Source: Martelella radicis
GTDB taxonomy: Bacteria; Pseudomonadota; Alphaproteobacteria; Rhizobiales; Rhizobiaceae
Assembly: GCF_014196625.1 (NCBI RefSeq)
Contig: NZ_JACIDZ010000006.1
Coordinates: forward strand, 186,001 to 250,000
DNA: 64,000 nucleotides
Direction: 5' to 3'
Positions 1 through 64,000 of the stretch are shown here, one piece after another. The notes under the pieces are model-generated. The model had not been told where the DNA came from, ran no database searches, and saw only the letters and a list, made by a program, of their open reading frames with translations. A program made the translations under genes and the position numbers. How positions within the stretch are numbered: position 1 is the stretch's first letter; each line of letters begins with the position of its first letter.

Positions 1-445
1 GCCGATCGAGCGGGAAGGCACGCTGTTCGAGATCAACTGTTATCTCGCCGCCTACAATATCGTGGTTGCCTATGTCTTCGCGCCGAACGAGGAGGTGATG
101 GAGGCGATGCTGCCGGTCTCCTTCGCCGTTCCCGCATTTACGCTTGATTATGCCGATGACGATATCGACCAGACGAAGCTCGCCGCGCCGCCGTCGGTGA
201 CCGGCTTTTCCGCCGAAACGCTGCTGGTCAATCCGAGCTTCGATCCCGAGACCAACACGATCACCTCCTTTGCCAAATGGCGGGGGCTGGGCGATGCCTA
301 TTCATCAGGCGAGTGGGCGCTGGAAGACGGCCGCTTCGTGCTCAAGCATTTTGTTATCGATCCGATCTACGAGGCGAACGTCGAAGACCCGTCCGAGGAG
401 CTGATCGAGACGAATTTCGTTCTCTATGATGCGGCCGGGAACTGA
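1..445 (+). CDS. DUF1176 family protein, C-terminal part (5' end outside window)
   Basis: The reading frame is open from base 2 to the TGA at 443-445, so only the last 147 residues are present. The stretch SFDPETNTITSF followed by RGLGD and a closing W-A-L-E-D-G-R-F segment matches the end of DUF1176 proteins. That family has no known enzymatic role and is usually exported in proteobacteria. The signal peptide, if any, would lie outside the window. No internal start was chosen because the family homology begins upstream of the first ATG/GTG. The next gene on the same strand begins 189 bases downstream. Function is unknown. Confidence 0.7.
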   Translation, partial: PIEREGTLFEINCYLAAYNIVVAYVFAPNEEVMEAMLPVSFAVPAFTLDYADDDIDQTKLAAPPSVTGFSAETLLVNPSFDPETNTITSFAKWRGLGDAYSSGEWALEDGRFVLKHFVIDPIYEANVEDPSEELIETNFVLYDAAGN

Positions 446-634
446 CCTTTCGAATTGATCGTGCGCAAGAGAATGCGCGCTGCGTCGTGCTAGACGTCCC
501 GGCATTGCTGCCGAATAAACGGCGACCAAGGTTGCTCTTGCGTTCCTGCCGGTCTGTGCTCAAGCTCTCGGGACCTTGACCATGAACCATCCGGTGCGAT
601 GATGCGCCGGGGCGAAGGGCCATAGAGGGTGGGA

Positions 635-1822
635 ATGACAGCACATTTCAGGACGATCATCGTCGGGCGCGGCCTGATGGGCTCCGCGGCGGCACGACAT
701 CTGGCCGGGATGGAAGACGGCGTTGCCGTGATCGGCCCGGACGAGCCCGCCGACAAGGCGAACCACGACGGCGTTTTCGCAAGCCATTATGACGAAGGCC
801 GCATCACCCGCACCATCGACCGCGACCCGGTCTGGGCGCGCCTCGCCAACCGCTCGATCAGCCGCTATCGCGCGATCGAACGGGACAGCGGCATCGAAAT
901 CTTCAACGAGGTCGGCGCGCTGATCGTCGGTCCCGCCCGGTCGCGCGGCCGATATGTCGAGACGATCATGGAGGCGGCGGGAAGCTGCGGCGCCGATGCC
1001 GAAATCGTCGACGCCAAGGGCCTTGTCGAGAAATTCCCCTATTTCGAGTTCGCGAAAAAGACAGAGGGCGTCTACGAGCCGTCCCGGGCGGGCTTCATCT
1101 CGCCGCGCCGGATGGTCGCCGCGCAGACCATCCTCGCCAAAAAGGCCGGCGCTGCCGTGATCAAGGCGACCGTCACGAAGGTGCGGGAAGACGGCGCGGG
1201 CGTGCGCGTCGAAACCGCTGACGGCGCGGCCTATACCGCCGACAGGGTTCTGGTTGCCGCAGGAGGTTTCTCCATCAACCCGGATCTTCTGCCGGGGCAT
1301 CTCGATCTGACCGTCTTTGCCCGCACGGTCGCCTATTTCGAGGTGAGCGAGGAGGAGGCGGAGGGGCTGAAGGCCATGCCGAGCCTGATCTACAAGCCGG
1401 AATTCGATATTGACGGGGTCTATCTCCTGCCGCCGATCCGCTATCCGGACGGCCGCTTCTATATCAAGATCGGCGGCGATCCGGATGATGTGCCGCTTGA
1501 GACCGAGGCAGATGTGCGCGCCTGGTTCAAGTCGCGCGGCACCAATGCCACCCGCGAGCATCTCACGCGCATTCTCTGCGACCTGATGCCGGGCATTCGC
1601 GTGTTGCAATCGACGACCGGCACCTGCGTCACCTCCTATTCGCCCTCCGGCTATCCGATGATCGGCTTCTCGCCGTCGGACAGGATCGCGGTGATGACGG
1701 CGGGTTGCGGCGCGGGCGCGAAAAGCTCGGACGAGATCGGCCGCCTCGGCGCGGTGCTGATGGCGGGCGGAGCGCTCGCCGACGAGGGCTACGGCGTCGA
1801 CTTCGCCGCGTCTTTCAGTTGA
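635..1822 (+). CDS. FAD-dependent oxidoreductase, DAO / sarcosine-oxidase-like
   Basis: A 395-residue flavoprotein of the DAO superfamily, which oxidises the C-N bond of N-methylated or ordinary amino acids. The dinucleotide-binding glycines are at residues 11-16 (GRGLMG) right after the first beta strand. A C-terminal segment GYPMIGFSP followed by a glycine-rich CGAGAKSS loop fits the FAD-contacting end of monomeric sarcosine oxidase / N-methyltryptophan oxidase relatives, although length and spacing alone do not fix the substrate. The ATG at 635 is preferred over the in-frame GTG at 629 because AGAGGG lies about six bases before it. It stands alone, followed by rnpB. Confidence 0.8.
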   Translation: MTAHFRTIIVGRGLMGSAAARHLAGMEDGVAVIGPDEPADKANHDGVFASHYDEGRITRTIDRDPVWARLANRSISRYRAIERDSGIEIFNEVGALIVGPARSRGRYVETIMEAAGSCGADAEIVDAKGLVEKFPYFEFAKKTEGVYEPSRAGFISPRRMVAAQTILAKKAGAAVIKATVTKVREDGAGVRVETADGAAYTADRVLVAAGGFSINPDLLPGHLDLTVFARTVAYFEVSEEEAEGLKAMPSLIYKPEFDIDGVYLLPPIRYPDGRFYIKIGGDPDDVPLETEADVRAWFKSRGTNATREHLTRILCDLMPGIRVLQSTTGTCVTSYSPSGYPMIGFSPSDRIAVMTAGCGAGAKSSDEIGRLGAVLMAGGALADEGYGVDFAASFS

Positions 1823-1882
1823 CCGGTTGCTCTGCGGGCAAAACGGCTTCCCTTCGGCGACAAAACCCATTAGGACGTCCGC

Positions 1883-2279
1883 ACCAGTTGGCCGGGCGGC
1901 CGCGCTGTGCCAATGCCGAAAGGCGGCACGGTGAGGAAAGTCCGGGCTCCACGGAAACACGGTGCCGGAGAAAGTCCGGCGGGGGCGACCCCAGAGACAG
2001 TGCCACAGAAAGCAAACCGCCCTGCCTTGTCGCAGGGTAAGGGTGAAAGGGTGGGGTAAGAGCCCACCGCGCCGGCGGCAACGCATGGCGGCACGGTAAA
2101 CCTCACCGGGAGCAAAACCGAATAGGGATGACGCGGCGCTTGTCGCCAGCCTGTTTCCAGGCCGGTCATCCGGGTGGGTTGCGAGAGGCAGCGCGCAAGT
2201 GCTGTCCCAGATGAATGGCCGCCACGTTCTGCGGGAAACCGCAAGAGCCATACAGAACCCGGCTTACAGGCCAACTGGT
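1883..2279 (+). ncRNA. rnpB: RNase P RNA (class A)
   Basis: The catalytic RNA of RNase P, which removes 5' leaders from pre-tRNAs. The closing helix P1 is visible as ACCAGTTGGCC at 1883-1893 pairing with GGCCAACTGGT at 2269-2279. The conserved region I motif GAGGAAAGTCC sits at 1933-1943, and the distal conserved block ACAGAACCCGG lies near 2252-2262, giving a molecule of about 397 nt. A pyrimidine-rich tract follows immediately (about 2280-2296) and probably takes part in termination. Its position just upstream of mraZ is the usual rhizobial arrangement. Confidence 0.95.
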
Positions 2280-2650
2280 CTTTCTTCTCTTCTTTGGTCC
2301 GTTTTGGGCAGGCGCGCCACGCGTCTGCCGGAAGCCGAGCGTCCTATCAAATATCTCTAATATTTTCAGACGGTTGCGGCGGAAAGCTTTCATTAACAGC
2401 CGGTTGGTAAAGTGGCGGTTTGAAGCCGCTTTCCGGCACGGTTAATAGCAGGTTGTCCCATTGACGCCCAATTCTGCCCATGTTATCCCATTAACCACGA
2501 GTTCGCCGTCTGCGGCATTTGGGCGGCAAATCAGTTCTAAGTCTTTGCATTTCATGCTGAATTCGCCCTTTGGGCGAAGCGGGTTTCTTGTGTCTTTTTT
2601 GGAGTGGGCTGTCGAACGAAGGCCGCCAGGGTCTTCGGTGGTTTTGCGTC
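2280..2650. other. Intergenic region between rnpB and mraZ (promoter and leader)
   Basis: This 371-base gap holds no convincing gene. It begins with the T-rich tract after rnpB, contains the four-box MraZ operator at 2457-2490, and then the small hairpin TTCGCCC / GGGCGAA (2562-2568 with 2572-2578). A T-rich stretch (2583-2600) follows about 50 bases before the mraZ start. The hairpin plus T-run resembles a weak terminator or attenuator inside the mraZ leader, but this is only a structural impression. Confidence 0.5.
2457..2490 (-). promoter_or_regulatory. Putative MraZ operator: four TGGG boxes at 10-bp period
   Basis: CCCA occurs at 2457-2460, 2467-2470, 2477-2480 and 2487-2490, exactly ten bases apart. 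On the minus strand this reads TGGG-N6-TGGG-N6-TGGG-N6-TGGG. MraZ of E. coli is known to bind TGGGN direct repeats separated by five bases, the same 10-bp helical spacing, in the promoter of its own operon. The array lies 160-195 bases before the mraZ start and is the only such tandem I noticed in the window, so autoregulation of the dcw operon is the natural reading. Confidence 0.75.
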
Positions 2651-3088
2651 ATGAACCGGTTTCTTTCCAATGCGACCAAGAAGATCGATGCGAAGGGGAG
2701 GGTCTCGGTGCCTGCGGTCTTCCGCACGGTGCTCGCAGAACGAAAGATTGCGGAGCTCTACTGCTTCCAGGATTTCATCTTCCCCGCGATCTCGATCGGC
2801 GGTCCCGATCTGCTCGACCGTTTCGAGCGGCAGATCGATCAGGAGGACCCGTTCTCGGCGAACGCGAACAGCATGTCGCTGCTGATCCATGGCGGCGGCG
2901 TGTTTGCCAAACTCGATGCCGAGGGGCGGCTGATGATCACGGATTTCATTCGCGATTTCACCGGCATCGACAAGGAGGTCACTTTCGTGGGTCGTGCGGA
3001 CCACTTCCAGCTTTGGGAGCCGCAGGCCTTTCAGGAGGCACAGGCCGAGGCGCGCAGGGCGCGTTCAAGGCCGCGTGCCAGCGGGTAA
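2651..3088 (+). CDS. mraZ: Transcriptional regulator MraZ
   Basis: A 145-residue DNA-binding protein built from two SpoVT/AbrB-like half domains. It represses the first promoter of the division and cell wall cluster and tunes its own operon. The two signature segments are DAKGR at residues 13-17 and DAEGR at 89-93, each opening a half domain. The ATG at 2651 begins the conserved [11 protein letters not shown] end; in-frame codons further upstream give no MraZ-like sequence. Full length for the family. It is first in the dcw cluster, 17 bases before rsmH, and its probable operator is the box array at 2457-2490. Confidence 0.95.
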
Positions 3089-3105
3089 ACGGACGAGGAT
3101 GCGGA

Positions 3106-4134
3106 ATGTCGGGGACACTTGGCAACGAGGATGCCAATGGCGGACCGGTTCGCCACATTCCGGTCATGCTTGCCGAGGTGCTGGGTGCGCTTGCGCCCGC
3201 ACCCGGCAAGGTCATTCTGGATGGCACCTTCGGCGCCGGCGGTTATTCCAGGGCGCTGCTTGAGGCGGGCGCCACCGTTATCGGTCTTGACCGTGATCCG
3301 ACAGCCATTGCCGCGGCGAAAGACATGCTGGCGGCCCATGGCGACCGCCTGACGCTCCATCACACCCAGTTCTCGGCACTTGATCGGTTTGCGCCCGAAG
3401 GCGGGCTCGACGGCGTCGTGCTCGATATCGGCGTCTCCTCCATGCAGATCGACGAGGCCGAACGCGGTTTCTCCTTCCAGAAGAATGGCCCGCTCGACAT
3501 GCGCATGTCGGGCGAGGGCGTTTCGGCCGCCGATGTCGTCAACCGCGCCAAGGTCTCGGACCTGACCCGGATCTTCGGCATTCTCGGCGAGGAAAAGAAT
3601 GCCGGCCGCATTGCCCGCGCCATCGAAAAGCGCCGTCAGGAAGAGCCTTTCGTCACCACGCGCGACCTTGCCGGACTGATCGAGATCGTCACGCCGCGCC
3701 GCGCCAAGGACAAGATCCATCCGGCGACACGCGTGTTCCAGGCGCTGCGCGTCTATGTCAATGACGAGCTTGGTGAACTGGCCGGTGCGCTTCTCGCCGC
3801 TGAGCGCGCGCTGAAGCCCGGCGGCGTGCTGGCCGTGGTCACCTTTCACTCGCTGGAAGACCGGATCGTCAAACAGTTCATCGGTGCCCGTCTCGGCAAG
3901 GCCGGCGGCTCGCGCCATCTGCCGGCGGTCGAACCGGCGCCGGCGCTGTTTTCGCAAGATGGCAAGGCGATGATCTCGGCAAGCGAAGCCGAGGCCGCCG
4001 ACAACCCGCGGGCACGCTCGGCCAAGCTGAGGGCCGCGATCCGCACCGATGCTCCCGCGCCGCAGACCGGGCTCGATGCCTTCGGTCTGCCGGCCCTTGC
4101 CGACATTCATCGCCTTGGAGGCTTCGAGAACTGA
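3106..4134 (+). CDS. rsmH: 16S rRNA (cytosine(1402)-N(4))-methyltransferase RsmH
   Basis: A 342-residue SAM-dependent enzyme that N4-methylates C1402 of 16S rRNA in the decoding centre. The N-terminal VRHIPVML motif (residues 15-22) and the SAM loop [10 protein letters not shown] (39-48) are diagnostic, and the late segment [13 protein letters not shown] is the conserved RsmH/MraW signature. The ATG at 3106 was chosen because the frame, although open far upstream, overlaps mraZ there and shows no family similarity. Its stop overlaps the ftsL start in an ATGA-type junction (4132-4136), which implies translational coupling. Confidence 0.95.
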
Positions 4135-4511
4135 TGCTGCGTCCGCTCGATCTCATTCTCATTCTGGTGATGGTGGCGACCGCGACCGTCACCTACACGA
4201 TCAAATACAGCGCCGAGGCGACGCTCGACGAGGTGCGCAGCCTCGAGGACCAGATCGCGCTCGAGGAAAACAATATCGACCTGCTGAAGGCCGACGAGGC
4301 GCTTCTGACCCAGCCCGCCCGCATGGCGCGGCTTTCCGAATTCTTCGCCGCAGAGCTTGGCCTTCAGCCGGCCGAGCCCGAACAGATCGCGACCCTCGAC
4401 CAGCTTCCGCCGATTGCGCCGGAGCCTCAGCCGGAAGACCTTCCGCCGCTGATGGCCGGAGACGCGCCCGACGGCACGGATATCGTCATAACCGGATCGG
4501 TGACACCATGA
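4134..4511 (+). CDS. ftsL: Cell division protein FtsL
   Basis: A 125-residue bitopic membrane protein of the FtsQLB divisome subcomplex. It shows a short cytoplasmic start, one hydrophobic segment at about residues 5-22, and a periplasmic helix rich in Glu, Asp and Leu (about 28-70) of the expected coiled-coil type. A Pro-rich tail follows. Sequence conservation in FtsL is low, so the call rests on this architecture and on the place between rsmH and ftsI. The start ATG overlaps the rsmH stop by one base and the stop overlaps the ftsI ATG. Confidence 0.88.
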   Translation: MLRPLDLILILVMVATATVTYTIKYSAEATLDEVRSLEDQIALEENNIDLLKADEALLTQPARMARLSEFFAAELGLQPAEPEQIATLDQLPPIAPEPQPEDLPPLMAGDAPDGTDIVITGSVTP

Positions 4512-6244
4512 TGAAACTTTCCAGCATCTTCAGGAAAAAGACGAAAACGCCAGGTGCCGAACGAGCCGAGCCCGAGACGGATGTGTTTCAGGGAACCGCG
4601 AAGAAACGGGTGAGCCTGGCGCGCAGCCGGGTCGCCTTCGTCACCGTCGCCTTCGTCGCCGTCTACGCCATCATCGGCGGCCGGCTGGTGCATTATTCTC
4701 TGGCCAAGGAAGACGGAACCGTGGCCCGTGCCGCCGTGCCGCTGACGCTTGCCCGCCGTCCCGATATCGTCGACCGCAACGGCGCGATCATGGCGACCGA
4801 CGTACGCATGATGTCGCTTTATGCCGACCCTTCGATGATCACCAGCGCCGACGATGTTCTGGAATCGCTGAAGCCGATCTTTCCCGATCTCGATGTTGCC
4901 CGAGCCTACCGCCTCCTGAATTCCAAGGGCGAGTTCGTCTGGCTGAAGCGCCAGATCACGCCCAAGCAGCAGAGCCAGGTTCTGGCAGCCGGCGTGCCGG
5001 GCGTCGGCTTTCGCCCCGAGGTTCGCCGGTTCTATCCGGGCGGGCCTGAGGCCGCGCATATCCTTGGCCTTGTCGATATCGACAATCGCGGCCTTTCGGG
5101 CATCGAGCGCTACATGGATCAGTCGGACGGCATTTCGGGGCTCATGGGACTGGGCCTCACCGGATCCATGGGGCTCGAGCCTTTCGAGGTCTCACTTGAT
5201 CTGCGCGCCGAAAGCATCGTGCGCGAAACGCTTATGCGTGGCGTGAAGAAATTCGAGGCGCTGGGCGCGACCGGCATCATTCTTGACGCGGATACGGGAG
5301 AAGTCGTGGCGCTGGCCTCCTATCCGGATTTCGACCCGAACAATCCGCCGCCGGCCAGCGACGAGCGCATGCTTAACCATGCGATCACCGGCGTCTACGA
5401 AATGGGCTCCACCTTCAAGCTCTTCACGCTGGCAATGGGGCTCGAATCCGGCAAGTTCAATCTTCAGAGCATGGTTGACGCCAAGACGCCTCTCTATTTC
5501 GGCTCCTCGCGCATCGGCGATGACCATGCCCAGAACCGGATACTGACCTATCCGGAAGTGTTTACCTATTCGTCGAATATTGGCGCCTCGCGCATCGCCG
5601 GCGCCGTCGGACCGGATTACCAGAAGAGTTTTCTGGAAAAGCTCGGCCTGCTCGAGAAGATCGATACCGAGATCGGCGGTTCCGGTACGCCGCAGAAGCC
5701 GCAGAAATGGGGCGGCGTGTTTTCCGCGACCGTTTCCTTCGGTCAGGGGATTACGACGACGCCGCTGCAGACGGCTGCAGCCGCTGCGGCCATCGTCAAT
5801 GGCGGCAAACTCTTCCCGCCGACCTTCCTGCCGCGCACGCCGGAAGAGGCCGATCGGATTGCCACCCGCGTCATTTCCGAGGAAACCAGCGACAAGATGC
5901 GCTATCTCCTCCGGCTGAACGGCACGGACGGATCGGGTCGCAACGGCCAGGTGCCTGGCTATCGCGTCGGCGCCAAGACCGGCACGGCGGAAAAGATCAT
6001 CGACGGCAAATATGCCCATGATCACAATTTCAACGCCTTTCTCGCGGCATTTCCGATGGATGACCCCAGATACGTCGTACTTGTCACCATCGACGATCCG
6101 AAAAAGGTCGAGGGCGTTCCCGGCCGCACGGCCGCCTGGAATGCAGGCCCGATGACGGGCGAGATCATCCGTCGCACGGCTCCGCTTCTCGGCGTCGATC
6201 CCGATTTCGGGGCAGACGGCGACGCGCTGCTTGCGTCATACTGA
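4508..6244 (+). CDS. ftsI: Penicillin-binding protein 3, peptidoglycan transpeptidase FtsI
   Basis: A 578-residue class B PBP that cross-links septal peptidoglycan. A basic cytoplasmic tail precedes one membrane anchor (about residues 42-58), followed by a pedestal domain and the transpeptidase domain. All three active-site motifs are intact: STFK at 301-304 (nucleophile Ser301), SSN at 355-357 and KTG at 490-492. The ATG at 4508 overlaps the ftsL stop (ATGA), and a second ATG follows directly. The same frame is open into rsmH and ftsL, but that part is spurious. A 64-base gap separates it from murE. Confidence 0.95.
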   Translation: MMKLSSIFRKKTKTPGAERAEPETDVFQGTAKKRVSLARSRVAFVTVAFVAVYAIIGGRLVHYSLAKEDGTVARAAVPLTLARRPDIVDRNGAIMATDVRMMSLYADPSMITSADDVLESLKPIFPDLDVARAYRLLNSKGEFVWLKRQITPKQQSQVLAAGVPGVGFRPEVRRFYPGGPEAAHILGLVDIDNRGLSGIERYMDQSDGISGLMGLGLTGSMGLEPFEVSLDLRAESIVRETLMRGVKKFEALGATGIILDADTGEVVALASYPDFDPNNPPPASDERMLNHAITGVYEMGSTFKLFTLAMGLESGKFNLQSMVDAKTPLYFGSSRIGDDHAQNRILTYPEVFTYSSNIGASRIAGAVGPDYQKSFLEKLGLLEKIDTEIGGSGTPQKPQKWGGVFSATVSFGQGITTTPLQTAAAAAAIVNGGKLFPPTFLPRTPEEADRIATRVISEETSDKMRYLLRLNGTDGSGRNGQVPGYRVGAKTGTAEKIIDGKYAHDHNFNAFLAAFPMDDPRYVVLVTIDDPKKVEGVPGRTAAWNAGPMTGEIIRRTAPLLGVDPDFGADGDALLASY

Positions 6245-6308
6245 GCAGAACGAGATGTGATTCCGGTCGGCGGCTCAAGCCGGCCGAGGCAAACGGAAGA
6301 GATCGAAA

Positions 6309-7766
6309 ATGCTGATGCGCGCGCTTGCCGGAACGGCCTTTCCCGAACTGAATGCGGCTCTTGCCGGGCGCGCGGGCGCGATCGAAGTTAACGGTATTTC
6401 CGCCGACAGCCGCAAGATCAAGCCCGGCATGCTGTTCGTCGCCATTGCCGGAAGCAAGGCCGATGGCGCTGCCTATATCGAGGATGCGGCCGAGAAGGGC
6501 GCTACGATCGCCGTCAGCGCGGCTACGGTCGACAACGCGAAAATTCCCGTGCTCCAGGTTGAAAATCCGCGCCTGTTCCTGGCGCTTGCCGCCGCACGTT
6601 TCTTCGGCAGCCAGCCCGAAACCATGGTTGCCGTCACCGGCACGGCCGGCAAGACATCGGTTGCCTCCTTCACCCGCCAGATCTGGGCGCAGGCTGGGCA
6701 TCCGTCGGCGATGATCGGCACCACCGGCGTCATCGCGCCGGGACGCAAGGACTATGGTTCGCTCACCACGCCGGATCCTGCCGTCCTGCATGCGCTGCTC
6801 GCCGAACTCGCCGAGGACGGCGTGACCCATGCGGCGATGGAGGCCTCCAGCCACGGGCTCGACCAGTACCGGCTCGACGGGGTGAAGCTTTCCGCCGCCG
6901 GCTTCACCAATCTCGGCCGCGACCACATGGACTACCACCCGACGGTGGAACATTATTTCGGCGCCAAGATGCATCTCTTCGACCGGGTTCTGCCGCGCGG
7001 CCTGCCGGCCGTCATCAACGCCGATGACGAATGGTCGGGGCGCGCAGCCGAAGCGGCGAAGGCCGCCGGGCACGAAGTGCTGACCGTCGGTCGCAAGGGC
7101 GATTTCCTGACGCTCAAACGCGTCGAGCAGAAGCGAGACAGCCAGTTCGCCGAGGTTCTGCATGAGGGCGCGATCCACGAGGTGCGCCTGCCGCTGGCCG
7201 GTGAATTCCAGATTTCCAATGCTCTTGTTGCGGCGGGCCTTGCCATTGCCACCGGCGTTTCGGCCAAGGATGCGCTTGCCGCTCTCGAAAAACTCGAAGG
7301 CGCCGACGGCCGCCTGCAGCTGGCCGGCAAGGCCGGGAACGGCGCGCTTGCCTATGTCGACTATGCCCACAAGCCGGACGCGCTGGAAAAGGTTCTGGCG
7401 GCGGTGCGCCCCTTTACTACTGGCCGCGTCGTCGTCGTCTTCGGCTGCGGCGGCGATCGCGACAAGGGAAAGCGACCGATCATGGGCGAGATCGCCACGC
7501 GGCTTGCCGATATCGTGATCGTCACCGATGACAATCCGCGTTCCGAAGAGCCGGATGTCATCCGGTCCGAGATCATGGCCGCCGCGCCCGGCGCCATCGA
7601 GATCGGCGATCGCCGCGAGGCCATCATCCACGCGGCCTCTCTGTTGAAGACCGGCGACACGCTGATCGTGGCCGGCAAGGGGCATGAGGAAGGGCAGACG
7701 GCCAACGGCGTCACGCGTCCCTTCTCCGATCTTGCCGAAGTGAAAAAAGCACTGGAGGGTATCTGA
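6309..7766 (+). CDS. murE: UDP-MurNAc-L-Ala-D-Glu:meso-diaminopimelate ligase MurE
   Basis: A 485-residue cytoplasmic Mur ligase that adds the third stem residue to the peptidoglycan precursor using ATP. The P-loop GTAGKT is at 111-116. The DDNPR motif at 407-411 is the known marker of enzymes that add meso-diaminopimelate rather than lysine, as expected in a Gram-negative. The N-terminal UDP-binding segment contains the S-x-D-SR pattern near 31-35. Family-typical length. The stop is two bases before the murF start, and GGAGG inside the murE end serves as the murF ribosome site. Confidence 0.95.
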
Positions 7767-7768
7767 CC

Positions 7769-9175
7769 GTGAGTTTGCTATGGACATCAGCCGAAATGGT
7801 CACGGCCATGGATGGTCGTCCGGTCGGCGAACTGCCGGAAGGCGTCAACGGCATTTCCATTGACAGCCGTTCGATCGCGCCCGGCGAGGCCTTCTTCGCC
7901 ATCAAGGGCGACCGGGTCGACGGGCATTCCTTTGCCGGACTTGCCGCTGCCAACGGCGCTGGACTTCTGGTGATCTCGGAGGCGAAGCTGCCGGCACTCG
8001 GCAGGCTCACCTGTCCGATGATCGTCGTCGATGACGTGCTGGAAGCGATGGTGCGCCTCGCCGAGGCCTCCCGCGCCCGGGTTGCCGGCCGGATCATCGC
8101 TGTCACCGGTTCCGTCGGCAAGACCTCGACCAAGGAGATGATCGCGCGCGGGCTGAAAGCCTCCGGCAAGGTTCACGCCGCCGTTGCCTCCTTCAACAAC
8201 CACTGGGGCGTGCCGCTGACGCTGGCGCGCATGCCGGCCGACACCGAGTTCGGCGTGTTCGAGATCGGCATGAACCATTCGGGCGAAATCCGTCCGCTGA
8301 CGAAGTTGGTTCGCCCGCATGTCGCCGTCGTGACCACCATTGCCCCCGTTCACATCGGTAACTTCTCCGGTCTCAAGGAAATCACCGCCGCCAAGGCGGA
8401 GATATTCGAGGGGCTGGAGCCGGAGGGCGCGGCCGTCATCAACCGCGATATCGAGGAATTCGAGGCGCTCGCGCGGGTCGCGAAGAATTGCGGCGCGCAG
8501 ATCATTTCCTTCGGCGAGCATGCCAAGGCGCTGTTCCGCCTGCTCGACTATCGCACCGTCGGCGACAAGGGCCATGTCCAGGCGCTGCTCGGAACGGAAG
8601 AGCCGATCTCCTTCAATCTCGGCCTGCCGGGCCAGCACATGGCGGAGAACGCGCTTGCAGCCCTTGCCGCGATCTCCATGGCCGGCGGCGACGCCCATGC
8701 CGCGCTCGAGGCGCTGGAAAGCGCCGAACAGATGAAGGGCAGGGGACAGCGTCAGTTGCTTTCGATCGGCAATGGCAGTTTTGCCCTGATCGACGAGAGC
8801 TATAACGCCAATCCGGCCTCGATGCGGGCCGCGCTGGAATTGCTGGGTGCGGGCGATGGCAATGGACGCAGGATCGCCATACTTGGCGATATGCTGGAAC
8901 TTGGCGAGTACGCGCATGAGGCCCATGAGGCGCTTGCCGGGCCGTTGCTTTCGGCCGGCGTCACCGATGTCTGGCTTGTAGGCGAACACATGAAGGCGCT
9001 GAGGGATGCGCTCCCGGAAAGCATTGTTGTGGAATATCGGGCGAATGCCGATGAACTGGCGGAATTCGCCGTCGGCGCGGTCGCGGCCGGGGACACGGTG
9101 ATGGTAAAGTCGTCCAATGGTGTGGGATTCGGCAGGATCGTCGCGAAACTGACCGAGGCCTATCCCGCGCGGTGA
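7769..9175 (+). CDS. murF: UDP-MurNAc-tripeptide:D-Ala-D-Ala ligase MurF
   Basis: A 468-residue Mur ligase that attaches the D-Ala-D-Ala dipeptide and so completes the UDP-MurNAc pentapeptide. The ATP loop TGSVGKTST is at about 113-121, followed by the FNNHWGVPLT segment (carbamylated-lysine/Mg region neighbours) and the later conserved DESYNANP. Start GTG at 7769 is supported by GGAGG nine bases upstream and by tight coupling to murE. The gene ends in two TGATAAAC copies around its stop, and a 132-base gap precedes mraY. Confidence 0.95.
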   Translation: MSLLWTSAEMVTAMDGRPVGELPEGVNGISIDSRSIAPGEAFFAIKGDRVDGHSFAGLAAANGAGLLVISEAKLPALGRLTCPMIVVDDVLEAMVRLAEASRARVAGRIIAVTGSVGKTSTKEMIARGLKASGKVHAAVASFNNHWGVPLTLARMPADTEFGVFEIGMNHSGEIRPLTKLVRPHVAVVTTIAPVHIGNFSGLKEITAAKAEIFEGLEPEGAAVINRDIEEFEALARVAKNCGAQIISFGEHAKALFRLLDYRTVGDKGHVQALLGTEEPISFNLGLPGQHMAENALAALAAISMAGGDAHAALEALESAEQMKGRGQRQLLSIGNGSFALIDESYNANPASMRAALELLGAGDGNGRRIAILGDMLELGEYAHEAHEALAGPLLSAGVTDVWLVGEHMKALRDALPESIVVEYRANADELAEFAVGAVAAGDTVMVKSSNGVGFGRIVAKLTEAYPAR

Positions 9176-9307
9176 TAAACCGCTGATAAACGATTTCGTG
9201 GTAAACAGACCTTTGATATGCCGCGAGATACGCAATTTTGAGGCGTCGGTTTCAGCCCGTTCGGGGCTCGGTCCGGCGCGTTCCGCCGTCGCTGGAAAGG
9301 GGCGTTC

Positions 9308-10408
9308 ATGCTGATTTGGCTTGTGGAGCTGTCCGACAAGTTCCAGTTTTTCAATCTGTTCCGCTATATCACCTTCCGTTCCGGCGCTGCCGTTTTCACC
9401 TCGGCGCTGATCGTCTTCCTGTTCGGACCGCGCATCATCGCGGCGCTCCGAATCAGGCAGGGCAAGGGACAGCCGATCCGCGCCGACGGACCGCAGACGC
9501 ATTTCAAGAAGGCCGGAACGCCGACCATGGGCGGGCTGATGATCCTTGCCGGCATCGTCGGTTCCGCGCTGTTGTGGGCGGATCTCTCAAACGCCTATGT
9601 GGTCGCAACGCTGCTGGTCACGCTGGGCTTCGGCGCGATCGGCTTTTATGACGACTATCTCAAGGTCACCAAACAGTCCGACAAGGGCTTTTCCGGCAGA
9701 CGCCGCCTGTTTTTCGAATTCATCATCGCCGGCGTTGCCGTTGCCTTCATGATGTATGCCGCCAATCTGGCCTCGATCGACGGCGCGACGCTCGGCTCGG
9801 CGCTGACCTTTCCCTTCTTCAAGGACGTGATCATCGATCTCGGCTGGTTCTTCATTCCCTTCGGCGCCTTCGTCATTGTGGCCGCCGGCAATTCGGTGAA
9901 CCTGACCGACGGTCTCGACGGGCTTGCGACCGTGCCGGTGATCATCGCTTCCGGTTCCTTCGCGCTGATCGCCTATGTGGTCGGCAACTCGGTTTTCGCC
10001 ACCTATCTGCAGATCAATTACGTCCCCGGCACGGGCGAGCTCGTGGTGCTGCTCTCCGCCGTCATTGGCGCCTGCATGGGCTTCCTGTGGTTCAATGCGC
10101 CGCCGGCCGCGATCTTCATGGGCGATACCGGTTCGCTGGCGCTTGGCGGGCTGATCGGCTCGGTCGCCGTTGCCACCAAGCATGAGATCGTCATGGCGAT
10201 CATCTGCGGCCTGTTCGTGCTCGAGGCGCTCTCGGTGATCATCCAGGTCGCCGTCTACAAGAAGACCGCCAAACGGGTGTTCCTGATGGCGCCGATCCAC
10301 CACCATTTCGAAAAGCTCGGCTGGACCGAGAGCCAGGTGGTGATCCGCTTCTGGATCATCTCCTTCGGCCTCGCCATGATCGGCCTTTCGACCCTGAAGC
10401 TTCGATAG
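9308..10408 (+). CDS. mraY: Phospho-MurNAc-pentapeptide translocase MraY
   Basis: A 366-residue polytopic membrane enzyme that transfers phospho-MurNAc-pentapeptide onto undecaprenyl phosphate to make lipid I. About ten hydrophobic segments are evident. The catalytic DDYLK motif lies at 115-119 and the NLTDGLDG loop at 198-205. The APIHHHFEK-like segment near the C terminus ([11 protein letters not shown]) is the MraY histidine signature. Start ATG at 9308 is preceded by GGAAAGGGG. It is 132 bases after murF and 11 bases before murD. Confidence 0.96.
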
Positions 10409-10419
10409 GAAGATAATCC

Positions 10420-11826
10420 GTGATCGCGGTCTCCGTCTTTTCCGGCAAGAAAGTCGCCCTTTTCGGCCTCGGCGGCTCCGGCCTCGCAAGCGCTAAGGCG
10501 CTTGTTGTGGGCGGCGCGGATGTCGCAGCCTTTGATGACCGCGAGGAAAGCCGTGCGGCCGCAGACGCGGCAGGCATCCCGGTGGTCGACCTGAAGGCGG
10601 CGGACTGGAGCGGCTTCGACGCGCTGGTCCTGGCGCCCGGCGTGCCGCTTACCCATCCCAAACCGCACTGGACCGTGGAACTGGCAAAGGCGGCGGGTGT
10701 CGAGATCATCGGTGATATCGAGCTATTCTGCCGCGAGCGCCGGGCGAGCTGCGCGCAAGCGAAGCTGATCGCGATCACCGGCACGAACGGCAAATCGACG
10801 ACGACGGCGCTGATCGGCCATATCCTGAAGGAAGCCGGGCGCGACGCCCAGGTTGGCGGCAATATCGGCCGCGCCGTGCTCGACCTCGATCCGCTTTCGC
10901 CGGAGCGCTTCTACGTGGTCGAGTGCTCTTCCTACCAGATCGACCTCGCGCCGACGCTTGATGCCGATGTCGGTCTTCTGTTGAATCTCACGCCGGACCA
11001 TCTCGACCGTCACGGCGACATGGACCGCTATGCGGCCATAAAGGAACGGCTCGTGGCGGGAGCGGCGACTGCGGTCGTCGGCGCTGATGACGACTATTGC
11101 CGTGCCATTGCCCGCCGTCTGATCGATGCCGGTCATGCGGTTGTCCCGGTTTCGGCGGGGATCACCCATGTCGACGCGGGCCTTGCCTTCGACGGGCGGG
11201 CCATTGTCTCAGCCGAGGATGGCCGCGTGGTTGTCGACCTTTCCCGTCATACGGTTTTGCGCGGCGCGCATAACGGCCAGAATGTCGCCGCGGCGATTGC
11301 CGCCTGCCGTGCGGTCGGGCTTTCGGACACTGAAATCGGAAAAGGCATCGCCACCTTCAAGGGGCTTGCCCACCGCATGCAGCCGATCGCGCGGCGCGGC
11401 AAGGTACTGTTCGTCAATGATTCCAAGGCGACGAATGCGGAAGCGGCGGCGCCCGCGCTGAAGACCTTCGACAATATCTACTGGATTGCCGGCGGACGGG
11501 CGAAGCAGGGCGGCATTGCCGCGCTCGAGACCTTCTTTCCGAAGATCGCCAAAACCTATCTGATCGGAGAGGCGGCAGAGGCCTTCGCCGGGACGCTTTC
11601 CGGCAAGAGCGAAATCGTTCTGTCCGGCACTTTGGAACAGGCCGTCAATGACGCGGCCGCCGACGCCGCGGCAAGCGAAGCGGCGACGCCGGTCGTGCTC
11701 CTGTCCCCGGCCTGCGCCAGTTTTGATCAGTTCAGGAGTTTCGAGAAACGCGGAGACGCCTTCGTCAACGCCGTGATGGCGCTTGATGGCGTGAGCCCGC
11801 CAGATGAAACCGTCAGGGGGAAGTAA
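10420..11826 (+). CDS. murD: UDP-MurNAc-L-Ala:D-glutamate ligase MurD
   Basis: A 468-residue Mur ligase that adds D-glutamate, the second stem residue. The N-terminal Rossmann part begins [12 protein letters not shown] (residues 12-23), the ATP loop TGTNGKST is at 120-127, and the conserved [11 protein letters not shown] follows the central domain. The GTG start at 10420 is well supported by AGGAAG (10407-10412) with seven bases spacing, which overlaps the mraY stop. FtsW begins three bases after the stop, so the two are surely cotranscribed. Confidence 0.95.
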
Positions 11827-11829
11827 GCC

Positions 11830-12990
11830 ATGGTCTCTCGCGTCCAACGCGGACCGATCGCGGACTGGTTCTGGACCATCGACCGATGGCTGCTTGCAGC
11901 TTTCATCGCGCTGATGGGCATCGGCTTTATGCTCTCCTTCGCTGCATCGCCCGCCGTTGCCGATCGTCTCGGCTATGACAGTTTCCATTTTGTCCGCAGG
12001 CATGCGATCTTTCTCGTACCCTCGCTTGCGGTGATGATCGGGCTTTCCTTCTGTTCGCCGCGCATGATCCGCCGGCTTGCCGTTGTCATTCTGGTCGGTT
12101 CGCTGATGATGATGGTGGCGACGCTGTTTGTCGGCACGGCCAATAACGGATCAAGGCGCTGGATCGTGCTTGCCGGTTTCTCCCTGCAGCCATCGGAGTT
12201 TCTGAAGCCCGCCTTTGCCGTGGTCTGCGCCTGGCTTTTTGCCGAGCATCATCGCTATCCCGAAATTCCCGGCAATCTCTTCGCCGGGCTGCTGTTCATC
12301 ATCTCGGCCGTTCTTCTGATCGCCCAGCCGGATTTCGGCCAGACCGTGCTTCTCGGCATCGTCTGGGGCGGCATCTTCTTCATGGCCGGCATGTCCTGGA
12401 TATGGATCGCGGGGCTTGGCGGCGCAGGCATTGCCGGCTTCCTTGCCGCCTATACATGGCTGCCGCACGTGACCTCGCGCATCGACCGGTTCCTGACCGG
12501 CGAGGGCGACAATCTTCAGGTCGAACTTGCGGCCAAGGCGATCCAGCAGGGCGGCCTTTTCGGCCTCGGTCCGGGCGAGGGGATCGTCAAACGCCGCCTG
12601 CCGGACAGTCACACCGACTTTGTCTTCTCCGTCGCGGCGGAAGAGTTCGGCATCCTGTTCTGCATGTTCATCGTCGCGATCTTCGCCTTCATCGTGCTGC
12701 GCGGTCTCACTCATGCCTATCGCGAGCGCGATGACTTTGCCCGCTTCGCCGTAGCCGGCCTCGTCCTGCAGATCGGCATGCAGTCGATCATCAATATTGG
12801 CGTCGCACTCCAATTGATGCCGGCCAAAGGCATGACCCTGCCGCTGATCTCGGCCGGCGGATCGTCGATGATCGCGACCTGCGTCGGCGCGGGCTTCATT
12901 CTGGCGCTGACGCGTCACCGGCCGGAAAAGCGCGCCCGGCAGGATCATTTCTTCGAACCCGGCAGGCCGCGTGGTCTTGCCGCGGAATAG
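11830..12990 (+). CDS. ftsW: SEDS-family septal peptidoglycan glycosyltransferase FtsW
   Basis: A 386-residue multi-spanning inner-membrane protein of the SEDS family that polymerises septal glycan strands together with FtsI. About ten transmembrane segments can be read. The SEDS hallmark near the C terminus, KGMTLPLISAGGSS, is intact, and so is the GLFGLGPGEG loop at about 240-250. The N terminus carries a basic segment before the first membrane helix. ATG at 11830 follows the murD stop by three bases, and murG starts seven bases after the stop. Confidence 0.95.
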   Translation: MVSRVQRGPIADWFWTIDRWLLAAFIALMGIGFMLSFAASPAVADRLGYDSFHFVRRHAIFLVPSLAVMIGLSFCSPRMIRRLAVVILVGSLMMMVATLFVGTANNGSRRWIVLAGFSLQPSEFLKPAFAVVCAWLFAEHHRYPEIPGNLFAGLLFIISAVLLIAQPDFGQTVLLGIVWGGIFFMAGMSWIWIAGLGGAGIAGFLAAYTWLPHVTSRIDRFLTGEGDNLQVELAAKAIQQGGLFGLGPGEGIVKRRLPDSHTDFVFSVAAEEFGILFCMFIVAIFAFIVLRGLTHAYRERDDFARFAVAGLVLQIGMQSIINIGVALQLMPAKGMTLPLISAGGSSMIATCVGAGFILALTRHRPEKRARQDHFFEPGRPRGLAAE

Positions 12991-12997
12991 GGTTGTC

Positions 12998-14107
12998 ATG
13001 GAAAGCAAGCTCTTCTTCCTCGCCGCCGGAGGGACCGGCGGCCATGTGTTTCCGGCGGAAGCCCTGGCGCATGAACTGATCAGGCGCGGCCATCAGGTTC
13101 ATCTGGTGACCGACAGTCGCGCCGAGCGCTATTCGGGGAGCTTTCCGGCTGAGAAAATCCACATCGTGCCTTCGGCCACGATCGGCTCGAAGAACCCGAT
13201 TTCGATTGTCCGTGCCGGGTTCACGCTGTTCAAGGGCTCGCGCGTGGCGCGGTCGCTGTTTGCCGAATTCCGGCCTGCCGCAGTGATCGGCTTCGGCGGC
13301 TATCCGACTGTGCCCCCGCTTTATGCGGCCGCCGCAAGCGGCATTCCGACCATGTTGCACGAACAGAACGCGGTGATGGGGCGCGCCAACAAGATGCTGG
13401 CGCCGCGCGTCAACGCCATTGCCGGCGGTTTTCTGACCGGCGAAGGCGAGCCGCTCGGGGCCAAGATCTTCCCGACCGGCAATCCGGTGCGGCCCGCCGT
13501 TCTCGAGGCTGCGGCGACAGCCTACAGCGAGCGGACGGCGGATGCGCCCTTCAACCTCCTTGTCTTCGGCGGCAGCCAGGGGGCTCATTTCTTCGCCGAT
13601 GCGGTTCCCGGTGCGCTTGCGCGCCTTTCGCCGGATATGCGAGCGCTCATCCGTGTCACCCAGCAGGCGCGGCCGGAAGACGTTGATCAGGTGACCGCGC
13701 GTTTTGCCGAACTCGGCGTGCCGGCCGAGATTTCGCCCTTCTTTTCCGACATGGCCCGGCGCATCGCGGAGGCGCATCTCGTCGTCTGCCGCTCGGGTGC
13801 CTCGACGGTATCGGAAATTTCCGTTATCGGACGTCCGGCGATCTATGTGCCCTATCCCCATGCGCTCGATCATGACCAGGCGGCCAATGCGGCGCTGGTC
13901 TCGGCGAATGGCGGGGCAGAGGTCGTGCGGCAGGCGGAGCTGACGGAAGAGCGCTTTGCGGAATTATTAACCGAAGCGGTGAATGATCCGGATAAACTGA
14001 CCGCCGCAGCGCTCGCGGCGAAGGATGCGGGCAAACCCGACGCGACGGAACGGCTCGCCGACATGGCTGAGGCGCTTGCGTCGGGCAGGAAGATTGAAGG
14101 AACGTAA
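12998..14107 (+). CDS. murG: UDP-GlcNAc transferase MurG (lipid II synthase)
   Basis: A 369-residue GT-B glycosyltransferase on the cytoplasmic membrane face that adds GlcNAc to lipid I. The N-terminal G-loop GGTGGHVFPA spans residues 11-20, the second loop FGGSQGA starts the C-terminal domain, and the HEQNAVMG segment is the usual MurG acceptor-side motif. ATG at 12998 is preferred to the in-frame GTG at 12971, which lies inside the ftsW end and gives no conserved sequence. The gap to murC is three bases. Confidence 0.95.
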   Translation: MESKLFFLAAGGTGGHVFPAEALAHELIRRGHQVHLVTDSRAERYSGSFPAEKIHIVPSATIGSKNPISIVRAGFTLFKGSRVARSLFAEFRPAAVIGFGGYPTVPPLYAAAASGIPTMLHEQNAVMGRANKMLAPRVNAIAGGFLTGEGEPLGAKIFPTGNPVRPAVLEAAATAYSERTADAPFNLLVFGGSQGAHFFADAVPGALARLSPDMRALIRVTQQARPEDVDQVTARFAELGVPAEISPFFSDMARRIAEAHLVVCRSGASTVSEISVIGRPAIYVPYPHALDHDQAANAALVSANGGAEVVRQAELTEERFAELLTEAVNDPDKLTAAALAAKDAGKPDATERLADMAEALASGRKIEGT

Positions 14108-14110
14108 GAG

Positions 14111-15511
14111 ATGAAAATGCCTCAGGCGATCGGTGTCGTTCATTTTGTCGGCATCGGCGGTATCGGCATGAGCGGCATCGCCGAGGTTCTGAAGAATCTC
14201 GGCTATCAGGTTCAGGGCTCCGACCAGGCCGAAAGCGCCAATGTCCAGCGGCTGCGCGAGAAGGGCATTGCCGTTTCCATCGGGCACAGGCCGGAGAACC
14301 TGGGCGACGCGGAAGTCGTCGTCGTCTCCTCGGCGATCAAGCGCGCCAACCCCGAGCTCGTCGCCGCCCGCGAGAAACACTTGCCGGTCGTGCGCCGCGC
14401 GGAGATGCTGGCCGAACTGATGCGCTTTCGCGACGCGATCGCCATCGGCGGCACCCATGGCAAGACCACGACCACCTCAATGGTTGCCGCCCTGCTCGAC
14501 GCCGGCAATCTTGATCCGACCGTGATCAATGGCGGCATCATCAATGCCTATGGCACCAATGCGCGCATGGGCGAGGGGGACTGGATGGTGGTCGAGGCGG
14601 ATGAATCCGACGGCACCTTCCTGAAGCTTCCCGCCGAGATCGCCGTCGTCACCAATATCGATCCCGAACATCTCGACCATTATGGCACTTTCGACGGCGT
14701 GCGCGCCGCTTTCCGCCAGTTCGTCGAGAACGTGCCGTTCTATGGATGCGGCGTGCTCTGCCTCGACCATCCGGAAGTGCAATCGCTCGTCGGCCAGATC
14801 GAGGACCGGCGGATCGTTACCTATGGCGAGAACCGTCAGGCCGATGTGCGTTTTTCCAATATCCGCAACGAGGGCATCCATACGATCTTCGACGTCGATA
14901 TCCGCCGCCGTCGCCGGCCTTCGGTGAAGCTCGAGAACCTGGCGCTGCCGATGCCTGGCCGTCATAATGTGTCGAACGCGACCGCCGCGATTGCCGTTGC
15001 CGACCGACTGCATATCCCGGAAGAGGATATCCGCAAGGGGCTTGCCGCCTTTGGCGGCGTCAAGCGGCGGTTTACGCTGGTCGGCACCTGGAACGATGTG
15101 CAGATCTTCGATGACTACGGCCATCATCCGGTTGAAATCCGCTCCGTCCTCAGGGCCGCGCGCGAGGCTTGCAACGGCCGGATCATCGCCATTCATCAGC
15201 CGCATCGTTATTCGCGGCTGGAGAGCCTGTTCGAGGATTTCACCAATTGCTTCAATGATGCCGACACCGTGTTCATCGCGCCCGTCTATGCGGCCGGCGA
15301 GGATCCGCGCGAAGGCTATGACGGCGAAACGCTGGCTGCCGGGATCAGGGCGGCCGGTCACCGGGATGCGCGGTATCTTGCGGGCGAGGATGATCTTGCT
15401 GCCCGCGTCGCAAAGGTAGCCGAGCCCGGCGACTTCGTCGTTCTGCTTGGCGCGGGCAGCATCACCCAGTGGGCCGCGCGCCTGCCGGTTGCCCTTCAGG
15501 GAGCGGAGTGA
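14111..15511 (+). CDS. murC: UDP-MurNAc:L-alanine ligase MurC
   Basis: A 466-residue Mur ligase that adds the first amino acid, L-alanine, to UDP-MurNAc. The N-terminal dinucleotide-like loop GIGGIGMSG is at about 14-22 and the ATP loop GTHGKTT at 114-120. [10 protein letters not shown] and the FDDYGHHP segment are the conserved Mg/substrate motifs of MurC. ATG at 14111 lies four bases past the murG stop. The stop at 15509-15511 is 12 bases before murB. Confidence 0.96.
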
Positions 15512-15523
15512 TGGAGCGCGCCT

Positions 15524-16492
15524 ATGCTTGATGGCAAAGCGCTGATCGACAGACTCGGCAAGGCAGCATCCGAACTCAGGGGAAGGCTTGTTCCCGATAC
15601 CGGCATGGAGCGTGTGACCTGGCTTCGCGCCGGCGGGCCTGCCGAGCTGCTGTTCCAGCCGCTCGACGAGGACGATCTCCGTCTGTTTCTGGAGGCGCTG
15701 CCGGCGGATGTACCATTGAGCGTCGTCGGTTTCGGCTCGAACCTCCTGGTGCGCGACGGCGGACTTCAAGGCGCGGTGGTGCGCCTTTCTACCAAGGGGT
15801 TTGGCCAGCAGGAGGTTGCGGGCGAGAACCGGATCATCGCCGGCGCCATCTCGCCGGACAAGCATATCGCCGGTTTCGCCATGGATCGGGGCATTGGCGG
15901 CTTCTCCTTCATGTATGGCATTCCCGGCTCGCTCGGTGGCGCGCTTGCAATGAACGCCGGCGCCCATGGCAGCGAGATCGCTGAGCGCGTCGTCGAGATT
16001 TACGGCGTCAACCGCAAGGGCGAAAAGGTGACGATCCCGCGCGAGGCGATGCGCTACGGCTACCGTTCCGCCGCCGTGCCGAAGGGCCTGATCTTCACCG
16101 GCGCCCTGCTTGAGGGCTTTGCCCGGGAACGGTTGGTGATTCGCGACGAGATGGAAGCGGTGCGGCATCATCGCGAGACCGTTCAGCCGGTGCAGGAGAA
16201 GACCGGCGGCTCGACCTTCAAGAACCCGGACGGCCAGTCGGCCTGGCGGTTGATTGACGAGGCCGGCTGTCGCGGACTGATGATCGGCGGCGCGCAGATG
16301 TCGCCGATGCACTGCAACTTCATGATCAACCACGGCAATGCATCGGCCTACGATCTGGAATATCTCGGCGAGACCGTGCGCGAGCGCGTCTATAATCACT
16401 CCGGCATACTGCTGGAATGGGAAATCCGGCGCGTCGGCCGCTTCCCTGCCGGTCGCGATGTCTACGAATTCGTGCCCCAGGATCTGGATTGA
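15524..16492 (+). CDS. murB: UDP-N-acetylenolpyruvoylglucosamine reductase MurB
   Basis: A 322-residue FAD enzyme that reduces UDP-GlcNAc-enolpyruvate to UDP-MurNAc. The FAD-binding segment [12 protein letters not shown] is at 69-80, [18 protein letters not shown] is the conserved flavin loop, and GGSTFKNP near residue 230 holds the catalytic serine. The ATG at 15524 is the first in-frame start; a nearer ATG at the murC stop gives only a six-codon frame. It closes the first block of the cluster, with 210 bases before ddl. Confidence 0.95.
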
Positions 16493-16702
16493 AACCCTGC
16501 CCGGCAAGGCGCTTTCGGCAGGGCGTTAGCGCTGTCACGCGGCGCTAATAGCCTAAAGCTGAACAGCTTTTTCTCATCCGGTTAACCAAAGTAAACGCTT
16601 CATTAACCATCCTCCTTCACAAATGGGGATACGAAACGCTTTCCTGAAAAAGCGGTATTCCAGGTGTTGGTCCGGCTTTTGCCGGCAAAGGTGAGGACGG
16701 GC
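16493..16702 (+). promoter_or_regulatory. Structured leader and likely internal promoter before ddl-ftsQAZ
   Basis: The gap between murB and ddl holds two adjacent hairpins: CCCTGCC / GGCAGGG (16495-16501 with 16517-16523) and TTAGCGC / GCGCTAA (16526-16532 with 16542-16548). An A+T-rich stretch with two TTAACC motifs (16582-16587 and 16603-16608) follows. TTAAC is the half-site of the alphaproteobacterial cell-cycle regulator CtrA, which is known to bind the ftsQA promoter in Caulobacter. The spacing here does not match the full TTAA-N7-TTAA consensus, so CtrA binding is only a possibility. A promoter in this gap is plausible because every other junction from murD to murB is 12 bases or less. 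Confidence 0.4.
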
Positions 16703-17626
16703 ATGAGTTCCGGACATGTGGCTGTATTAATGGGCGGATTTTCCTCCGAGCGTCAGGTCAGCCTGGCATCGGGAAAGTCCTGTGCCGATGCGCTGGAGGC
16801 CGAAGGCTTCCGCGTCAGCCGGATCGACGTGACCCGCGATGTCGCCACCGTGCTTTCCGAACTGAAACCCGATGTCGCCTTCAACGCGCTGCACGGTCCT
16901 TTCGGCGAGGACGGCAAGGTGCAGGGCATCCTCGAATATCTTGAAATCCCCTATACCCATTCCGGCGTTCTGGCTTCCGCGCTCGCCATGGACAAGGCCC
17001 AGGCCAAGAGGGTTGCTTCTGCCTGCGGCGTTCCGGTTGCGGACAGTCTTATTCTTCAGCGCGGCGAAATCGGCAATCGCCATCCGATGGCGGCGCCCTA
17101 TGTCCTGAAGCCGATCAACGAGGGCTCGTCCTTCGGCGTCCTGATCGTCGACGAGGATCAGGCAAATCCGCCGCAGTCGATCTCCTCCGACGAGTGGACC
17201 TTCGGCGAGAAGATCATGGTCGAGCGCTTCATCAAGGGCCGCGAATTCACCTGCGGGGTGATGGACGGCACGGCGCTGTGCGTGACCGAGATCGTTCCCG
17301 TCGGCCAGAAATTCTACGATTTCGATGCCAAATATCGTCCTGGCGGGTCGAAACACATCCTGCCGGCCGAAATTAAACCGAATATTTACCAGAAGATACA
17401 ATCATTGGCCGTTCAGGCGCATCAGGCAATCGGGTGCCGCGGCGTCTCTCGCTCGGATTTCCGTTTCGATGAGACGCTGGGCGAAGACGGCATCATCTGG
17501 CTGGAGGTCAATACCCAGCCCGGTATGACCGAAACCTCTCTGGTTCCCGAAATGGCTGCCGATGCCGGCTATGACTTTGGTGCTTTTCTCCGATGGATGG
17601 TGGAGGACGCTTCGTGTTTGCGATGA
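16703..17626 (+). CDS. ddl: D-alanine:D-alanine ligase
   Basis: A 307-residue ATP-grasp ligase that makes D-Ala-D-Ala for MurF. The N-terminal [10 protein letters not shown] loop (residues 8-17), the HGPFGEDG segment and the Mg-binding EVNTQPGMT near the C terminus are all present. The ATG at 16703 has GTGAGGACGG just before it; an upstream in-frame codon at 16664 gives no family sequence. The stop overlaps the ftsQ start in an ATGA junction at 17623-17626. Confidence 0.95.
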
Positions 17627-18540
17627 AGGCGAAAAAGGGCGATACGGTCGATTTCGGCCGCAGCGAACCCGTCGGACGGAGTGGCGTTCTGCCGCGTCCC
17701 GTCAGGCGTGCGGTGCGCGTTTCGACCGGCTTTCTGACCGGCCGCACGCCCGTGCCGCGCCATGCGGGAAGCCTTGCCGCGCTGGTGTTCTTCGTTGCCG
17801 TCGGCGCCAATGCGATTGCCGTTTCCGACAAGGGTGACCTTGTCCGTCGCGCGGCCTTTCAGGTGGCCGGTTTCGCCGTCGAAGATATCGAGATCTCCGG
17901 CAATCACGAGACATCGGAGATCGCCATCCTGCAAAATCTCGGCCTCGAAGGCGCCTATTCCCTGCAGGGTATCGACGTTCAGCGCGCTCGCGGACAGCTC
18001 CTGAACCTGCCCTGGGTCGCCGAGGCCGATGTGCGCAAGATCTATCCCTCGACGCTGAAGATCACGCTCACCGAACGCGTTCCCTACGCGCTCTGGCAGC
18101 AAGAAGACGGCCGCACGCTGATGATCGAGCGTAATGGCAACGTCATCGGCGCGCTCAGCGCTCCGAAATTCCGCAGGCTGCCGCTGGTTCTCGGGCAGGG
18201 CGGCAATTTCGCCGCGGCAGGCATCGAGGACCTGCTGGAAGGCTGGCCGGCCCTTTCCGATCGTGTCCGCGCCTATAAGCGCGTCGATGGTCGCCGCTGG
18301 GACCTCTATCTCGACAACGGCATGATCGTGAAGCTGCCGCAGAAGGAAACGGACGCTGCGCTTGTGCGCCTGAAGGAGCTTGAGGAAAGCCGTTCGATCC
18401 TGGAACGCGAGATCGCCGCCGTCGATCTGAGGCTCGATGACCGCATCGCGATCCAGTTGACGCCGGCGGCTATGGAACGTCGCCAGGCGGCGACGGAAGC
18501 GCTCGAAAAGACATTCAAGAACAAGGGGAGGCGCCTGTGA
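17623..18540 (+). CDS. ftsQ: Cell division protein FtsQ
   Basis: A 305-residue bitopic protein of the divisome. It has a basic cytoplasmic N terminus, one transmembrane helix at about 49-67, and a POTRA domain from about residue 83 ([15 protein letters not shown]) followed by the FtsQ beta domain. In the divisome it recruits FtsL/FtsB. The ATG at 17623 overlaps the ddl stop; GTG at 17614 in the same frame is a weaker alternative. The stop overlaps the GTG of ftsA by four bases, so ddl, ftsQ and ftsA are translationally coupled. Confidence 0.94.
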
Positions 18541-19856
18541 ATCTGTTCGGCGGCGCCGGCTTCGGCCGGGCTAAACCCCTTTCCGCGAAGAAGACGCATA
18601 TCGTCAGCGTGCTGGATATCGGCTCGTCGAAGATCGTGTGCATGATCGCGCGGCTGACGCCGCGCGCCGAAAGCCAGATCCTGCCGGGTCGCACCCATAA
18701 TATCGAGATCATCGGTATCGGGCATCAGCGTTCGCAGGGCATCAAGAGCGGCGTCATCGTCAATCTCGATGCGGCTGAACATGTTATCCGGCTTGCCGTC
18801 GATGCAGCCGAAAGCATGGCGGGAATCACCATCGACAGCCTGATCGTCAATGTCTCCGCTGGCCGCATCAAGAGCGACACTTACACAGCGGCGATCGATC
18901 TCGGCGGCCAGGACGTCGACGCCTCGGACCTGCGCCGCGTACTGTCGGCGGTTTCGCGCCGCTCGATCAACGAGGAGCGACAGGTTCTGCATTCCCTGCC
19001 GGCCGGCTTTACGCTTGATGGCGAACGCGGCATTCGCGATCCGCTCGGCATGTATGGCGAGACGCTGGGCGTCGACCTGCATGTGGTGACGGCCGAACGT
19101 CTGGCGCTGCGCAATCTCGAGCTCTGCGTCAACCGCGCTCATCTTTCGGTGGAACGTATGGTGGCTACGCCCTATGCCAGCGGTCTTGCCGCTCTGGTCG
19201 ACGATGAAGTCGAACTCGGCTGCGCGGCGATCGACATGGGCGCCGGCACCACGACGATTTCGGTCTTCTCCGAAGGCCGGCTCGTTCATACCGACGCGAT
19301 CAGCCTTGGCGGCCATCATGTGACGACCGATCTGGCCCGCGGCCTGTCGACCCGGATGGAAGATGCCGAGCGGCTGAAATGCGTTCACGGCTCGACGCTT
19401 GCCTCAAGCGCCGACGAACGCGAGATGATCGCCGTGCCGTCGATCGGCCATGACGACCACGACCAGCCGCGCCAGATCTCCAAGGCGCTTCTGTCGAAGA
19501 TCGTCCGGGCACGGGTGGAGGAAACGCTCGAGCTGATCCGCGACCGCATCCAGCTTTCGGGCTATTCCGCGGTTGTCGGCAAGAGGGTGGTGCTGACCGG
19601 CGGCGCAAGCCAGTTGATCGGTCTTTGCGAACTCGCGCGGCGCATCTTGAGCCGCAATGTCAGGATCGGTCGCCCGATGGGCGTATCCGGTCTGCCGCTT
19701 CCGGCCAAGGGCCCGTCCTTTGCCACGGCGGCGGGACTGTTGATCTATCCGCAGCTTGCGGAAAGCGAAACCTATGGCGGTGAACAGCGGGGTTTTCTGC
19801 CATCGGGAGGCGGACGCCTGTCACGCGTCGGCCAGTGGTTCAGGGAAAGTTTTTAA
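18537..19856 (+). CDS. ftsA: Cell division protein FtsA
   Basis: A 439-residue actin-like ATPase that tethers FtsZ to the inner membrane. The phosphate-1 loop VLDIGSSKIVCMIA begins near residue 22, and AIDMGAGTTTISVF is the phosphate-2 loop in the middle. The C-terminal WFRESF resembles the amphipathic membrane-targeting helix of FtsA. The start is GTG at 18537, inside the TGA of ftsQ. A 60-base gap with GAGAAGGAA leads into ftsZ. Confidence 0.95.
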   Translation: MNLFGGAGFGRAKPLSAKKTHIVSVLDIGSSKIVCMIARLTPRAESQILPGRTHNIEIIGIGHQRSQGIKSGVIVNLDAAEHVIRLAVDAAESMAGITIDSLIVNVSAGRIKSDTYTAAIDLGGQDVDASDLRRVLSAVSRRSINEERQVLHSLPAGFTLDGERGIRDPLGMYGETLGVDLHVVTAERLALRNLELCVNRAHLSVERMVATPYASGLAALVDDEVELGCAAIDMGAGTTTISVFSEGRLVHTDAISLGGHHVTTDLARGLSTRMEDAERLKCVHGSTLASSADEREMIAVPSIGHDDHDQPRQISKALLSKIVRARVEETLELIRDRIQLSGYSAVVGKRVVLTGGASQLIGLCELARRILSRNVRIGRPMGVSGLPLPAKGPSFATAAGLLIYPQLAESETYGGEQRGFLPSGGGRLSRVGQWFRESF

Positions 19857-19916
19857 AGAACACGAAGAGATTGGCCGGCTTGGCGGTGCGGCCTTAGCGA
19901 GAAGGAACGAAACGAA

Positions 19917-21569
19917 ATGACTATTACGCTTCAGAAGCCAGATATTACCGAACTGAAGCCGCGCATCACCGTTTTCGGTGTCGGCGGCGGCGGCGGCAAC
20001 GCCGTCAACAACATGATCACGGCAGGCCTGCAGGGCGTCGACTTTGTCGTCGCCAACACTGATGCCCAGGCGCTGACCATGACCAAGGCCGAACGCGTCA
20101 TCCAGCTCGGCGTCGGCGTGACCGAAGGTCTCGGCGCAGGCTCGCAGCCGGAAGTCGGCCGCGCGGCTGCCGAAGAGTGCATCGATGAGATCATCGATCA
20201 CCTCAACAACACCCATATGTGCTTCGTCACCGCCGGCATGGGCGGCGGAACCGGCACGGGTGCCGCTCCGATCGTGGCCCAGGCGGCCCGCAACAAGGGC
20301 ATCCTGACCGTCGGCGTCGTCACCAAGCCGTTCCAGTTCGAAGGCCAGCGCCGCATGCGTCTTGCTGACGCCGGTATCGAGGAACTGCAGAAGTCGGTCG
20401 ATACGCTGATCGTCATTCCGAACCAGAACCTGTTCCGGATCGCCAATGACAAGACCACCTTCGCCGACGCCTTCGCCATGGCCGATCAGGTGCTCTATTC
20501 GGGCGTTGCCTGCATCACCGATCTTATGGTCAAGGAAGGCCTGATCAACCTCGATTTCGCCGACGTCCGTTCGGTGATGCGCGAGATGGGCCGTGCGATG
20601 ATGGGCACCGGCGAAGCATCCGGCGAAGGCCGTGCCATGCAGGCCGCCGAAGCCGCAATCGCCAACCCGCTGCTCGACGAAACCTCGATGCGTGGCGCGC
20701 AGGGCCTCCTGATTTCGATCACCGGCGGTCGCGACCTGACGCTGTTCGAAGTCGATGAAGCCGCAACCCGTATCCGCGAGGAAGTCGATCCGGACGCCAA
20801 CATCATTCTCGGCGCCACCTTCGACGAGGAACTGGAAGGCATCATCCGCGTCTCCGTCGTTGCCACCGGCATCGACCGCTCACTGGCCGAAGGCTATGAG
20901 GATGTCCCGGAACCCCGCCGCGAGGCGCGTCCGGAAATCCGCAGCACCACTGGCGGCCAGAACAATGGCGGCCAGACCTTCAGCCAGGCGCCGCAGCCGG
21001 CTGCTCCGCAGCCCGCCCCGCAGCCCCAGCCGCGCGCGGTCGACCCGATTGCCGAGACCATCCGTTCGGCCGAAGCCGAGATGGAACGCGAACTGCAGAT
21101 GGCCGTTTCCCGCGCCCCGCAGCAAAAGCCGCAGCAGCCGAGCGTGAACGTGCAGCCGAAGAGCCAGATCTTCGCCGCCGAGCCGCAGCAGCCGCAGGCG
21201 CCCCGCCAGCAGGCCCCGAGCCAGCCGGCTCCGCAGGCACCGCGCCAGCAGGCCGCCGAGCCGCGCCGCATGCCGGAAGTCGCCGACTTTCCGCCGGTGG
21301 TTCAGCCGGAAATGAGCGCCAGCCGTCGCCAGGAGCAGGAAGAACGTGGCCCGAAGGGTCTGTTCAAGCGCCTGTCGAACACGCTCGGTCGCGGCGACGA
21401 AAGCTTCGAGGGCCATCACGAACAGCAGCCGGCGCCGCGCCAGCAGGCTCCGCAGCAGCCTCAGCAAAACAATCCTTACGCGCCGCGTCGTGCTCAAGAG
21501 CAGCCCGCCGCCCGCCAGGATGACGATCAGTTCGATATTCCCGCCTTCCTGCGTCGTCAGGCGAACTGA
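19917..21569 (+). CDS. ftsZ: Cell division GTPase FtsZ
   Basis: A 550-residue tubulin homologue that forms the cytokinetic ring. The nucleotide loop GGGTGTG is at 109-115 and the synergy-loop [10 protein letters not shown] lies near 211. After a globular part of about 320 residues comes a linker of roughly 200 residues rich in Gln, Pro and Ala. The conserved C-terminal peptide DIPAFLRRQ, which binds FtsA and other partners, ends the protein. The long linker is usual in rhizobia, where FtsZ exceeds the 383 residues of E. coli. A good rho-independent terminator follows. Confidence 0.97.
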
Positions 21570-21642
21570 TCCGTCGCGGTCTAGCCGCCTCCCGTGTTAG
21601 GGAAGCGCTAACCGTCCTTTAGAAAACCTTCTCGCGAAGTGA

Positions 21643-21672
21643 GCCCGGTCGCCTCTGGCGGCCGGGTTTTTC
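21643..21672 (+). terminator. Rho-independent terminator after ftsZ
   Basis: The inverted repeat CCCGGTCGCC / GGCGGCCGGG with a TCT loop (21644-21666, one G-U pair) is followed by a run of six T. It lies 74 bases after the ftsZ stop and closes the dcw transcript before lpxC. Confidence 0.85.
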
Positions 21673-21843
21673 GACTTTCGTAACATACGGAAAGAAACAG
21701 TGATTTGGATTCAACGGGGCCAGTGCGTAATTACATGCCAAGCGCCTGAATCGGGCGCAGCGCGCATGAGCGGCCGGTCCCTCCGGTCAATGGCGTCATG
21801 GCCATCGTGTTTTTTGAGTAAGATTTGGAATAAGGGCGTGAAT

Positions 21844-22782
21844 ATGTCGGCAGGATTTTTCGGTTTGCAGACAACGGTGGCGAAGTCCGTCAGGATTTCG
21901 GGAATCGGTGTGCATTCGGGCAAGCCGGCGACGATCACGCTCAAGCCGGCCGAGGCCGATCACGGAATCGTCTTCGAACGCTATGAGGGCGGCAAGCGCA
22001 TCTCGTCCTTCAAGGCCGTTTCGGACAATGTCGGACCGACCGCGCTGTGCACGGTGCTCGGCGAGCATCCCGGCGAATGGATCGCGACGATCGAACATGT
22101 GATGGCTGCCCTCTATGCCTTCGGCGTCGACAATCTGCTCATCGCCGTCGAGGGTGCCGAAATGCCGATCATGGACGGCAGTTCGCGGGTCTTCGTCGAG
22201 GCTCTGGATGAAGTCGGCATCGTCACGCTTCCCGAAAAGCGCAGCTATCTGAAGGTGACCAAGACGGTCCGCGTCGAAAACGGCGCCGGCTGGGCCGAAT
22301 TCACGCCTTATGAGGGCACGCGATTCGAGGTCGAGATCGATTTCGACACAGCCGTGATCGGACGCCAGAAATGGGCGGGCGACATGACGGCGGACACTTT
22401 CCGCAAGGAATTGTCCGGCGCGCGCACCTTCGGTTTCATGCGCGATGTCGAGCCGATGTGGGCACGCGGCTTTGCGCTTGGCTCCTCGCTTGAGAATTCC
22501 GTCGTGATTTCCGACGACGATCGTGTGATCAATCCCGAGGGACTGCGCTACGAACAGGAATTCGTGCGCCATAAGACGCTCGATGCCGTGGGCGATCTTG
22601 CAATGATGGGCATGCGGTTCGCGGGTTCGTTTCGCTCCTATCGCGGCGGCCATGCGCTGAACGCGGCTGCCGTGCGCGCGCTGTTCGAGACGGCCGGCGC
22701 ATGTGTCATCGTCTCCCCGCGCGGAGCACTGCCGTTCCGCCTGCGCCAGGAAGATATGGTTGCTGCAGGCCCGGTTTCCTGA
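21844..22782 (+). CDS. lpxC: UDP-3-O-acyl-N-acetylglucosamine deacetylase LpxC
   Basis: A 312-residue zinc amidase that performs the committed step of lipid A synthesis. The zinc ligands of the family are present as His85 (EHVMAAL), His243 and Asp247 (HKTLD). The SGIGVHSGKP segment near residue 20 is the conserved N-terminal motif. The ATG at 21844 has AAGGG seven bases before it; GTG at 21838 is an in-frame alternative, and the frame further upstream overlaps the terminator zone. Monocistronic by context, as a terminator precedes it and 250 bases follow. Confidence 0.95.
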   Translation: MSAGFFGLQTTVAKSVRISGIGVHSGKPATITLKPAEADHGIVFERYEGGKRISSFKAVSDNVGPTALCTVLGEHPGEWIATIEHVMAALYAFGVDNLLIAVEGAEMPIMDGSSRVFVEALDEVGIVTLPEKRSYLKVTKTVRVENGAGWAEFTPYEGTRFEVEIDFDTAVIGRQKWAGDMTADTFRKELSGARTFGFMRDVEPMWARGFALGSSLENSVVISDDDRVINPEGLRYEQEFVRHKTLDAVGDLAMMGMRFAGSFRSYRGGHALNAAAVRALFETAGACVIVSPRGALPFRLRQEDMVAAGPVS

Positions 22783-23032
22783 CCCATCATGAATGACAAG
22801 AACTGCTATGCCGGGGACCTTCGGGCCGCCGGCATTTTCGCGTCGGAGGGTGTCGGGAAATACATCTATCGCGTGTTTTACTCCTGGTTTTTGGCGCGCT
22901 AAAGGGGTGGGTACGCCGCAGAAATTTATCGGATTTTCGGCGACGTGAGATTGCTCTTGCCTGCGGGATATGCGTAAAACGTCCTTCGACTTTGAAATGC
23001 GATCCACAGACGCTGCAAATGAGGCTCGAAGA

Positions 23033-23893
23033 ATGGCTGGTACCAAAAAAAGAACCAATGTCGGGGCGTTCCGCGCAGCCACGCTACCGGTTGCCATAGT
23101 TCTGGGCGCAAGCGTGCTTTTGGCCGGATGCTCGCGAGACAAGGACGTAGACATCACGACGCTGCAGTATGAGGCCGACCCGCCGCAGCAGCTTTACGAC
23201 GAGGCGTTGGCCAATATCAGCGCCGGCAAGACCGGCGAGGCGCTCAGGAAGCTCAAATCGATCCAGGATCAGAACCCGCTTTCCGATTATGCGCGCCAAG
23301 CGTTGATCATGCAGACCTATCTGCAATATCGTTCCCGCAAATACGAGGCGGCCGTCGCCTCCGGTCGGCGCTATCTCCAGCTCTATCCGAATTCCAAGGA
23401 TGCGGCCTATGCCCAGTATCTGGTCGGCCTTTCCTATTCCAAGGAAATCGTCGACGTGACGCAGGATCAGGCGGTGGCGGAGCGGACGATCGATGCCATG
23501 CAGAAGCTGATCGACAACTATCCGGACTCCGAATATGTGAGCGATGCCCGCGCCAAGATCCGTTATGCCCGCGACCAGATCGCCGGCAAGGACATGCAGG
23601 TCGGCCGATACTATCTGGAGCGCAAGGACTATGTGGCGGCGATCTCGCGCTTCAATTCGGTGGTCAACAACTATTCCGACACTAACCAGATCGAGGAAGC
23701 GCTGGAGCGTCTTGTCGAAGCCTATTACGCGATGGGCGTGATCCCGGAAGCGCAGAACGCGGCCTGGGTTCTCGGTTACAATTATCCCGACAGCGTCTGG
23801 TACCAGCGCGCCTACAACCTGCTGAACAAGCAGGGGCTCGAGCCGAAATCGGCCGGGCGGGGCTCGTCGGTCTCCAGCGCCACACCCAGCTAA
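23033..23893 (+). CDS. bamD: Outer membrane assembly lipoprotein BamD (ComL family)
   Basis: A 286-residue lipoprotein of the BAM complex, which inserts beta-barrel proteins into the outer membrane. A basic N terminus and hydrophobic segment lead to the lipobox LLAGC with Cys33 as the lipidation site. The rest is a run of TPR-like helices with the recurrent Y-P-x-S/N-x-A/Y pattern (LYPNSKDAAYA, NYPDSEYVSDA). ATG at 23033 places the signal at the right distance; ATGs at 22970 and 22997 are in frame and would add 12-21 residues. It is 30 bases before recN. Confidence 0.9.
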   Translation: MAGTKKRTNVGAFRAATLPVAIVLGASVLLAGCSRDKDVDITTLQYEADPPQQLYDEALANISAGKTGEALRKLKSIQDQNPLSDYARQALIMQTYLQYRSRKYEAAVASGRRYLQLYPNSKDAAYAQYLVGLSYSKEIVDVTQDQAVAERTIDAMQKLIDNYPDSEYVSDARAKIRYARDQIAGKDMQVGRYYLERKDYVAAISRFNSVVNNYSDTNQIEEALERLVEAYYAMGVIPEAQNAAWVLGYNYPDSVWYQRAYNLLNKQGLEPKSAGRGSSVSSATPS

Positions 23894-23923
23894 CCGTTTT
23901 TTCGCCAGGGCGCGAACACAACA

Positions 23924-25600
23924 ATGCTAGTCCAGCTTTCTATTCGAGACATCGTTTTGATCGAGCGGCTGGAACTTGATCTCGGCGGCGGTCTCTCGGT
24001 TTTGACCGGGGAGACCGGCGCCGGCAAATCCATCCTGCTCGACAGCCTCTCGCTCGCGCTCGGCGCGCGCGGCGACGGCTCGCTCGTGCGCCACGGCCAG
24101 GACTCCGGACAAGTGATTGCCGTGTTCGACGCGGGCATGGACCACCCCGCGCGCGTGCTCTTGCGCGAGAACGACCTTGATGACGAGGGCGACCTGATCT
24201 TCAGGCGGATGCAGTCCGCAGACGGCCGCACGCGCGCCTTCATCAACGACCAGTCGGTGAGCGTGCAATTGATGCGGCAGGCCGGCCGGCTTCTCGTCGA
24301 GATCCATGGTCAGCATGACGAACGCGCGCTTATCGACACGGACGGGCATCGCAGGCTGCTCGACGCCTTCGGCGGGCTGACCGGAGATGTCGAGGCCGTC
24401 GGTTCGCTTCACCGCGCCTGGCGCGATGCCGAGCGGCGACTGAAGAAGCACCGCGCCCAGATTGAGGAGGCCGAACGCGAGGCCGATTTCCTGCGCTCGT
24501 CGGTGGAGGAGCTTCAGGCCCTTTCCCCGGTCGACGGCGAGGAGGACGAACTGGCGGAGCGGCGCGCGACGATGATGAAATCGGAGCGGATCGCCGGTGA
24601 TATATCCGAGGCGCTTGAATTTCTGAACGGCAATGCCTCGCCCGTGCCCATGATCGCCTCGCTGGTCCGGAGGTTGGAGCGCAAATCGCATGAGGCGCCG
24701 GGCCTTCTGGAGGATACGGTCAACCTGCTCGATTCGGCGCTCGAACAGCTTTCCAACGCGCAGATGGAGGTGGAGGCTGCTCTGGAGCGCGCTGCCTTCG
24801 ACCCTCAGGAGCTTGAACGCGTCGAGGAGCGGTTGTTCGCGCTCAGAGGCGCCGCGCGCAAATACAACGTGCCCGTGACCGAGCTTCCCGCCCTTGCCGA
24901 ACGCATGGTCGGCGACCTGGAAGAACTCGATGCCGGCGAGGCGAAGCTGGAGGCGCTCACAGAAGAGGCCTCGACGGCGGAAAAGGCCTTCTACGACAAG
25001 GCGAGGGCATTGTCCGGGGACCGCGGCAGGGCGGCCGAGCAGCTTTCCGCAGCCGTCATGGCCGAACTGCCGGCGCTGAAGCTGGAGCGCGCGCGCTTTG
25101 CCGCCGTGGTCACGAGCGATGACGGCAATGCCGGGCCGGAAGGCATCGACACGGTGTCCTTCGAGGTGCAGACCAATCCCGGAACGCGGCCCGGACCGAT
25201 CATGAAGGTGGCCTCCGGCGGCGAGCTCTCGCGCTTCCTTCTGGCGCTGAAGGTGGCGCTCGCCGACAAGGGCTCCGCGCCGACGCTTGTGTTCGACGAG
25301 ATCGATACCGGCGTGGGCGGCGCGGTGGCCGACGCGATCGGCCAGCGCTTGCGCCGGTTGGCCGAAAATGTTCAGGTTCTCTCGGTCACGCACGCGCCGC
25401 AGGTGGCCGCGCGCGCCAAGGGGCACTATCTGATTTCCAAGGCCAGCAACGGCAAGGGCAAGGATGACACGGTGGCAACCCGCGTCGCGGTGATCGGGCC
25501 GGAAGAGCGCCAGGAGGAAATCGCCCGGATGCTCGCCGGCGCCAAGGTGACGGCGGAAGCGCGCGCGGCTGCGGCGAAGCTTTTGTCCGGCGACAGTTAG
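23924..25600 (+). CDS. recN: DNA repair protein RecN
   Basis: A 558-residue SMC-like ATPase of double-strand break repair. The Walker A loop GETGAGKS is at 29-36, the coiled-coil arms occupy the middle (Glu/Arg/Leu-rich, about 150-360), and the ABC signature ASGGELSRF is followed by the Walker B LVFDEIDTGVGG near 455. ATG at 23924 begins the conserved MLVQLSIRDIVLIE start. Usually LexA-controlled in many bacteria; I saw no clear operator here. Confidence 0.95.
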   Translation: MLVQLSIRDIVLIERLELDLGGGLSVLTGETGAGKSILLDSLSLALGARGDGSLVRHGQDSGQVIAVFDAGMDHPARVLLRENDLDDEGDLIFRRMQSADGRTRAFINDQSVSVQLMRQAGRLLVEIHGQHDERALIDTDGHRRLLDAFGGLTGDVEAVGSLHRAWRDAERRLKKHRAQIEEAEREADFLRSSVEELQALSPVDGEEDELAERRATMMKSERIAGDISEALEFLNGNASPVPMIASLVRRLERKSHEAPGLLEDTVNLLDSALEQLSNAQMEVEAALERAAFDPQELERVEERLFALRGAARKYNVPVTELPALAERMVGDLEELDAGEAKLEALTEEASTAEKAFYDKARALSGDRGRAAEQLSAAVMAELPALKLERARFAAVVTSDDGNAGPEGIDTVSFEVQTNPGTRPGPIMKVASGGELSRFLLALKVALADKGSAPTLVFDEIDTGVGGAVADAIGQRLRRLAENVQVLSVTHAPQVAARAKGHYLISKASNGKGKDDTVATRVAVIGPEERQEEIARMLAGAKVTAEARAAAAKLLSGDS

Positions 25601-25685
25601 TAAATTCAGAGCTTGCTGATATAAGGTCAGCCCCGGCCATGCCGAAAGGCGGGCAAAACGCGCCAAACCAACGGGATTGCCCTTG

Positions 25686-27131
25686 ATGAATGTTTTTCTG
25701 GAACACTACTGGCCGCATATTCTGGCGGTGATCTCCTTTGTTCTCGGGGCGACGGCGGCGATCCACGCCACGATGACCAAGGACGAGGTGCGCGCCGCGA
25801 TCGGCTGGGTCGGCGTGATCATGCTGTCGCCCATTCTGGGCGCGGCGATCTATGCCGTGGCCGGCATCAACCGCATGCGCCGGCAATCGGTGCGCGACAA
25901 GCGGCAAAGCGTTCCCGATGCGGTGGCCCATGAAGAGCAGAAGCACAAGATCGACCGCGACCGGGTGGTGACCGATCTTGGCCCGCGCATGGGCGGGCAG
26001 TGGATGCTCGGCAACACGGTTACCGGCATGCCCGCCACCGCCGGCAACAAGGTCCGCCTGCTGGAAACCGGCGACGAGGCCTATGCGGCGATGCTGGAAG
26101 CGATCGACAAGGCCGAGCGCTCCATCCTTATGGAAACCTATATTTTCGACAGTGACGCGATCGGGCAGCGCTTCGTTGAAAGTCTTTCAAACGCGGTCAA
26201 GCGCGGTGTCGAGGTGCGTATCCTCGTCGATTCCATCGGCGCGCGTTATTCGCGCCCGCGCATTACAAAGCTTCTGCGCGCGCATGGAATCCGCGTCGCC
26301 ACCTTCAACGGCGCGGTTCTCCTCAGGCTGCGGCTTCCCTACGCCAATCTCAGAACCCACCGGAAAATTCTCGTCATTGACGGCGAGACGGTGTTTGCCG
26401 GCGGCATGAACATCCGCGCCGCTTTCACCGGGCCGAATGCCGCCCAGGACACGCATTTCATGCTGAAGGGGGCCGCCGTCGCCGACTATTTCACGGTTGC
26501 CGCCGCCGACTGGTACTTCGAAACGCACGAGGCGCTGGACGGCGAAGCCTGGAGCATTGCCGAGACCTCGGCCGACGAGGGCGCGCTGATCGCCCGCGTT
26601 GTGCCGTCAGGTCCCGACCGCAACCTTTCCAACAACAACAACATGATCATGGGAGCGCTTTCGGTTGCCGAGGACCGCGTCCTGATCATGTCGCCGTATT
26701 TCCTGCCGGATCGCGATCTCGTTTCCGCGCTTGCGACGGCGGCGCGGCGCGGCGTGACGGTCGATATCATCGTGCCGGGCCAGAACAATCTCGGCCTCGT
26801 CGACCGGGCGATGACGGCGCAGTTCGACGAGATCATCGAGAATGGCTGCCGCATCTGGCGCGACAACGGCCCCTTCAACCATTCCAAGCTGATGACAGTC
26901 GACGGAAAATGGTCCTATCTCGGCTCCTCCAACCTGGATTCGCGCTCGCTGAGGCTGAACTTCGAGACGGACATGGAAGTCTTCGATGTCGACTTCGCCG
27001 GCGAGATCGAAGCGCGGATCGTCGCCGCGCGTCAACGCTCGACGGAGGTCACGCGAAAGGCGCTGAAAAGCCGGCCCTTCGTCTACCGGCTGCGCGACCG
27101 GATATTGTGGCTGGGCTTGCCCTATCTGTGA
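25686..27131 (+). CDS. Cardiolipin synthase-like phospholipase D family protein
   Basis: A 481-residue membrane protein with two N-terminal hydrophobic segments (about 8-27 and 38-60) and two complete HKD motifs, HRKILVID at 225-232 and HSKLMTVD at 399-406. That architecture is typical of ClsA-type cardiolipin synthases, which condense two phosphatidylglycerol molecules. A nuclease or transphosphatidylase of the same superfamily cannot be excluded. ATG at 25686 is preferred over the in-frame TTG at 25677. The 49-base gap to the next gene suggests they are cotranscribed. Confidence 0.82.
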   Translation: MNVFLEHYWPHILAVISFVLGATAAIHATMTKDEVRAAIGWVGVIMLSPILGAAIYAVAGINRMRRQSVRDKRQSVPDAVAHEEQKHKIDRDRVVTDLGPRMGGQWMLGNTVTGMPATAGNKVRLLETGDEAYAAMLEAIDKAERSILMETYIFDSDAIGQRFVESLSNAVKRGVEVRILVDSIGARYSRPRITKLLRAHGIRVATFNGAVLLRLRLPYANLRTHRKILVIDGETVFAGGMNIRAAFTGPNAAQDTHFMLKGAAVADYFTVAAADWYFETHEALDGEAWSIAETSADEGALIARVVPSGPDRNLSNNNNMIMGALSVAEDRVLIMSPYFLPDRDLVSALATAARRGVTVDIIVPGQNNLGLVDRAMTAQFDEIIENGCRIWRDNGPFNHSKLMTVDGKWSYLGSSNLDSRSLRLNFETDMEVFDVDFAGEIEARIVAARQRSTEVTRKALKSRPFVYRLRDRILWLGLPYL

Positions 27132-27180
27132 TCGAGACCCAATATAGAAGGGTCAGACGAAAATTCCTCAAAGTGAAGCG

Positions 27181-28029
27181 ATGAGCCCGATCAAATCTCC
27201 CCTTGCCAATGCCGTGCTGCGCTCCATCCGCGAGAACGGCAAACGCCCGGACAGCGCCGTTCCGATGGAAGGTGGCGGGCTGAAGGTCGCGACCTACAAT
27301 GTCCATAAATGCGTCGGCGTTGACGGACGCTTCGATCCCGACCGAATCTTCGAGGTGATCCGCGAGATCAGTCCCGACCTGATTGCCCTGCAGGAGGCCG
27401 ATACCCGCTTCGGCGAGCGCACGGGTCTTCTGGACCTGAAACGGATCGAGGCGGAGACGGGGCTGGTGGCTGTGCCCGTGGAGGCGAGCGCGCGCGCCCA
27501 TGGCTGGCACGGCAATGTGCTCTTGTTCCGCGACGGCGCGGTGCGCGACATCCACCGCGAGAAACTGCCGGGGCTGGAGCCGCGCGGCGCGCTGGTGACC
27601 GACATCGCCCTCAACAACGGTATTTCCCTGCGCGTTGCCGCCGTGCATCTCGGCCTTCTGCGCTGGGCGCGTCGCCAGCAGGCCGATCACATCATCGGGC
27701 TTCTCGGCCGGCGTGCGGAGGCGCCCTCGGTGATCATGGGCGACATGAATGAATGGCGGCTCGGCGACGGTTCGGCGCTGAAGAAGTTCGAGGCGGCCTT
27801 CGGGTCGCTGCCGCCGGCGCGCGCGAGCTTTCCAGCGCGCTGGCCGGTGCTGGCGCTCGACCGGATCATTGCCAACCGCGACGGGCTGGTGGCCGATCTC
27901 GCCGTGCATGATTCGCTTCTGGCGCGCGCGGCATCCGACCATCTGCCGCTGACGGCACTGCTCGACACCTCGGTCCTGAAGGGCGATAGCGCGCCGGGAG
28001 ACGGGCTTTCGGCCGCTGCCGGTCTTTGA
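27181..28029 (+). CDS. Endonuclease/exonuclease/phosphatase family protein
   Basis: A 282-residue protein of the EEP superfamily (DNase I, exonuclease III, sphingomyelinase and inositol phosphatase fold). The catalytic landmarks are YNVHK with Asn40, the metal ligand pair QE at 71-72, GDMNEW with the conserved Asp/Asn, and a terminal SDHLPL. No signal peptide is evident. The substrate may be nucleic acid or a phospholipid head group; its partner upstream is a PLD-family protein, which makes a lipid-related role conceivable. Start ATG at 27181 follows AAAGTGAAGCG. Confidence 0.82.
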   Translation: MSPIKSPLANAVLRSIRENGKRPDSAVPMEGGGLKVATYNVHKCVGVDGRFDPDRIFEVIREISPDLIALQEADTRFGERTGLLDLKRIEAETGLVAVPVEASARAHGWHGNVLLFRDGAVRDIHREKLPGLEPRGALVTDIALNNGISLRVAAVHLGLLRWARRQQADHIIGLLGRRAEAPSVIMGDMNEWRLGDGSALKKFEAAFGSLPPARASFPARWPVLALDRIIANRDGLVADLAVHDSLLARAASDHLPLTALLDTSVLKGDSAPGDGLSAAAGL

Positions 28030-28059
28030 ACTTGCCGATCCTGCGCCAAATGCTCTACA

Positions 28060-30347
<2,288 letters not shown>

Positions 30348-30423
30348 GACGTGCCGCCGCGCTTGTAAAGCGAGCGCGTGCTCTTATCTCCTGAGATATA
30401 AGAACTTGAGACGGAGTGCAGGC

Positions 30424-30909
30424 ATGCGTGGATATCTGGTTTCCCTCGTTGCGGGGGTGACGCTCCTGGCGACCTCGGCAATGGCCGAACAGGTCGGTGA
30501 GGTCGGGGTCGACTGGGTCGGCAATGACATCGAGATCGATGCGCTGCATGACCCGGAGATCGAGGGCGTGACCTGCCATATCGCCTATTTCGACCGCTCG
30601 GTGATCGACCGGCTGTCGAAGGGCAACTGGTTCGAGGATCCGTCCAATTCCTCCATCGCCTGCCGCCAGACAGGACCGATCCGGATCGGCGATATCGAAC
30701 TCGACAAGAACGGCGAGGAGGTGTTCAAGCAGGGACGTTCGCTGATCTTCAAGAACCTGGTGATCAACCGGATCTACGACCGTACCAACAACACGCTGAT
30801 CTATCTGGCCCACACGCGCGAAATCACCGAAGGTTCAGCGAAGATGTCGATGTCGACTGTGCCGCTTTACGGTCAGGACGTCGTCTGGGAAAACGGCGCG
30901 CCGGAATAA
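30424..30909 (+). CDS. creA: CreA family exported protein
   Basis: A 161-residue protein with a clear signal peptide ending in AMA (residues 19-21). The rest matches the CreA family: the VTCHIAYFDR segment, a paired Cys, SIACRQTGP, and the ending with NTLIYLAH. CreA is widespread in proteobacteria and its molecular role is unknown. ATG at 30424 gives the proper signal peptide. A short imperfect hairpin (30382-30402) lies just upstream. It is followed by the GFA-family gene after 32 bases. Confidence 0.88.
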   Translation: MRGYLVSLVAGVTLLATSAMAEQVGEVGVDWVGNDIEIDALHDPEIEGVTCHIAYFDRSVIDRLSKGNWFEDPSNSSIACRQTGPIRIGDIELDKNGEEVFKQGRSLIFKNLVINRIYDRTNNTLIYLAHTREITEGSAKMSMSTVPLYGQDVVWENGAPE

Positions 30910-30941
30910 ACGGGCCGAACGCGAAACCAGGGAGAGAAACC

Positions 30942-31415
30942 ATCAGACTCGATTGCAGCTGCCAGTGCGGAAAGGTTCGCTTTTCCGTGACAAGCAAGAC
31001 ACCGGTGCCCTATCAGCGCTGCTATTGCAGCATCTGCCGCAAATCCGGCGGGGGCGGGGGCTTTGCCATCAATATCGGCGCCGATGCCGCAACGCTGGAC
31101 GTCACAGGCGCCGAGCACAAGCGCTTCTATCACGCCCGGATGCATGACGGCGAGAGCGAGGCCGAGCGGCATTTCTGCGGGGTCTGCGGGTCTGCGCTCT
31201 ATCTTTTCGACCCGCGGTGGCCGGAGCTCGTCCACCCCATTGCCTCCGTCGTCGATACGCCCTTGCCCCGGCCGCCGGAGATCGTGCATATCATGCTCGG
31301 CTCCAAGGCTGACTGGGTCGATGTGCCCGAAGGCGAGGGGCATGTGCATTATGACGGCTATCCGGAGCTTTCGCTTGAGGATTGGCATCGCAGGCACGGA
31401 CTGCTGGACGACTGA
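30942..31415 (+). CDS. GFA/CENP-V family zinc protein, apparent AUC start
   Basis: A 157-residue protein of the glutathione-dependent formaldehyde-activating (GFA) fold, which binds zinc through cysteines. Visible ligands are Cys5, Cys7 and Cys9 (DCSCQCGKVRF), Cys27/Cys29/Cys32 (CYCSIC) and CGVC further on. The first cluster lies upstream of the first conventional start (GTG at 30987). The frame contains no ATG, GTG or TTG between creA and that cluster. ATC at 30942 has AGGGAG (30929-30934) seven bases before it and is my choice; GTG 30987 would lose three zinc ligands. Function beyond zinc binding is unassigned, since many members lack formaldehyde activity. Confidence 0.7.
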   Translation: MRLDCSCQCGKVRFSVTSKTPVPYQRCYCSICRKSGGGGGFAINIGADAATLDVTGAEHKRFYHARMHDGESEAERHFCGVCGSALYLFDPRWPELVHPIASVVDTPLPRPPEIVHIMLGSKADWVDVPEGEGHVHYDGYPELSLEDWHRRHGLLDD

Positions 31416-31442
31416 GGCCGGACGGCCTGAAGGGAAGAGAAG

Positions 31443-32039
31443 ATGAAGATTTTCCGGCGTTTGCTCTGGGGCTCGGTGATTGTCGTTTGCGGCCTCATCG
31501 TCTGGCTGATCTACGAGATCGGCAAGACCAATGAGGAGATGATGAACATCCCCTTCGGCCCGGAATTCCAGCTGACGGCCGGAGACGGCTCGGTGATCAC
31601 CCAGGAAGCGCTGAGGGAAAAACCGACGGCGATCTTCTTCGGCTTCACCCATTGCCCGGAAGTCTGCCCCACCACGCTTTACGAGATGAACGGCTGGCTG
31701 CACGAGGTCGATCCGGATGGCGACAAGATCAATGCCTACTGGATCACCGTCGATCCCGAGCGCGACACGCCGGAGATCATGCAGCGCTATCTCTCCAATG
31801 TGACCGACCGGATCGAGGCGATTTCCGGCGATCCGGACAAGGTGCATGACATGGTCGACGAATTCGGCATCTACTACAAGAAGGTGCCGCTCGATCCCAA
31901 CGAGCCGGACGGCGACTACACCATGGACCACAACGCCTCCGTCTTCCTGCTCGATGACGGCGGGGTGCTGAAAGGCACGATCGCCTATGGCGAGAACCCG
32001 GATGTCGCGATCAAGAAGCTCGAGAACCTGATCGACTGA
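31443..32039 (+). CDS. SCO1/SenC family copper chaperone-like protein
   Basis: A 198-residue protein with an N-terminal membrane anchor (about 7-24) and a thioredoxin-like periplasmic domain. The copper ligands of the family are Cys71 and Cys75 (CPEVC) and His163 (DHNASVFLL). SCO proteins deliver copper to the CuA site of cytochrome c oxidase or act as thiol reductants. No oxidase gene is nearby, so the partner is inferred only from the family. ATG at 31443 follows GGGAAGAGAAG. The placement just before prmA is one I recall from related rhizobia. Confidence 0.9.
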   Translation: MKIFRRLLWGSVIVVCGLIVWLIYEIGKTNEEMMNIPFGPEFQLTAGDGSVITQEALREKPTAIFFGFTHCPEVCPTTLYEMNGWLHEVDPDGDKINAYWITVDPERDTPEIMQRYLSNVTDRIEAISGDPDKVHDMVDEFGIYYKKVPLDPNEPDGDYTMDHNASVFLLDDGGVLKGTIAYGENPDVAIKKLENLID

Positions 32040-32111
32040 GGCTTGCCTTGGCCGGAAGGCGGCGCTATCGCCGGTATTCAATCCTTTCACGCATCAAAGA
32101 GGCATAATCCA

Positions 32112-32993
32112 GTGAGCCAGATCCGACTCTACGTCACCACCGATGAAGCCGGCGCGGGCCGCGTTCTCGATGCGCTTTCCGAACTGCTCGGCGAGGCGCC
32201 CTATGCGCTGGCGACGATGGAGATCGACGAGAAGGCAAATATCTGGGAGGCCTCGGTCTATCTGGAGGCGGAAGAGGAAGAGGCGCTGCGGCAGGTTTTC
32301 GAGGCGGCTCTCGGGGGTTTTCCGGAAGGCAAGCGCCCCGGGGTGGAAAAGGAAATCATCGCCGATATCGACTGGATCGCCAAATCGCTGGAAGGGCTGA
32401 AGCCGGTGCGCGCCGGCCGTTTTCTGGTGCATGGCGCCCATGACCGCGAAGACCGCCGGCCCGGCGACATCGCGCTCGAGATCGAGGCGGGGCAGGCCTT
32501 CGGCACGGGCCATCACGGCACAACCGCCGGCTGCCTTGAAATGATAGACACGCTTCTGAAGGCCGAGGCGCCGCAAAACGCGCTTGATCTTGGAACCGGA
32601 ACCGGCGTTCTGGCCATGGCCGTACGCAAGCTGAGGCCGATCCCGGTTCTGGCGACCGATATCGACGATGTCGCCGTGCGTGTCGCCCGTTACAATGCCC
32701 GTCAGAACGGCATTGTCTCCGGCGTCGATTTCGTCACCGCGCCGGGCTTCCACCACGCGGCCTTCGGCGAGCACGGGCCCTTCGATCTGGTGATCGCCAA
32801 TATTCTTGCCCGTCCGCTGATGAAGCTTGCGCCCGGCGTGCGCACGAACCTTGCGCCCGGCGGCTCGGTCATCCTCTCCGGCATTCTGGAAACGCAGCGC
32901 TGGAAAGTGCTGGCAGCCTATCGCGCACAGGGCATGCGCCATGTGCGCACCTACTGGCGCGAAGGCTGGGTCACGCTTCTGCTCAAGGGCTGA
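32112..32993 (+). CDS. prmA: Ribosomal protein L11 methyltransferase PrmA
   Basis: A 293-residue SAM-dependent enzyme that methylates ribosomal protein L11. The L11-recognition N terminus starts SQIRLYVTT, the SAM loop LDLGTGTGVLAMAV lies near 157-170, and NILARPL is the catalytic motif equivalent of PrmA. The GTG at 32112 has AGAGG nine bases upstream; the open frame before it is not conserved. Its TGA (32991-32993) directly abuts the stop of the convergent GlxA-type regulator. Confidence 0.93.
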   Translation: MSQIRLYVTTDEAGAGRVLDALSELLGEAPYALATMEIDEKANIWEASVYLEAEEEEALRQVFEAALGGFPEGKRPGVEKEIIADIDWIAKSLEGLKPVRAGRFLVHGAHDREDRRPGDIALEIEAGQAFGTGHHGTTAGCLEMIDTLLKAEAPQNALDLGTGTGVLAMAVRKLRPIPVLATDIDDVAVRVARYNARQNGIVSGVDFVTAPGFHHAAFGEHGPFDLVIANILARPLMKLAPGVRTNLAPGGSVILSGILETQRWKVLAAYRAQGMRHVRTYWREGWVTLLLKG

Positions 32994-34004
32994 TCAGACG
33001 GCGAGGCTGAACGTGTTCTCGCTGACGCTCATGCGCGCCTGGCGGCGGAGCGCCCGTTCCTGCTGCGGCGAACACTGGTAGATCTCGCGGTAGCATTTGG
33101 AAAAATGCGAGGCGGAGACAAAGCCGCAGGCAACCGCCACATCGACGACCGGCATGGTCGACTGCGCCAGCAGCCGACGCGCGCGGTCGAGCCGGATTTC
33201 CAGATAGTAACGCGCCGGCGAACGGCCCATTTCCTGGCGGAACAGCCGTTCGACCTGACGGCGCGACAGGCCGACCGCATCGGCGATCTCGACCAGCGAC
33301 AGCGGCTCGGCGAGGTTGGCCTCCATCAGTTCGATGATCTGCAGCACCTTGCCGTTCTGCACGCCGAGACGGGCGCGGAGCGGCAGGCGCTGGCGCTCGC
33401 TTGAGGGGCGCACGCGGTCCGTCAGCGCCTGTTCGCAGATGGCGTTGACAAGGCCGTCTCCGAACTCGCGGCTGATGATATGCAGCATCATGTCGACAGA
33501 GGCAGTGCCGCCGGCGCAGCTATAGATATTGCGGTCGATCTCGAACAGGTCCGCATGGGCGTCGATTTCCGGATAGGTTTCGCAAAACCCCGGCATGTTT
33601 TCCCAGTGGATGGCGCAGCGCCTGCCCTTCAAAAGACCGGCGCGGGCGAGGAGGTGGGTAGCCGTGCACATCGAGCCGATACCGCAGCCGCGATTGTTGA
33701 GTTCGCGCAGCCAGGCCTCGAACGACTTGTTGTCGTAATCATCGACATGGACGCCGGAACAGACCAGCACGAGGTCGGGGCGCTTTTCGCCCATCAGCGA
33801 ACGGCGCTCGTCGGCAAGGGAAGTGTCGGGATCAACGGCGATGCCGCTCGAGGAACAGACCTTCTGGCCATTGTCGGAGGTGATCCGCCAGCGATAGGCC
33901 TCGAAGCCCAGCATCCTGTTGGCAATGCGCAATGTCTCGATCGCGCCCGAAAACGGCAGGAGCGAAAATTGCGGAACCAGATAAAAAACGAACGATCTCA
34001 CCAT
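32994..34004 (-). CDS. GlxA family AraC-type transcriptional regulator with DJ-1/PfpI domain
   Basis: A 336-residue regulator with a DJ-1/PfpI-like N-terminal sensor domain (about 1-190, with GSMCTATHLLARAGLL around the nucleophile-elbow cysteine) and a C-terminal double helix-turn-helix AraC domain (SLVEIADAVGLSRRQVERLF and VVDVAVACGFVSASHFSKC). GlxA-type regulators often respond to quaternary amines or amino acid derivatives, but no target gene is adjacent. ATG at 34004 starts the conserved MVRSFVFYLVPQFSL; an upstream in-frame start at 34079 is unsupported. Convergent with prmA without any gap. Confidence 0.88.
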   Translation of the reverse strand: MVRSFVFYLVPQFSLLPFSGAIETLRIANRMLGFEAYRWRITSDNGQKVCSSSGIAVDPDTSLADERRSLMGEKRPDLVLVCSGVHVDDYDNKSFEAWLRELNNRGCGIGSMCTATHLLARAGLLKGRRCAIHWENMPGFCETYPEIDAHADLFEIDRNIYSCAGGTASVDMMLHIISREFGDGLVNAICEQALTDRVRPSSERQRLPLRARLGVQNGKVLQIIELMEANLAEPLSLVEIADAVGLSRRQVERLFRQEMGRSPARYYLEIRLDRARRLLAQSTMPVVDVAVACGFVSASHFSKCYREIYQCSPQQERALRRQARMSVSENTFSLAV

Positions 34005-34127
34005 TGTGCACACACCGCCGCAGTCAAAGCCGGAATCTGATCTTGTAGAATTAACTTCTGCAAGAAATATGGCCGCCAATAGTCTGATTGCGACACTGAC
34101 ACAGACAAATGCGCCAGCAAAGCCGAT

Positions 34128-34191
34128 CCCGATCCGGTTTGTGATTTTTTTGTGAAGCGTTGCGCATACGCTTCATCGCAACCGGATCGGG
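34128..34191. repeat. Long inverted repeat with nested hairpin upstream of the GlxA-type regulator
   Basis: CCCGATCCGGTT (34128-34139) is repeated inverted as AACCGGATCGGG (34180-34191), a perfect 12-bp stem. Inside it is a second perfect stem, TGAAGCG / CGCTTCA (34153-34159 with 34169-34175). A run of seven T sits between the two left arms. It lies 124 bases before the regulator start and could be an operator, a 5' leader structure or a mobile palindrome. Confidence 0.6.
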
Positions 34192-34229
34192 ACAGGGCGT
34201 TTTTCTCGTCCGCCATTGCTGCGTTGCGG

Positions 34230-34261
34230 AGAAAACGGCCGCCGGGGTGAAACGGCGGCCG
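34230..34261 (-). terminator. Rho-independent terminator of the 55-residue small protein gene
   Basis: Read on the minus strand, CGGCCGCC / GGCGGCCG (34236-34243 with 34254-34261) forms an eight-pair stem followed by TTTTCTCC. It lies nine bases after the stop of the small protein gene at 34270. Confidence 0.7.
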
Positions 34262-34269
34262 CTCTCCTC

Positions 34270-34437
34270 TCAGTCATAGCGCCAGTGTTCCTCACGGGCG
34301 ATGATGTCGTCGCGCAGATGCGGCGGGATGCGGTTGACATTGCGATTTCTGAGCGCCTGCCGCGCGGCTTCATCGCGCTTGTCTGCGAGCTTGGCGAGCG
34401 GGGTGACCAGGTGTCTGAGGATGATGAACAGTCCCAT
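34270..34437 (-). CDS. Small basic protein of unknown function (55 residues)
   Basis: The frame MGLFIILRHLVTPLAKL... ends HWRYD and encodes 55 residues: a short hydrophobic start, then a charged helix rich in Arg, Asp and Asn. AGGAG (34445-34449 on the plus coordinates) lies seven bases before the ATG and a good terminator follows the stop, which supports a real gene. It is divergent from the LysR gene by 120 bases. Small proteins paired with a LysR regulator are known in Brucella, where VtlR controls DUF1127 genes; this protein does not clearly show the DUF1127 pattern. I do not recognise the family. Confidence 0.65.
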   Translation of the reverse strand: MGLFIILRHLVTPLAKLADKRDEAARQALRNRNVNRIPPHLRDDIIAREEHWRYD

Positions 34438-34557
34438 TTCGTTTCTCCTTCAATGCGTTTCTTGATGACCTGATGCCAAGGTAGGCGTATTTGACATTCA
34501 ATCAAACGAAATGTAATCATGTTATTCATCAACAAAATTGAATTGATGGAGCGCTTC

Positions 34558-35460
34558 ATGGCCAACCTCCTGCAGACGCCGCTGCCGGTTCTCGACAACG
34601 ATATCCTCCGCACCTTCGTCGCGATCTCGGAATCGGGCAGTTTTTCCGGCGCCGCGGAAACCGTGTTCCGCACGCCCTCGGCGGTTTCCATGCAGATCAA
34701 GCGGCTGGAGGAGCAGCTCGGTGTGTCGCTCTTCGTGCGGGATGCGCGCTCGGTGCGGCTGACCCATAGCGGCGAGACGCTGCTGAACTATGCCCGCCGC
34801 ATGCTCGCGCTCTCCAACGAGGCAATGTCGCGTTTCAGACATCCGGAAATGCACGGCGTGGTCCGGCTCGGCGCCACCGACGATATCGGCGAGCGCATCC
34901 TGCCGACGATCCTGAAGCGCTTCGCCGAGGCCTTTCCGGGCGTCATGGTCGATGTCACCATCGACAACAGCGTCGGGTTGCGCAGGCGTCTCAGCGAGCA
35001 AAGGCTTGATCTGACGCTGCTCAATTCCGGCAAGGGCGCCTCGGATGAGGAGAGCGAACTGATCCTGCGCGAGCGGCTGGTCTGGGTCGGTGCGAGTTGC
35101 GGCACGGCGCACACGAAGGACCCGCTTCCGGTGTCGATGTGGGAACAGGGCTGTTCATGGCGCAACGAAGCCGTGGAAAAGCTGACGGAAGTCGGCAGGG
35201 CCTATCGCGTCGCCTATATGAGCGCGACCACGATGGTGCAGCGCGCCGCCGTCCTTTCCGATCTCGCCGTCGCGCCGATCGCCTCCTATTACGTGTCGGA
35301 CGGCATGGAGGTTCTGGGGGAAGAGGAGGGGCTGCCGGAACTCGGTTTTTATGAAATCCGTCTTAAATTCTCGGAGCAGCGCGGTGAACTGGTCGAGGCG
35401 GTCGCCGACGCCATCCGCCACGCCTTCAGGCCGGCCGAGCGGCAAGCCAGGGTGGCCTGA
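34558..35460 (+). CDS. LysR-family transcriptional regulator
   Basis: A 300-residue regulator with an N-terminal winged helix-turn-helix (about 15-72, SGSFSGAAETVFRTPSAVSM) and a C-terminal periplasmic-binding-like effector domain. ATG at 34558 is preceded by TGGAG with six bases spacing; ATGs at 34519 and 34546 are also in frame. It is divergent from the 55-residue small protein gene, the usual layout for a LysR regulator and its target. The N-terminal LLQTPLPVLDNDILRTF resembles the rhizobial LsrB/VtlR subgroup as I remember it, which I hold with low confidence. The A+T-rich intergenic stretch (34480-34550) is the probable binding region. Confidence 0.9.
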   Translation: MANLLQTPLPVLDNDILRTFVAISESGSFSGAAETVFRTPSAVSMQIKRLEEQLGVSLFVRDARSVRLTHSGETLLNYARRMLALSNEAMSRFRHPEMHGVVRLGATDDIGERILPTILKRFAEAFPGVMVDVTIDNSVGLRRRLSEQRLDLTLLNSGKGASDEESELILRERLVWVGASCGTAHTKDPLPVSMWEQGCSWRNEAVEKLTEVGRAYRVAYMSATTMVQRAAVLSDLAVAPIASYYVSDGMEVLGEEEGLPELGFYEIRLKFSEQRGELVEAVADAIRHAFRPAERQARVA

Positions 35461-35467
35461 CGCCGTA

Positions 35468-36097
35468 TTAAAAGAGCAGCGCGATCAGCGCGCCGGCGGC
35501 AACGACCACAAGCCCCGCCAGCAGGATCGAGAAGACGCCGACGGCAAGCCCGATGACCAGACCGTAGCCATCGCGCTCGGTGACCGAAAGGCCGATGATC
35601 GCGAGGGCAAGAGCGGGAAGCCAGTTGCCGAAGGGGATCGGGAAAAACACCACGATCGACAGGATGAGCGCGAAGCCGCCCAGCACGCGCTCCGCTCTTC
35701 GGGTCTGAAGAAACCAGAATCGCGGTTTTACCGCGCTCTCGATCCAGCGCAGCCAGGGCAGGACGCGGTCGAGAATGGCCATGCCGCGTCCGCCGTCGAC
35801 CGAGAACCGGGCGATCCGTTCGGGCAGCCAGACGCGCGTATGGCGCGAGATCATCATCTGCCAGGAGACGAGGATTAGCGGTAGGCCGAGCAGCAATGTG
35901 GCGCCGGGCGGCAGCGGGATCAGGTTCGGGATCGAGAAAAGAACGATGAAGGCGCCGAAGGATCGCTCCGCCAGGGCGTCATCGAGCTGCTCGAGACTGA
36001 GACGACCATCCGGTCCGGGCCGGAGACAGGCTAGAATGTCCGAAAGCTTCTCCCCCTCGTGCGATTGCGGTTCGAAATCCGTCATTTCGTCGTCCAA
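35468..36097 (-). CDS. ExoD family exopolysaccharide synthesis-related membrane protein
   Basis: A 209-residue integral membrane protein of the ExoD family. The cytoplasmic N terminus is followed by about four to five hydrophobic segments, with the family landmarks FSIPNLIPLPPGA and FFPIPFGNWLPALAL. ExoD of Sinorhizobium affects exopolysaccharide production and alkaline tolerance; the biochemical role is unknown. The TTG at 36097 has GGGGAG eight bases upstream; ATG at 36085 in the same frame is an equally reasonable start. Convergent with the LysR gene, seven bases apart. Confidence 0.87.
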   Translation of the reverse strand: MDDEMTDFEPQSHEGEKLSDILACLRPGPDGRLSLEQLDDALAERSFGAFIVLFSIPNLIPLPPGATLLLGLPLILVSWQMMISRHTRVWLPERIARFSVDGGRGMAILDRVLPWLRWIESAVKPRFWFLQTRRAERVLGGFALILSIVVFFPIPFGNWLPALALAIIGLSVTERDGYGLVIGLAVGVFSILLAGLVVVAAGALIALLF

Positions 36098-36202
36098 GCG
36101 TGCTGCTCCCCTTTTCGACCTCTCTGCTAGATGGGGTCGATAGCATTCAAAACCAGCTTTCTTCGGTCAAATTCCGACTGCCCGGCTGCGCCGTGCCTCG
36201 CC

Positions 36203-36277
36203 TGTGGATAAACTCCGGAAAACCTGTGCAAATGCCGGGGATTGGCTGTGAACGAACAGTGCAGCGCTTGTGGATAT
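36203..36277 (-). promoter_or_regulatory. Two DnaA-box-like 9-mers in the exoD/entericidin intergenic region
   Basis: TGTGGATAA at 36203-36211 is the exact reverse complement of the TTATCCACA DnaA box, and TGTGGATAT at 36269-36277 differs by one base. They share orientation and lie 66 bases apart. One perfect 9-mer is close to chance expectation in a window of this size, so functional binding is only a possibility. Confidence 0.25.
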
Positions 36278-36369
36278 GGTCGCACGGATAAAAAGCGTCC
36301 GGTTGCCGCGGAACCCCGGCGCTTCTGGGACGTTGATCAGGCAACCCGAAGAAATTCCAGGAGATGCAA

Positions 36370-36531
36370 ATGTTCAAAGGAAAAATCATCGCCGCCGCTA
36401 CCCTTTTCGCCATGGGCGTTCTCGTTGCCTCCTGCGGCAATACGATCGAGGGCATGGGTCAGGATACCGCCAACGCCATCGACGCGACCCAGGATGCCGG
36501 CCAGTCGATCGACAACGCGGCTTCCTACTAA
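36370..36531 (+). CDS. Entericidin A/B-like small lipoprotein
   Basis: A 53-residue protein with a short basic start, a hydrophobic signal and the lipobox LVASC with Cys22. A mature part GNTIEGMGQDTANAIDAT follows, matching the entericidin family of tiny cell-envelope lipoproteins. AGGAG (36358-36362) lies seven bases before the ATG at 36370; ATG at 36364 is in frame. A strong terminator 28 bases after the stop makes this a monocistronic gene. In enteric bacteria such genes are stress-induced; here the role is unknown. Confidence 0.88.
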   Translation: MFKGKIIAAATLFAMGVLVASCGNTIEGMGQDTANAIDATQDAGQSIDNAASY

Positions 36532-36558
36532 GGTCTCCGACCGACCCTGTTTTCGAGA

Positions 36559-36588
36559 AACGCCCGGGTGGAAACGTCCGGGCGTTTT
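36559..36588 (+). terminator. Rho-independent terminator after the entericidin-like gene
   Basis: AACGCCCGG (36559-36567) pairs perfectly with CCGGGCGTT (36578-36586), followed by TT AC. The stem lies between the small lipoprotein gene and the convergent dehydrogenase gene (stop at 36592) and may serve both strands, since the minus side also ends in an A-to-T run. Confidence 0.75.
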
Positions 36589-36591
36589 ACG

Positions 36592-37668
36592 TCAGAAAGC
36601 GTTCTGCCATCCGTTGTAGAAGGGGTGGTCCGGCAGGATCGGCAGGGCGACCGCACTGTAGGTCTTGGCCGACCAGTAGGCGGCGGTCGCGAAGTCGAGG
36701 CTCTGGCGCGAATCGCCGAGGGTTAGCGGCAGGGGCGTCTTCTCGCAGATCGCCCTGTGGAAATCCTGCATCTGTCCGGCAAATCCCGAGGGCGGCGGAG
36801 TGAAATCGGCGAGCGCCTCATCGATCTTCCGGCCGACCGCCGAACTGGCGGGCACAAAGCGCCAGGGCGCCTTGTCAGCGGTGAAATCCGGACGGCTGTC
36901 GGTTTCGATCGTCACGTTTTCGAAACAGAGCCGCATGCGGCTTAACGGCTCGACCGAGCCGAGCGTGGCGGAGGTGGTGGCAAGCGCGCCGCATTCCAGT
37001 TCGACGCTGATGCTGGCGCAGTCCTCGACCTCGACCCTGTTGACCCGAGTGGCCGTGCGCGCGAACAGCGAACGCACCGGGCCGAGGAGATAGAACATCA
37101 GGTCATTGGCGTGGATGGCATGGTTCATCAAGATACCGCCAAGCGCGCCGGTCCAGCTTTTGCGCCAATCCTTCTCGTAGTAGTCCGCGCCGCGCAGCCA
37201 GTGCACCTCGCAGGTCGCAACCAAAGGCCTGCCGGCAAGTCCCGAGGCAATGATGTGGCGCGCCTTCTGGGCGCCATCATTGTAGCGATACTGCATGATC
37301 GGCATCACATGACCGGAGGAGCGCGATTCCGCGTCGAGCAGTTCGTCGATATCGGCCAACGATCCGACGAGCGGCTTCTCGCAGATGACGTGCTTGCCGG
37401 CCTGCAGGGCGGCGATGATCATCTTCTTGTGGGTTGCGGGCGGCGTGCAGATGTCGATCACGTCGATATCGTCCATGCCGACGATCTCGAGATAGTCCGT
37501 CTCCAGCCGTTCGACACCGAACTCGGCGCCGGCGGCCTTCAGCAGGGCGGCGTCCAGATCGCACAGTGCCGCGACCTCGAAGCGGTCGGTATTGGTGCGG
37601 TAGCCGTTTTGGATGTGGTTGCGGCCGATGCCGAGCCCGACAACCGCGACTTTCAGCGTTCTTGTCAT
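36592..37668 (-). CDS. Gfo/Idh/MocA family NAD(P)-dependent oxidoreductase
   Basis: A 358-residue dehydrogenase. The Rossmann loop VGLGIGRNH is at 10-18 and the family's catalytic-lysine motif CEKPL at 96-100, with the usual ICTPPATH segment before it. The C-terminal half is the alpha/beta substrate domain with the MNHAIHANDLM active-site histidine region. Typical substrates are sugars, inositols or their phosphates; the natural one cannot be told here. It is separated by 243 bases from the fructosamine kinase gene upstream on the same strand. Confidence 0.87.
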   Translation of the reverse strand: MTRTLKVAVVGLGIGRNHIQNGYRTNTDRFEVAALCDLDAALLKAAGAEFGVERLETDYLEIVGMDDIDVIDICTPPATHKKMIIAALQAGKHVICEKPLVGSLADIDELLDAESRSSGHVMPIMQYRYNDGAQKARHIIASGLAGRPLVATCEVHWLRGADYYEKDWRKSWTGALGGILMNHAIHANDLMFYLLGPVRSLFARTATRVNRVEVEDCASISVELECGALATTSATLGSVEPLSRMRLCFENVTIETDSRPDFTADKAPWRFVPASSAVGRKIDEALADFTPPPSGFAGQMQDFHRAICEKTPLPLTLGDSRQSLDFATAAYWSAKTYSAVALPILPDHPFYNGWQNAF

Positions 37669-37911
37669 TCACATGTCCTGATATGCGTCTTGCCGCATCC
37701 GGCATTGATTTTTGCCGTCGTCGCCGAGGGGGCCCGGAAGGTGTGAAACCGGTTTTCGGTCTGCGCGAAAGCGCAATGCCTGTCGGGGCTGATGGCGGTC
37801 CTGGCGAAACGGGTCAAGATGAACTCTGCAATGGAATCAGACTATTTCAAAAAACTGTCACTAGCATAAACCGAAATTCCTGTGTGGCCACCGTTTGCGG
37901 CAAGAACCATC

Positions 37912-38718
37912 TCAGTAACCCGCACGGGCAAGAAAACCTTCTACCATCGAGCGGTAACCCCCGCCAAACAGGCGCAGATGCACGAGCGCCGGCCAGAGGC
38001 TGTAGATCGCCTGGCGCGCCTCGTAGCCCGGCTCGAGCGCCGGGTAGTTGTCGTAGAAGCCCTGGTCCAGACTGCCGAACAGGTTGAGCATGGCAAGGTC
38101 GACCTCGGCGTGGCCGTAATAACTGGCGGGATCGATGAAGGCGGTGACGCGTCCGGACGACGCCATGACATTGCCGGACCATAGATCGCCGTGAAGAAGG
38201 GCAGCAGGCGGGGTATGCGGCAGGTGGTCGGCCAGTCTTCCGCAAAGCCGTTCGATCCGCCGGGCGAGGTCGGCAGGGATGTCGCCGATATTGTTCAACA
38301 GCCTGCGGTCACGCCAGAACTCGACCCACGAGCCTGTCTTGTCATTTTCGATCGGGACCTTGCCGAAGGCATAGTCATGGTCGAAGCCGTATTGCGGGCC
38401 GGTTGCGGCGTGAAGCCGGGCAAGCGAGCGGCCGAGATCCGCCTGGGCGCCGGCAAAGCCGCCTCGTCCTTCAACCTTCGTGATGATCAGGACGCGGTCA
38501 TTGGCGGCGACCACGTCAGGCGCCGGCGCGCCCGTCGCGGCGATCAGGCGCAGCATCTCGCCTTCGACGGCGGGCGCCGGGCCGCCCTTGACGACGAACT
38601 GCCGGCCATCCTTCGTTTCCGCCAGCATCAGCGACGAAAGGTCGCCCGATGCAAAATGGGAGAGCGTGACGCGCTCGACGCCGATGAGGTTCGCTATCAT
38701 GTCCTTGAGGTCATTCAT
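37912..38718 (-). CDS. Fructosamine kinase family protein
   Basis: A 268-residue kinase of the fructosamine-3-kinase family, which repairs glycated amines or proteins by phosphorylating the ketoamine sugar so that it falls off. The catalytic-loop motif HGDLWSGN is at 176-183 and the metal-binding DPASYYGHAEVDLAM at 196-210. The N-terminal GDLSSLMLAE segment stands in for the nucleotide loop. Slightly short relative to the roughly 290-residue average, but both key motifs are intact. Divergent from the FAD oxidase gene. Confidence 0.88.
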   Translation of the reverse strand: MNDLKDMIANLIGVERVTLSHFASGDLSSLMLAETKDGRQFVVKGGPAPAVEGEMLRLIAATGAPAPDVVAANDRVLIITKVEGRGGFAGAQADLGRSLARLHAATGPQYGFDHDYAFGKVPIENDKTGSWVEFWRDRRLLNNIGDIPADLARRIERLCGRLADHLPHTPPAALLHGDLWSGNVMASSGRVTAFIDPASYYGHAEVDLAMLNLFGSLDQGFYDNYPALEPGYEARQAIYSLWPALVHLRLFGGGYRSMVEGFLARAGY

Positions 38719-38836
38719 CGCGGAAGCCGTAATTGGGTGGTTCAGGTTGGCGGCCGGCTCTGGACGCCGGGGGCGATCCTCGCATAAAACGCTGAAACGG
38801 CCGGGCGCCCAGAGGCTACGGCAAAACAGGTTCGGA

Positions 38837-40249
38837 GTGCAAGTTTTGGCAATTGAAGACGTTCAGACACGCCCGCGCGATCCGCAGGCGGCGCAAGAGG
38901 TTATCGCACGGCTCAAGGAGCGTTTCGGCGACAAGGTGCAGACGGGCGAGGCGTTCCGCGCGCAGCACGCGCATACGACCACCTATCTTCCCGCGCAATT
39001 GCCGGATGCCGTGTTCTTTGCCGAAAGTTCCGAGGATGTGAAGACCGCGGTGAAGCTTTGCGCCGAACACAAGGTGCCGGTCATTCCCTTCGGTACGGGG
39101 TCCTCGCTCGAGGGGCAGGTGAATGCGCCGGAGGGCGGCATTTGCTTCGACCTGTCGCGAATGAACCGGGTGCTCGAGGTCAATGCCGAGGATCTCGACT
39201 GTCGCGTCGAACCGGGTGTGACGCGCGAGGACCTGAACGACTATCTGCGCGATACCGGGCTGTTCTTCCCGATCGATCCTGGCGCCAATGCCTCGCTCGG
39301 CGGCATGGCCGCGACGCGGGCGTCAGGCACCAATGCGGTGCGCTACGGCACGATGAAGGACGTGGTGCTGGCGCTGACCGTCGTGACCGCCGACGGCGAG
39401 GAGATCACCACCGGGCGCCGGGCGCGCAAATCCTCCGCCGGCTATGATCTCACCCGGCTTTTCGTCGGCGCGGAAGGTACGCTCGGCATCATCACCTCGA
39501 TCACGCTGAAGCTCGCCGGCATTCCGGAGAAGATCGCCGGCGGCGTCTCTTCCTTCGAGACGCTGGAAGACGCCTGTAATGCGGTGATCATGACGATCCA
39601 GATGGGCATTCCGGTTGCCCGCATCGAGCTTCTCGACGCGCTTCAGGTCAAGGCCTGCAACGCCTATTCCGGGCTCGACTTTCCCGAAACGCCGCTGCTT
39701 CTTCTGGAATTCCACGGCAGCGAGGAGGCGGTCGCCATGCAGTCGGCGCAGTTCGCCGAGATTGCGTCCGAATGCGGCGGCTCCGATTTCGTCTGGACCG
39801 CCAATGCCGAGGAGCGCACGAAGCTGTGGAAGGCCCGTCACAGCGCCTATTGGGCCGGCCGGGCGCTTGCCCCGGAACTCGACGGTCTCTCCACGGATGT
39901 CTGCGTGCCGATCTCGCGCCTTGCCGATTGCGTGCGCGAAACCCAGGAGGACGTGAAGCGCGAGGGCATTCTGGCGCCTGTCGTCGGCCATGCGGGCGAC
40001 GGCAATTTCCATCTGCTCGTCCTGTTCGACAAGGATAATCCGGAAGAGATCGCCCGCGTCGAGGCCTTTACCACGCGGCTTGCCGAAAGGGCGATTGCCA
40101 TGGGCGGCACGGCGACCGGCGAGCATGGCGTCGGCCAGGGCAAGAAACGGGTCGTCGGCCAGGAAATCGGCAAGGCGGTCGCGGCCATGCGCGCGATCAA
40201 ACAGGCGCTCGATCCGGACAATATCTTCAACCCAGGAAAGATTTTCTGA
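38837..40249 (+). CDS. FAD-linked oxidase, GlcD / D-lactate dehydrogenase-like
   Basis: A 470-residue flavoprotein of the VAO/PCMH family. The PP-loop VIPFGTGSSLEGQ, the FAD contact PGANASLGGMAATRASGTNAVRYG (read in part) and the C-terminal VGHAGDGNFH and GEHGVGQGKK motifs match glycolate oxidase subunit GlcD and D-lactate dehydrogenase. It oxidises a 2-hydroxy acid; which one cannot be read from sequence. No GlcE/GlcF partner genes are next to it, which favours a single-subunit D-2-hydroxyacid dehydrogenase. GTG at 38837 and TTG at 38846 are both possible starts. Confidence 0.88.
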   Translation: MQVLAIEDVQTRPRDPQAAQEVIARLKERFGDKVQTGEAFRAQHAHTTTYLPAQLPDAVFFAESSEDVKTAVKLCAEHKVPVIPFGTGSSLEGQVNAPEGGICFDLSRMNRVLEVNAEDLDCRVEPGVTREDLNDYLRDTGLFFPIDPGANASLGGMAATRASGTNAVRYGTMKDVVLALTVVTADGEEITTGRRARKSSAGYDLTRLFVGAEGTLGIITSITLKLAGIPEKIAGGVSSFETLEDACNAVIMTIQMGIPVARIELLDALQVKACNAYSGLDFPETPLLLLEFHGSEEAVAMQSAQFAEIASECGGSDFVWTANAEERTKLWKARHSAYWAGRALAPELDGLSTDVCVPISRLADCVRETQEDVKREGILAPVVGHAGDGNFHLLVLFDKDNPEEIARVEAFTTRLAERAIAMGGTATGEHGVGQGKKRVVGQEIGKAVAAMRAIKQALDPDNIFNPGKIF

Positions 40250-40441
40250 ATTGGAGAACGCGTCAGACTTGTCTTTTGCGCGGCAAGCCGAACTGGCCTG
40301 CATCTGCGCGTCGTGATAGGTTCGCAACGACGATATGCCGGGTGCAACGGGCCGCCCGAGGTTGAGAACGGCATCGGTGCCGCGGGCCGCCATCCGGTGG
40401 CACCGCGGCCTGCCGGGTGAATGATATAAGGAACCGCTAGA

Positions 40442-43400
40442 TTGCTGGGACGAATACTTGTTTTCATCGGATCGCTGCTGGTTCTTCTGCTTTTTGCGGC
40501 CCTCGTCGTTCCCTATTTCGTCGACTGGAGCAGCTTTCGCCAGGAATTCGAGGTTCAGGCAAGCCGGGCGCTTGGCAAGAAGGTCGAGGTGGTCGGTGAT
40601 GTCGATGTCCGGGTTCTGCCTTTCCCGGCGATCACCATGCACGACGTCCGGGTCGGACGCGATGCCTCCGGCGAGCCGCTGGCAACGGCCGAGGCCTTTT
40701 CCATGGATGCCGAGCTCGCGCCGTTTCTGAGCGGCGAGGTCCGCATCTTCAAGATGCTGCTGGAACATCCGGTTCTCAACCTGACGCTCGACGAGACGGA
40801 TGCGCTGTCGTGGACGTCGACGGGCAATGGCCCGCTTTCGGCCCGGCGCGTTGTGTTCGAGGACGTGGAAATCCGCGATGGCGCGATCCGCCTTGCAGAT
40901 CCGACGGGCAATCCGCTGCGCACGCTGACCGACATCGATGCGATGCTCTCGGCCAATGCGATCGAGGGACCCTGGCGGATGGAGGGCAGCGCGGTGCTCG
41001 ACGGGCATGCGGGCGCCTTCACCATTCTCACCGGCCGGCCGGATTCGGAAACGGGATCGATGCGCCTCAGGCTTTCCGCCGATCCCGAGGAATGGCCGAT
41101 TTCGGCCGCGCTGGAGGGCGATGTCACGCTTGAGGACGGAAAGCCCGCCTATGCCGGCGGGTTCCGGCTTGCTGTTACCCAGGACGACGCGGAGGAAGTG
41201 CCGCCGCCGCGCGCCAGCGGCCAGTTCGAACTGACCAATGAATCGATCGCCATTTCCGAATACCGCCTGGAGGTCGGCACGCGGGTCGATCCCTATGTGA
41301 TCTCCGGCGAAGCGAATTTCGACACGCGTCCGGGCGGCAGCTTTCTGCTGACGGCGGATGGCCAGCAGTTCAATGTCGAGCGGCTTTCCGATTATGACAC
41401 CAATCTGAAGAAGGGCCGGGTGGCAACGCCCAGCGCGCGGGCCCGGCTCGACATGCTGATCGGCTTCCTACGGCAGGTGCCGATCCCGCAATTGCCCGGC
41501 AAGGTGACGTTCCGCCTGCCGGCGCTGGTTTCCGGCGACACCACGATCCGTTCGATCGTGCTCGACGCGGCACCCGACGGCGATGGCTGGCGGATTGAGC
41601 AAGGGTCGGCCGAATTGCCGGGGCGCACCCAGGTGGAGGCCTCCGGCAGGCTCTCTCTCGGGGAGGAGACGTCATTTGCCGGTTCGCTGCTTGTCGCCTC
41701 GCGCCAACCCTCGGGCCTTTCGCAGTGGCTGACCGGCAGCGTCGGCCCGGAAATCCGGGAGCTCGACCGGGCCGGTTTCTCTGCCGACGTCAATCTAGCC
41801 GCCGAGAGCCAGATTTTCGAAAACCTGCAGATCGTTGCCGGCGATGCCGTGCTGGATGGCGCTCTCTCACGTCAGTCTCGCGGCGCGGATACGCCCGACC
41901 TCGATCTCGACCTCTCCGGCAATGTCATCGATTTCAACGCATTGCGGGCGCTGGCCGGCCTGATGGTCGGAGAAAATATCGATAGCGGCCTGAGCCGCCA
42001 CCGCATTCACGCGACACTGAGGGCTGGCACGGTCAATGCCTTTGCTCTCGACGCCGAGCTTGTGGACGCGGATTTCACCTATCAGTCCGGGGCGCTTTCC
42101 GTCGATCGTCTCGACATCGGCAATCTTTCCGGCGCAGCGATCACGCTTTCAGGACAGGCCCAGACAGACCGCGACCTGCCGACGGGGTCCGGACGGCTGA
42201 CTCTCTCGGCCGGAGACATTTCCGGTTTTGTCGCGACGCTTCAGGACCGGCTTGGTGCGCATCCATTCCTTTCCATGCTGGCCGAAAATGCCGCCTGGTA
42301 TCAGAATACCGAGTTTGAGGCCGATCTTGCCTTCGGACAGGACGGAACGGGCGTTTCGGCTATCTTCTCCGGTAGCGCGAATGATAGCCGGATTTCCGGC
42401 TCCTGGCGCCGGGACGCCCTGTTCGGACCGGGAGGGATCAGTGGCCAGCTCCAGCTTTCGAATCCGGATGCGGCGGTTGTCTTCGGTCAGGCGGGGCTCG
42501 CGCCGCTTCCGATACCTGCACCTGCGGGCGCTCAGCTCTCGCTGTCGCTGGAACGGTCCGGGGAGACGGGACCCGTCGCCATCGGCCTTCGGGCTGCAAG
42601 CGGGGAGACGCGGCTTACGGCCACCGGAGAGGCGAGCCTCCTTGCCGATGATTTTCTTGCCGGCCGTTACTCGGTTTCGCTCACCAGCCCCGATCTCGAG
42701 CCATATCTGGCCATGAACGCCTTCGCCGTGCCGGGCACGGCCTTTGGCGTGCCTCTTTCTCTGAAGGCGGGCCTTGATGTGTCCCCGGAGGAGATCGCCT
42801 TCTCCGCAATTGAAGGCGATCTCGACGGCAATGGCGTGACGGGCCGCCTGGCCTTTCAGCGCGGCGAGCCGGTTGTTCGCCTCGATGGCGCGCTTTCACT
42901 GGACCGGCTTGATCTTGCCTGGCTGATGGAGGCCGTTTTCGGCCCGAATTTCGCGCTGGCACCGGAGGGATTGCCCGACACGCCCTTCGGATCCGCCTAT
43001 TTCGGCACCTCGGAGGCCGTGCTTGACATCCAGGCTGCTTCCTTCGACGCCGGCCTGAAGGAGCCGGTGACCGGCATGAGCGGCACGGTGGATTTCCGCG
43101 GCGGCGGGCTGTCGCTGACGGGCCTTGCAGGACGCATCTTCGACGGCACGCTCTCGGGCGATCTGCAACTCGGCAATTCAGGTGGCGATGGCTATTTCCA
43201 AGCGCAACTCAACCTTTCCGACGGCGCCCTGCCGGAAACGCTTTGGCTTGCGAACGGCAGGCCGGTTGCAAGCGGCCGTTTTGACCTCGGCCTGGTGGTT
43301 GAGACGACGGCGGATACCGCCGCAGGTCTGATGGCGCGGGCAAGCGGTTCCGGCATGCTGGCGCTGAAGTCGCCGGTGATCTCCGGAGTGGATCTGGCCG

Positions 43401-44137
43401 TTACCGAGCCGCTGCTGGCCTGGGCGGATGCTCAGGGCACGGAACTTGCCAATGAAGCGATCGAGGAGGAGATGCGGTCGCTGATTTTCGCCGACACGTC
43501 CTTTACCGCGAGCGATATCGCTATCCCGTTCAGCATCACGGACGGGGTGCTCCAGGCACGCAACGTCTTTGTCGACCTGCCAGATGCGCGCGTCTATGGC
43601 GCCTTGCGTACAGAACTTGCCGCGCGCGATCTGGAAGCCTCGATCGATGTGGCGCTGAAACTCGGCGCGGCAAGCGAGGAGGGAGCGAGCGCCGGCTTCA
43701 CCATCGGCTTCAACGGATCGCTTTCCGATCCGGTGCGCAGCCTCGACCTGACGGAGGTGAACAATTTCCTGGCGCTGCGGGCCGTCGAGCGCGAACGGGC
43801 GCGGGTGGAACGGCTGCAGGCCGATATTCTGGAGAAGCAGCGCCTGCGGCGCGAGGCGACGCTTTTTGAGTTCCGCGCCGAACAACGCGCGCTCGAGCGC
43901 CGCCAGCGAGAGGAGGCCGAGCGCCTGCGCCGCGAGGAGGAGGAACGGCGTCGGCGTGAGGCCGAAGACGCCGCTGCCGGCGATCAGGCCGCAATTCCCG
44001 TGCCGACGCCCGCAGCAGACGACGAGCCTTCGCAGATGGACGCACAGCCTGAAGAACCAAGCGACTGGGACCGGTTGATCGAATCGGTCATCCGCGGTGC
44101 CGAGGAGCAGCGCGGCGTTCAGGCGCCGCTTCCCTGA
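40442..44137 (+). CDS. AsmA family protein (large, 1231 residues)
   Basis: A 1231-residue inner-membrane anchored protein with one N-terminal helix (about 3-24), followed by the AsmA signature VPYFVDWSSFRQEFEVQASRALG (only part quoted here as VDWSSFR) and a long beta-rich repetitive periplasmic body. AsmA-like proteins form bridge-like lipid conduits to the outer membrane. The last 100 residues are unusually charged, dense in Arg and Glu (about 1120-1175), then an acidic tail. Start TTG at 40442 is well supported by AAGGAA with eight bases spacing. A terminator follows directly. Confidence 0.87.
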   Translation: MLGRILVFIGSLLVLLLFAALVVPYFVDWSSFRQEFEVQASRALGKKVEVVGDVDVRVLPFPAITMHDVRVGRDASGEPLATAEAFSMDAELAPFLSGEVRIFKMLLEHPVLNLTLDETDALSWTSTGNGPLSARRVVFEDVEIRDGAIRLADPTGNPLRTLTDIDAMLSANAIEGPWRMEGSAVLDGHAGAFTILTGRPDSETGSMRLRLSADPEEWPISAALEGDVTLEDGKPAYAGGFRLAVTQDDAEEVPPPRASGQFELTNESIAISEYRLEVGTRVDPYVISGEANFDTRPGGSFLLTADGQQFNVERLSDYDTNLKKGRVATPSARARLDMLIGFLRQVPIPQLPGKVTFRLPALVSGDTTIRSIVLDAAPDGDGWRIEQGSAELPGRTQVEASGRLSLGEETSFAGSLLVASRQPSGLSQWLTGSVGPEIRELDRAGFSADVNLAAESQIFENLQIVAGDAVLDGALSRQSRGADTPDLDLDLSGNVIDFNALRALAGLMVGENIDSGLSRHRIHATLRAGTVNAFALDAELVDADFTYQSGALSVDRLDIGNLSGAAITLSGQAQTDRDLPTGSGRLTLSAGDISGFVATLQDRLGAHPFLSMLAENAAWYQNTEFEADLAFGQDGTGVSAIFSGSANDSRISGSWRRDALFGPGGISGQLQLSNPDAAVVFGQAGLAPLPIPAPAGAQLSLSLERSGETGPVAIGLRAASGETRLTATGEASLLADDFLAGRYSVSLTSPDLEPYLAMNAFAVPGTAFGVPLSLKAGLDVSPEEIAFSAIEGDLDGNGVTGRLAFQRGEPVVRLDGALSLDRLDLAWLMEAVFGPNFALAPEGLPDTPFGSAYFGTSEAVLDIQAASFDAGLKEPVTGMSGTVDFRGGGLSLTGLAGRIFDGTLSGDLQLGNSGGDGYFQAQLNLSDGALPETLWLANGRPVASGRFDLGLVVETTADTAAGLMARASGSGMLALKSPVISGVDLAVTEPLLAWADAQGTELANEAIEEEMRSLIFADTSFTASDIAIPFSITDGVLQARNVFVDLPDARVYGALRTELAARDLEASIDVALKLGAASEEGASAGFTIGFNGSLSDPVRSLDLTEVNNFLALRAVERERARVERLQADILEKQRLRREATLFEFRAEQRALERRQREEAERLRREEEERRRREAEDAAAGDQAAIPVPTPAADDEPSQMDAQPEEPSDWDRLIESVIRGAEEQRGVQAPLP

Positions 44138-44160
44138 GGGCCTAAAAAAGGCCCGTTTTC
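44138..44160 (+). terminator. Rho-independent terminator after the AsmA gene
   Basis: GGGCC (44138-44142) and GGCCC (44150-44154) form a five-pair stem with an A-rich loop, followed by GTTTTC. It starts on the base after the stop codon. Short, so moderately supported. Confidence 0.6.
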
Positions 44161-44211
44161 AAACCCATATGTGGCTTTGCTGGACCAAAGCGCGATTTGA
44201 GGTTATTGGAA

Positions 44212-44616
44212 ATGCGGTTCGCAGGAGGCAGGATATTGAAACGCAGGGTTTTGCTCGTCATCGGCTGGATCATGGTCGCCTTGGGCGTCATCGGCGTATT
44301 TCTGCCGATCATGCCGACGGTGCCGTTCCTGATCGTTGCCGCGGCAGCCTTTGCGCGGTCGTCGCCTGAGCTGGAGGCACGGCTGATGGATCATCCCCGC
44401 TATGGTGCCCATCTTCGCCAGTGGCGCCATGAGGGCGCAATCGCCACGCCCGCCAAGGTTCTGGCAGTGACGGCGATGTGCTTCAGCTTCTTGTCAGTGC
44501 TTTATTTTGCTTCGGCCTATCTCTGGCTGCAGCTTGCCGTCGGGCTGGTACTTCTGAGCTGCGCCGCCTTTGTGGTCACCCGCCCGGCGCCGGTTGCCGT
44601 GCGCGCGGACCGTTGA
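44212..44616 (+). CDS. DUF454 (YbaN) family inner-membrane protein
   Basis: A 134-residue protein with two or three hydrophobic segments: VLLVIGWIMVALGVIGVFLP leads into the diagnostic P-x-x-P-T-x-P-F-L pattern (MPTVPFLIVAAAAFARSSP). The HPRYGAHLRQW segment in the loop and the pair of C-terminal helices complete the DUF454/YbaN match. Function unknown. ATG at 44212 is the first ATG in frame; TTG at 44197 is an alternative. Convergent with the LacI regulator 53 bases downstream. Confidence 0.85.
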   Translation: MRFAGGRILKRRVLLVIGWIMVALGVIGVFLPIMPTVPFLIVAAAAFARSSPELEARLMDHPRYGAHLRQWRHEGAIATPAKVLAVTAMCFSFLSVLYFASAYLWLQLAVGLVLLSCAAFVVTRPAPVAVRADR

Positions 44617-44669
44617 GCCGGTCGCAAAACGCTCGCTCCCTCATTCGCGTCACGGCAAGTCGGGTTCAT

Positions 44670-45725
44670 TCAAAGCGATTCCTGCGTCTTCAGCACCGGC
44701 GCATTCGACCAGTCCGGCTTGCTGATGCTTTGACGCGGCGGGGACGACCGGTTCTCGATCCGTGCCAGCACGGCGCGGGCAAGCTCGCGGCCTGCCTGGC
44801 TGAAATCCTCACTCATGGCGATGATCTCGGGGCTGATCCAGTTGAGGAAGTCAGCCGGCTGCTTGGCGACGAGATCGACATCTTTTCCAAGCTTCAGGCC
44901 GCGCGCCCTGAGCGCCGCCATGATCGGGATGGCGCTGCTGCCGGAACAGGCAATGACGCCGTCCGGCGGCGCTGACGACGAGAGCGCCGCCAGCACCCCG
45001 TTGCGGATTTCAGACAGCGATGAATCCGTGCTGACGGAGGTCAGCGGCGTTTCCTGCAGCCCGAAGCGGCTGAGGCCGCGCTCGAAGCCAGAGCGGAAAT
45101 AGCGGTAATAGGTGAGGTGGCTCGGCGGCTGCAGGCAGACGATGCGCTTGCGCCCGCGTTCCGCAAGCCTTTCCACCGCGTCCATCGCATAGGCGTCATT
45201 GTCGAAATCATGGAAAGGGTAGTCGTGGTCGCTCTCGGTGCGTCCGTGGGCGGCGAACGGCATCCCGCGCTCCCGCATCAGCGCAATGCGCGGGTCGTCC
45301 GGGGCGATGCGCGAGATGATCACCCCGTCGGCCGAACCGGTGTCGAGAATGTAGCGGATCGGCGCCATGGGGTCGTGGTGGATCGGCTGCGGCATCAGCA
45401 CCAGATGGTAGGGCGTGTCGGACAGCACGTCCGATATGCCGAATATCATCTGTCCCGACATGCCCATGATCTCCTCCTCCATGCTGAGGACGAGTGCGAT
45501 CACATTGGTCTTGCCGGTGCGAAGCCTGACGCCGGCGCGGTTCGGCATGTAGCCGAGCTGCTTGGCGACGAGCCGCACGCGTTCCTTGGTGTGCTCGGCG
45601 ATATCCGGCGCATCCTTCAGCGCGCGGGAGACGGTCGTCACCCCGAGCCCGGTCATATAGGCAATGGTCTTCAGTGTCGGGCGCGTATTGGTGGTCTCGC
45701 GCGATCTTCCGGTCGTGGGTTTCAT
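44670..45725 (-). CDS. LacI-family transcriptional regulator
   Basis: A 351-residue repressor. The LacI helix-turn-helix opens near residue 17 (TLKTIAYMTGLGVTTVSRAL) followed by the hinge helix and a periplasmic-binding-like sugar domain with VIALVLSMEE as first strand. It is divergent from the sugar ABC transporter operon that starts at 46320, so it most probably represses it and is released by the transported sugar or a metabolite. Candidate operators with the CGATAC core lie at 45804-45850 and 46011-46024, between this gene and the operon. Confidence 0.9.
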   Translation of the reverse strand: MKPTTGRSRETTNTRPTLKTIAYMTGLGVTTVSRALKDAPDIAEHTKERVRLVAKQLGYMPNRAGVRLRTGKTNVIALVLSMEEEIMGMSGQMIFGISDVLSDTPYHLVLMPQPIHHDPMAPIRYILDTGSADGVIISRIAPDDPRIALMRERGMPFAAHGRTESDHDYPFHDFDNDAYAMDAVERLAERGRKRIVCLQPPSHLTYYRYFRSGFERGLSRFGLQETPLTSVSTDSSLSEIRNGVLAALSSSAPPDGVIACSGSSAIPIMAALRARGLKLGKDVDLVAKQPADFLNWISPEIIAMSEDFSQAGRELARAVLARIENRSSPPRQSISKPDWSNAPVLKTQESL

Positions 45726-45803
45726 CGACGTCTTTCATCTCCCGCGTCGCGCGTGCCGCGCGACGGCACGGGCCGTGTGGCCCGTCTCCTCCCTGGTGGC
45801 TGA

Positions 45804-45850
45804 GCGTATCGGACAACAGGCCGGGTCCGGCCTGAATTGCAACGATACGC
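45804..45850. promoter_or_regulatory. Inverted GCGTATCG / CGATACGC pair flanking a hairpin, candidate regulator site
   Basis: GCGTATCGGACA (45804-45815) and TTGCAACGATACGC (45837-45850) carry the same 8-mer in inverted orientation, 31 bases apart. The perfect hairpin at 45817-45834 lies between them. The CGATAC core is shared with the site at 46011-46024. Two operators of this kind near the repressor gene would suit autoregulation. Confidence 0.4.
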
Positions 45851-46010
45851 TGATTCTCGTCGGCAACGCCAATATTGCGCGCCTTCTTGTCGTTTTTGAG
45901 CGGCCTTGCTCATGGTCCTCTCGAAGCCGACGGAGCCTCCCCTCCGTGCCGCCATTCATGGGCGCGCAGCTTGACGCCGTCTGCCCGTCCACAGTCTAGC
46001 GCGAGAATAG

Positions 46011-46024
46011 CTGTAACGATACAG
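46011..46024. promoter_or_regulatory. Candidate LacI-family operator CTGTAACGATACAG
   Basis: A near-perfect even palindrome with a central CG (six of seven pairs match). That is the usual symmetry of LacI/GalR-family operators. It lies about 300 bases before the binding-protein gene and shares TGYAACGATAC with the site at 45838-45848. Confidence 0.45.
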
Positions 46025-46319
46025 AAAAAGCGCTGCCGCGTGTTAAACGGACTATTTGCCGGATTGGTACCTGAGGGAGAAACTGCCGTACGTCAGGATT
46101 TCGCACTTGCGAAACAGTCGAGGCGAGGCTCCTCAGTGAGCGAATAAAAATAATATAAAACAAAACTATAGCTTGAATTTGCATTGCCGAAAGAGCGCCT
46201 GGCGCTTCTCGTCGGACTAGTTCGAAAGTAGCAGTCTGCTAAAAATCGGAATAAAAAGGTTGCGCGTTATTTGGCTTTCGCATACCTTTTTCCGGCAACG
46301 TTTCAGTTGGGAGGACAGT

Positions 46320-47552
46320 ATGAAACATGCAATTCTCACCGCCGCTCTGGCGGCCGGCGTAGCCATGCCTTTTGCAGCCAACGCGACCGACCTTGAAGTG
46401 ACCCACTGGTGGACTTCCGGCGGCGAGGCTGCGGCCGTGAAGGTGCTTGCCGACAATTTCAACGAGACCGGCAATAACTGGGTGGACAGCGCGATCGCCG
46501 GTTCCGGCTCGACCGCCAACCCGATCATCATCAGCCGCATTCTCGGCGGCAATCCCATGGGCGCGACCCAGATGAACACCGGTCGCGACGCCGAGGAGCT
46601 GATCAAGGCCGGCCTGATGCTGGACCTGACGGATCTCGCCGAGGAGGAAAACTGGGCGGAGAAGATCCGCCCCGCCAAGCTTCTCGGAGCCTGCGAATAT
46701 GACGGCCGCATCTACTGCGTGCCGATCAACATCCATTCCTGGCAGTAGATGTGGCTGAACCGCCACGTGTTCGAGGATAACGGCATTCCCGTGCCGACCA
46801 ACTGGCAGGAACTCGTGGACGCGGCGCCCGCGCTGCAGGAAGCCGGCGTCATTCCGCTCGCCACCGGGCAGCCCTGGCAGGTCGACGGCATCCGCAACGT
46901 GATGCAGGTCGCCATCGGCGGCGTCGACAATTATCTCGCCGTCAACGGCGACAAGGACCCCGACGCCGTGATGAGCGACGAAAACCGCGCCATCTGGGAA
47001 GCATTCGCCCAGGCGCGCGACATGGTCGACGACGCCTATTCCGGTCGTGACTGGAACGTCGCCACCAATATGGTCATCCAGGGCGATGCAGCCGCGCAGA
47101 TCATGGGCGACTGGGCGCAGGGCGAGTTCGCCCAGGCGGGCCAGGAAGCCGGCGTCGACTATGATTGCCTGCCGGGTCTCGGCAACAACCCCGTTCTCGA
47201 TACGGGCGGCGATGCCTTCTACTTCCCCAAGACCGACGACCCGGACATCACGGCGGCCCAGCTTGAGCTTGCTTCCATGCTGGTCTCGCCTGAAACCCAG
47301 GTCGAGTTCAACCTCGTCAAGGGCTCGCTTCCGGTGCGCGGCGATGTCGATCTCGAAGCCGCCAATGCCTGCATGAAGAAGGGTCTCGAGATCCTCGCCA
47401 ATCCTGAAAACGTCCTGCCGTCGACCGAGCAGCTGCTCGATTCCGACACGCAGGGCCAGATCACGGACCTGGCGCTGGAGTTCTTCTCCTCCGACATGAC
47501 GGTCGACGAGGCGCTCGAACAGCAGCAGTCGATCATCGAACAGGCCATGTAA
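46320..47552 (+). pseudogene. Sugar ABC transporter substrate-binding protein interrupted by in-frame TAG
   Basis: A solute-binding protein (COG1653 class, GtsA-like glucose/mannose relatives by the VTHWWTSGGEAAAV start) of about 410 codons with a signal peptide ending near ANA. TAG at 46746-46748 interrupts codon 143 in the segment NIHSWQ-stop-MWLNR. Relatives have Trp here, so TGG to TAG is the simplest cause, and the frame continues intact for 267 more codons to 47552. An ATG follows the stop directly, but a product from there would lack a signal peptide. All other genes of the operon look intact. Possibilities are recent loss of function, a sequencing error, or amber read-through. Confidence 0.85.
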
Positions 47553-47569
47553 GACCTGGCCGAAAGGAC

Positions 47570-47603
47570 AGGGGCGGGCCCGGCTCTGACGAGGTCTGCC
47601 CCT
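47570..47603 (+). other. Hairpin between binding protein and first permease
   Basis: AGGGGC (47570-47575) pairs with GCCCCT (47598-47603), followed by TTTCCTT, 18 bases after the binding-protein stop. Hairpins at this place in ABC operons are known to stabilise or attenuate, giving more binding protein than permease. Confidence 0.45.
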
Positions 47604-47643
47604 TTTCCTTCCGGATCCATGCCAATCTGAGAGGGGAGCTGCA

Positions 47644-48540
47644 ATGTCTGCTGTTGCTCGCCGTCCGCTCGGCCTGTTCAAGAACCTGAACGCCAAGATC
47701 GCGGCAATCCCGATGATGCTCACCGCAGTGTGCATCTTCATCGGCTGCACCGCCTGGACGGTCATCTATTCATTCACCGACTCGCGGCTTCTGCCGAGCG
47801 AGAATTTTGTCGGCTTTGCCCAGTATGACCGCCTGTTCGGCACGACCCGCTGGAATGTGGCGATCATCAATCTCCTGATCTACGGCGGCTTGAGTCTCGT
47901 CTTCTCCTTTGTCGTAGGCTTTCTTCTGGCCACGCTTCTCGACCAGAAGATCCGTTTCGAAAACACCTTCCGCACGATCTTTCTCTATCCCTTCGCGCTC
48001 TCCTTCATCGTCACCGGTCTTGTCTGGCAATGGATCCTCGACCCCGGACTCGGCGTGCCGAAATTCCTGGCCGATCTCGGCCTGCCTGGCGGCGATTTCG
48101 CCATGCTCGGCAACAAGAGCACGGTCATCTATGCGCTGGTGATTGCCGGTCTGTGGCAGGGAACGGGCCTTGTCATGGTGCTGATGCTGGCGGGCCTGCG
48201 CGGCATAGACGGCGAGATCTGGAAGGCGGCCAAGGTGGACGGCATCCCCGCCTGGAAGACCTATCTCTTCATCGTCATTCCGATGATGCGCGGCGTGTTC
48301 GTGACCACGCTGGTCATCGTCGCCTCGGGCATCGTGCGCGTCTACGACCTCGTCGTCGCCATGACCCAAGGGGGGCCCGGTTTCGCCTCGGAAGTGCCCG
48401 CCAAATATGTCTACGACCTGATGTTCCAGCGCGGCAATATCGGCCAGGGGCTCGCCGCCTCGACCGTGATGCTGGTCACCGTCTTCATCATCCTCGTGCC
48501 CTGGGCGCTGATGGAATTCAGAGACAAGAAGAAGAAGTGA
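47644..48540 (+). CDS. Sugar ABC transporter permease (MalF-type)
   Basis: A 298-residue inner-membrane protein with six predicted helices. The cytoplasmic EAA loop EIWKAAKVDGIPAWKTYLFI docks on the ATPase. It is the first of two permeases and belongs to the CUT1 carbohydrate family by context and loop. ATG at 47644 follows GAGGGGAGCTGCA. It is separated from the broken binding protein by 91 bases with a hairpin and from the second permease by ten bases. Confidence 0.9.
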   Translation: MSAVARRPLGLFKNLNAKIAAIPMMLTAVCIFIGCTAWTVIYSFTDSRLLPSENFVGFAQYDRLFGTTRWNVAIINLLIYGGLSLVFSFVVGFLLATLLDQKIRFENTFRTIFLYPFALSFIVTGLVWQWILDPGLGVPKFLADLGLPGGDFAMLGNKSTVIYALVIAGLWQGTGLVMVLMLAGLRGIDGEIWKAAKVDGIPAWKTYLFIVIPMMRGVFVTTLVIVASGIVRVYDLVVAMTQGGPGFASEVPAKYVYDLMFQRGNIGQGLAASTVMLVTVFIILVPWALMEFRDKKKK

Positions 48541-48550
48541 GGAGGGGACG

Positions 48551-49447
48551 ATGAGTACAGTTACGTCAACCGGACCGTCGGGTCCGCGCCCCAAACGCCG
48601 TTTCGCGCCGTCGCGGATCATTCTCTATTCCATCCTGTTCGTCGCTGCGGTCTACTACCTCATTCCCCTTTACGTGATGGTGGTGACCTCGCTGAAGGGC
48701 ATGCCGGAAATCCGCATGGGCAACATCTTCGCGCCCCCGGTGGAAATCACCTTCGAGCCATGGGTGAAGGCCTGGAGCCAGGCCTGCACCGGGCTCTACT
48801 GCGAAGGTATTCGCGTCGGCTTCTGGAACTCGGTGAAGATCACCGTGCCGGGGATCATCGTCTCGATCGCCGTAGCCTCGGTCAACGGCTATGCGCTGGC
48901 CAACTGGCGCTTCAAGGGCTCGGAGTTCTTCTTCACCGTGCTGCTTTTCGGCGCCTTCATTCCCTATCAGGTGATGCTCTATCCGCTGGTGATCATCCTG
49001 CGCGAACTGCACATGTTTTCGACGCTCCCGGGCATCGTGCTGGTGCATACGATTTTCGGCATGCCGATCCTGACGCTCCTGTTCCGCAACTACTTTGCCT
49101 CGTTGCCGGAGGAGCTGTTCAAGGCCGCCCGCGTCGACGGCGCCGGCTTCTGGCAGATCTTCTTCCGCATCATGCTGCCGATGTCGCTGCCGATCTTCGT
49201 CGTCGGTATGATCATCCAGACGACCGGCATCTGGAACGACTTCCTTTTCGGCGTGATCTTCGCCGGCCAGCAGAACTATCCGATGACGGTGCAGCTCAAC
49301 AACATCGTCAACGCCGTGCAGGGCGTGAAGGAATACAACGTCAACATGGCGGCAACGCTTCTGACCGGCCTCGTTCCGCTGGCCGTCTATTTCGTTTCCG
49401 GACCGCTGTTCGTGCGCGGCATCGCCGCCGGCGCGGTGAAAGGGTGA
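48551..49447 (+). CDS. Sugar ABC transporter permease (MalG-type)
   Basis: A 298-residue inner-membrane partner of the previous permease. Six hydrophobic segments and the EAA loop ELFKAARVDGAGFWQIFFRI are clear, along with the C-terminal FVRGIAAGAVKG end typical of MalG-type subunits. ATG at 48551 is preceded by GAGGAGGGGAC. The next gene begins on the base after the stop. Confidence 0.9.
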   Translation: MSTVTSTGPSGPRPKRRFAPSRIILYSILFVAAVYYLIPLYVMVVTSLKGMPEIRMGNIFAPPVEITFEPWVKAWSQACTGLYCEGIRVGFWNSVKITVPGIIVSIAVASVNGYALANWRFKGSEFFFTVLLFGAFIPYQVMLYPLVIILRELHMFSTLPGIVLVHTIFGMPILTLLFRNYFASLPEELFKAARVDGAGFWQIFFRIMLPMSLPIFVVGMIIQTTGIWNDFLFGVIFAGQQNYPMTVQLNNIVNAVQGVKEYNVNMAATLLTGLVPLAVYFVSGPLFVRGIAAGAVKG

Positions 49448-50542
49448 ATGATGACTACGAGTGTTTCAATCAAGGATCTGTCGCTCTCCTTCGGCGCGAT
49501 CGACGTGCTGAAAAATCTCGATCTCGACATTCAGGACGGCGAGTTTCTGGTCCTGCTCGGCTCGTCGGGCTGCGGCAAGTCGACGCTTCTGAACTGCATC
49601 GCCGGCCTTCTCGATGTCTCCGCCGGGCAGATTTTCATCAAGGACAGGAACGTCACCTGGCTTGAACCGAAGGATCGCGGTATCGGCATGGTGTTCCAGT
49701 CCTATGCGCTCTATCCGCAGATGACGGTGGAAAAGAATCTCTCCTTCGGCCTTCAGGTGGCGAAGATACCGAAAGCGGAGATCGACAAGCGCGTCAAACG
49801 GGCCTCCGAAATCCTGCAGATCGAACCGCTGCTGAAACGCAAGCCTGCGGAGCTTTCCGGGGGCCAGCGCCAGCGCGTCGCCATCGGTCGCGCTCTGGTG
49901 CGCGATGTCGACGTGTTCCTGTTCGACGAGCCGCTCTCCAACCTCGACGCCAAGCTCCGCTCCGAACTGCGCGTCGAGATCAAGCGGCTGCACCAGTCGC
50001 TGGAAAACACGATGATCTATGTGACCCATGACCAGATCGAGGCGATGACGCTTGCCGACCGGATCGCGATCATGCGCGGCGGCGTCATCCAGCAGCTCGA
50101 CGAGCCGACGACGATCTACAATCGCCCGGTTAACCGCTATGTCGCGGGTTTCATCGGTTCCCCCTCGATGAATTTCCTCGACGGGGAACTGGCTGAGAAG
50201 GACGGGAAGACGATCTTCCGGTCGAACGGCGTTGACTTCGGCCTCGACGGTTATGAAGGCAACGGGCCGCTGCCGGCCTCCGGCAAGGTCATTCTCGGCG
50301 TCCGGCCGGAACATGTGTTGGTCGACGACGAAATTCCCCAGGGCCAGGAGGTCCATGAGGCCGTGGTCGACCTCGAGGAGCCGATGGGCGCGGACAATCT
50401 GTTGTGGCTGAAACATGCCGGCCACCTGTTCACCGTGCGCGTCGGCGGCAACAAGCGCTACAAGCCGGGCCAGCAGATCAGGCTCGCCTTCGCCATGGAA
50501 CTGGCATCGCTGTTCGACGCGGAAACGGAGCTTAGACTGTGA
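49448..50542 (+). CDS. Sugar ABC transporter ATP-binding protein (UgpC/MsmX-type)
   Basis: A 364-residue ABC ATPase that powers the two permeases. Walker A is GSSGCGKST at 38-46, the signature LSGGQRQR and Walker B LFDEPLSNLD follow, and a regulatory TOBE/OB C-terminal domain (about 240-364) marks the CUT1 family. ATG at 49448 is directly adjacent to the MalG-type stop, and a second ATG follows. ATPases of this type are sometimes shared among sugar transporters, so it may keep a use even if the local binding protein is lost. Confidence 0.93.
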   Translation: MMTTSVSIKDLSLSFGAIDVLKNLDLDIQDGEFLVLLGSSGCGKSTLLNCIAGLLDVSAGQIFIKDRNVTWLEPKDRGIGMVFQSYALYPQMTVEKNLSFGLQVAKIPKAEIDKRVKRASEILQIEPLLKRKPAELSGGQRQRVAIGRALVRDVDVFLFDEPLSNLDAKLRSELRVEIKRLHQSLENTMIYVTHDQIEAMTLADRIAIMRGGVIQQLDEPTTIYNRPVNRYVAGFIGSPSMNFLDGELAEKDGKTIFRSNGVDFGLDGYEGNGPLPASGKVILGVRPEHVLVDDEIPQGQEVHEAVVDLEEPMGADNLLWLKHAGHLFTVRVGGNKRYKPGQQIRLAFAMELASLFDAETELRL

Positions 50543-50611
50543 CGCAATTGGAAAGTCGCGGCTTTCCCTTTCGGGCAAACGCGCTAGAATTGCGGGACGA
50601 AAACACCTTTG

Positions 50612-50631
50612 CCGGCGCATGCCCGCGCCGG
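50612..50631 (+). other. Hairpin between transporter ATPase and isomerase gene
   Basis: CCGGCGC (50612-50618) and GCGCCGG (50625-50631) form a perfect seven-pair stem with a six-base loop. No T-run follows, so it is more likely an RNA-processing or stability element than a terminator. Confidence 0.35.
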
Positions 50632-50675
50632 TCTCAATGCGGAGTTCGGCAGCCAGGATCTGCCGGGAGGATGAG

Positions 50676-51437
50676 ATGACAAAACTCGGATTTCAACTGT
50701 ATAGCGCGCGCAACTATCAGCCCTTTTCGGGCGTGTTCAAAAAGCTCGCGGCTGCGGGTTATGGCGAGGTCGAAGGCTATGGCGCGCTTTACGACGACCT
50801 CGACGAGGCCGGCCTCGACCGGCTTGCCTCCGATCTCGAGGCGATCGGCCTCTCGATGCCGACCGGCCATTTCGGCCTTTCGATGCTGGAGACGGATCCC
50901 GATCGGGTCCTGGAGATCGCCTCTAGGCTGAAGATGGACAGCGTGTTCTGCCCGTTCCTCTTGCCCGACCAGCGGCCCGACACGGCCGGGGGGTGGAAGG
51001 AATTCGGCGCGCGGCTGGAGGCGGCCGGCAAGCCTTTCCGCGACGCCGGCCTCGTCTTCGGCTGGCATAACCACAATTTCGAGTTCGAGCTTCTGCCTGA
51101 CGGCACGGCGCCGATGCGTCACATTATGGCCGGCGGGCCCTCGCTGGCCTGGGAAGCCGATATTGCCTGGGTGATCCGCGGCGATGCCGATCCCTATTTC
51201 TGGATCGAGCTCTTCAAGGAGCGGATCACCGCCGTCCATGTGAAGGATATTGCCGAGGAAGGCGAGAACGAGGACGAGGATGGCTGGGCCGATGTCGGCT
51301 ACGGCACGGTCGACTGGAAGGGCCTGATGAAGGTGCTGAAGTCGATGCCGATCAAGCATTACATCGTCGAGCATGACAATCCGAACGACATCGACCGGCT
51401 GATCGAGCGTTCGATCGCATCTTTCCAGACCTTCTGA
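50676..51437 (+). CDS. Sugar phosphate isomerase/epimerase-like TIM-barrel protein
   Basis: A 253-residue protein of the AP-endonuclease-2/xylose-isomerase-like TIM-barrel family (IolE/IolI type). Visible metal-site segments are GWHNHNFEFE, with the Glu expected on the central strands, WEADIAWV and VHVKDI. ATG at 50676 has GGGAGG five bases upstream; earlier in-frame residues are noise. It sits in the sugar ABC operon, 11 bases before a Gfo/Idh/MocA dehydrogenase. That pairing is typical of pathways that oxidise and then isomerise or dehydrate a sugar or inositol. The substrate is unknown. Confidence 0.85.
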   Translation: MTKLGFQLYSARNYQPFSGVFKKLAAAGYGEVEGYGALYDDLDEAGLDRLASDLEAIGLSMPTGHFGLSMLETDPDRVLEIASRLKMDSVFCPFLLPDQRPDTAGGWKEFGARLEAAGKPFRDAGLVFGWHNHNFEFELLPDGTAPMRHIMAGGPSLAWEADIAWVIRGDADPYFWIELFKERITAVHVKDIAEEGENEDEDGWADVGYGTVDWKGLMKVLKSMPIKHYIVEHDNPNDIDRLIERSIASFQTF

Positions 51438-51448
51438 ACGAGGCAAAC

Positions 51449-52591
51449 ATGACCAAGGAACTGGGTGTCGGCATCCTCGGATGCGGCAATATTTCCGCGA
51501 CCTATTTTTCGCTCGCGCCGATGTTCAAGGGGCTGAACGTGCTGGCCTGCGCCGACATCAATGCCGCCGCGGCCAAGGCGCGGGCGGAGGAATATGGCGT
51601 CACCGCGCAAGGCGTCGACGAACTCTTCGCCAATGACGAGATCGATGTCATCGTCAATCTCACCATTCCGGCGGCGCATTACGAAATGTCGCGCCGCGCG
51701 CTGGAAGCCGGCAAGCATGTCTATTCGGAAAAGCCGCTCGTGCTTTCCGTCGATGAGGGCAAGGAACTCGGGCGCCTCGCGGCGGAAAAGGGCCTTGCCG
51801 TCGGCTGCGCGCCGGATACGTTTCTCGGCGGCGCCCACCAGCGCGCCCGCAAATATATCGATGAGGGCAAGGTCGGCCGGATCACCTCCGGCACCTGCCA
51901 TGTGATGAGCGCGGGCATGGAGATGTGGCACCCGAACCCGGACTTCTTCTTCCTGCCCGGCGGCGGGCCGGTGCTCGATCTCGGGCCTTACTACATCGCC
52001 AATCTGATCAACCTGATCGGCCCGGTGAAGCGGGTTGCGGCGCTGACGTCGATGGCCAACGAAACCCGCACCATCACGTCCGAACCGCGCAAGGGCGAGA
52101 TCATTCCGGTCAAGACCCCGACCAATATTCATGCGCTTCTGGAATTCGAGAACGGCGCGACGGTCTCGCTTGCGGCAAGCTGGGATGTCTTTGCCCACCG
52201 CCATTCCCCCATGGAGCTTTACGGAACGGAAGGCTCGCTGTTCGTGCCCGATCCGAACTTCTTCGGCGGAACGGTTGAGGCGGCCGGGCGCGACGGCAAG
52301 ATCGATCTACTGGATCTCGGCGATCATCCTTTCGCCAAGCCGAACCAGGATTTCGACAAGGGCGACAAGCGCGGGCGGGCGAACTACCGCACCGCCGGGC
52401 TTGCCGACATGGCCGTGGCCCTGATCGAGGGGCGGGACGCCCGCTGCTCGCTCGAACGCGCGCTTCACGGCGTCGATGTCATGGCCGCGATCCTGAAATC
52501 GGGCGAGACCGGCGCCTTCGTGCCGCTGTCGACCACCTGCACGCAGCCGGCCGCACTCGACGCCGAGGCGGCGGCAGCGCTTCTGCGGTAA
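51449..52591 (+). CDS. Gfo/Idh/MocA family oxidoreductase
   Basis: A 380-residue NAD(P)-dependent dehydrogenase. The Rossmann start is GILGCGNIS (8-16), the catalytic EKPLVLS motif comes near residue 92, and GGGPVLDLGPYYIANLINL carries the active-site region. It is last in the sugar ABC operon and the likely partner of the isomerase. A dehydrogenase plus TIM-barrel partner suggests a C2/C3-oxidation route, as known for inositol or 3-keto-glycosides; this is inference. It converges with the AraC gene 20 bases on. Confidence 0.87.
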   Translation: MTKELGVGILGCGNISATYFSLAPMFKGLNVLACADINAAAAKARAEEYGVTAQGVDELFANDEIDVIVNLTIPAAHYEMSRRALEAGKHVYSEKPLVLSVDEGKELGRLAAEKGLAVGCAPDTFLGGAHQRARKYIDEGKVGRITSGTCHVMSAGMEMWHPNPDFFFLPGGGPVLDLGPYYIANLINLIGPVKRVAALTSMANETRTITSEPRKGEIIPVKTPTNIHALLEFENGATVSLAASWDVFAHRHSPMELYGTEGSLFVPDPNFFGGTVEAAGRDGKIDLLDLGDHPFAKPNQDFDKGDKRGRANYRTAGLADMAVALIEGRDARCSLERALHGVDVMAAILKSGETGAFVPLSTTCTQPAALDAEAAAALLR

Positions 52592-52611
52592 CAAGGCCGG
52601 ATGCCTTGCCC

Positions 52612-53628
52612 TCAGGCGGAGCGTTGCTGCGGCGGCGTTCCGTCCCGGTCGGCGCGGCGCGCGCCTTCCGGCGTCAGGCCGGACCACGCCCGGAAGGCCC
52701 GGTTGAAGGAGTTCGGCTCGCTGAAGCCGAGAAGGAAAGAGATTTCCGCCGCCGGCAATTTCGTCGTCCTCAGATAGTGCCAGGCCAGCGCCTCGCGCGT
52801 CTCCTGCAGTATCTCCTGGTAGGAGGCCCCCTCCGCCTCGATCCGTCTCTGCAGCGTGCGCTTGCTCAGCGAGAGCTTGGCCGCCACTGCCTCGATCGAT
52901 GCGAGTCCGCTTGGCAGGCCTTCCAGCAGTGCGGCCTTCACCCGCCTGACGGTGGTCGCTCCTTCCTCCAGATCGGCGAGACGCTCGCGCAGGCCCGGCT
53001 CGAATGCGTCCCACAGGCTCTCATTCGAGGTCAGGAAGGGGCGGGCGGCATCGCTGGCGGAGAAGGTCACGGCGTTGCGGGCTGCCCGTTTCATTGGCGC
53101 GCCGAGGAAGTCCTCGAAGGGCCCGACCTGGGCTGGCAGAGCGGTCGTTTCGACCGCGACCGGGCTGATCTGTTCGCGCGTGCCCATGCGCGCCAGCGTC
53201 ACGCCAAAAAGCAGTTCGAACTGGATCATGCTTTGCGGCGGGTGGAATGGCGCATCAAGCCATGTCATCTCGACGGTCAGACGATTATCCGTCTCAGTCA
53301 GGTCGAGACGCATGGGCGCGATCAGTTTCTTGTAGGCCCTGATGCGGCTGAGCGCCACGCCGAGGTTCGGGCTGCACAGGGCGGCAAACAGCGGCGGTGA
53401 AAAGGATTCGGCACGGACGGCCCGGCAAAGCCTCAAGGGAAACAGCCGGTCGTCCTGCACGACCGCCTCCCAGAGACGATAGTAGTCCTCCGAGGCGAGC
53501 CGGGTGCCGGGGTTCTGCAGAAGATCATCGGCAAGTCCGGCGCGCCTCAGGATGTCGGCGGGAACGAGGCCGAGATCCTTGAGCAGCGGACGCCAAGTCG
53601 CGTCGAGCGCATAACCGGTCGTCATCAT
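52612..53628 (-). CDS. AraC-family transcriptional regulator
   Basis: A 338-residue regulator. The large N-terminal part matches the arabinose-binding-like AraC domain of the OruR/GadX group (PF12625-like, with LGLVPADILRRAGL and FELLFGVTLARMG). The C-terminal double helix-turn-helix includes SIEAVAAKLSLSKRTLQRRI and AEISFLLGFSEPNSFNRAF. ATG at 53628 (a doublet ATG ATG) is preferred over an in-frame start at 53700. The gene is 81 bases downstream of the SDR gene and may be cotranscribed with it, so the SDR is a possible target. Confidence 0.88.
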   Translation of the reverse strand: MMTTGYALDATWRPLLKDLGLVPADILRRAGLADDLLQNPGTRLASEDYYRLWEAVVQDDRLFPLRLCRAVRAESFSPPLFAALCSPNLGVALSRIRAYKKLIAPMRLDLTETDNRLTVEMTWLDAPFHPPQSMIQFELLFGVTLARMGTREQISPVAVETTALPAQVGPFEDFLGAPMKRAARNAVTFSASDAARPFLTSNESLWDAFEPGLRERLADLEEGATTVRRVKAALLEGLPSGLASIEAVAAKLSLSKRTLQRRIEAEGASYQEILQETREALAWHYLRTTKLPAAEISFLLGFSEPNSFNRAFRAWSGLTPEGARRADRDGTPPQQRSA

Positions 53629-53709
53629 CTTTTGCTTCGTCCATGATAGGGCGTTTCCACTTTTCCTGGAAACGCTCCAACCCATCAGCGCATTCTGCAT
53701 GATCCGGCG

Positions 53710-54534
53710 TCAGTTGCCCATGCCGAATTGCGCCTTGAGGCCTCCGATGAAGGTGGCGTCGTCGCTTGCCGCGCGTCTTGTAAGGATATCCACGGCATCG
53801 TCGCCCGCGGCAAAGCGCAGTTGCTGCGTGGTGTCGGTCGCAGCACGGTAGACCACTTCGGCGATGGTTTCGGGTGACGAGCCGTTTTCCATCATCGGAC
53901 CGATGGCCTCAAGCAGCGTGTTCACGATCGCCTGGTATTCCTTAAGTGTCGAATCATTGCTGAAGTCGAGCGAGCGGCCGGAGAAATCGGTTCTGATGCC
54001 ACCCGGTTCGACGATCTTCACGGCGATGCCGAGGGGCTCGAGTTCGAAATGCAGCGATTCCGACAGGCCTTCCACGGCGAATTTCGTGCCGTGATAAAGC
54101 GCGCCGAGCGGAAAGGTCATCCGCCCGCCGATGGAGGAGATATTGACGATCACGCCGCTTTTGCGCGTGCGGAAATGCGGCAGCAGCGCCTTCGTGACGG
54201 CGAGGAGGCCCATCACATTGACGTCGAACTGCCGGCGGGCTTTTTTGAGCGGCGTTGCTTCCAGCGGGCCGAAGGCGCCGTAGCCGGCATTGTTGACCAG
54301 CACGTCGATCGCCCCGAAGGCCGTGATGCCGGCCTCGACGGCGCGCTCGATCGACGCCTGGTCTTCCACGTCGAGGCGGGTGACGATCGTGCGGTCGAGC
54401 CGCGTCAGTTCTTCTTCCTTCTCGGGCGCGCGCATGGTCGCGACCACGTTCCAGCCTTTGGCCTGGAACAGCCGCGCTGCAGCGCGGCCGAGTCCGCTCG
54501 ACGTGCCGGTGATGAGAACGGTTCTTGTCATCAT
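53710..54534 (-). CDS. Short-chain dehydrogenase/reductase (classical SDR)
   Basis: A 274-residue oxidoreductase. The NAD(P) loop GTSSGLG is near the start (residues 10-16), NNAGYGAFG is the stabilising strand motif, and the catalytic Ser-Tyr-Lys site is read as ISSIGG and YHGTKFA. Substrate unknown. A doublet ATG at 54534 begins the conserved TRTVLITGTSSGLG. It faces the aldo/keto reductase gene divergently over 271 bases. Confidence 0.9.
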   Translation of the reverse strand: MMTRTVLITGTSSGLGRAAARLFQAKGWNVVATMRAPEKEEELTRLDRTIVTRLDVEDQASIERAVEAGITAFGAIDVLVNNAGYGAFGPLEATPLKKARRQFDVNVMGLLAVTKALLPHFRTRKSGVIVNISSIGGRMTFPLGALYHGTKFAVEGLSESLHFELEPLGIAVKIVEPGGIRTDFSGRSLDFSNDSTLKEYQAIVNTLLEAIGPMMENGSSPETIAEVVYRAATDTTQQLRFAAGDDAVDILTRRAASDDATFIGGLKAQFGMGN

Positions 54535-54805
54535 GCTTGCCTTTCCTGAACTTTATGGGAGATGGAAGGATAGCGGCCGGGGATGGCGGCCGCATTGGCG
54601 GATGATGACGTTCTTCAATCCGATCGCGCCAAGCTGTCTCCCCAATGTCGACGGGCAAGGACATGGATCATTGCGGGTGAATGGATTATAGTCCGGACTG
54701 GATTTTCTCAAAAAGCGGGCGGCCTTCTGCCGCGCGCTGTCTCCCACGAGCGCCTCCTCACGCGAAGGTTCCCTCCCGGAACCGGGGCGCCATCTCGAAA
54801 TCAGG

Positions 54806-55864
54806 ATGAGCATGATGAGCTGGACACCGTCCGAAACCCGCTATGACACGATGAAATATAACCGCTGCGGCAATTCCGGCCTGAAACTGCCGGCGATCTC
54901 GCTGGGGCTCTGGCACAATTTCGGCGATGACACGCCGCGCGAGCGCAAGGTCGCGATCTGCCAGACGGCCTTTGACAGTGGCATCACCCATTTCGATCTT
55001 GCCAACAATTACGGTCCGCCGGCGGGGACCGCCGAGACGGCCTTCGGCTCGATCCTGAAGAAGGAGTTTGCCGGTCTGCGCGATGAGATGATCATCTCGT
55101 CAAAGGCCGGTTACGGCATGTGGCCGGGCCCGTACGGTGAATGGGGCAGCCGCAAATACATGATCGCTTCCTGCGACCAGAGCCTGAAGCGGCTGGGTCT
55201 CGACTATGTCGACATCTTCTATTCGCACCGCTTCGATCCCGATACGCCACTGGAAGAAACCATGCTGGCGCTCGATCACATCGTGCGCTCGGGCAGGGCG
55301 CTCTATGTGGGAATTTCCTCCTATAATTCGCAGCGCACCCGCGAGGCCTATGCGATCCTGAAGGAGCTGAAGACGCCCTTCGTCATCCACCAGCCGAGCT
55401 ATTCGATGATCAATCGCTGGGTCGAGGATGACGGTCTGCTCGACACGCTGGAGGAACTCGGTCTCGGCTCGATCGTCTTCTCGCCGCTCGCCCAGGGCAT
55501 GCTGACGTCCAAATATCTGAACGGCATTCCTGAAGACAGCCGCGCCGCCCAGGGCAAGTCGCTGCAGCAGACCTTCCTGAAGGAGGAGACGATTGCCCAT
55601 ATCCGCTCGCTGAACGCGATCGCCGAGCGGCGCGGCCAGACGCTGGCGCAGATGGCGCTCGCCTGGGTGCTGCGCAAGGGCCGGGTAACGACGGCGCTGA
55701 TCGGCGCGAGCCGCCCCGAACAGGTAACCGATTGCGTGGCAGCCCTCGACAATCCGGATTTCACCGATGCGGAACTGGCCGAGATCGACAGCTACGCGCT
55801 CGACGCCAATATCAACATCTGGGCGAAATCGGCCGAGCGCAAAGGGCCCGAACGGAAGAAATAA
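54806..55864 (+). CDS. Aldo/keto reductase, YghZ/MgrA type
   Basis: A 352-residue NADPH-dependent reductase. The conserved catalytic set is FDLANNYG (Asp and Tyr), the catalytic Lys in SSKAGYGMWPG and the His of FYSHRFDPDTP. The last part closes with the nicotinamide-phosphate binding IGASRPEQ. The pattern WPGPYGEWGSRKY is that of L-glyceraldehyde-3-phosphate reductase (YghZ). It may detoxify aldehydes such as methylglyoxal. ATG at 54806 follows a weak AGGA; ATGs at 54812 and 54815 are in frame. The stop is followed by two tandem hairpins. Confidence 0.9.
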   Translation: MSMMSWTPSETRYDTMKYNRCGNSGLKLPAISLGLWHNFGDDTPRERKVAICQTAFDSGITHFDLANNYGPPAGTAETAFGSILKKEFAGLRDEMIISSKAGYGMWPGPYGEWGSRKYMIASCDQSLKRLGLDYVDIFYSHRFDPDTPLEETMLALDHIVRSGRALYVGISSYNSQRTREAYAILKELKTPFVIHQPSYSMINRWVEDDGLLDTLEELGLGSIVFSPLAQGMLTSKYLNGIPEDSRAAQGKSLQQTFLKEETIAHIRSLNAIAERRGQTLAQMALAWVLRKGRVTTALIGASRPEQVTDCVAALDNPDFTDAELAEIDSYALDANINIWAKSAERKGPERKK

Positions 55865-55868
55865 TAAA

Positions 55869-55938
55869 GCCTGCGGGTGGCAGCTACGACACCCGCAGGC
55901 CACTTCCCCCGGCCATCATGCGCGTGCCCGGGGGAAGT
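55869..55938. terminator. Two tandem hairpins between convergent aldo/keto reductase and znuA
   Basis: GCCTGCGGGTG / CACCCGCAGGC (55869-55879 with 55890-55900) and ACTTCCCCCGG / CCGGGGGAAGT (55902-55912 with 55928-55938) are perfect 11-pair stems side by side. Neither has a T-run, so they may act as bidirectional barriers or 3'-end stabilisers for both convergent transcripts. Confidence 0.6.
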
Positions 55939-55949
55939 CCTCATGGCGC

Positions 55950-56981
55950 TTATTCGGCCACAAAGCAGTCGGTCAGATTGCCGGCAAGGTTTTCCATCAG
56001 CACGAAGTAAAGATCCGGGCCGTCTTCGAGGCCGGCGCCAAGCGGATCGAGCACGCCGGTGCGGGCGTCGGTTCCCTCGATCACGGCGTCAATGATCTTT
56101 GGCGCGAATTGCGGTTCGGAGAAGACGCAGGCCGCGCCCAGTTCCGTCAGCTTGTCGTGGATTTCGCGAATGCGCTGGGCGCTCGGCGGCGCTTCCGGAT
56201 TGACGGTGATCGAGCCCGCCGCCTCGACGTCGAAGCGATGACCGAAATAGTGGTAGGCATCGTGGAAGACGACATAGGGCTTTTTCGAAACGCTGTCGAT
56301 CTGGGCCTGAATGCCGGCCGTCAGATCATCGAGCCTTGTCTCAAGCTTTTCGGCATTGTCGGCATAGATCGCCGCATTGGCCGGATCGTTCTCGGCAAGC
56401 GTTTGCGCCATTGCGGCCGCGAAAGCCTTCGCGTTCATCGGGTCAAGCCACATATGCGGATCGACTTCGCCGTCGTGGTGATGGTCGGCTTCCGCATGCT
56501 CGTGCTCGGCGTCTGCGTGTTCATCGTGATCATGATCGGTGTGCTCATCATGGTCCTGGTCCGCGCCGTGGTCATCATGAACATCGCCTTCATGATCGTG
56601 GTCATGCGCGTCGAAGGCGCCGCCCTCGCGCGGTTCGAGCGTTTCGACGCCGGGCGCCTCTTCAAGCTCCACGACCTCGGCATTGCCGCCGAGCGCCTCA
56701 AGCGGCTTGTCGAGGAAATGCTCGAGCGCCGGTCCGATCCAGAACACGACATCGGCCTGCTGCAGCGCCCGCGCCTCTGACGGAGCCATGCTGTAGGTGT
56801 GCGGCGAGGCTGCGCCCTTGACCAGAAGCGTGGTCTCGGTCTCGGTTCCCGCCGTGATCGCCGTTGCCAGCGAATAGAGCGGCTTGATCGACGTGACCAC
56901 CTTCAGGTTGTCATCTGCGATGGCGGCGCCGGCGGCCGAAACGGCAGCCGTTGTCAGGAGAAGCATACGAAGGGAATTCAT
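55950..56981 (-). CDS. znuA: Zinc ABC transporter substrate-binding protein ZnuA
   Basis: A 343-residue periplasmic zinc-binding protein. The signal peptide ends near AIA (residues 20-22). A long His/Asp-rich loop with HDHDHEG, DHDEHADAEHEHAEADHHHDG and similar runs is the zinc-capturing region (roughly residues 125-170; only fragments quoted). The conserved ligand-site segments SPHTYSMAPSEARAL, DPHMWLDP and FHDAYHYFG are intact. Divergent from znuC over 96 bases that hold two Zur-like boxes, so low zinc should induce it. The tandem hairpins lie just past its stop. Confidence 0.93.
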   Translation of the reverse strand: MNSLRMLLLTTAAVSAAGAAIADDNLKVVTSIKPLYSLATAITAGTETETTLLVKGAASPHTYSMAPSEARALQQADVVFWIGPALEHFLDKPLEALGGNAEVVELEEAPGVETLEPREGGAFDAHDHDHEGDVHDDHGADQDHDEHTDHDHDEHADAEHEHAEADHHHDGEVDPHMWLDPMNAKAFAAAMAQTLAENDPANAAIYADNAEKLETRLDDLTAGIQAQIDSVSKKPYVVFHDAYHYFGHRFDVEAAGSITVNPEAPPSAQRIREIHDKLTELGAACVFSEPQFAPKIIDAVIEGTDARTGVLDPLGAGLEDGPDLYFVLMENLAGNLTDCFVAE

Positions 56982-57001
56982 CAGGACCTCACTTGCATTG
57001 A

Positions 57002-57041
57002 AATGTAATGTTATTACATTAATTGCGTAATGCTATAACGT
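57002..57041. promoter_or_regulatory. Two Zur-box-like sites between znuA and znuC
   Basis: Site one is AATGTAAT-GTT-ATTACATT at 57002-57020, an exact eight-pair palindrome. Site two is ATGCTATAACGT at 57030-57041, matching the Zur-type core ATGTTATAACAT in 10 of 12 positions. With the zinc uptake genes on both sides and the regulator zur in the znuC operon, this is the expected autoregulated control region. Confidence 0.8.
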
Positions 57042-57077
57042 ATGTCATAGAGCGCCGCAAGACGGAGTTTTCAGAAA

Positions 57078-57911
57078 TTGACCAAGACAAAGGATGAAGC
57101 CGGGCTGCTGGTTTCGCTGCAGGATGCCGGGATCAGGCGCGAGGGGCGTTTTCTCGTGCGCGGCGTGCGTTTCGATGTGCGGCGCGGCGAGATCGTCACC
57201 CTGATCGGACCGAACGGCGCCGGCAAGTCGACCAGCGCGAAGATGGCAATCGGCGTGTTCGAGCCGGACGAGGGCAGGGTGTGGCGGGCGTCCCGCCTGA
57301 AGATTGGCTATGTGCCGCAGAAGCTCAACATCGATCACTCGCTGCCGCTGACCGTCCGCCGGCTGATGACGGTCACGGGGCCGCTGTCGCGCGCGGAGAT
57401 ATCCGAGGCGCTGGAGGCGGTCGGGCTTTCGCACATGGAAGAGGCGAACGTTCAGACCCTTTCGGGCGGCGAATTCCAGCGGGCGCTTCTGGCCCGGGCG
57501 ATTGCCCGCACGCCGGACCTGCTGGTTCTCGACGAGCCGGTGCAGGGCGTCGACTATTCCGGCGAGATCGCGCTTTACGAACTGATTTCGAAGATCCGCG
57601 ACCGCCAGGGCTGCGGCGTGCTGATGATCTCGCACGACCTTCATGTGGTGATGGCCCAGACCGATACGGTGGTCTGCCTCAACGGCCATGTCTGCTGCAC
57701 GGGTACGCCGGAGGATGTCAGCGGCAGCGAGGCCTATCAGGCGCTCTTCGGGGCGCGGGCATCGGGCGCGCTTGCGCTCTACCGTCACCATCACGACCAC
57801 ACCCATATGCCGGACGGGCGCGTGCGCCATGCCGACGGCACGGTCACCGATCACTGCCATCCCCATGACGGGCACCATACCCATGATGACGGGGAGAAAT
57901 CCCATGCTTGA
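57078..57911 (+). CDS. znuC: Zinc ABC transporter ATP-binding protein ZnuC
   Basis: A 277-residue ATPase of zinc uptake. Walker A GPNGAGKST is at 44-52, the signature is LSGGEFQR, and Walker B is LLVLDEPVQGVD. The last 45 residues are His-rich, with HHHDHTH and HDGHHTHDDGEKSHA, an extension that E. coli ZnuC lacks and that may sense or buffer zinc on the cytoplasmic side. TTG at 57078 is the start, with ACGGAG ten bases before it. Its stop overlaps the znuB start. Confidence 0.92.
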   Translation: MTKTKDEAGLLVSLQDAGIRREGRFLVRGVRFDVRRGEIVTLIGPNGAGKSTSAKMAIGVFEPDEGRVWRASRLKIGYVPQKLNIDHSLPLTVRRLMTVTGPLSRAEISEALEAVGLSHMEEANVQTLSGGEFQRALLARAIARTPDLLVLDEPVQGVDYSGEIALYELISKIRDRQGCGVLMISHDLHVVMAQTDTVVCLNGHVCCTGTPEDVSGSEAYQALFGARASGALALYRHHHDHTHMPDGRVRHADGTVTDHCHPHDGHHTHDDGEKSHA

Positions 57912-58698
57912 CGATTTCTTCACCCGCGCGCTGATTGCCGGCATCGGCGTCGCCCTGATGGCGGGCCCGCTCGGCTGCTTCATCATCTGGCGCAAGATGG
58001 CCTATTTCGGCGATACCATGGCGCATTCCGCGCTGCTGGGCGTGGCCTTGTCGCTGCTCTTTGCCGTCAACCTGACCCTCAGCGTCTTCGTCGTTGCTAC
58101 CGCGATCTCGATTCTTCTGATCCTGCTGGAGCGACGTCGCGCGCTTTCGACCGACAGCCTGCTCGGCATTCTCGCCCATTCGACGCTTGCCGTCGGGCTG
58201 GTGATCGTTTCCTTCCTCACCTGGGTCCGGGTCGATCTGATCAGCTTCCTGTTCGGCGACATCCTCTCCGTCACGCGCACCGACATTGCTATCGTCTGGC
58301 TCGGCGGGCTCGTCGTCGTCGGTGCGATCGTCGCGCTCTGGCGGCCGCTTCTGGCCGCAACCGTCTCGCCGGAGATCGCCCAGGCGGAAGGGCTCAGGCC
58401 GGAAACCGCGCGTTTCGTCTTCATGCTGCTGATGGCGCTGGTGATCGCGATCGCCATGAAGATCGTCGGCATCATGCTGATCACCTCGCTGCTGATCGTG
58501 CCGGCTGCGACCGCGCGGCGCTTTGCGAAGACGCCGGAGGCCATGGCGGTGATCGCCTCGCTGATCGGCGCGGTTTCCGTGGTGATGGGCCTTTATGCCT
58601 CGCTCTACTATGATACGCCCTCGGGGCCGTCGATCGTCGTTGCCGCCATGCTGCTTTTCGTTGCCGGCATGGTTCCGCTTGCCGCCCGACGCGCATGA
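57904..58698 (+). CDS. znuB: Zinc ABC transporter permease ZnuB
   Basis: A 264-residue inner-membrane permease with about seven to nine hydrophobic segments. The GCFIIWRKMAYFGDTMAHSALLG segment (read in parts) and the SLLIVPAATARRFAKTP loop are typical of the ABC-3 family. ATG at 57904 overlaps the znuC stop by eight bases; upstream frame sequence is only znuC read in another frame. The AAGGAGG for zur lies at its 3' end. Confidence 0.92.
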   Translation: MLDDFFTRALIAGIGVALMAGPLGCFIIWRKMAYFGDTMAHSALLGVALSLLFAVNLTLSVFVVATAISILLILLERRRALSTDSLLGILAHSTLAVGLVIVSFLTWVRVDLISFLFGDILSVTRTDIAIVWLGGLVVVGAIVALWRPLLAATVSPEIAQAEGLRPETARFVFMLLMALVIAIAMKIVGIMLITSLLIVPAATARRFAKTPEAMAVIASLIGAVSVVMGLYASLYYDTPSGPSIVVAAMLLFVAGMVPLAARRA

Positions 58699-58711
58699 AG
58701 GAGGTTTCCCG

Positions 58712-59116
58712 ATGACCATTGCCGCGCGCAAACTGACCCGCAACCAGTCGCTCGTCTTCGATTGCCTTGCGGAAAGCGAAGGCCCGATGAGCGCCTACAC
58801 CATCCTTGATCGCCTGCGTGACCACGGTTTCAAGGCCCCGCTTCAGGTCTACCGCGCGCTCGACAAGCTGACCGAGGCCGGCATGGTGCACAGGCTGGAA
58901 AGCATGAACGCCTATGTCGCGTGCGCCCATCCGGAGGAGGATTGCAGCCATCACGGCATGACCGCCTTTGCCATCTGCGAGGGGTGCGGCGCGGTGATCG
59001 AGTTTCACGCGCACGAGATCGAGCATGCCCTGGCTGCACTCGCTGAAGGCCGGAAGTTCAAGCCGGAGCGGATGACGGTGGAGATGCGCGGCCTGTGCGA
59101 GGCCTGCCGGCGCTAG
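58712..59116 (+). CDS. zur: Fur-family zinc uptake regulator Zur
   Basis: A 134-residue Fur-family repressor that uses Zn2+ as corepressor. The winged helix-turn-helix includes SAYTILDRLRDHGFKAPLQVYRALDKL. The structural zinc site consists of two CxxC pairs, CEGC and CEAC, and the regulatory site is of the DCSHHG/FHAHEIEH kind. ATG at 58712 has AAGGAGG seven bases upstream. It is last in the znuCB-zur operon and should bind the boxes at 57002-57041. A mosaic of palindromes follows. Confidence 0.92.
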   Translation: MTIAARKLTRNQSLVFDCLAESEGPMSAYTILDRLRDHGFKAPLQVYRALDKLTEAGMVHRLESMNAYVACAHPEEDCSHHGMTAFAICEGCGAVIEFHAHEIEHALAALAEGRKFKPERMTVEMRGLCEACRR

Positions 59117-59321
59117 AGCGCATTTCGACCTGATTGAATCAGATCGGCGCTCTATCCATTTGTTTTAGAAGCATAATCTAATCGATCCTCGCTTCGCTCC
59201 GGTCGGATTATGCTCTAGCGCATCGGCTCGAAAATCGGAATCGATTTTCAACAAGAACGATGCGTCGATTCAATAAGTTGGCGCGACCTTTATGCGTCCT
59301 ATAGGACGCGCGGCGCTCCAA
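59114..59321. repeat. Mosaic of palindromes after zur, including repeat copy 2
   Basis: Four stems in a row: TAGAGCGC / GCGCTCTA (59114-59121 with 59147-59154) around CTGATT-G-AATCAG; AGCATAATC / GATTATGCT (59170-59178 with 59206-59214); then the same bipartite repeat as at 28060. In that repeat, module A is CGCATCG / CGATGCG (59219-59225 with 59258-59264) around GAAAATCG / CGATTTTC (59230-59237 with 59242-59249), and the linker is GATTCAATAAGTT. Module B has TTGGCGCG / CGCTCCAA with one mismatch around GCGTCC-TATA-GGACGC (59294-59309). No gene is seen in this gap. Confidence 0.8.
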
Positions 59322-59343
59322 AGCGTGGGCCGGTTCGTCCTTC

Positions 59344-60639
59344 TCAGGAGGCCTTCTGCTCGGCGGTGCTGCCATTGACCACTGCCGCCGGAGCCGGCGT
59401 CCGGCGATCTTCGCCCGGCCTGTCGACAGATGTCAGGTTGCGGCCGCCCTGTTTGGCAGCGTAGAGCGCACGGTCGGCCCGGATCAGCAGGCTGCGCGGC
59501 TCATGCGTGGTGTTTGCCGGCCATTCCGTCGCGACGCCGATCGAGACCGAGAGACGCTTCAGCGGGCTTGTCGCATGCAGGATGTCGAGCCGGGCAATGG
59601 CCTCGTGGATCCGCCTCGCCATGCTGAGCCCGTCATCTTCCTCGCAGCTCGGCAGCACCAGCGCGAACTCCTCGCCGCCGAAACGCGCGGGCAGGTCGCT
59701 TTCCGCCCGCGTGCTGGCCTTGAGCGCCCTGGCAACCTGCTTGAGGCATTCATCGCCCGCCGGATGGCCATAGGTGTCGTTGTAGCCCTTGAAGTGGTCG
59801 ATATCGATCATCAGCAGGGTCAGCGGCTCGTCGTTGAACCTGGCCTCCTGCCAGCTCTGCCGGAGGAACTCATCGAACAGCCGCCGGTTGGCAAGGTCGG
59901 TCAGGGCATCGGTGTTGGAGATGTGGTCGAGCGAGCGATATTCGCTCAAAAGCGCCTCGCCGCGCAGTTTCTCGCGCAGGTAAAGCAGGAAGATCTTTCG
60001 TTCGATTGTCTCGATCCGCACATTGGCAAGCATCGTCATCACGGTGGTCGCCAGAAGAAAGATCAGAGGCGAGGCCTTTTCATCCGGCACGAGCGTTGGA
60101 AGCGGCAGAATGAAATAGGCCGCGATGGCAAAATTGATGGCCGAGGCCAGGAGCGCCTGAGGAGGGCGCAGCGGCAGGGCGATATTGGCGATGACGGCGA
60201 CGAGGATGAATGTGTAGGGCTCATACTGCACGATCGGATTGCCGACCGTGATCAGCATCAGTCCGGCCCCGAGCGAGGCGACTGAAATTCCGAGGATGGA
60301 CATCAGTCCCGGCAGGCGAGTGTCGTTGCGAAAATAGATGACAAGTGACAGCGCTGCCATCAATGAACCGATAACGCCCGCCCGGATGATCGAAAGATGG
60401 ACGATCAGTTCCGGCCGGTAGACGAGGTCGACGATGACGAAGGCGAACAGGAAGGCAATCCCGGCCAGCGCGGCCCGGACGACCTGGCGGTGACGGCTGG
60501 CGTGGATATGGGCGTTAAAACGCTCTTCGAGTTCGGGAGGGAAGGTGAGAACCCAGCCGGTGCGGGCCAGGTTTCTGCCGATCAGCTCATCGAGCGCCTG
60601 ATCACGTTTCGACAGGGTGATGAACGGCGACGAATTCAT
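59344..60639 (-). CDS. Membrane-bound diguanylate cyclase (GGDEF domain)
   Basis: A 431-residue enzyme that makes cyclic di-GMP. About six hydrophobic segments (residues 55-205) precede the GGDEF domain, which contains DALTDLANRR, MIDIDHFKGYND and the active-site GGEEF. The residue three before the Asp upstream of GGEEF is Ala (AESD), not Arg, so the usual RxxD product-inhibition site is missing. ATG at 60639 overlaps the stop of the gamma carbonic anhydrase gene by four bases, so the two are translationally coupled. Confidence 0.9.
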   Translation of the reverse strand: MNSSPFITLSKRDQALDELIGRNLARTGWVLTFPPELEERFNAHIHASRHRQVVRAALAGIAFLFAFVIVDLVYRPELIVHLSIIRAGVIGSLMAALSLVIYFRNDTRLPGLMSILGISVASLGAGLMLITVGNPIVQYEPYTFILVAVIANIALPLRPPQALLASAINFAIAAYFILPLPTLVPDEKASPLIFLLATTVMTMLANVRIETIERKIFLLYLREKLRGEALLSEYRSLDHISNTDALTDLANRRLFDEFLRQSWQEARFNDEPLTLLMIDIDHFKGYNDTYGHPAGDECLKQVARALKASTRAESDLPARFGGEEFALVLPSCEEDDGLSMARRIHEAIARLDILHATSPLKRLSVSIGVATEWPANTTHEPRSLLIRADRALYAAKQGGRNLTSVDRPGEDRRTPAPAAVVNGSTAEQKAS

Positions 60640-61181
60640 CCGGCCGAACCGTCGTCGATGACCTCGAGGTCGCGGCTGAAGCGCTGCCAGTTCTCCTGGT
60701 AGCTTGTGGCAGAGCGGCGCAGCCCCTCTATCGTCGCCTCGTCTAGCGTGCGCACCGCCTTTGCCGGAGCGCCGACGATCAGGCTGTTGTCGGGAAAGGT
60801 CTTTCCCTCCGTAACCAGCGCGTTTGCGCCCACGAGCGAGTTCTTGCCGATCACGGCGCCGTTGAGAATAGTCGCGCCCATACCCACGAGGCTGTTGTCG
60901 CCGATCGTGCAGCCATGGATGATGGCGTGGTGGCCGATGGTGCAGCCTTCTCCGATGGTCGCGGGAGAGCCCATGTCGGTATGGACCATCACGCCGTCCT
61001 GAATATTGCTGCCTTGGCCGATGGTGATCGGCTCATTGTCGCCGCGCAGCACGGCCCCGAACCATATTCCGACATTCTCGCCGACGATGATCTCGCCGAT
61101 CACTGCGGCATCGGGAGCAATCCAATAGGCGCCGTCCGGTGGCAATTTCGGTCGGCGCGCGCCGAGCGCGTAAATCGTCAA
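60636..61181 (-). CDS. Gamma carbonic anhydrase family protein
   Basis: A 181-residue left-handed beta-helix protein of the gamma carbonic anhydrase / PaaY-YrdA group. The hexapeptide-repeat rhythm is evident (VIGEIIVGENVGIWFGAVLRGD, then VMVHTDMG and IGHHAIIHGC, quoted in part), and the His ligands of the zinc site, HTD and GHHAIIHG, are present. Catalysis is not guaranteed in this family. It is preceded by the FAA hydrolase gene by 31 bases and overlaps the diguanylate cyclase gene. Confidence 0.9.
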   Translation of the reverse strand: MTIYALGARRPKLPPDGAYWIAPDAAVIGEIIVGENVGIWFGAVLRGDNEPITIGQGSNIQDGVMVHTDMGSPATIGEGCTIGHHAIIHGCTIGDNSLVGMGATILNGAVIGKNSLVGANALVTEGKTFPDNSLIVGAPAKAVRTLDEATIEGLRRSATSYQENWQRFSRDLEVIDDGSAG

Positions 61182-61212
61182 TTTTCGTCCTCCTGAGGAA
61201 CGCCAGAGTATA

Positions 61213-61902
61213 TCAGATCACGTCGAATGCAAGTTTTCCGACAGTCTCGATCTCGCATTCGATCCGGTCGCCTCTCGAAACCGGCCCCACGCCCGAGGGC
61301 GTTCCCGTCAGGATGATGTCGCCGGGAGCGAGCGTTACATAGCGCGACAGTTCCGCTATGATCTCCGGCACCTTCCAGATCATCTGGTTGAGGTCGCCGT
61401 TCTGCGTCTCGGCGCCATTGCGCAAGAGCGTGATCGCGCCCTTTTCGGGGTGGCCGATCTCCTCCGCGGGCGCGATCGCGGATACCGGCGCTGAATGCTC
61501 GAAGGCCTTTGCCATCTCCCAGGGCCGGCTTTTCGCCTTCGCCTCGTCCTGAATATCGCGCCGGGTGAGATCCACGGAGACGCCGTAGCCGTATACACAG
61601 TCCAGAGCATCTTCGACGCCGATATCAGCGCCGCCATCTTTCAGCGCCACATAGCATTCGACCTCGTGGTGTACGTTGGCGGTGAGGCTTGGATAGGCAA
61701 AGGGCTGTCCCGGCAAAAGCAGATTGTCGGCGTTCTTCTGGAAGAAGAACGGCGCCTCGCGTTCCGGGTCGTGGCCCATTTCCACAGCATGGGCCGCGTA
61801 GTTGCGGCCGACGCAGTAGACGCGACGGACCGGGAAGCGCTCTTCAATACCGGTAACGGGGAGCAGGATTGCGTGCGGCGGGGGAATGACGGTTGCTGGC
61901 AT
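61213..61902 (-). CDS. Fumarylacetoacetate hydrolase family protein
   Basis: A 229-residue FAH-fold enzyme, which cleaves a C-C bond or hydrates in aromatic or pyruvate-type pathways. Typical signatures are VYCVGRNYAAHAVEMG at the start, FFFQKNADN, the metal site HHEVECYVAL and the end segment LTGTPSGVGPV. ATG at 61902 was chosen because the longer open frame upstream has no family match. First gene of an apparent operon with the carbonic anhydrase and diguanylate cyclase, divergent from the second cyclase. Confidence 0.9.
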   Translation of the reverse strand: MPATVIPPPHAILLPVTGIEERFPVRRVYCVGRNYAAHAVEMGHDPEREAPFFFQKNADNLLLPGQPFAYPSLTANVHHEVECYVALKDGGADIGVEDALDCVYGYGVSVDLTRRDIQDEAKAKSRPWEMAKAFEHSAPVSAIAPAEEIGHPEKGAITLLRNGAETQNGDLNQMIWKVPEIIAELSRYVTLAPGDIILTGTPSGVGPVSRGDRIECEIETVGKLAFDVI

Positions 61903-62219
61903 CTCCGGGGCGCCTTTCTGCTGTCTTGGCGGTGTTGGATCATGAGTTTTGGGCCATTCGGCTCGGCTGATCAAGCTGGCCTTTGCCAAAACGGCGATTG
62001 AGTCGGGGAAGGTTAGCCTTTGTGGACATTTTTTGCTTGTGGTAAACGGGGCATTAACCGTACCAACGGCTCGAATTGCGTGATGCGTATCCCCCAAAAA
62101 GACCGGTGTTCGGATGCTGCGGTGCCAGAGGCGCTCCCCGGCACACGGCCATCACCTGTGGTTCTTGTCATGAGAACGAGGATCGAGCGAGCAATGACCA
62201 GAACGTGGGACAGTGACCG
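61903..62219. other. Divergent intergenic region between FAA hydrolase and second diguanylate cyclase
   Basis: This 317-base gap has no convincing gene. It contains an A+T-rich stretch around 62018-62062 with a TTAACC motif and a small GTGCC / GGCAC hairpin (about 62121-62143). It must hold the two divergent promoters, but I cannot place them with confidence. Confidence 0.4.
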
Positions 62220-63293
62220 ATGATGGAGAATGTGGGTATTCTCGCGACCATGCTGGAAAAGGTGGGTTTGGCGGCATTGGTCATTCTGACGTACCGCGCC
62301 ATCCTGCGTTCGCGCTGGCCGGCGCTCTGGTCCGGCCCGGCGATCGGCCTTCTCTTCAGTTTCGGCGCAGCCATTTCGATGATCGATCCGCTGGTGGTTG
62401 GTCCCGGTTTCATCCTGGATATCCGCGTGATCATGATCGGCCTGGCCGCGCTTTTCGGCGGAGTCTGGGCGGCGCTGATTGCGGGCGCTGTCGCCGTTAC
62501 CATCAGGATACTTATCGGCGGGGCCGGTGTTATGCCGGGCACGGTCAGCATCGTGCTGGCGACCATCGTCGCGCTTGCCTTCGTGCGGTATTGCGGCAAT
62601 GGCCGCGATCTGCGCAACCTCGCGCTTCTTGGTCTCTCGATCTCGCTGAGCCTCCTGACCGTCTTTCTTCTGCCGCTCGATTTCGCCCTCAGCACGGCGT
62701 TCCATTCGCTGCCGGCCCTTGTGCTGCGCAATCTGCTCGGCACGATGATCCTCGGCTATTTTCTGGCGATGGAGGAGCGGCGCGAGGTCGAACACAAGAC
62801 CTTCAAGGAACAGGCCGAGCGCGACGCGCTCACAGGCCTCTCCAACCGCCGGGCACTCGAACTGCTCGAGCGGCGCGATTCGGGCCATCAGACGCCGGAA
62901 CTCTTCTGTGTCATCATGTTCGATCTGGACCACTTCAAGAGCGTCAACGACAGCTATGGGCATGGTCTCGGCGATGTCGTTCTGGCGCGCTTTGCCGAAA
63001 TCATCACGCGACGTATCCGCGGAAGCGACATCGTCGTGCGCTATGGCGGCGAGGAATTCTGCGTGATCCTCAATGATGCGCTTCTCAGCAATGCCGCGCG
63101 CATCGCCGAAGATATCAGGGGGCAACTTGCCGACGAGATTTTCTCCCACGATGTCAGGGTAACCGTGAGCGCGGGCGTGGCCCAATCATCGGCGGCTGTG
63201 CCGTCGGTCTATTCCGTGATCAAGCAGGCGGACCAAGCGCTTTACGAAGCCAAGGGCAATGGGCGCAACCGCGTGGAAATTCATACATCATAG
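62220..63293 (+). CDS. Diguanylate cyclase with 5TMR-LYT-like membrane domain
   Basis: A 357-residue c-di-GMP synthase. The N-terminal half has about five or six membrane helices with the pattern of the 5TMR-LYT sensing module (FGAAISMIDPLVVGPGF, FGGVWAALIAGAVAV). The GGDEF domain has DALTGLSNRR, MFDLDHFKSVNDSYGHGLGD and GGEEF. An Arg three residues before the Asp in RGSD supplies the RxxD inhibitory site that the first cyclase of this window lacks. Doublet ATG at 62220. Convergent with gnd. Confidence 0.92.
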   Translation: MMENVGILATMLEKVGLAALVILTYRAILRSRWPALWSGPAIGLLFSFGAAISMIDPLVVGPGFILDIRVIMIGLAALFGGVWAALIAGAVAVTIRILIGGAGVMPGTVSIVLATIVALAFVRYCGNGRDLRNLALLGLSISLSLLTVFLLPLDFALSTAFHSLPALVLRNLLGTMILGYFLAMEERREVEHKTFKEQAERDALTGLSNRRALELLERRDSGHQTPELFCVIMFDLDHFKSVNDSYGHGLGDVVLARFAEIITRRIRGSDIVVRYGGEEFCVILNDALLSNAARIAEDIRGQLADEIFSHDVRVTVSAGVAQSSAAVPSVYSVIKQADQALYEAKGNGRNRVEIHTS

Positions 63294-63328
63294 CTCTCGT
63301 TGCCTCAGGAGCCGGAAGCTGCGGCGCG

Positions 63329-63357
63329 AAAAGAAAAGCCCCGCTGCGACGGGGCTC
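63329..63357 (-). terminator. Rho-independent terminator of gnd
   Basis: AGCCCCG (63337-63343) and CGGGGCT (63350-63356) form a seven-pair stem. Read on the minus strand it is followed by TTTTCTTTT. It lies 36 bases after the gnd stop and possibly ends the convergent cyclase gene as well. Confidence 0.85.
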
Positions 63358-63392
63358 TCTCGATTTGCTTGCTCTGAAGAGACGGAAAGGCG

Positions 63393-64000
63393 TCAGGCCG
63401 CGCCGCTGCCCCAGGGGCCGTGATGGATGTCGAGGCCGTCGAGACGGTCGAAGCCATGGGCGCCGAAGAAGTCGCGCTGTGCCTGGATCAGGTTGGCGGT
63501 GCCGCGCGACTGGCGATAGGCATCGAAATAGGTAAGAGCCGAGGCGAGACCCGGAACCGGAAGGCCGGCGGAAGTCGCGGCGGCGACAATGCGGCGCAGC
63601 GACGGCAGGCATTCGTTGACCATGGCGGCAAAGGCAGGCGTTACGATCAGGTTGGCGACATCCGGCGTTTCGGAGAAGGCCTTGGTGATCTCGTCGAGGA
63701 ACTGCGAGCGAATGATGCAGCCGGCGCGCCAGATGCGGGCGATCTCTGGCATCGGCAGGTTCCAGCCATACTGCTCGGATGCCGACGCCATGACGTCGAA
63801 GCCCTGCGCATAAGCCGCGATCTTGGCTGCGAAGAGCGCCAGTTCCAGGTCACGGTTGAGCCAGGGACCCGGCGGAATGCTGAATTCGAGTTCTTCCTTG
63901 TTGAACATCGGCTCGGCTGCCTTGCGTTCGCCACGCATGGAGGACAGGCAACGGGCGGCAACGGCGGCCTCGATCACGGTCGCCGGCACGGCAAGCTGCT
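63393..64000 (-). CDS. gnd: 6-phosphogluconate dehydrogenase, C-terminal part (5' end outside window)
   Basis: The last 202 residues or so of the decarboxylating 6-phosphogluconate dehydrogenase of the pentose phosphate pathway. The all-helical C-terminal domain shows the conserved ending SALTYFDAYRQSRGTANLIQAQRDFFGAH (only part quoted elsewhere) with the substrate-binding Arg/His of the tail, and IWRAGCIIRS(Q)FL in the middle. The frame is open through the right window edge, so the NADP+ Rossmann domain is not seen. A terminator follows at 63329-63357. Confidence 0.95.
   Translation of the reverse strand, partial: QLAVPATVIEAAVAARCLSSMRGERKAAEPMFNKEELEFSIPPGPWLNRDLELALFAAKIAAYAQGFDVMASASEQYGWNLPMPEIARIWRAGCIIRSQFLDEITKAFSETPDVANLIVTPAFAAMVNECLPSLRRIVAAATSAGLPVPGLASALTYFDAYRQSRGTANLIQAQRDFFGAHGFDRLDGLDIHHGPWGSGAA

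Follow-up and report, generated by a model that had tools for sequence, protein, structure and literature searches.

The window analyzed here (64,000 nucleotides, bases 186001 to 250000 of contig 6 in the 4,985,483-base, 41-contig draft genome of Martelella radicis) holds a carbohydrate uptake operon in which the first transport gene is interrupted by one in-frame TAG codon (Table 1). The interrupted gene encodes the solute-binding protein of a carbohydrate ABC transporter, as judged from its Pfam match and from the adjoining permeases and MalK-like ATPase. The part downstream of the TAG matches PF13416 (SBP_bac_8) and PF01547 (SBP_bac_1) at 51.3 and 41 bits against cut-offs of 27 and 26; the N-terminal part alone reaches 23.2 bits with PF01547 (SBP_bac_1), under its cut-off of 26. 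The interrupted frame terminates in TAA (47550-47552), and the protein specified by the C-terminal part is 100% identical to that of the sister genome (G004). An ATG lies immediately 3' of the TAG (46746-46751), and by eye we saw neither a signal peptide on the C-terminal part nor a clear ribosome-binding site for this ATG.

Table 1. Features of the interrupted operon, in window coordinates
Feature	Position	Strand	Remarks
LacI-family regulator, intact	44670..45725	-	upstream, divergent from operon; open frame, Pfam, relatives compared
Sugar-binding protein, N-terminal part	46320..46745	+	142 codons open; start signal-peptide-like (by eye)
5' arm of perfect 10-bp inverted repeat	46709..46718	+	contains synonymous change at 46715
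3' arm of perfect 10-bp inverted repeat	46742..46751	+	contains TAG base 46747
In-frame TAG, codon 143	46746..46748	+	Trp (TGG) in relatives
Sugar-binding protein, C-terminal part	46749..47552	+	267 open codons (46749-47549)
Permease 1 (BPD_transp_1), intact	47644..48540	+	open frame, Pfam, relatives compared
Permease 2 (BPD_transp_1), intact	48551..49447	+	open frame, Pfam, relatives compared
ATPase, MalK-type (ABC_tran + OB_MalK + TOBE_2), intact	49448..50542	+	open frame, Pfam, relatives compared
Xylose-isomerase-like TIM-barrel protein (PF01261), intact	50673..51437	+	open frame, Pfam, relatives compared
Gfo/Idh/MocA dehydrogenase, intact	51449..52591	+	open frame, Pfam, relatives compared

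The original prediction, made from the letters of this DNA, had described a binding-protein gene split by an in-frame TAG, with 267 residues open from the very next codon, among complete genes for both permeases, the ATPase, the isomerase, and the dehydrogenase. The open frames on both sides of the stop bear out the first two points, and open frames together with Pfam matches confirm the third. No neighboring gene has a premature stop at codons aligned with relatives, in comparisons that covered eight other genomes for the ATPase, isomerase, and dehydrogenase, and that covered permease 2 and the regulator in part in some genomes, where the loci are short. Two paralogues of the binding protein, 42 to 43% identical and with open frames, are encoded elsewhere in the genome. 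The sister's intact binding protein reaches no family cut-off in NCBIfam.

Distribution of the stop among relatives and age of the change

Codon 143 is TGG in all 12 other genomes of the genus that were compared, and in each of these the C-terminal half sits in an open frame of at least 435 codons. A scan of genome contigs using peptide patterns, none of which contains the Trp at codon 143, likewise returned TGG at 80 of 80 loci, these being the best 80 of at least 560 relatives. Trp is thus the residue that relatives have at the site of the TAG, as had been anticipated. Orthologues that share the stop, which the original prediction had said would speak against it, were found at none of these 92 loci (the 12 genus genomes and the best 80 of at least 560 relatives), which are not all independent, since two of them (L036 and G006) are the same contig. 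The absence of the stop from orthologues is what marks a recent nonsense mutation or young pseudogene. In alignments with proteins of solved structure, the Trp at codon 143 coincides with a Trp in the binding proteins 4r2b, 5xpj, 8hqq, and 5dvf, and with a Val in the more distant 2b3b.

To place the change in time, we polarized unique changes against three relatives (G004, G005, and G010) at sites where all three agree. By this measure the unique changes in the binding-protein gene are 20 synonymous ones, none in amino acids, and the one nonsense change; the sister's gene, in the same comparison, has 24 unique synonymous changes and 1 unique amino-acid change. Pairwise, the two genes differ at 49 synonymous and 3 amino-acid codons, the stop apart. 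Neutral fractions in this gene are 0.276 for synonymous and 0.692 for amino-acid changes, so that a gene without selection over the whole branch would be expected to carry ≈50 amino-acid changes where none is seen. The gene was under purifying selection up to the stop change, and the zero count makes the stop very recent: arithmetic from the neutral fractions dates the loss to within approximately the last 6% of the branch. With no unique amino-acid change in the gene, relaxed selection since the stop may be too young to show, the gene may still be selected, or the base may be an error. Zero amino-acid changes are equally expected under a wrong base or under read-through; the count dates the change and favors no reading.

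An inverted repeat at the stop

At the stop there is a perfect inverted repeat of 10 bp with a 23-base loop, and the TAG belongs to its 3' arm; folding of the region likewise yields a long stem that has the TAG in its 3' arm. Two bases of the repeat, 46747 in the TAG and 46715 in the opposite arm, differ from those of G004, G005, and G010, and each converts a T-G pairing to a Watson-Crick pair; at 46715, however, G003 and G002 have the same base as this genome. The same stop change placed on the sister gene gives a stem of only 6 bp, and the 10-bp stem thus depends on 46715. None of the 104 other nonsense changes possible in this gene would fall in a stem of at least 8 bp, and in the sister gene 1 of 105 possible nonsense changes reaches an 8-bp stem and none a 9-bp stem. 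Among random single substitutions in the sister gene, 16 of 3699 reach a stem of at least 10 bp. When 3000 genes were simulated with 21 random changes each, 195 had at least one change in a stem of at least 10 bp, and 15 had two or more in one stem.

Across the window, six stems of at least 10 bp contain changes unique to this genome, and all six hold two or more. These perfect inverted repeats of 10 to 13 bp lie at 15397-15461, 34127-34192, 42791-42823, 43616-43674, 46709-46751, and 61432-61477. Together they account for 17 of 2038 unique changes. In a type-matched random control 4.5 changes would be expected in these stems, where 17 of 2040 were observed, but the changes are clustered; 0.5% of 6000 sampled bases of this genome sit in such stems as background, and the difference from 17 of 2040 is small. 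The corresponding numbers of stems with unique changes in the relatives are 1 for G004 (1529 changes), 3 for G005 (652), and 0 for G010 (989), and none of these holds two. In larger, unpolarized samples the stems number 19 in this genome versus 16 in the sister on contig 6 and 26 versus 15 on C1 (45 versus 31 in total); this asymmetry is mild, and we therefore claim no process or artefact specific to this genome.

Template switching associated with quasipalindromes makes an imperfect repeat more perfect (Klaric et al. 2020, PMC7202029). The stop change has this effect, with arms of 10 bp as against 6 bp on the sister background. Changes made by one such event would lie in one arm, whereas here 46715 is in the 5' arm and 46747 in the 3' arm, a pattern that a single template switch would not produce. 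We take the repeat as a weak post hoc hint, and think it less likely than not that template switching, acting on an imperfect form of the repeat, produced the TAG.

Lesions elsewhere in the genome and decoding of TAG

We scanned this genome against the sister in both directions on contig 6 and part of C1 (345 sister genes with a counterpart here, ≈371 kb of coding sequence), accepting only counterparts of at least 75% identity. On contig 6, stops were flagged in seven genes of this genome, that of the binding protein included, and a frameshift in one; on C1, ten genes had a flagged stop, and one of the ten a flagged frameshift too. Two of these lesions were judged clean, namely the binding-protein TAG and a frameshift in a gene for a putative glutaminase-like protein; inspection by eye put the remaining flags down to start-site extensions, overlap with a neighboring gene, or nonmatching flanks. 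Raw flags in the sister numbered 10 for stops and 7 for frameshifts on contig 6, two of the latter mirroring the frameshift in the glutaminase-like gene; the corresponding numbers on C1 were 7 and 3. Two clean lesions per 345 genes looks ordinary in our judgement, and neither wholesale decay of the genome nor an assembly of very low quality is indicated.

The frameshift, which also lies on contig 6 but shortly beyond the end of the window (L155 ≈2150; G000:C6 ≈252150), results from the insertion of one base next to a run of A. On the two sides of the insertion, protein identity to G004 is 98.6% and 100%, and G004, G005, and G010 all have an unbroken frame.

Over 53 genes of the window, this genome has 263 unique amino-acid changes to 1341 synonymous ones, and the sister 168 to 1020. 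Two segments have more unique changes than the sister: window positions 40442-44137, with 181 synonymous and 53 amino-acid changes unique to this genome (84 and 18 in G004), and 62220-63293, with 48 and 26 (36 and 2 in G004). Import of DNA or a higher rate of change may lie behind these excesses.

A search with Rfam turned up 45 tRNA genes, all 45 of which were decoded by ARAGORN. The amber suppressor tRNA that the original prediction had proposed to look for is not among them, as none of the 45 has a CTA anticodon; tRNA-Ile(GAT) and tRNA-Ala(TGC) are missing from the same 45, and the tRNA complement of the assembly is therefore probably not complete. Release factor 1 (prfA) is intact and scores over its cut-off, the best match to PylS, at 21.1 bits, falls short of the cut-off of 178.15, and TAG is the terminator of 57 of the 339 conserved genes sampled from this genome (27 of 171 and 30 of 168). 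We see no indication that this organism decodes TAG.

Explanations for the stop and its likeness to known systems

We consider a very recent one-base nonsense mutation, with loss of the binding protein, to be the probable explanation; the stop is absent from the relatives examined and would be strain- or species-specific as far as seen. Of the three readings originally offered, recent loss and sequencing error survive, and read-through by a suppressor tRNA is not supported. Next most likely is a consensus or base-call error, such that the isolate has TGG and an intact gene, although we regard this as unlikely. The draft state of the genome and a binding-protein gene without other signs of decay are compatible with an error, and the second apparent lesion, ≈19 kb away next to a run of A, may be a sign of an imperfect assembly. 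Errors that mimic gene breaks are known: resequencing of a published genome is reported to have shown that 75 of its 82 suspect loci were errors (PMC2330054). On the other hand, the change substitutes one base and is not an indel in a homopolymer, and raw lesion flags occur in the sister too. The ratio of unique amino-acid to synonymous changes in the window is also little above that of the sister, a comparison that bounds the error rate weakly.

That a working protein is made because the TAG is read through, via a suppressor tRNA or its context, appears very unlikely, although purifying selection reaches the present and in-frame stops in genes with dN/dS <1 are reported to be widespread among bacteria (Belinky et al. 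2021, PMC7918605). A stem-loop does span the TAG (z of -2.77, with 1 of 200 shuffles as stable), but the TAG sits inside the 3' arm of the stem and not 5' of it. Read-through is not supported, because no tRNA with a CTA anticodon was found among the 45, release factor 1 is intact, and TAG is an ordinary terminator; PylS stays under its cut-off as well. One can imagine a tolerated stop at which basal read-through of a binding protein made in excess turns uptake down rather than off, and which originated at a hairpin hotspot and might arise anew in other strains, but we hold this to be highly improbable. Least credible to us is a split gene whose two parts now act together as separate proteins: the ATG right after the TAG makes a restart possible, but the C-terminal part is devoid of a signal peptide and of an evident ribosome-binding site by eye. 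Both read-through and a split gene also sit poorly with a stop that occurs at 0 of the 92 loci, 80 of which are the best of at least 560 relatives.

If the TAG is real, as the nonsense mutation would have it, a single-base change from TGG to TAG in the binding-protein gene of this carbohydrate ABC transporter operon would end translation after codon 142 and leave an exported N-terminal fragment without most of the protein. A ribosome restart at the adjacent ATG, should it occur, would yield a C-terminal fragment without a signal peptide. Since neither fragment is expected to deliver sugar to the permease/ATPase complex, which is itself intact, high-affinity uptake via this route would be lost or strongly reduced. 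Importers of this class depend on their binding protein, and the total loss of that route for the sugar, as originally foreseen, would be a fair expectation; the two paralogues are present elsewhere in the genome, however, and binding proteins are usually made in excess, so that basal read-through could leave some uptake. If the stop is ordinary, it matters little: those who use the genome learn that the sequenced isolate has probably switched off one operon for sugar uptake, and that a check of the base ought to precede metabolic modeling. Should the change prove genuine and a product of template switching, it would illustrate on a small scale how a hairpin can direct gene loss in an alphaproteobacterium in nature.

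The closest proteins of known structure are the glucose-type solute-binding proteins 4r2b, 5xpj, 8hqq, and 5dvf, which the sister's intact protein matches over most of its length (E values of 1e-73 to 2e-67), followed by the more distant glucose-type protein 2b3b (E value of 5e-29); unlike all of these, the Martelella copy is interrupted. With pyrrolysine and amber-suppressor decoding the locus has in common an in-frame TAG, but it differs from those systems in that no suppressor tRNA was found among the tRNA genes of the assembly, no PylS match exceeds the cut-off, and no relative examined has the stop. Its likeness to quasipalindrome template-switch mutations (PMC7202029) is a changed base in a repeat that is perfect once changed; here, however, changes are found in both arms, and one of them is common to two other relatives. 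The Martelella stop is an ordinary event. According to the survey of bacterial in-frame stops (PMC7918605), such stops tend to last a short evolutionary time and follow no major functional trend save for mobile elements; carbohydrate transport and metabolism comes second to these in size (6126 cases). That survey kept stops common to at least two species to limit artefacts and would, by this rule, not count the Martelella stop, which is seen in one genome only; what the latter shares with the surveyed cases is a single in-frame stop, matching flanks, and purifying selection.
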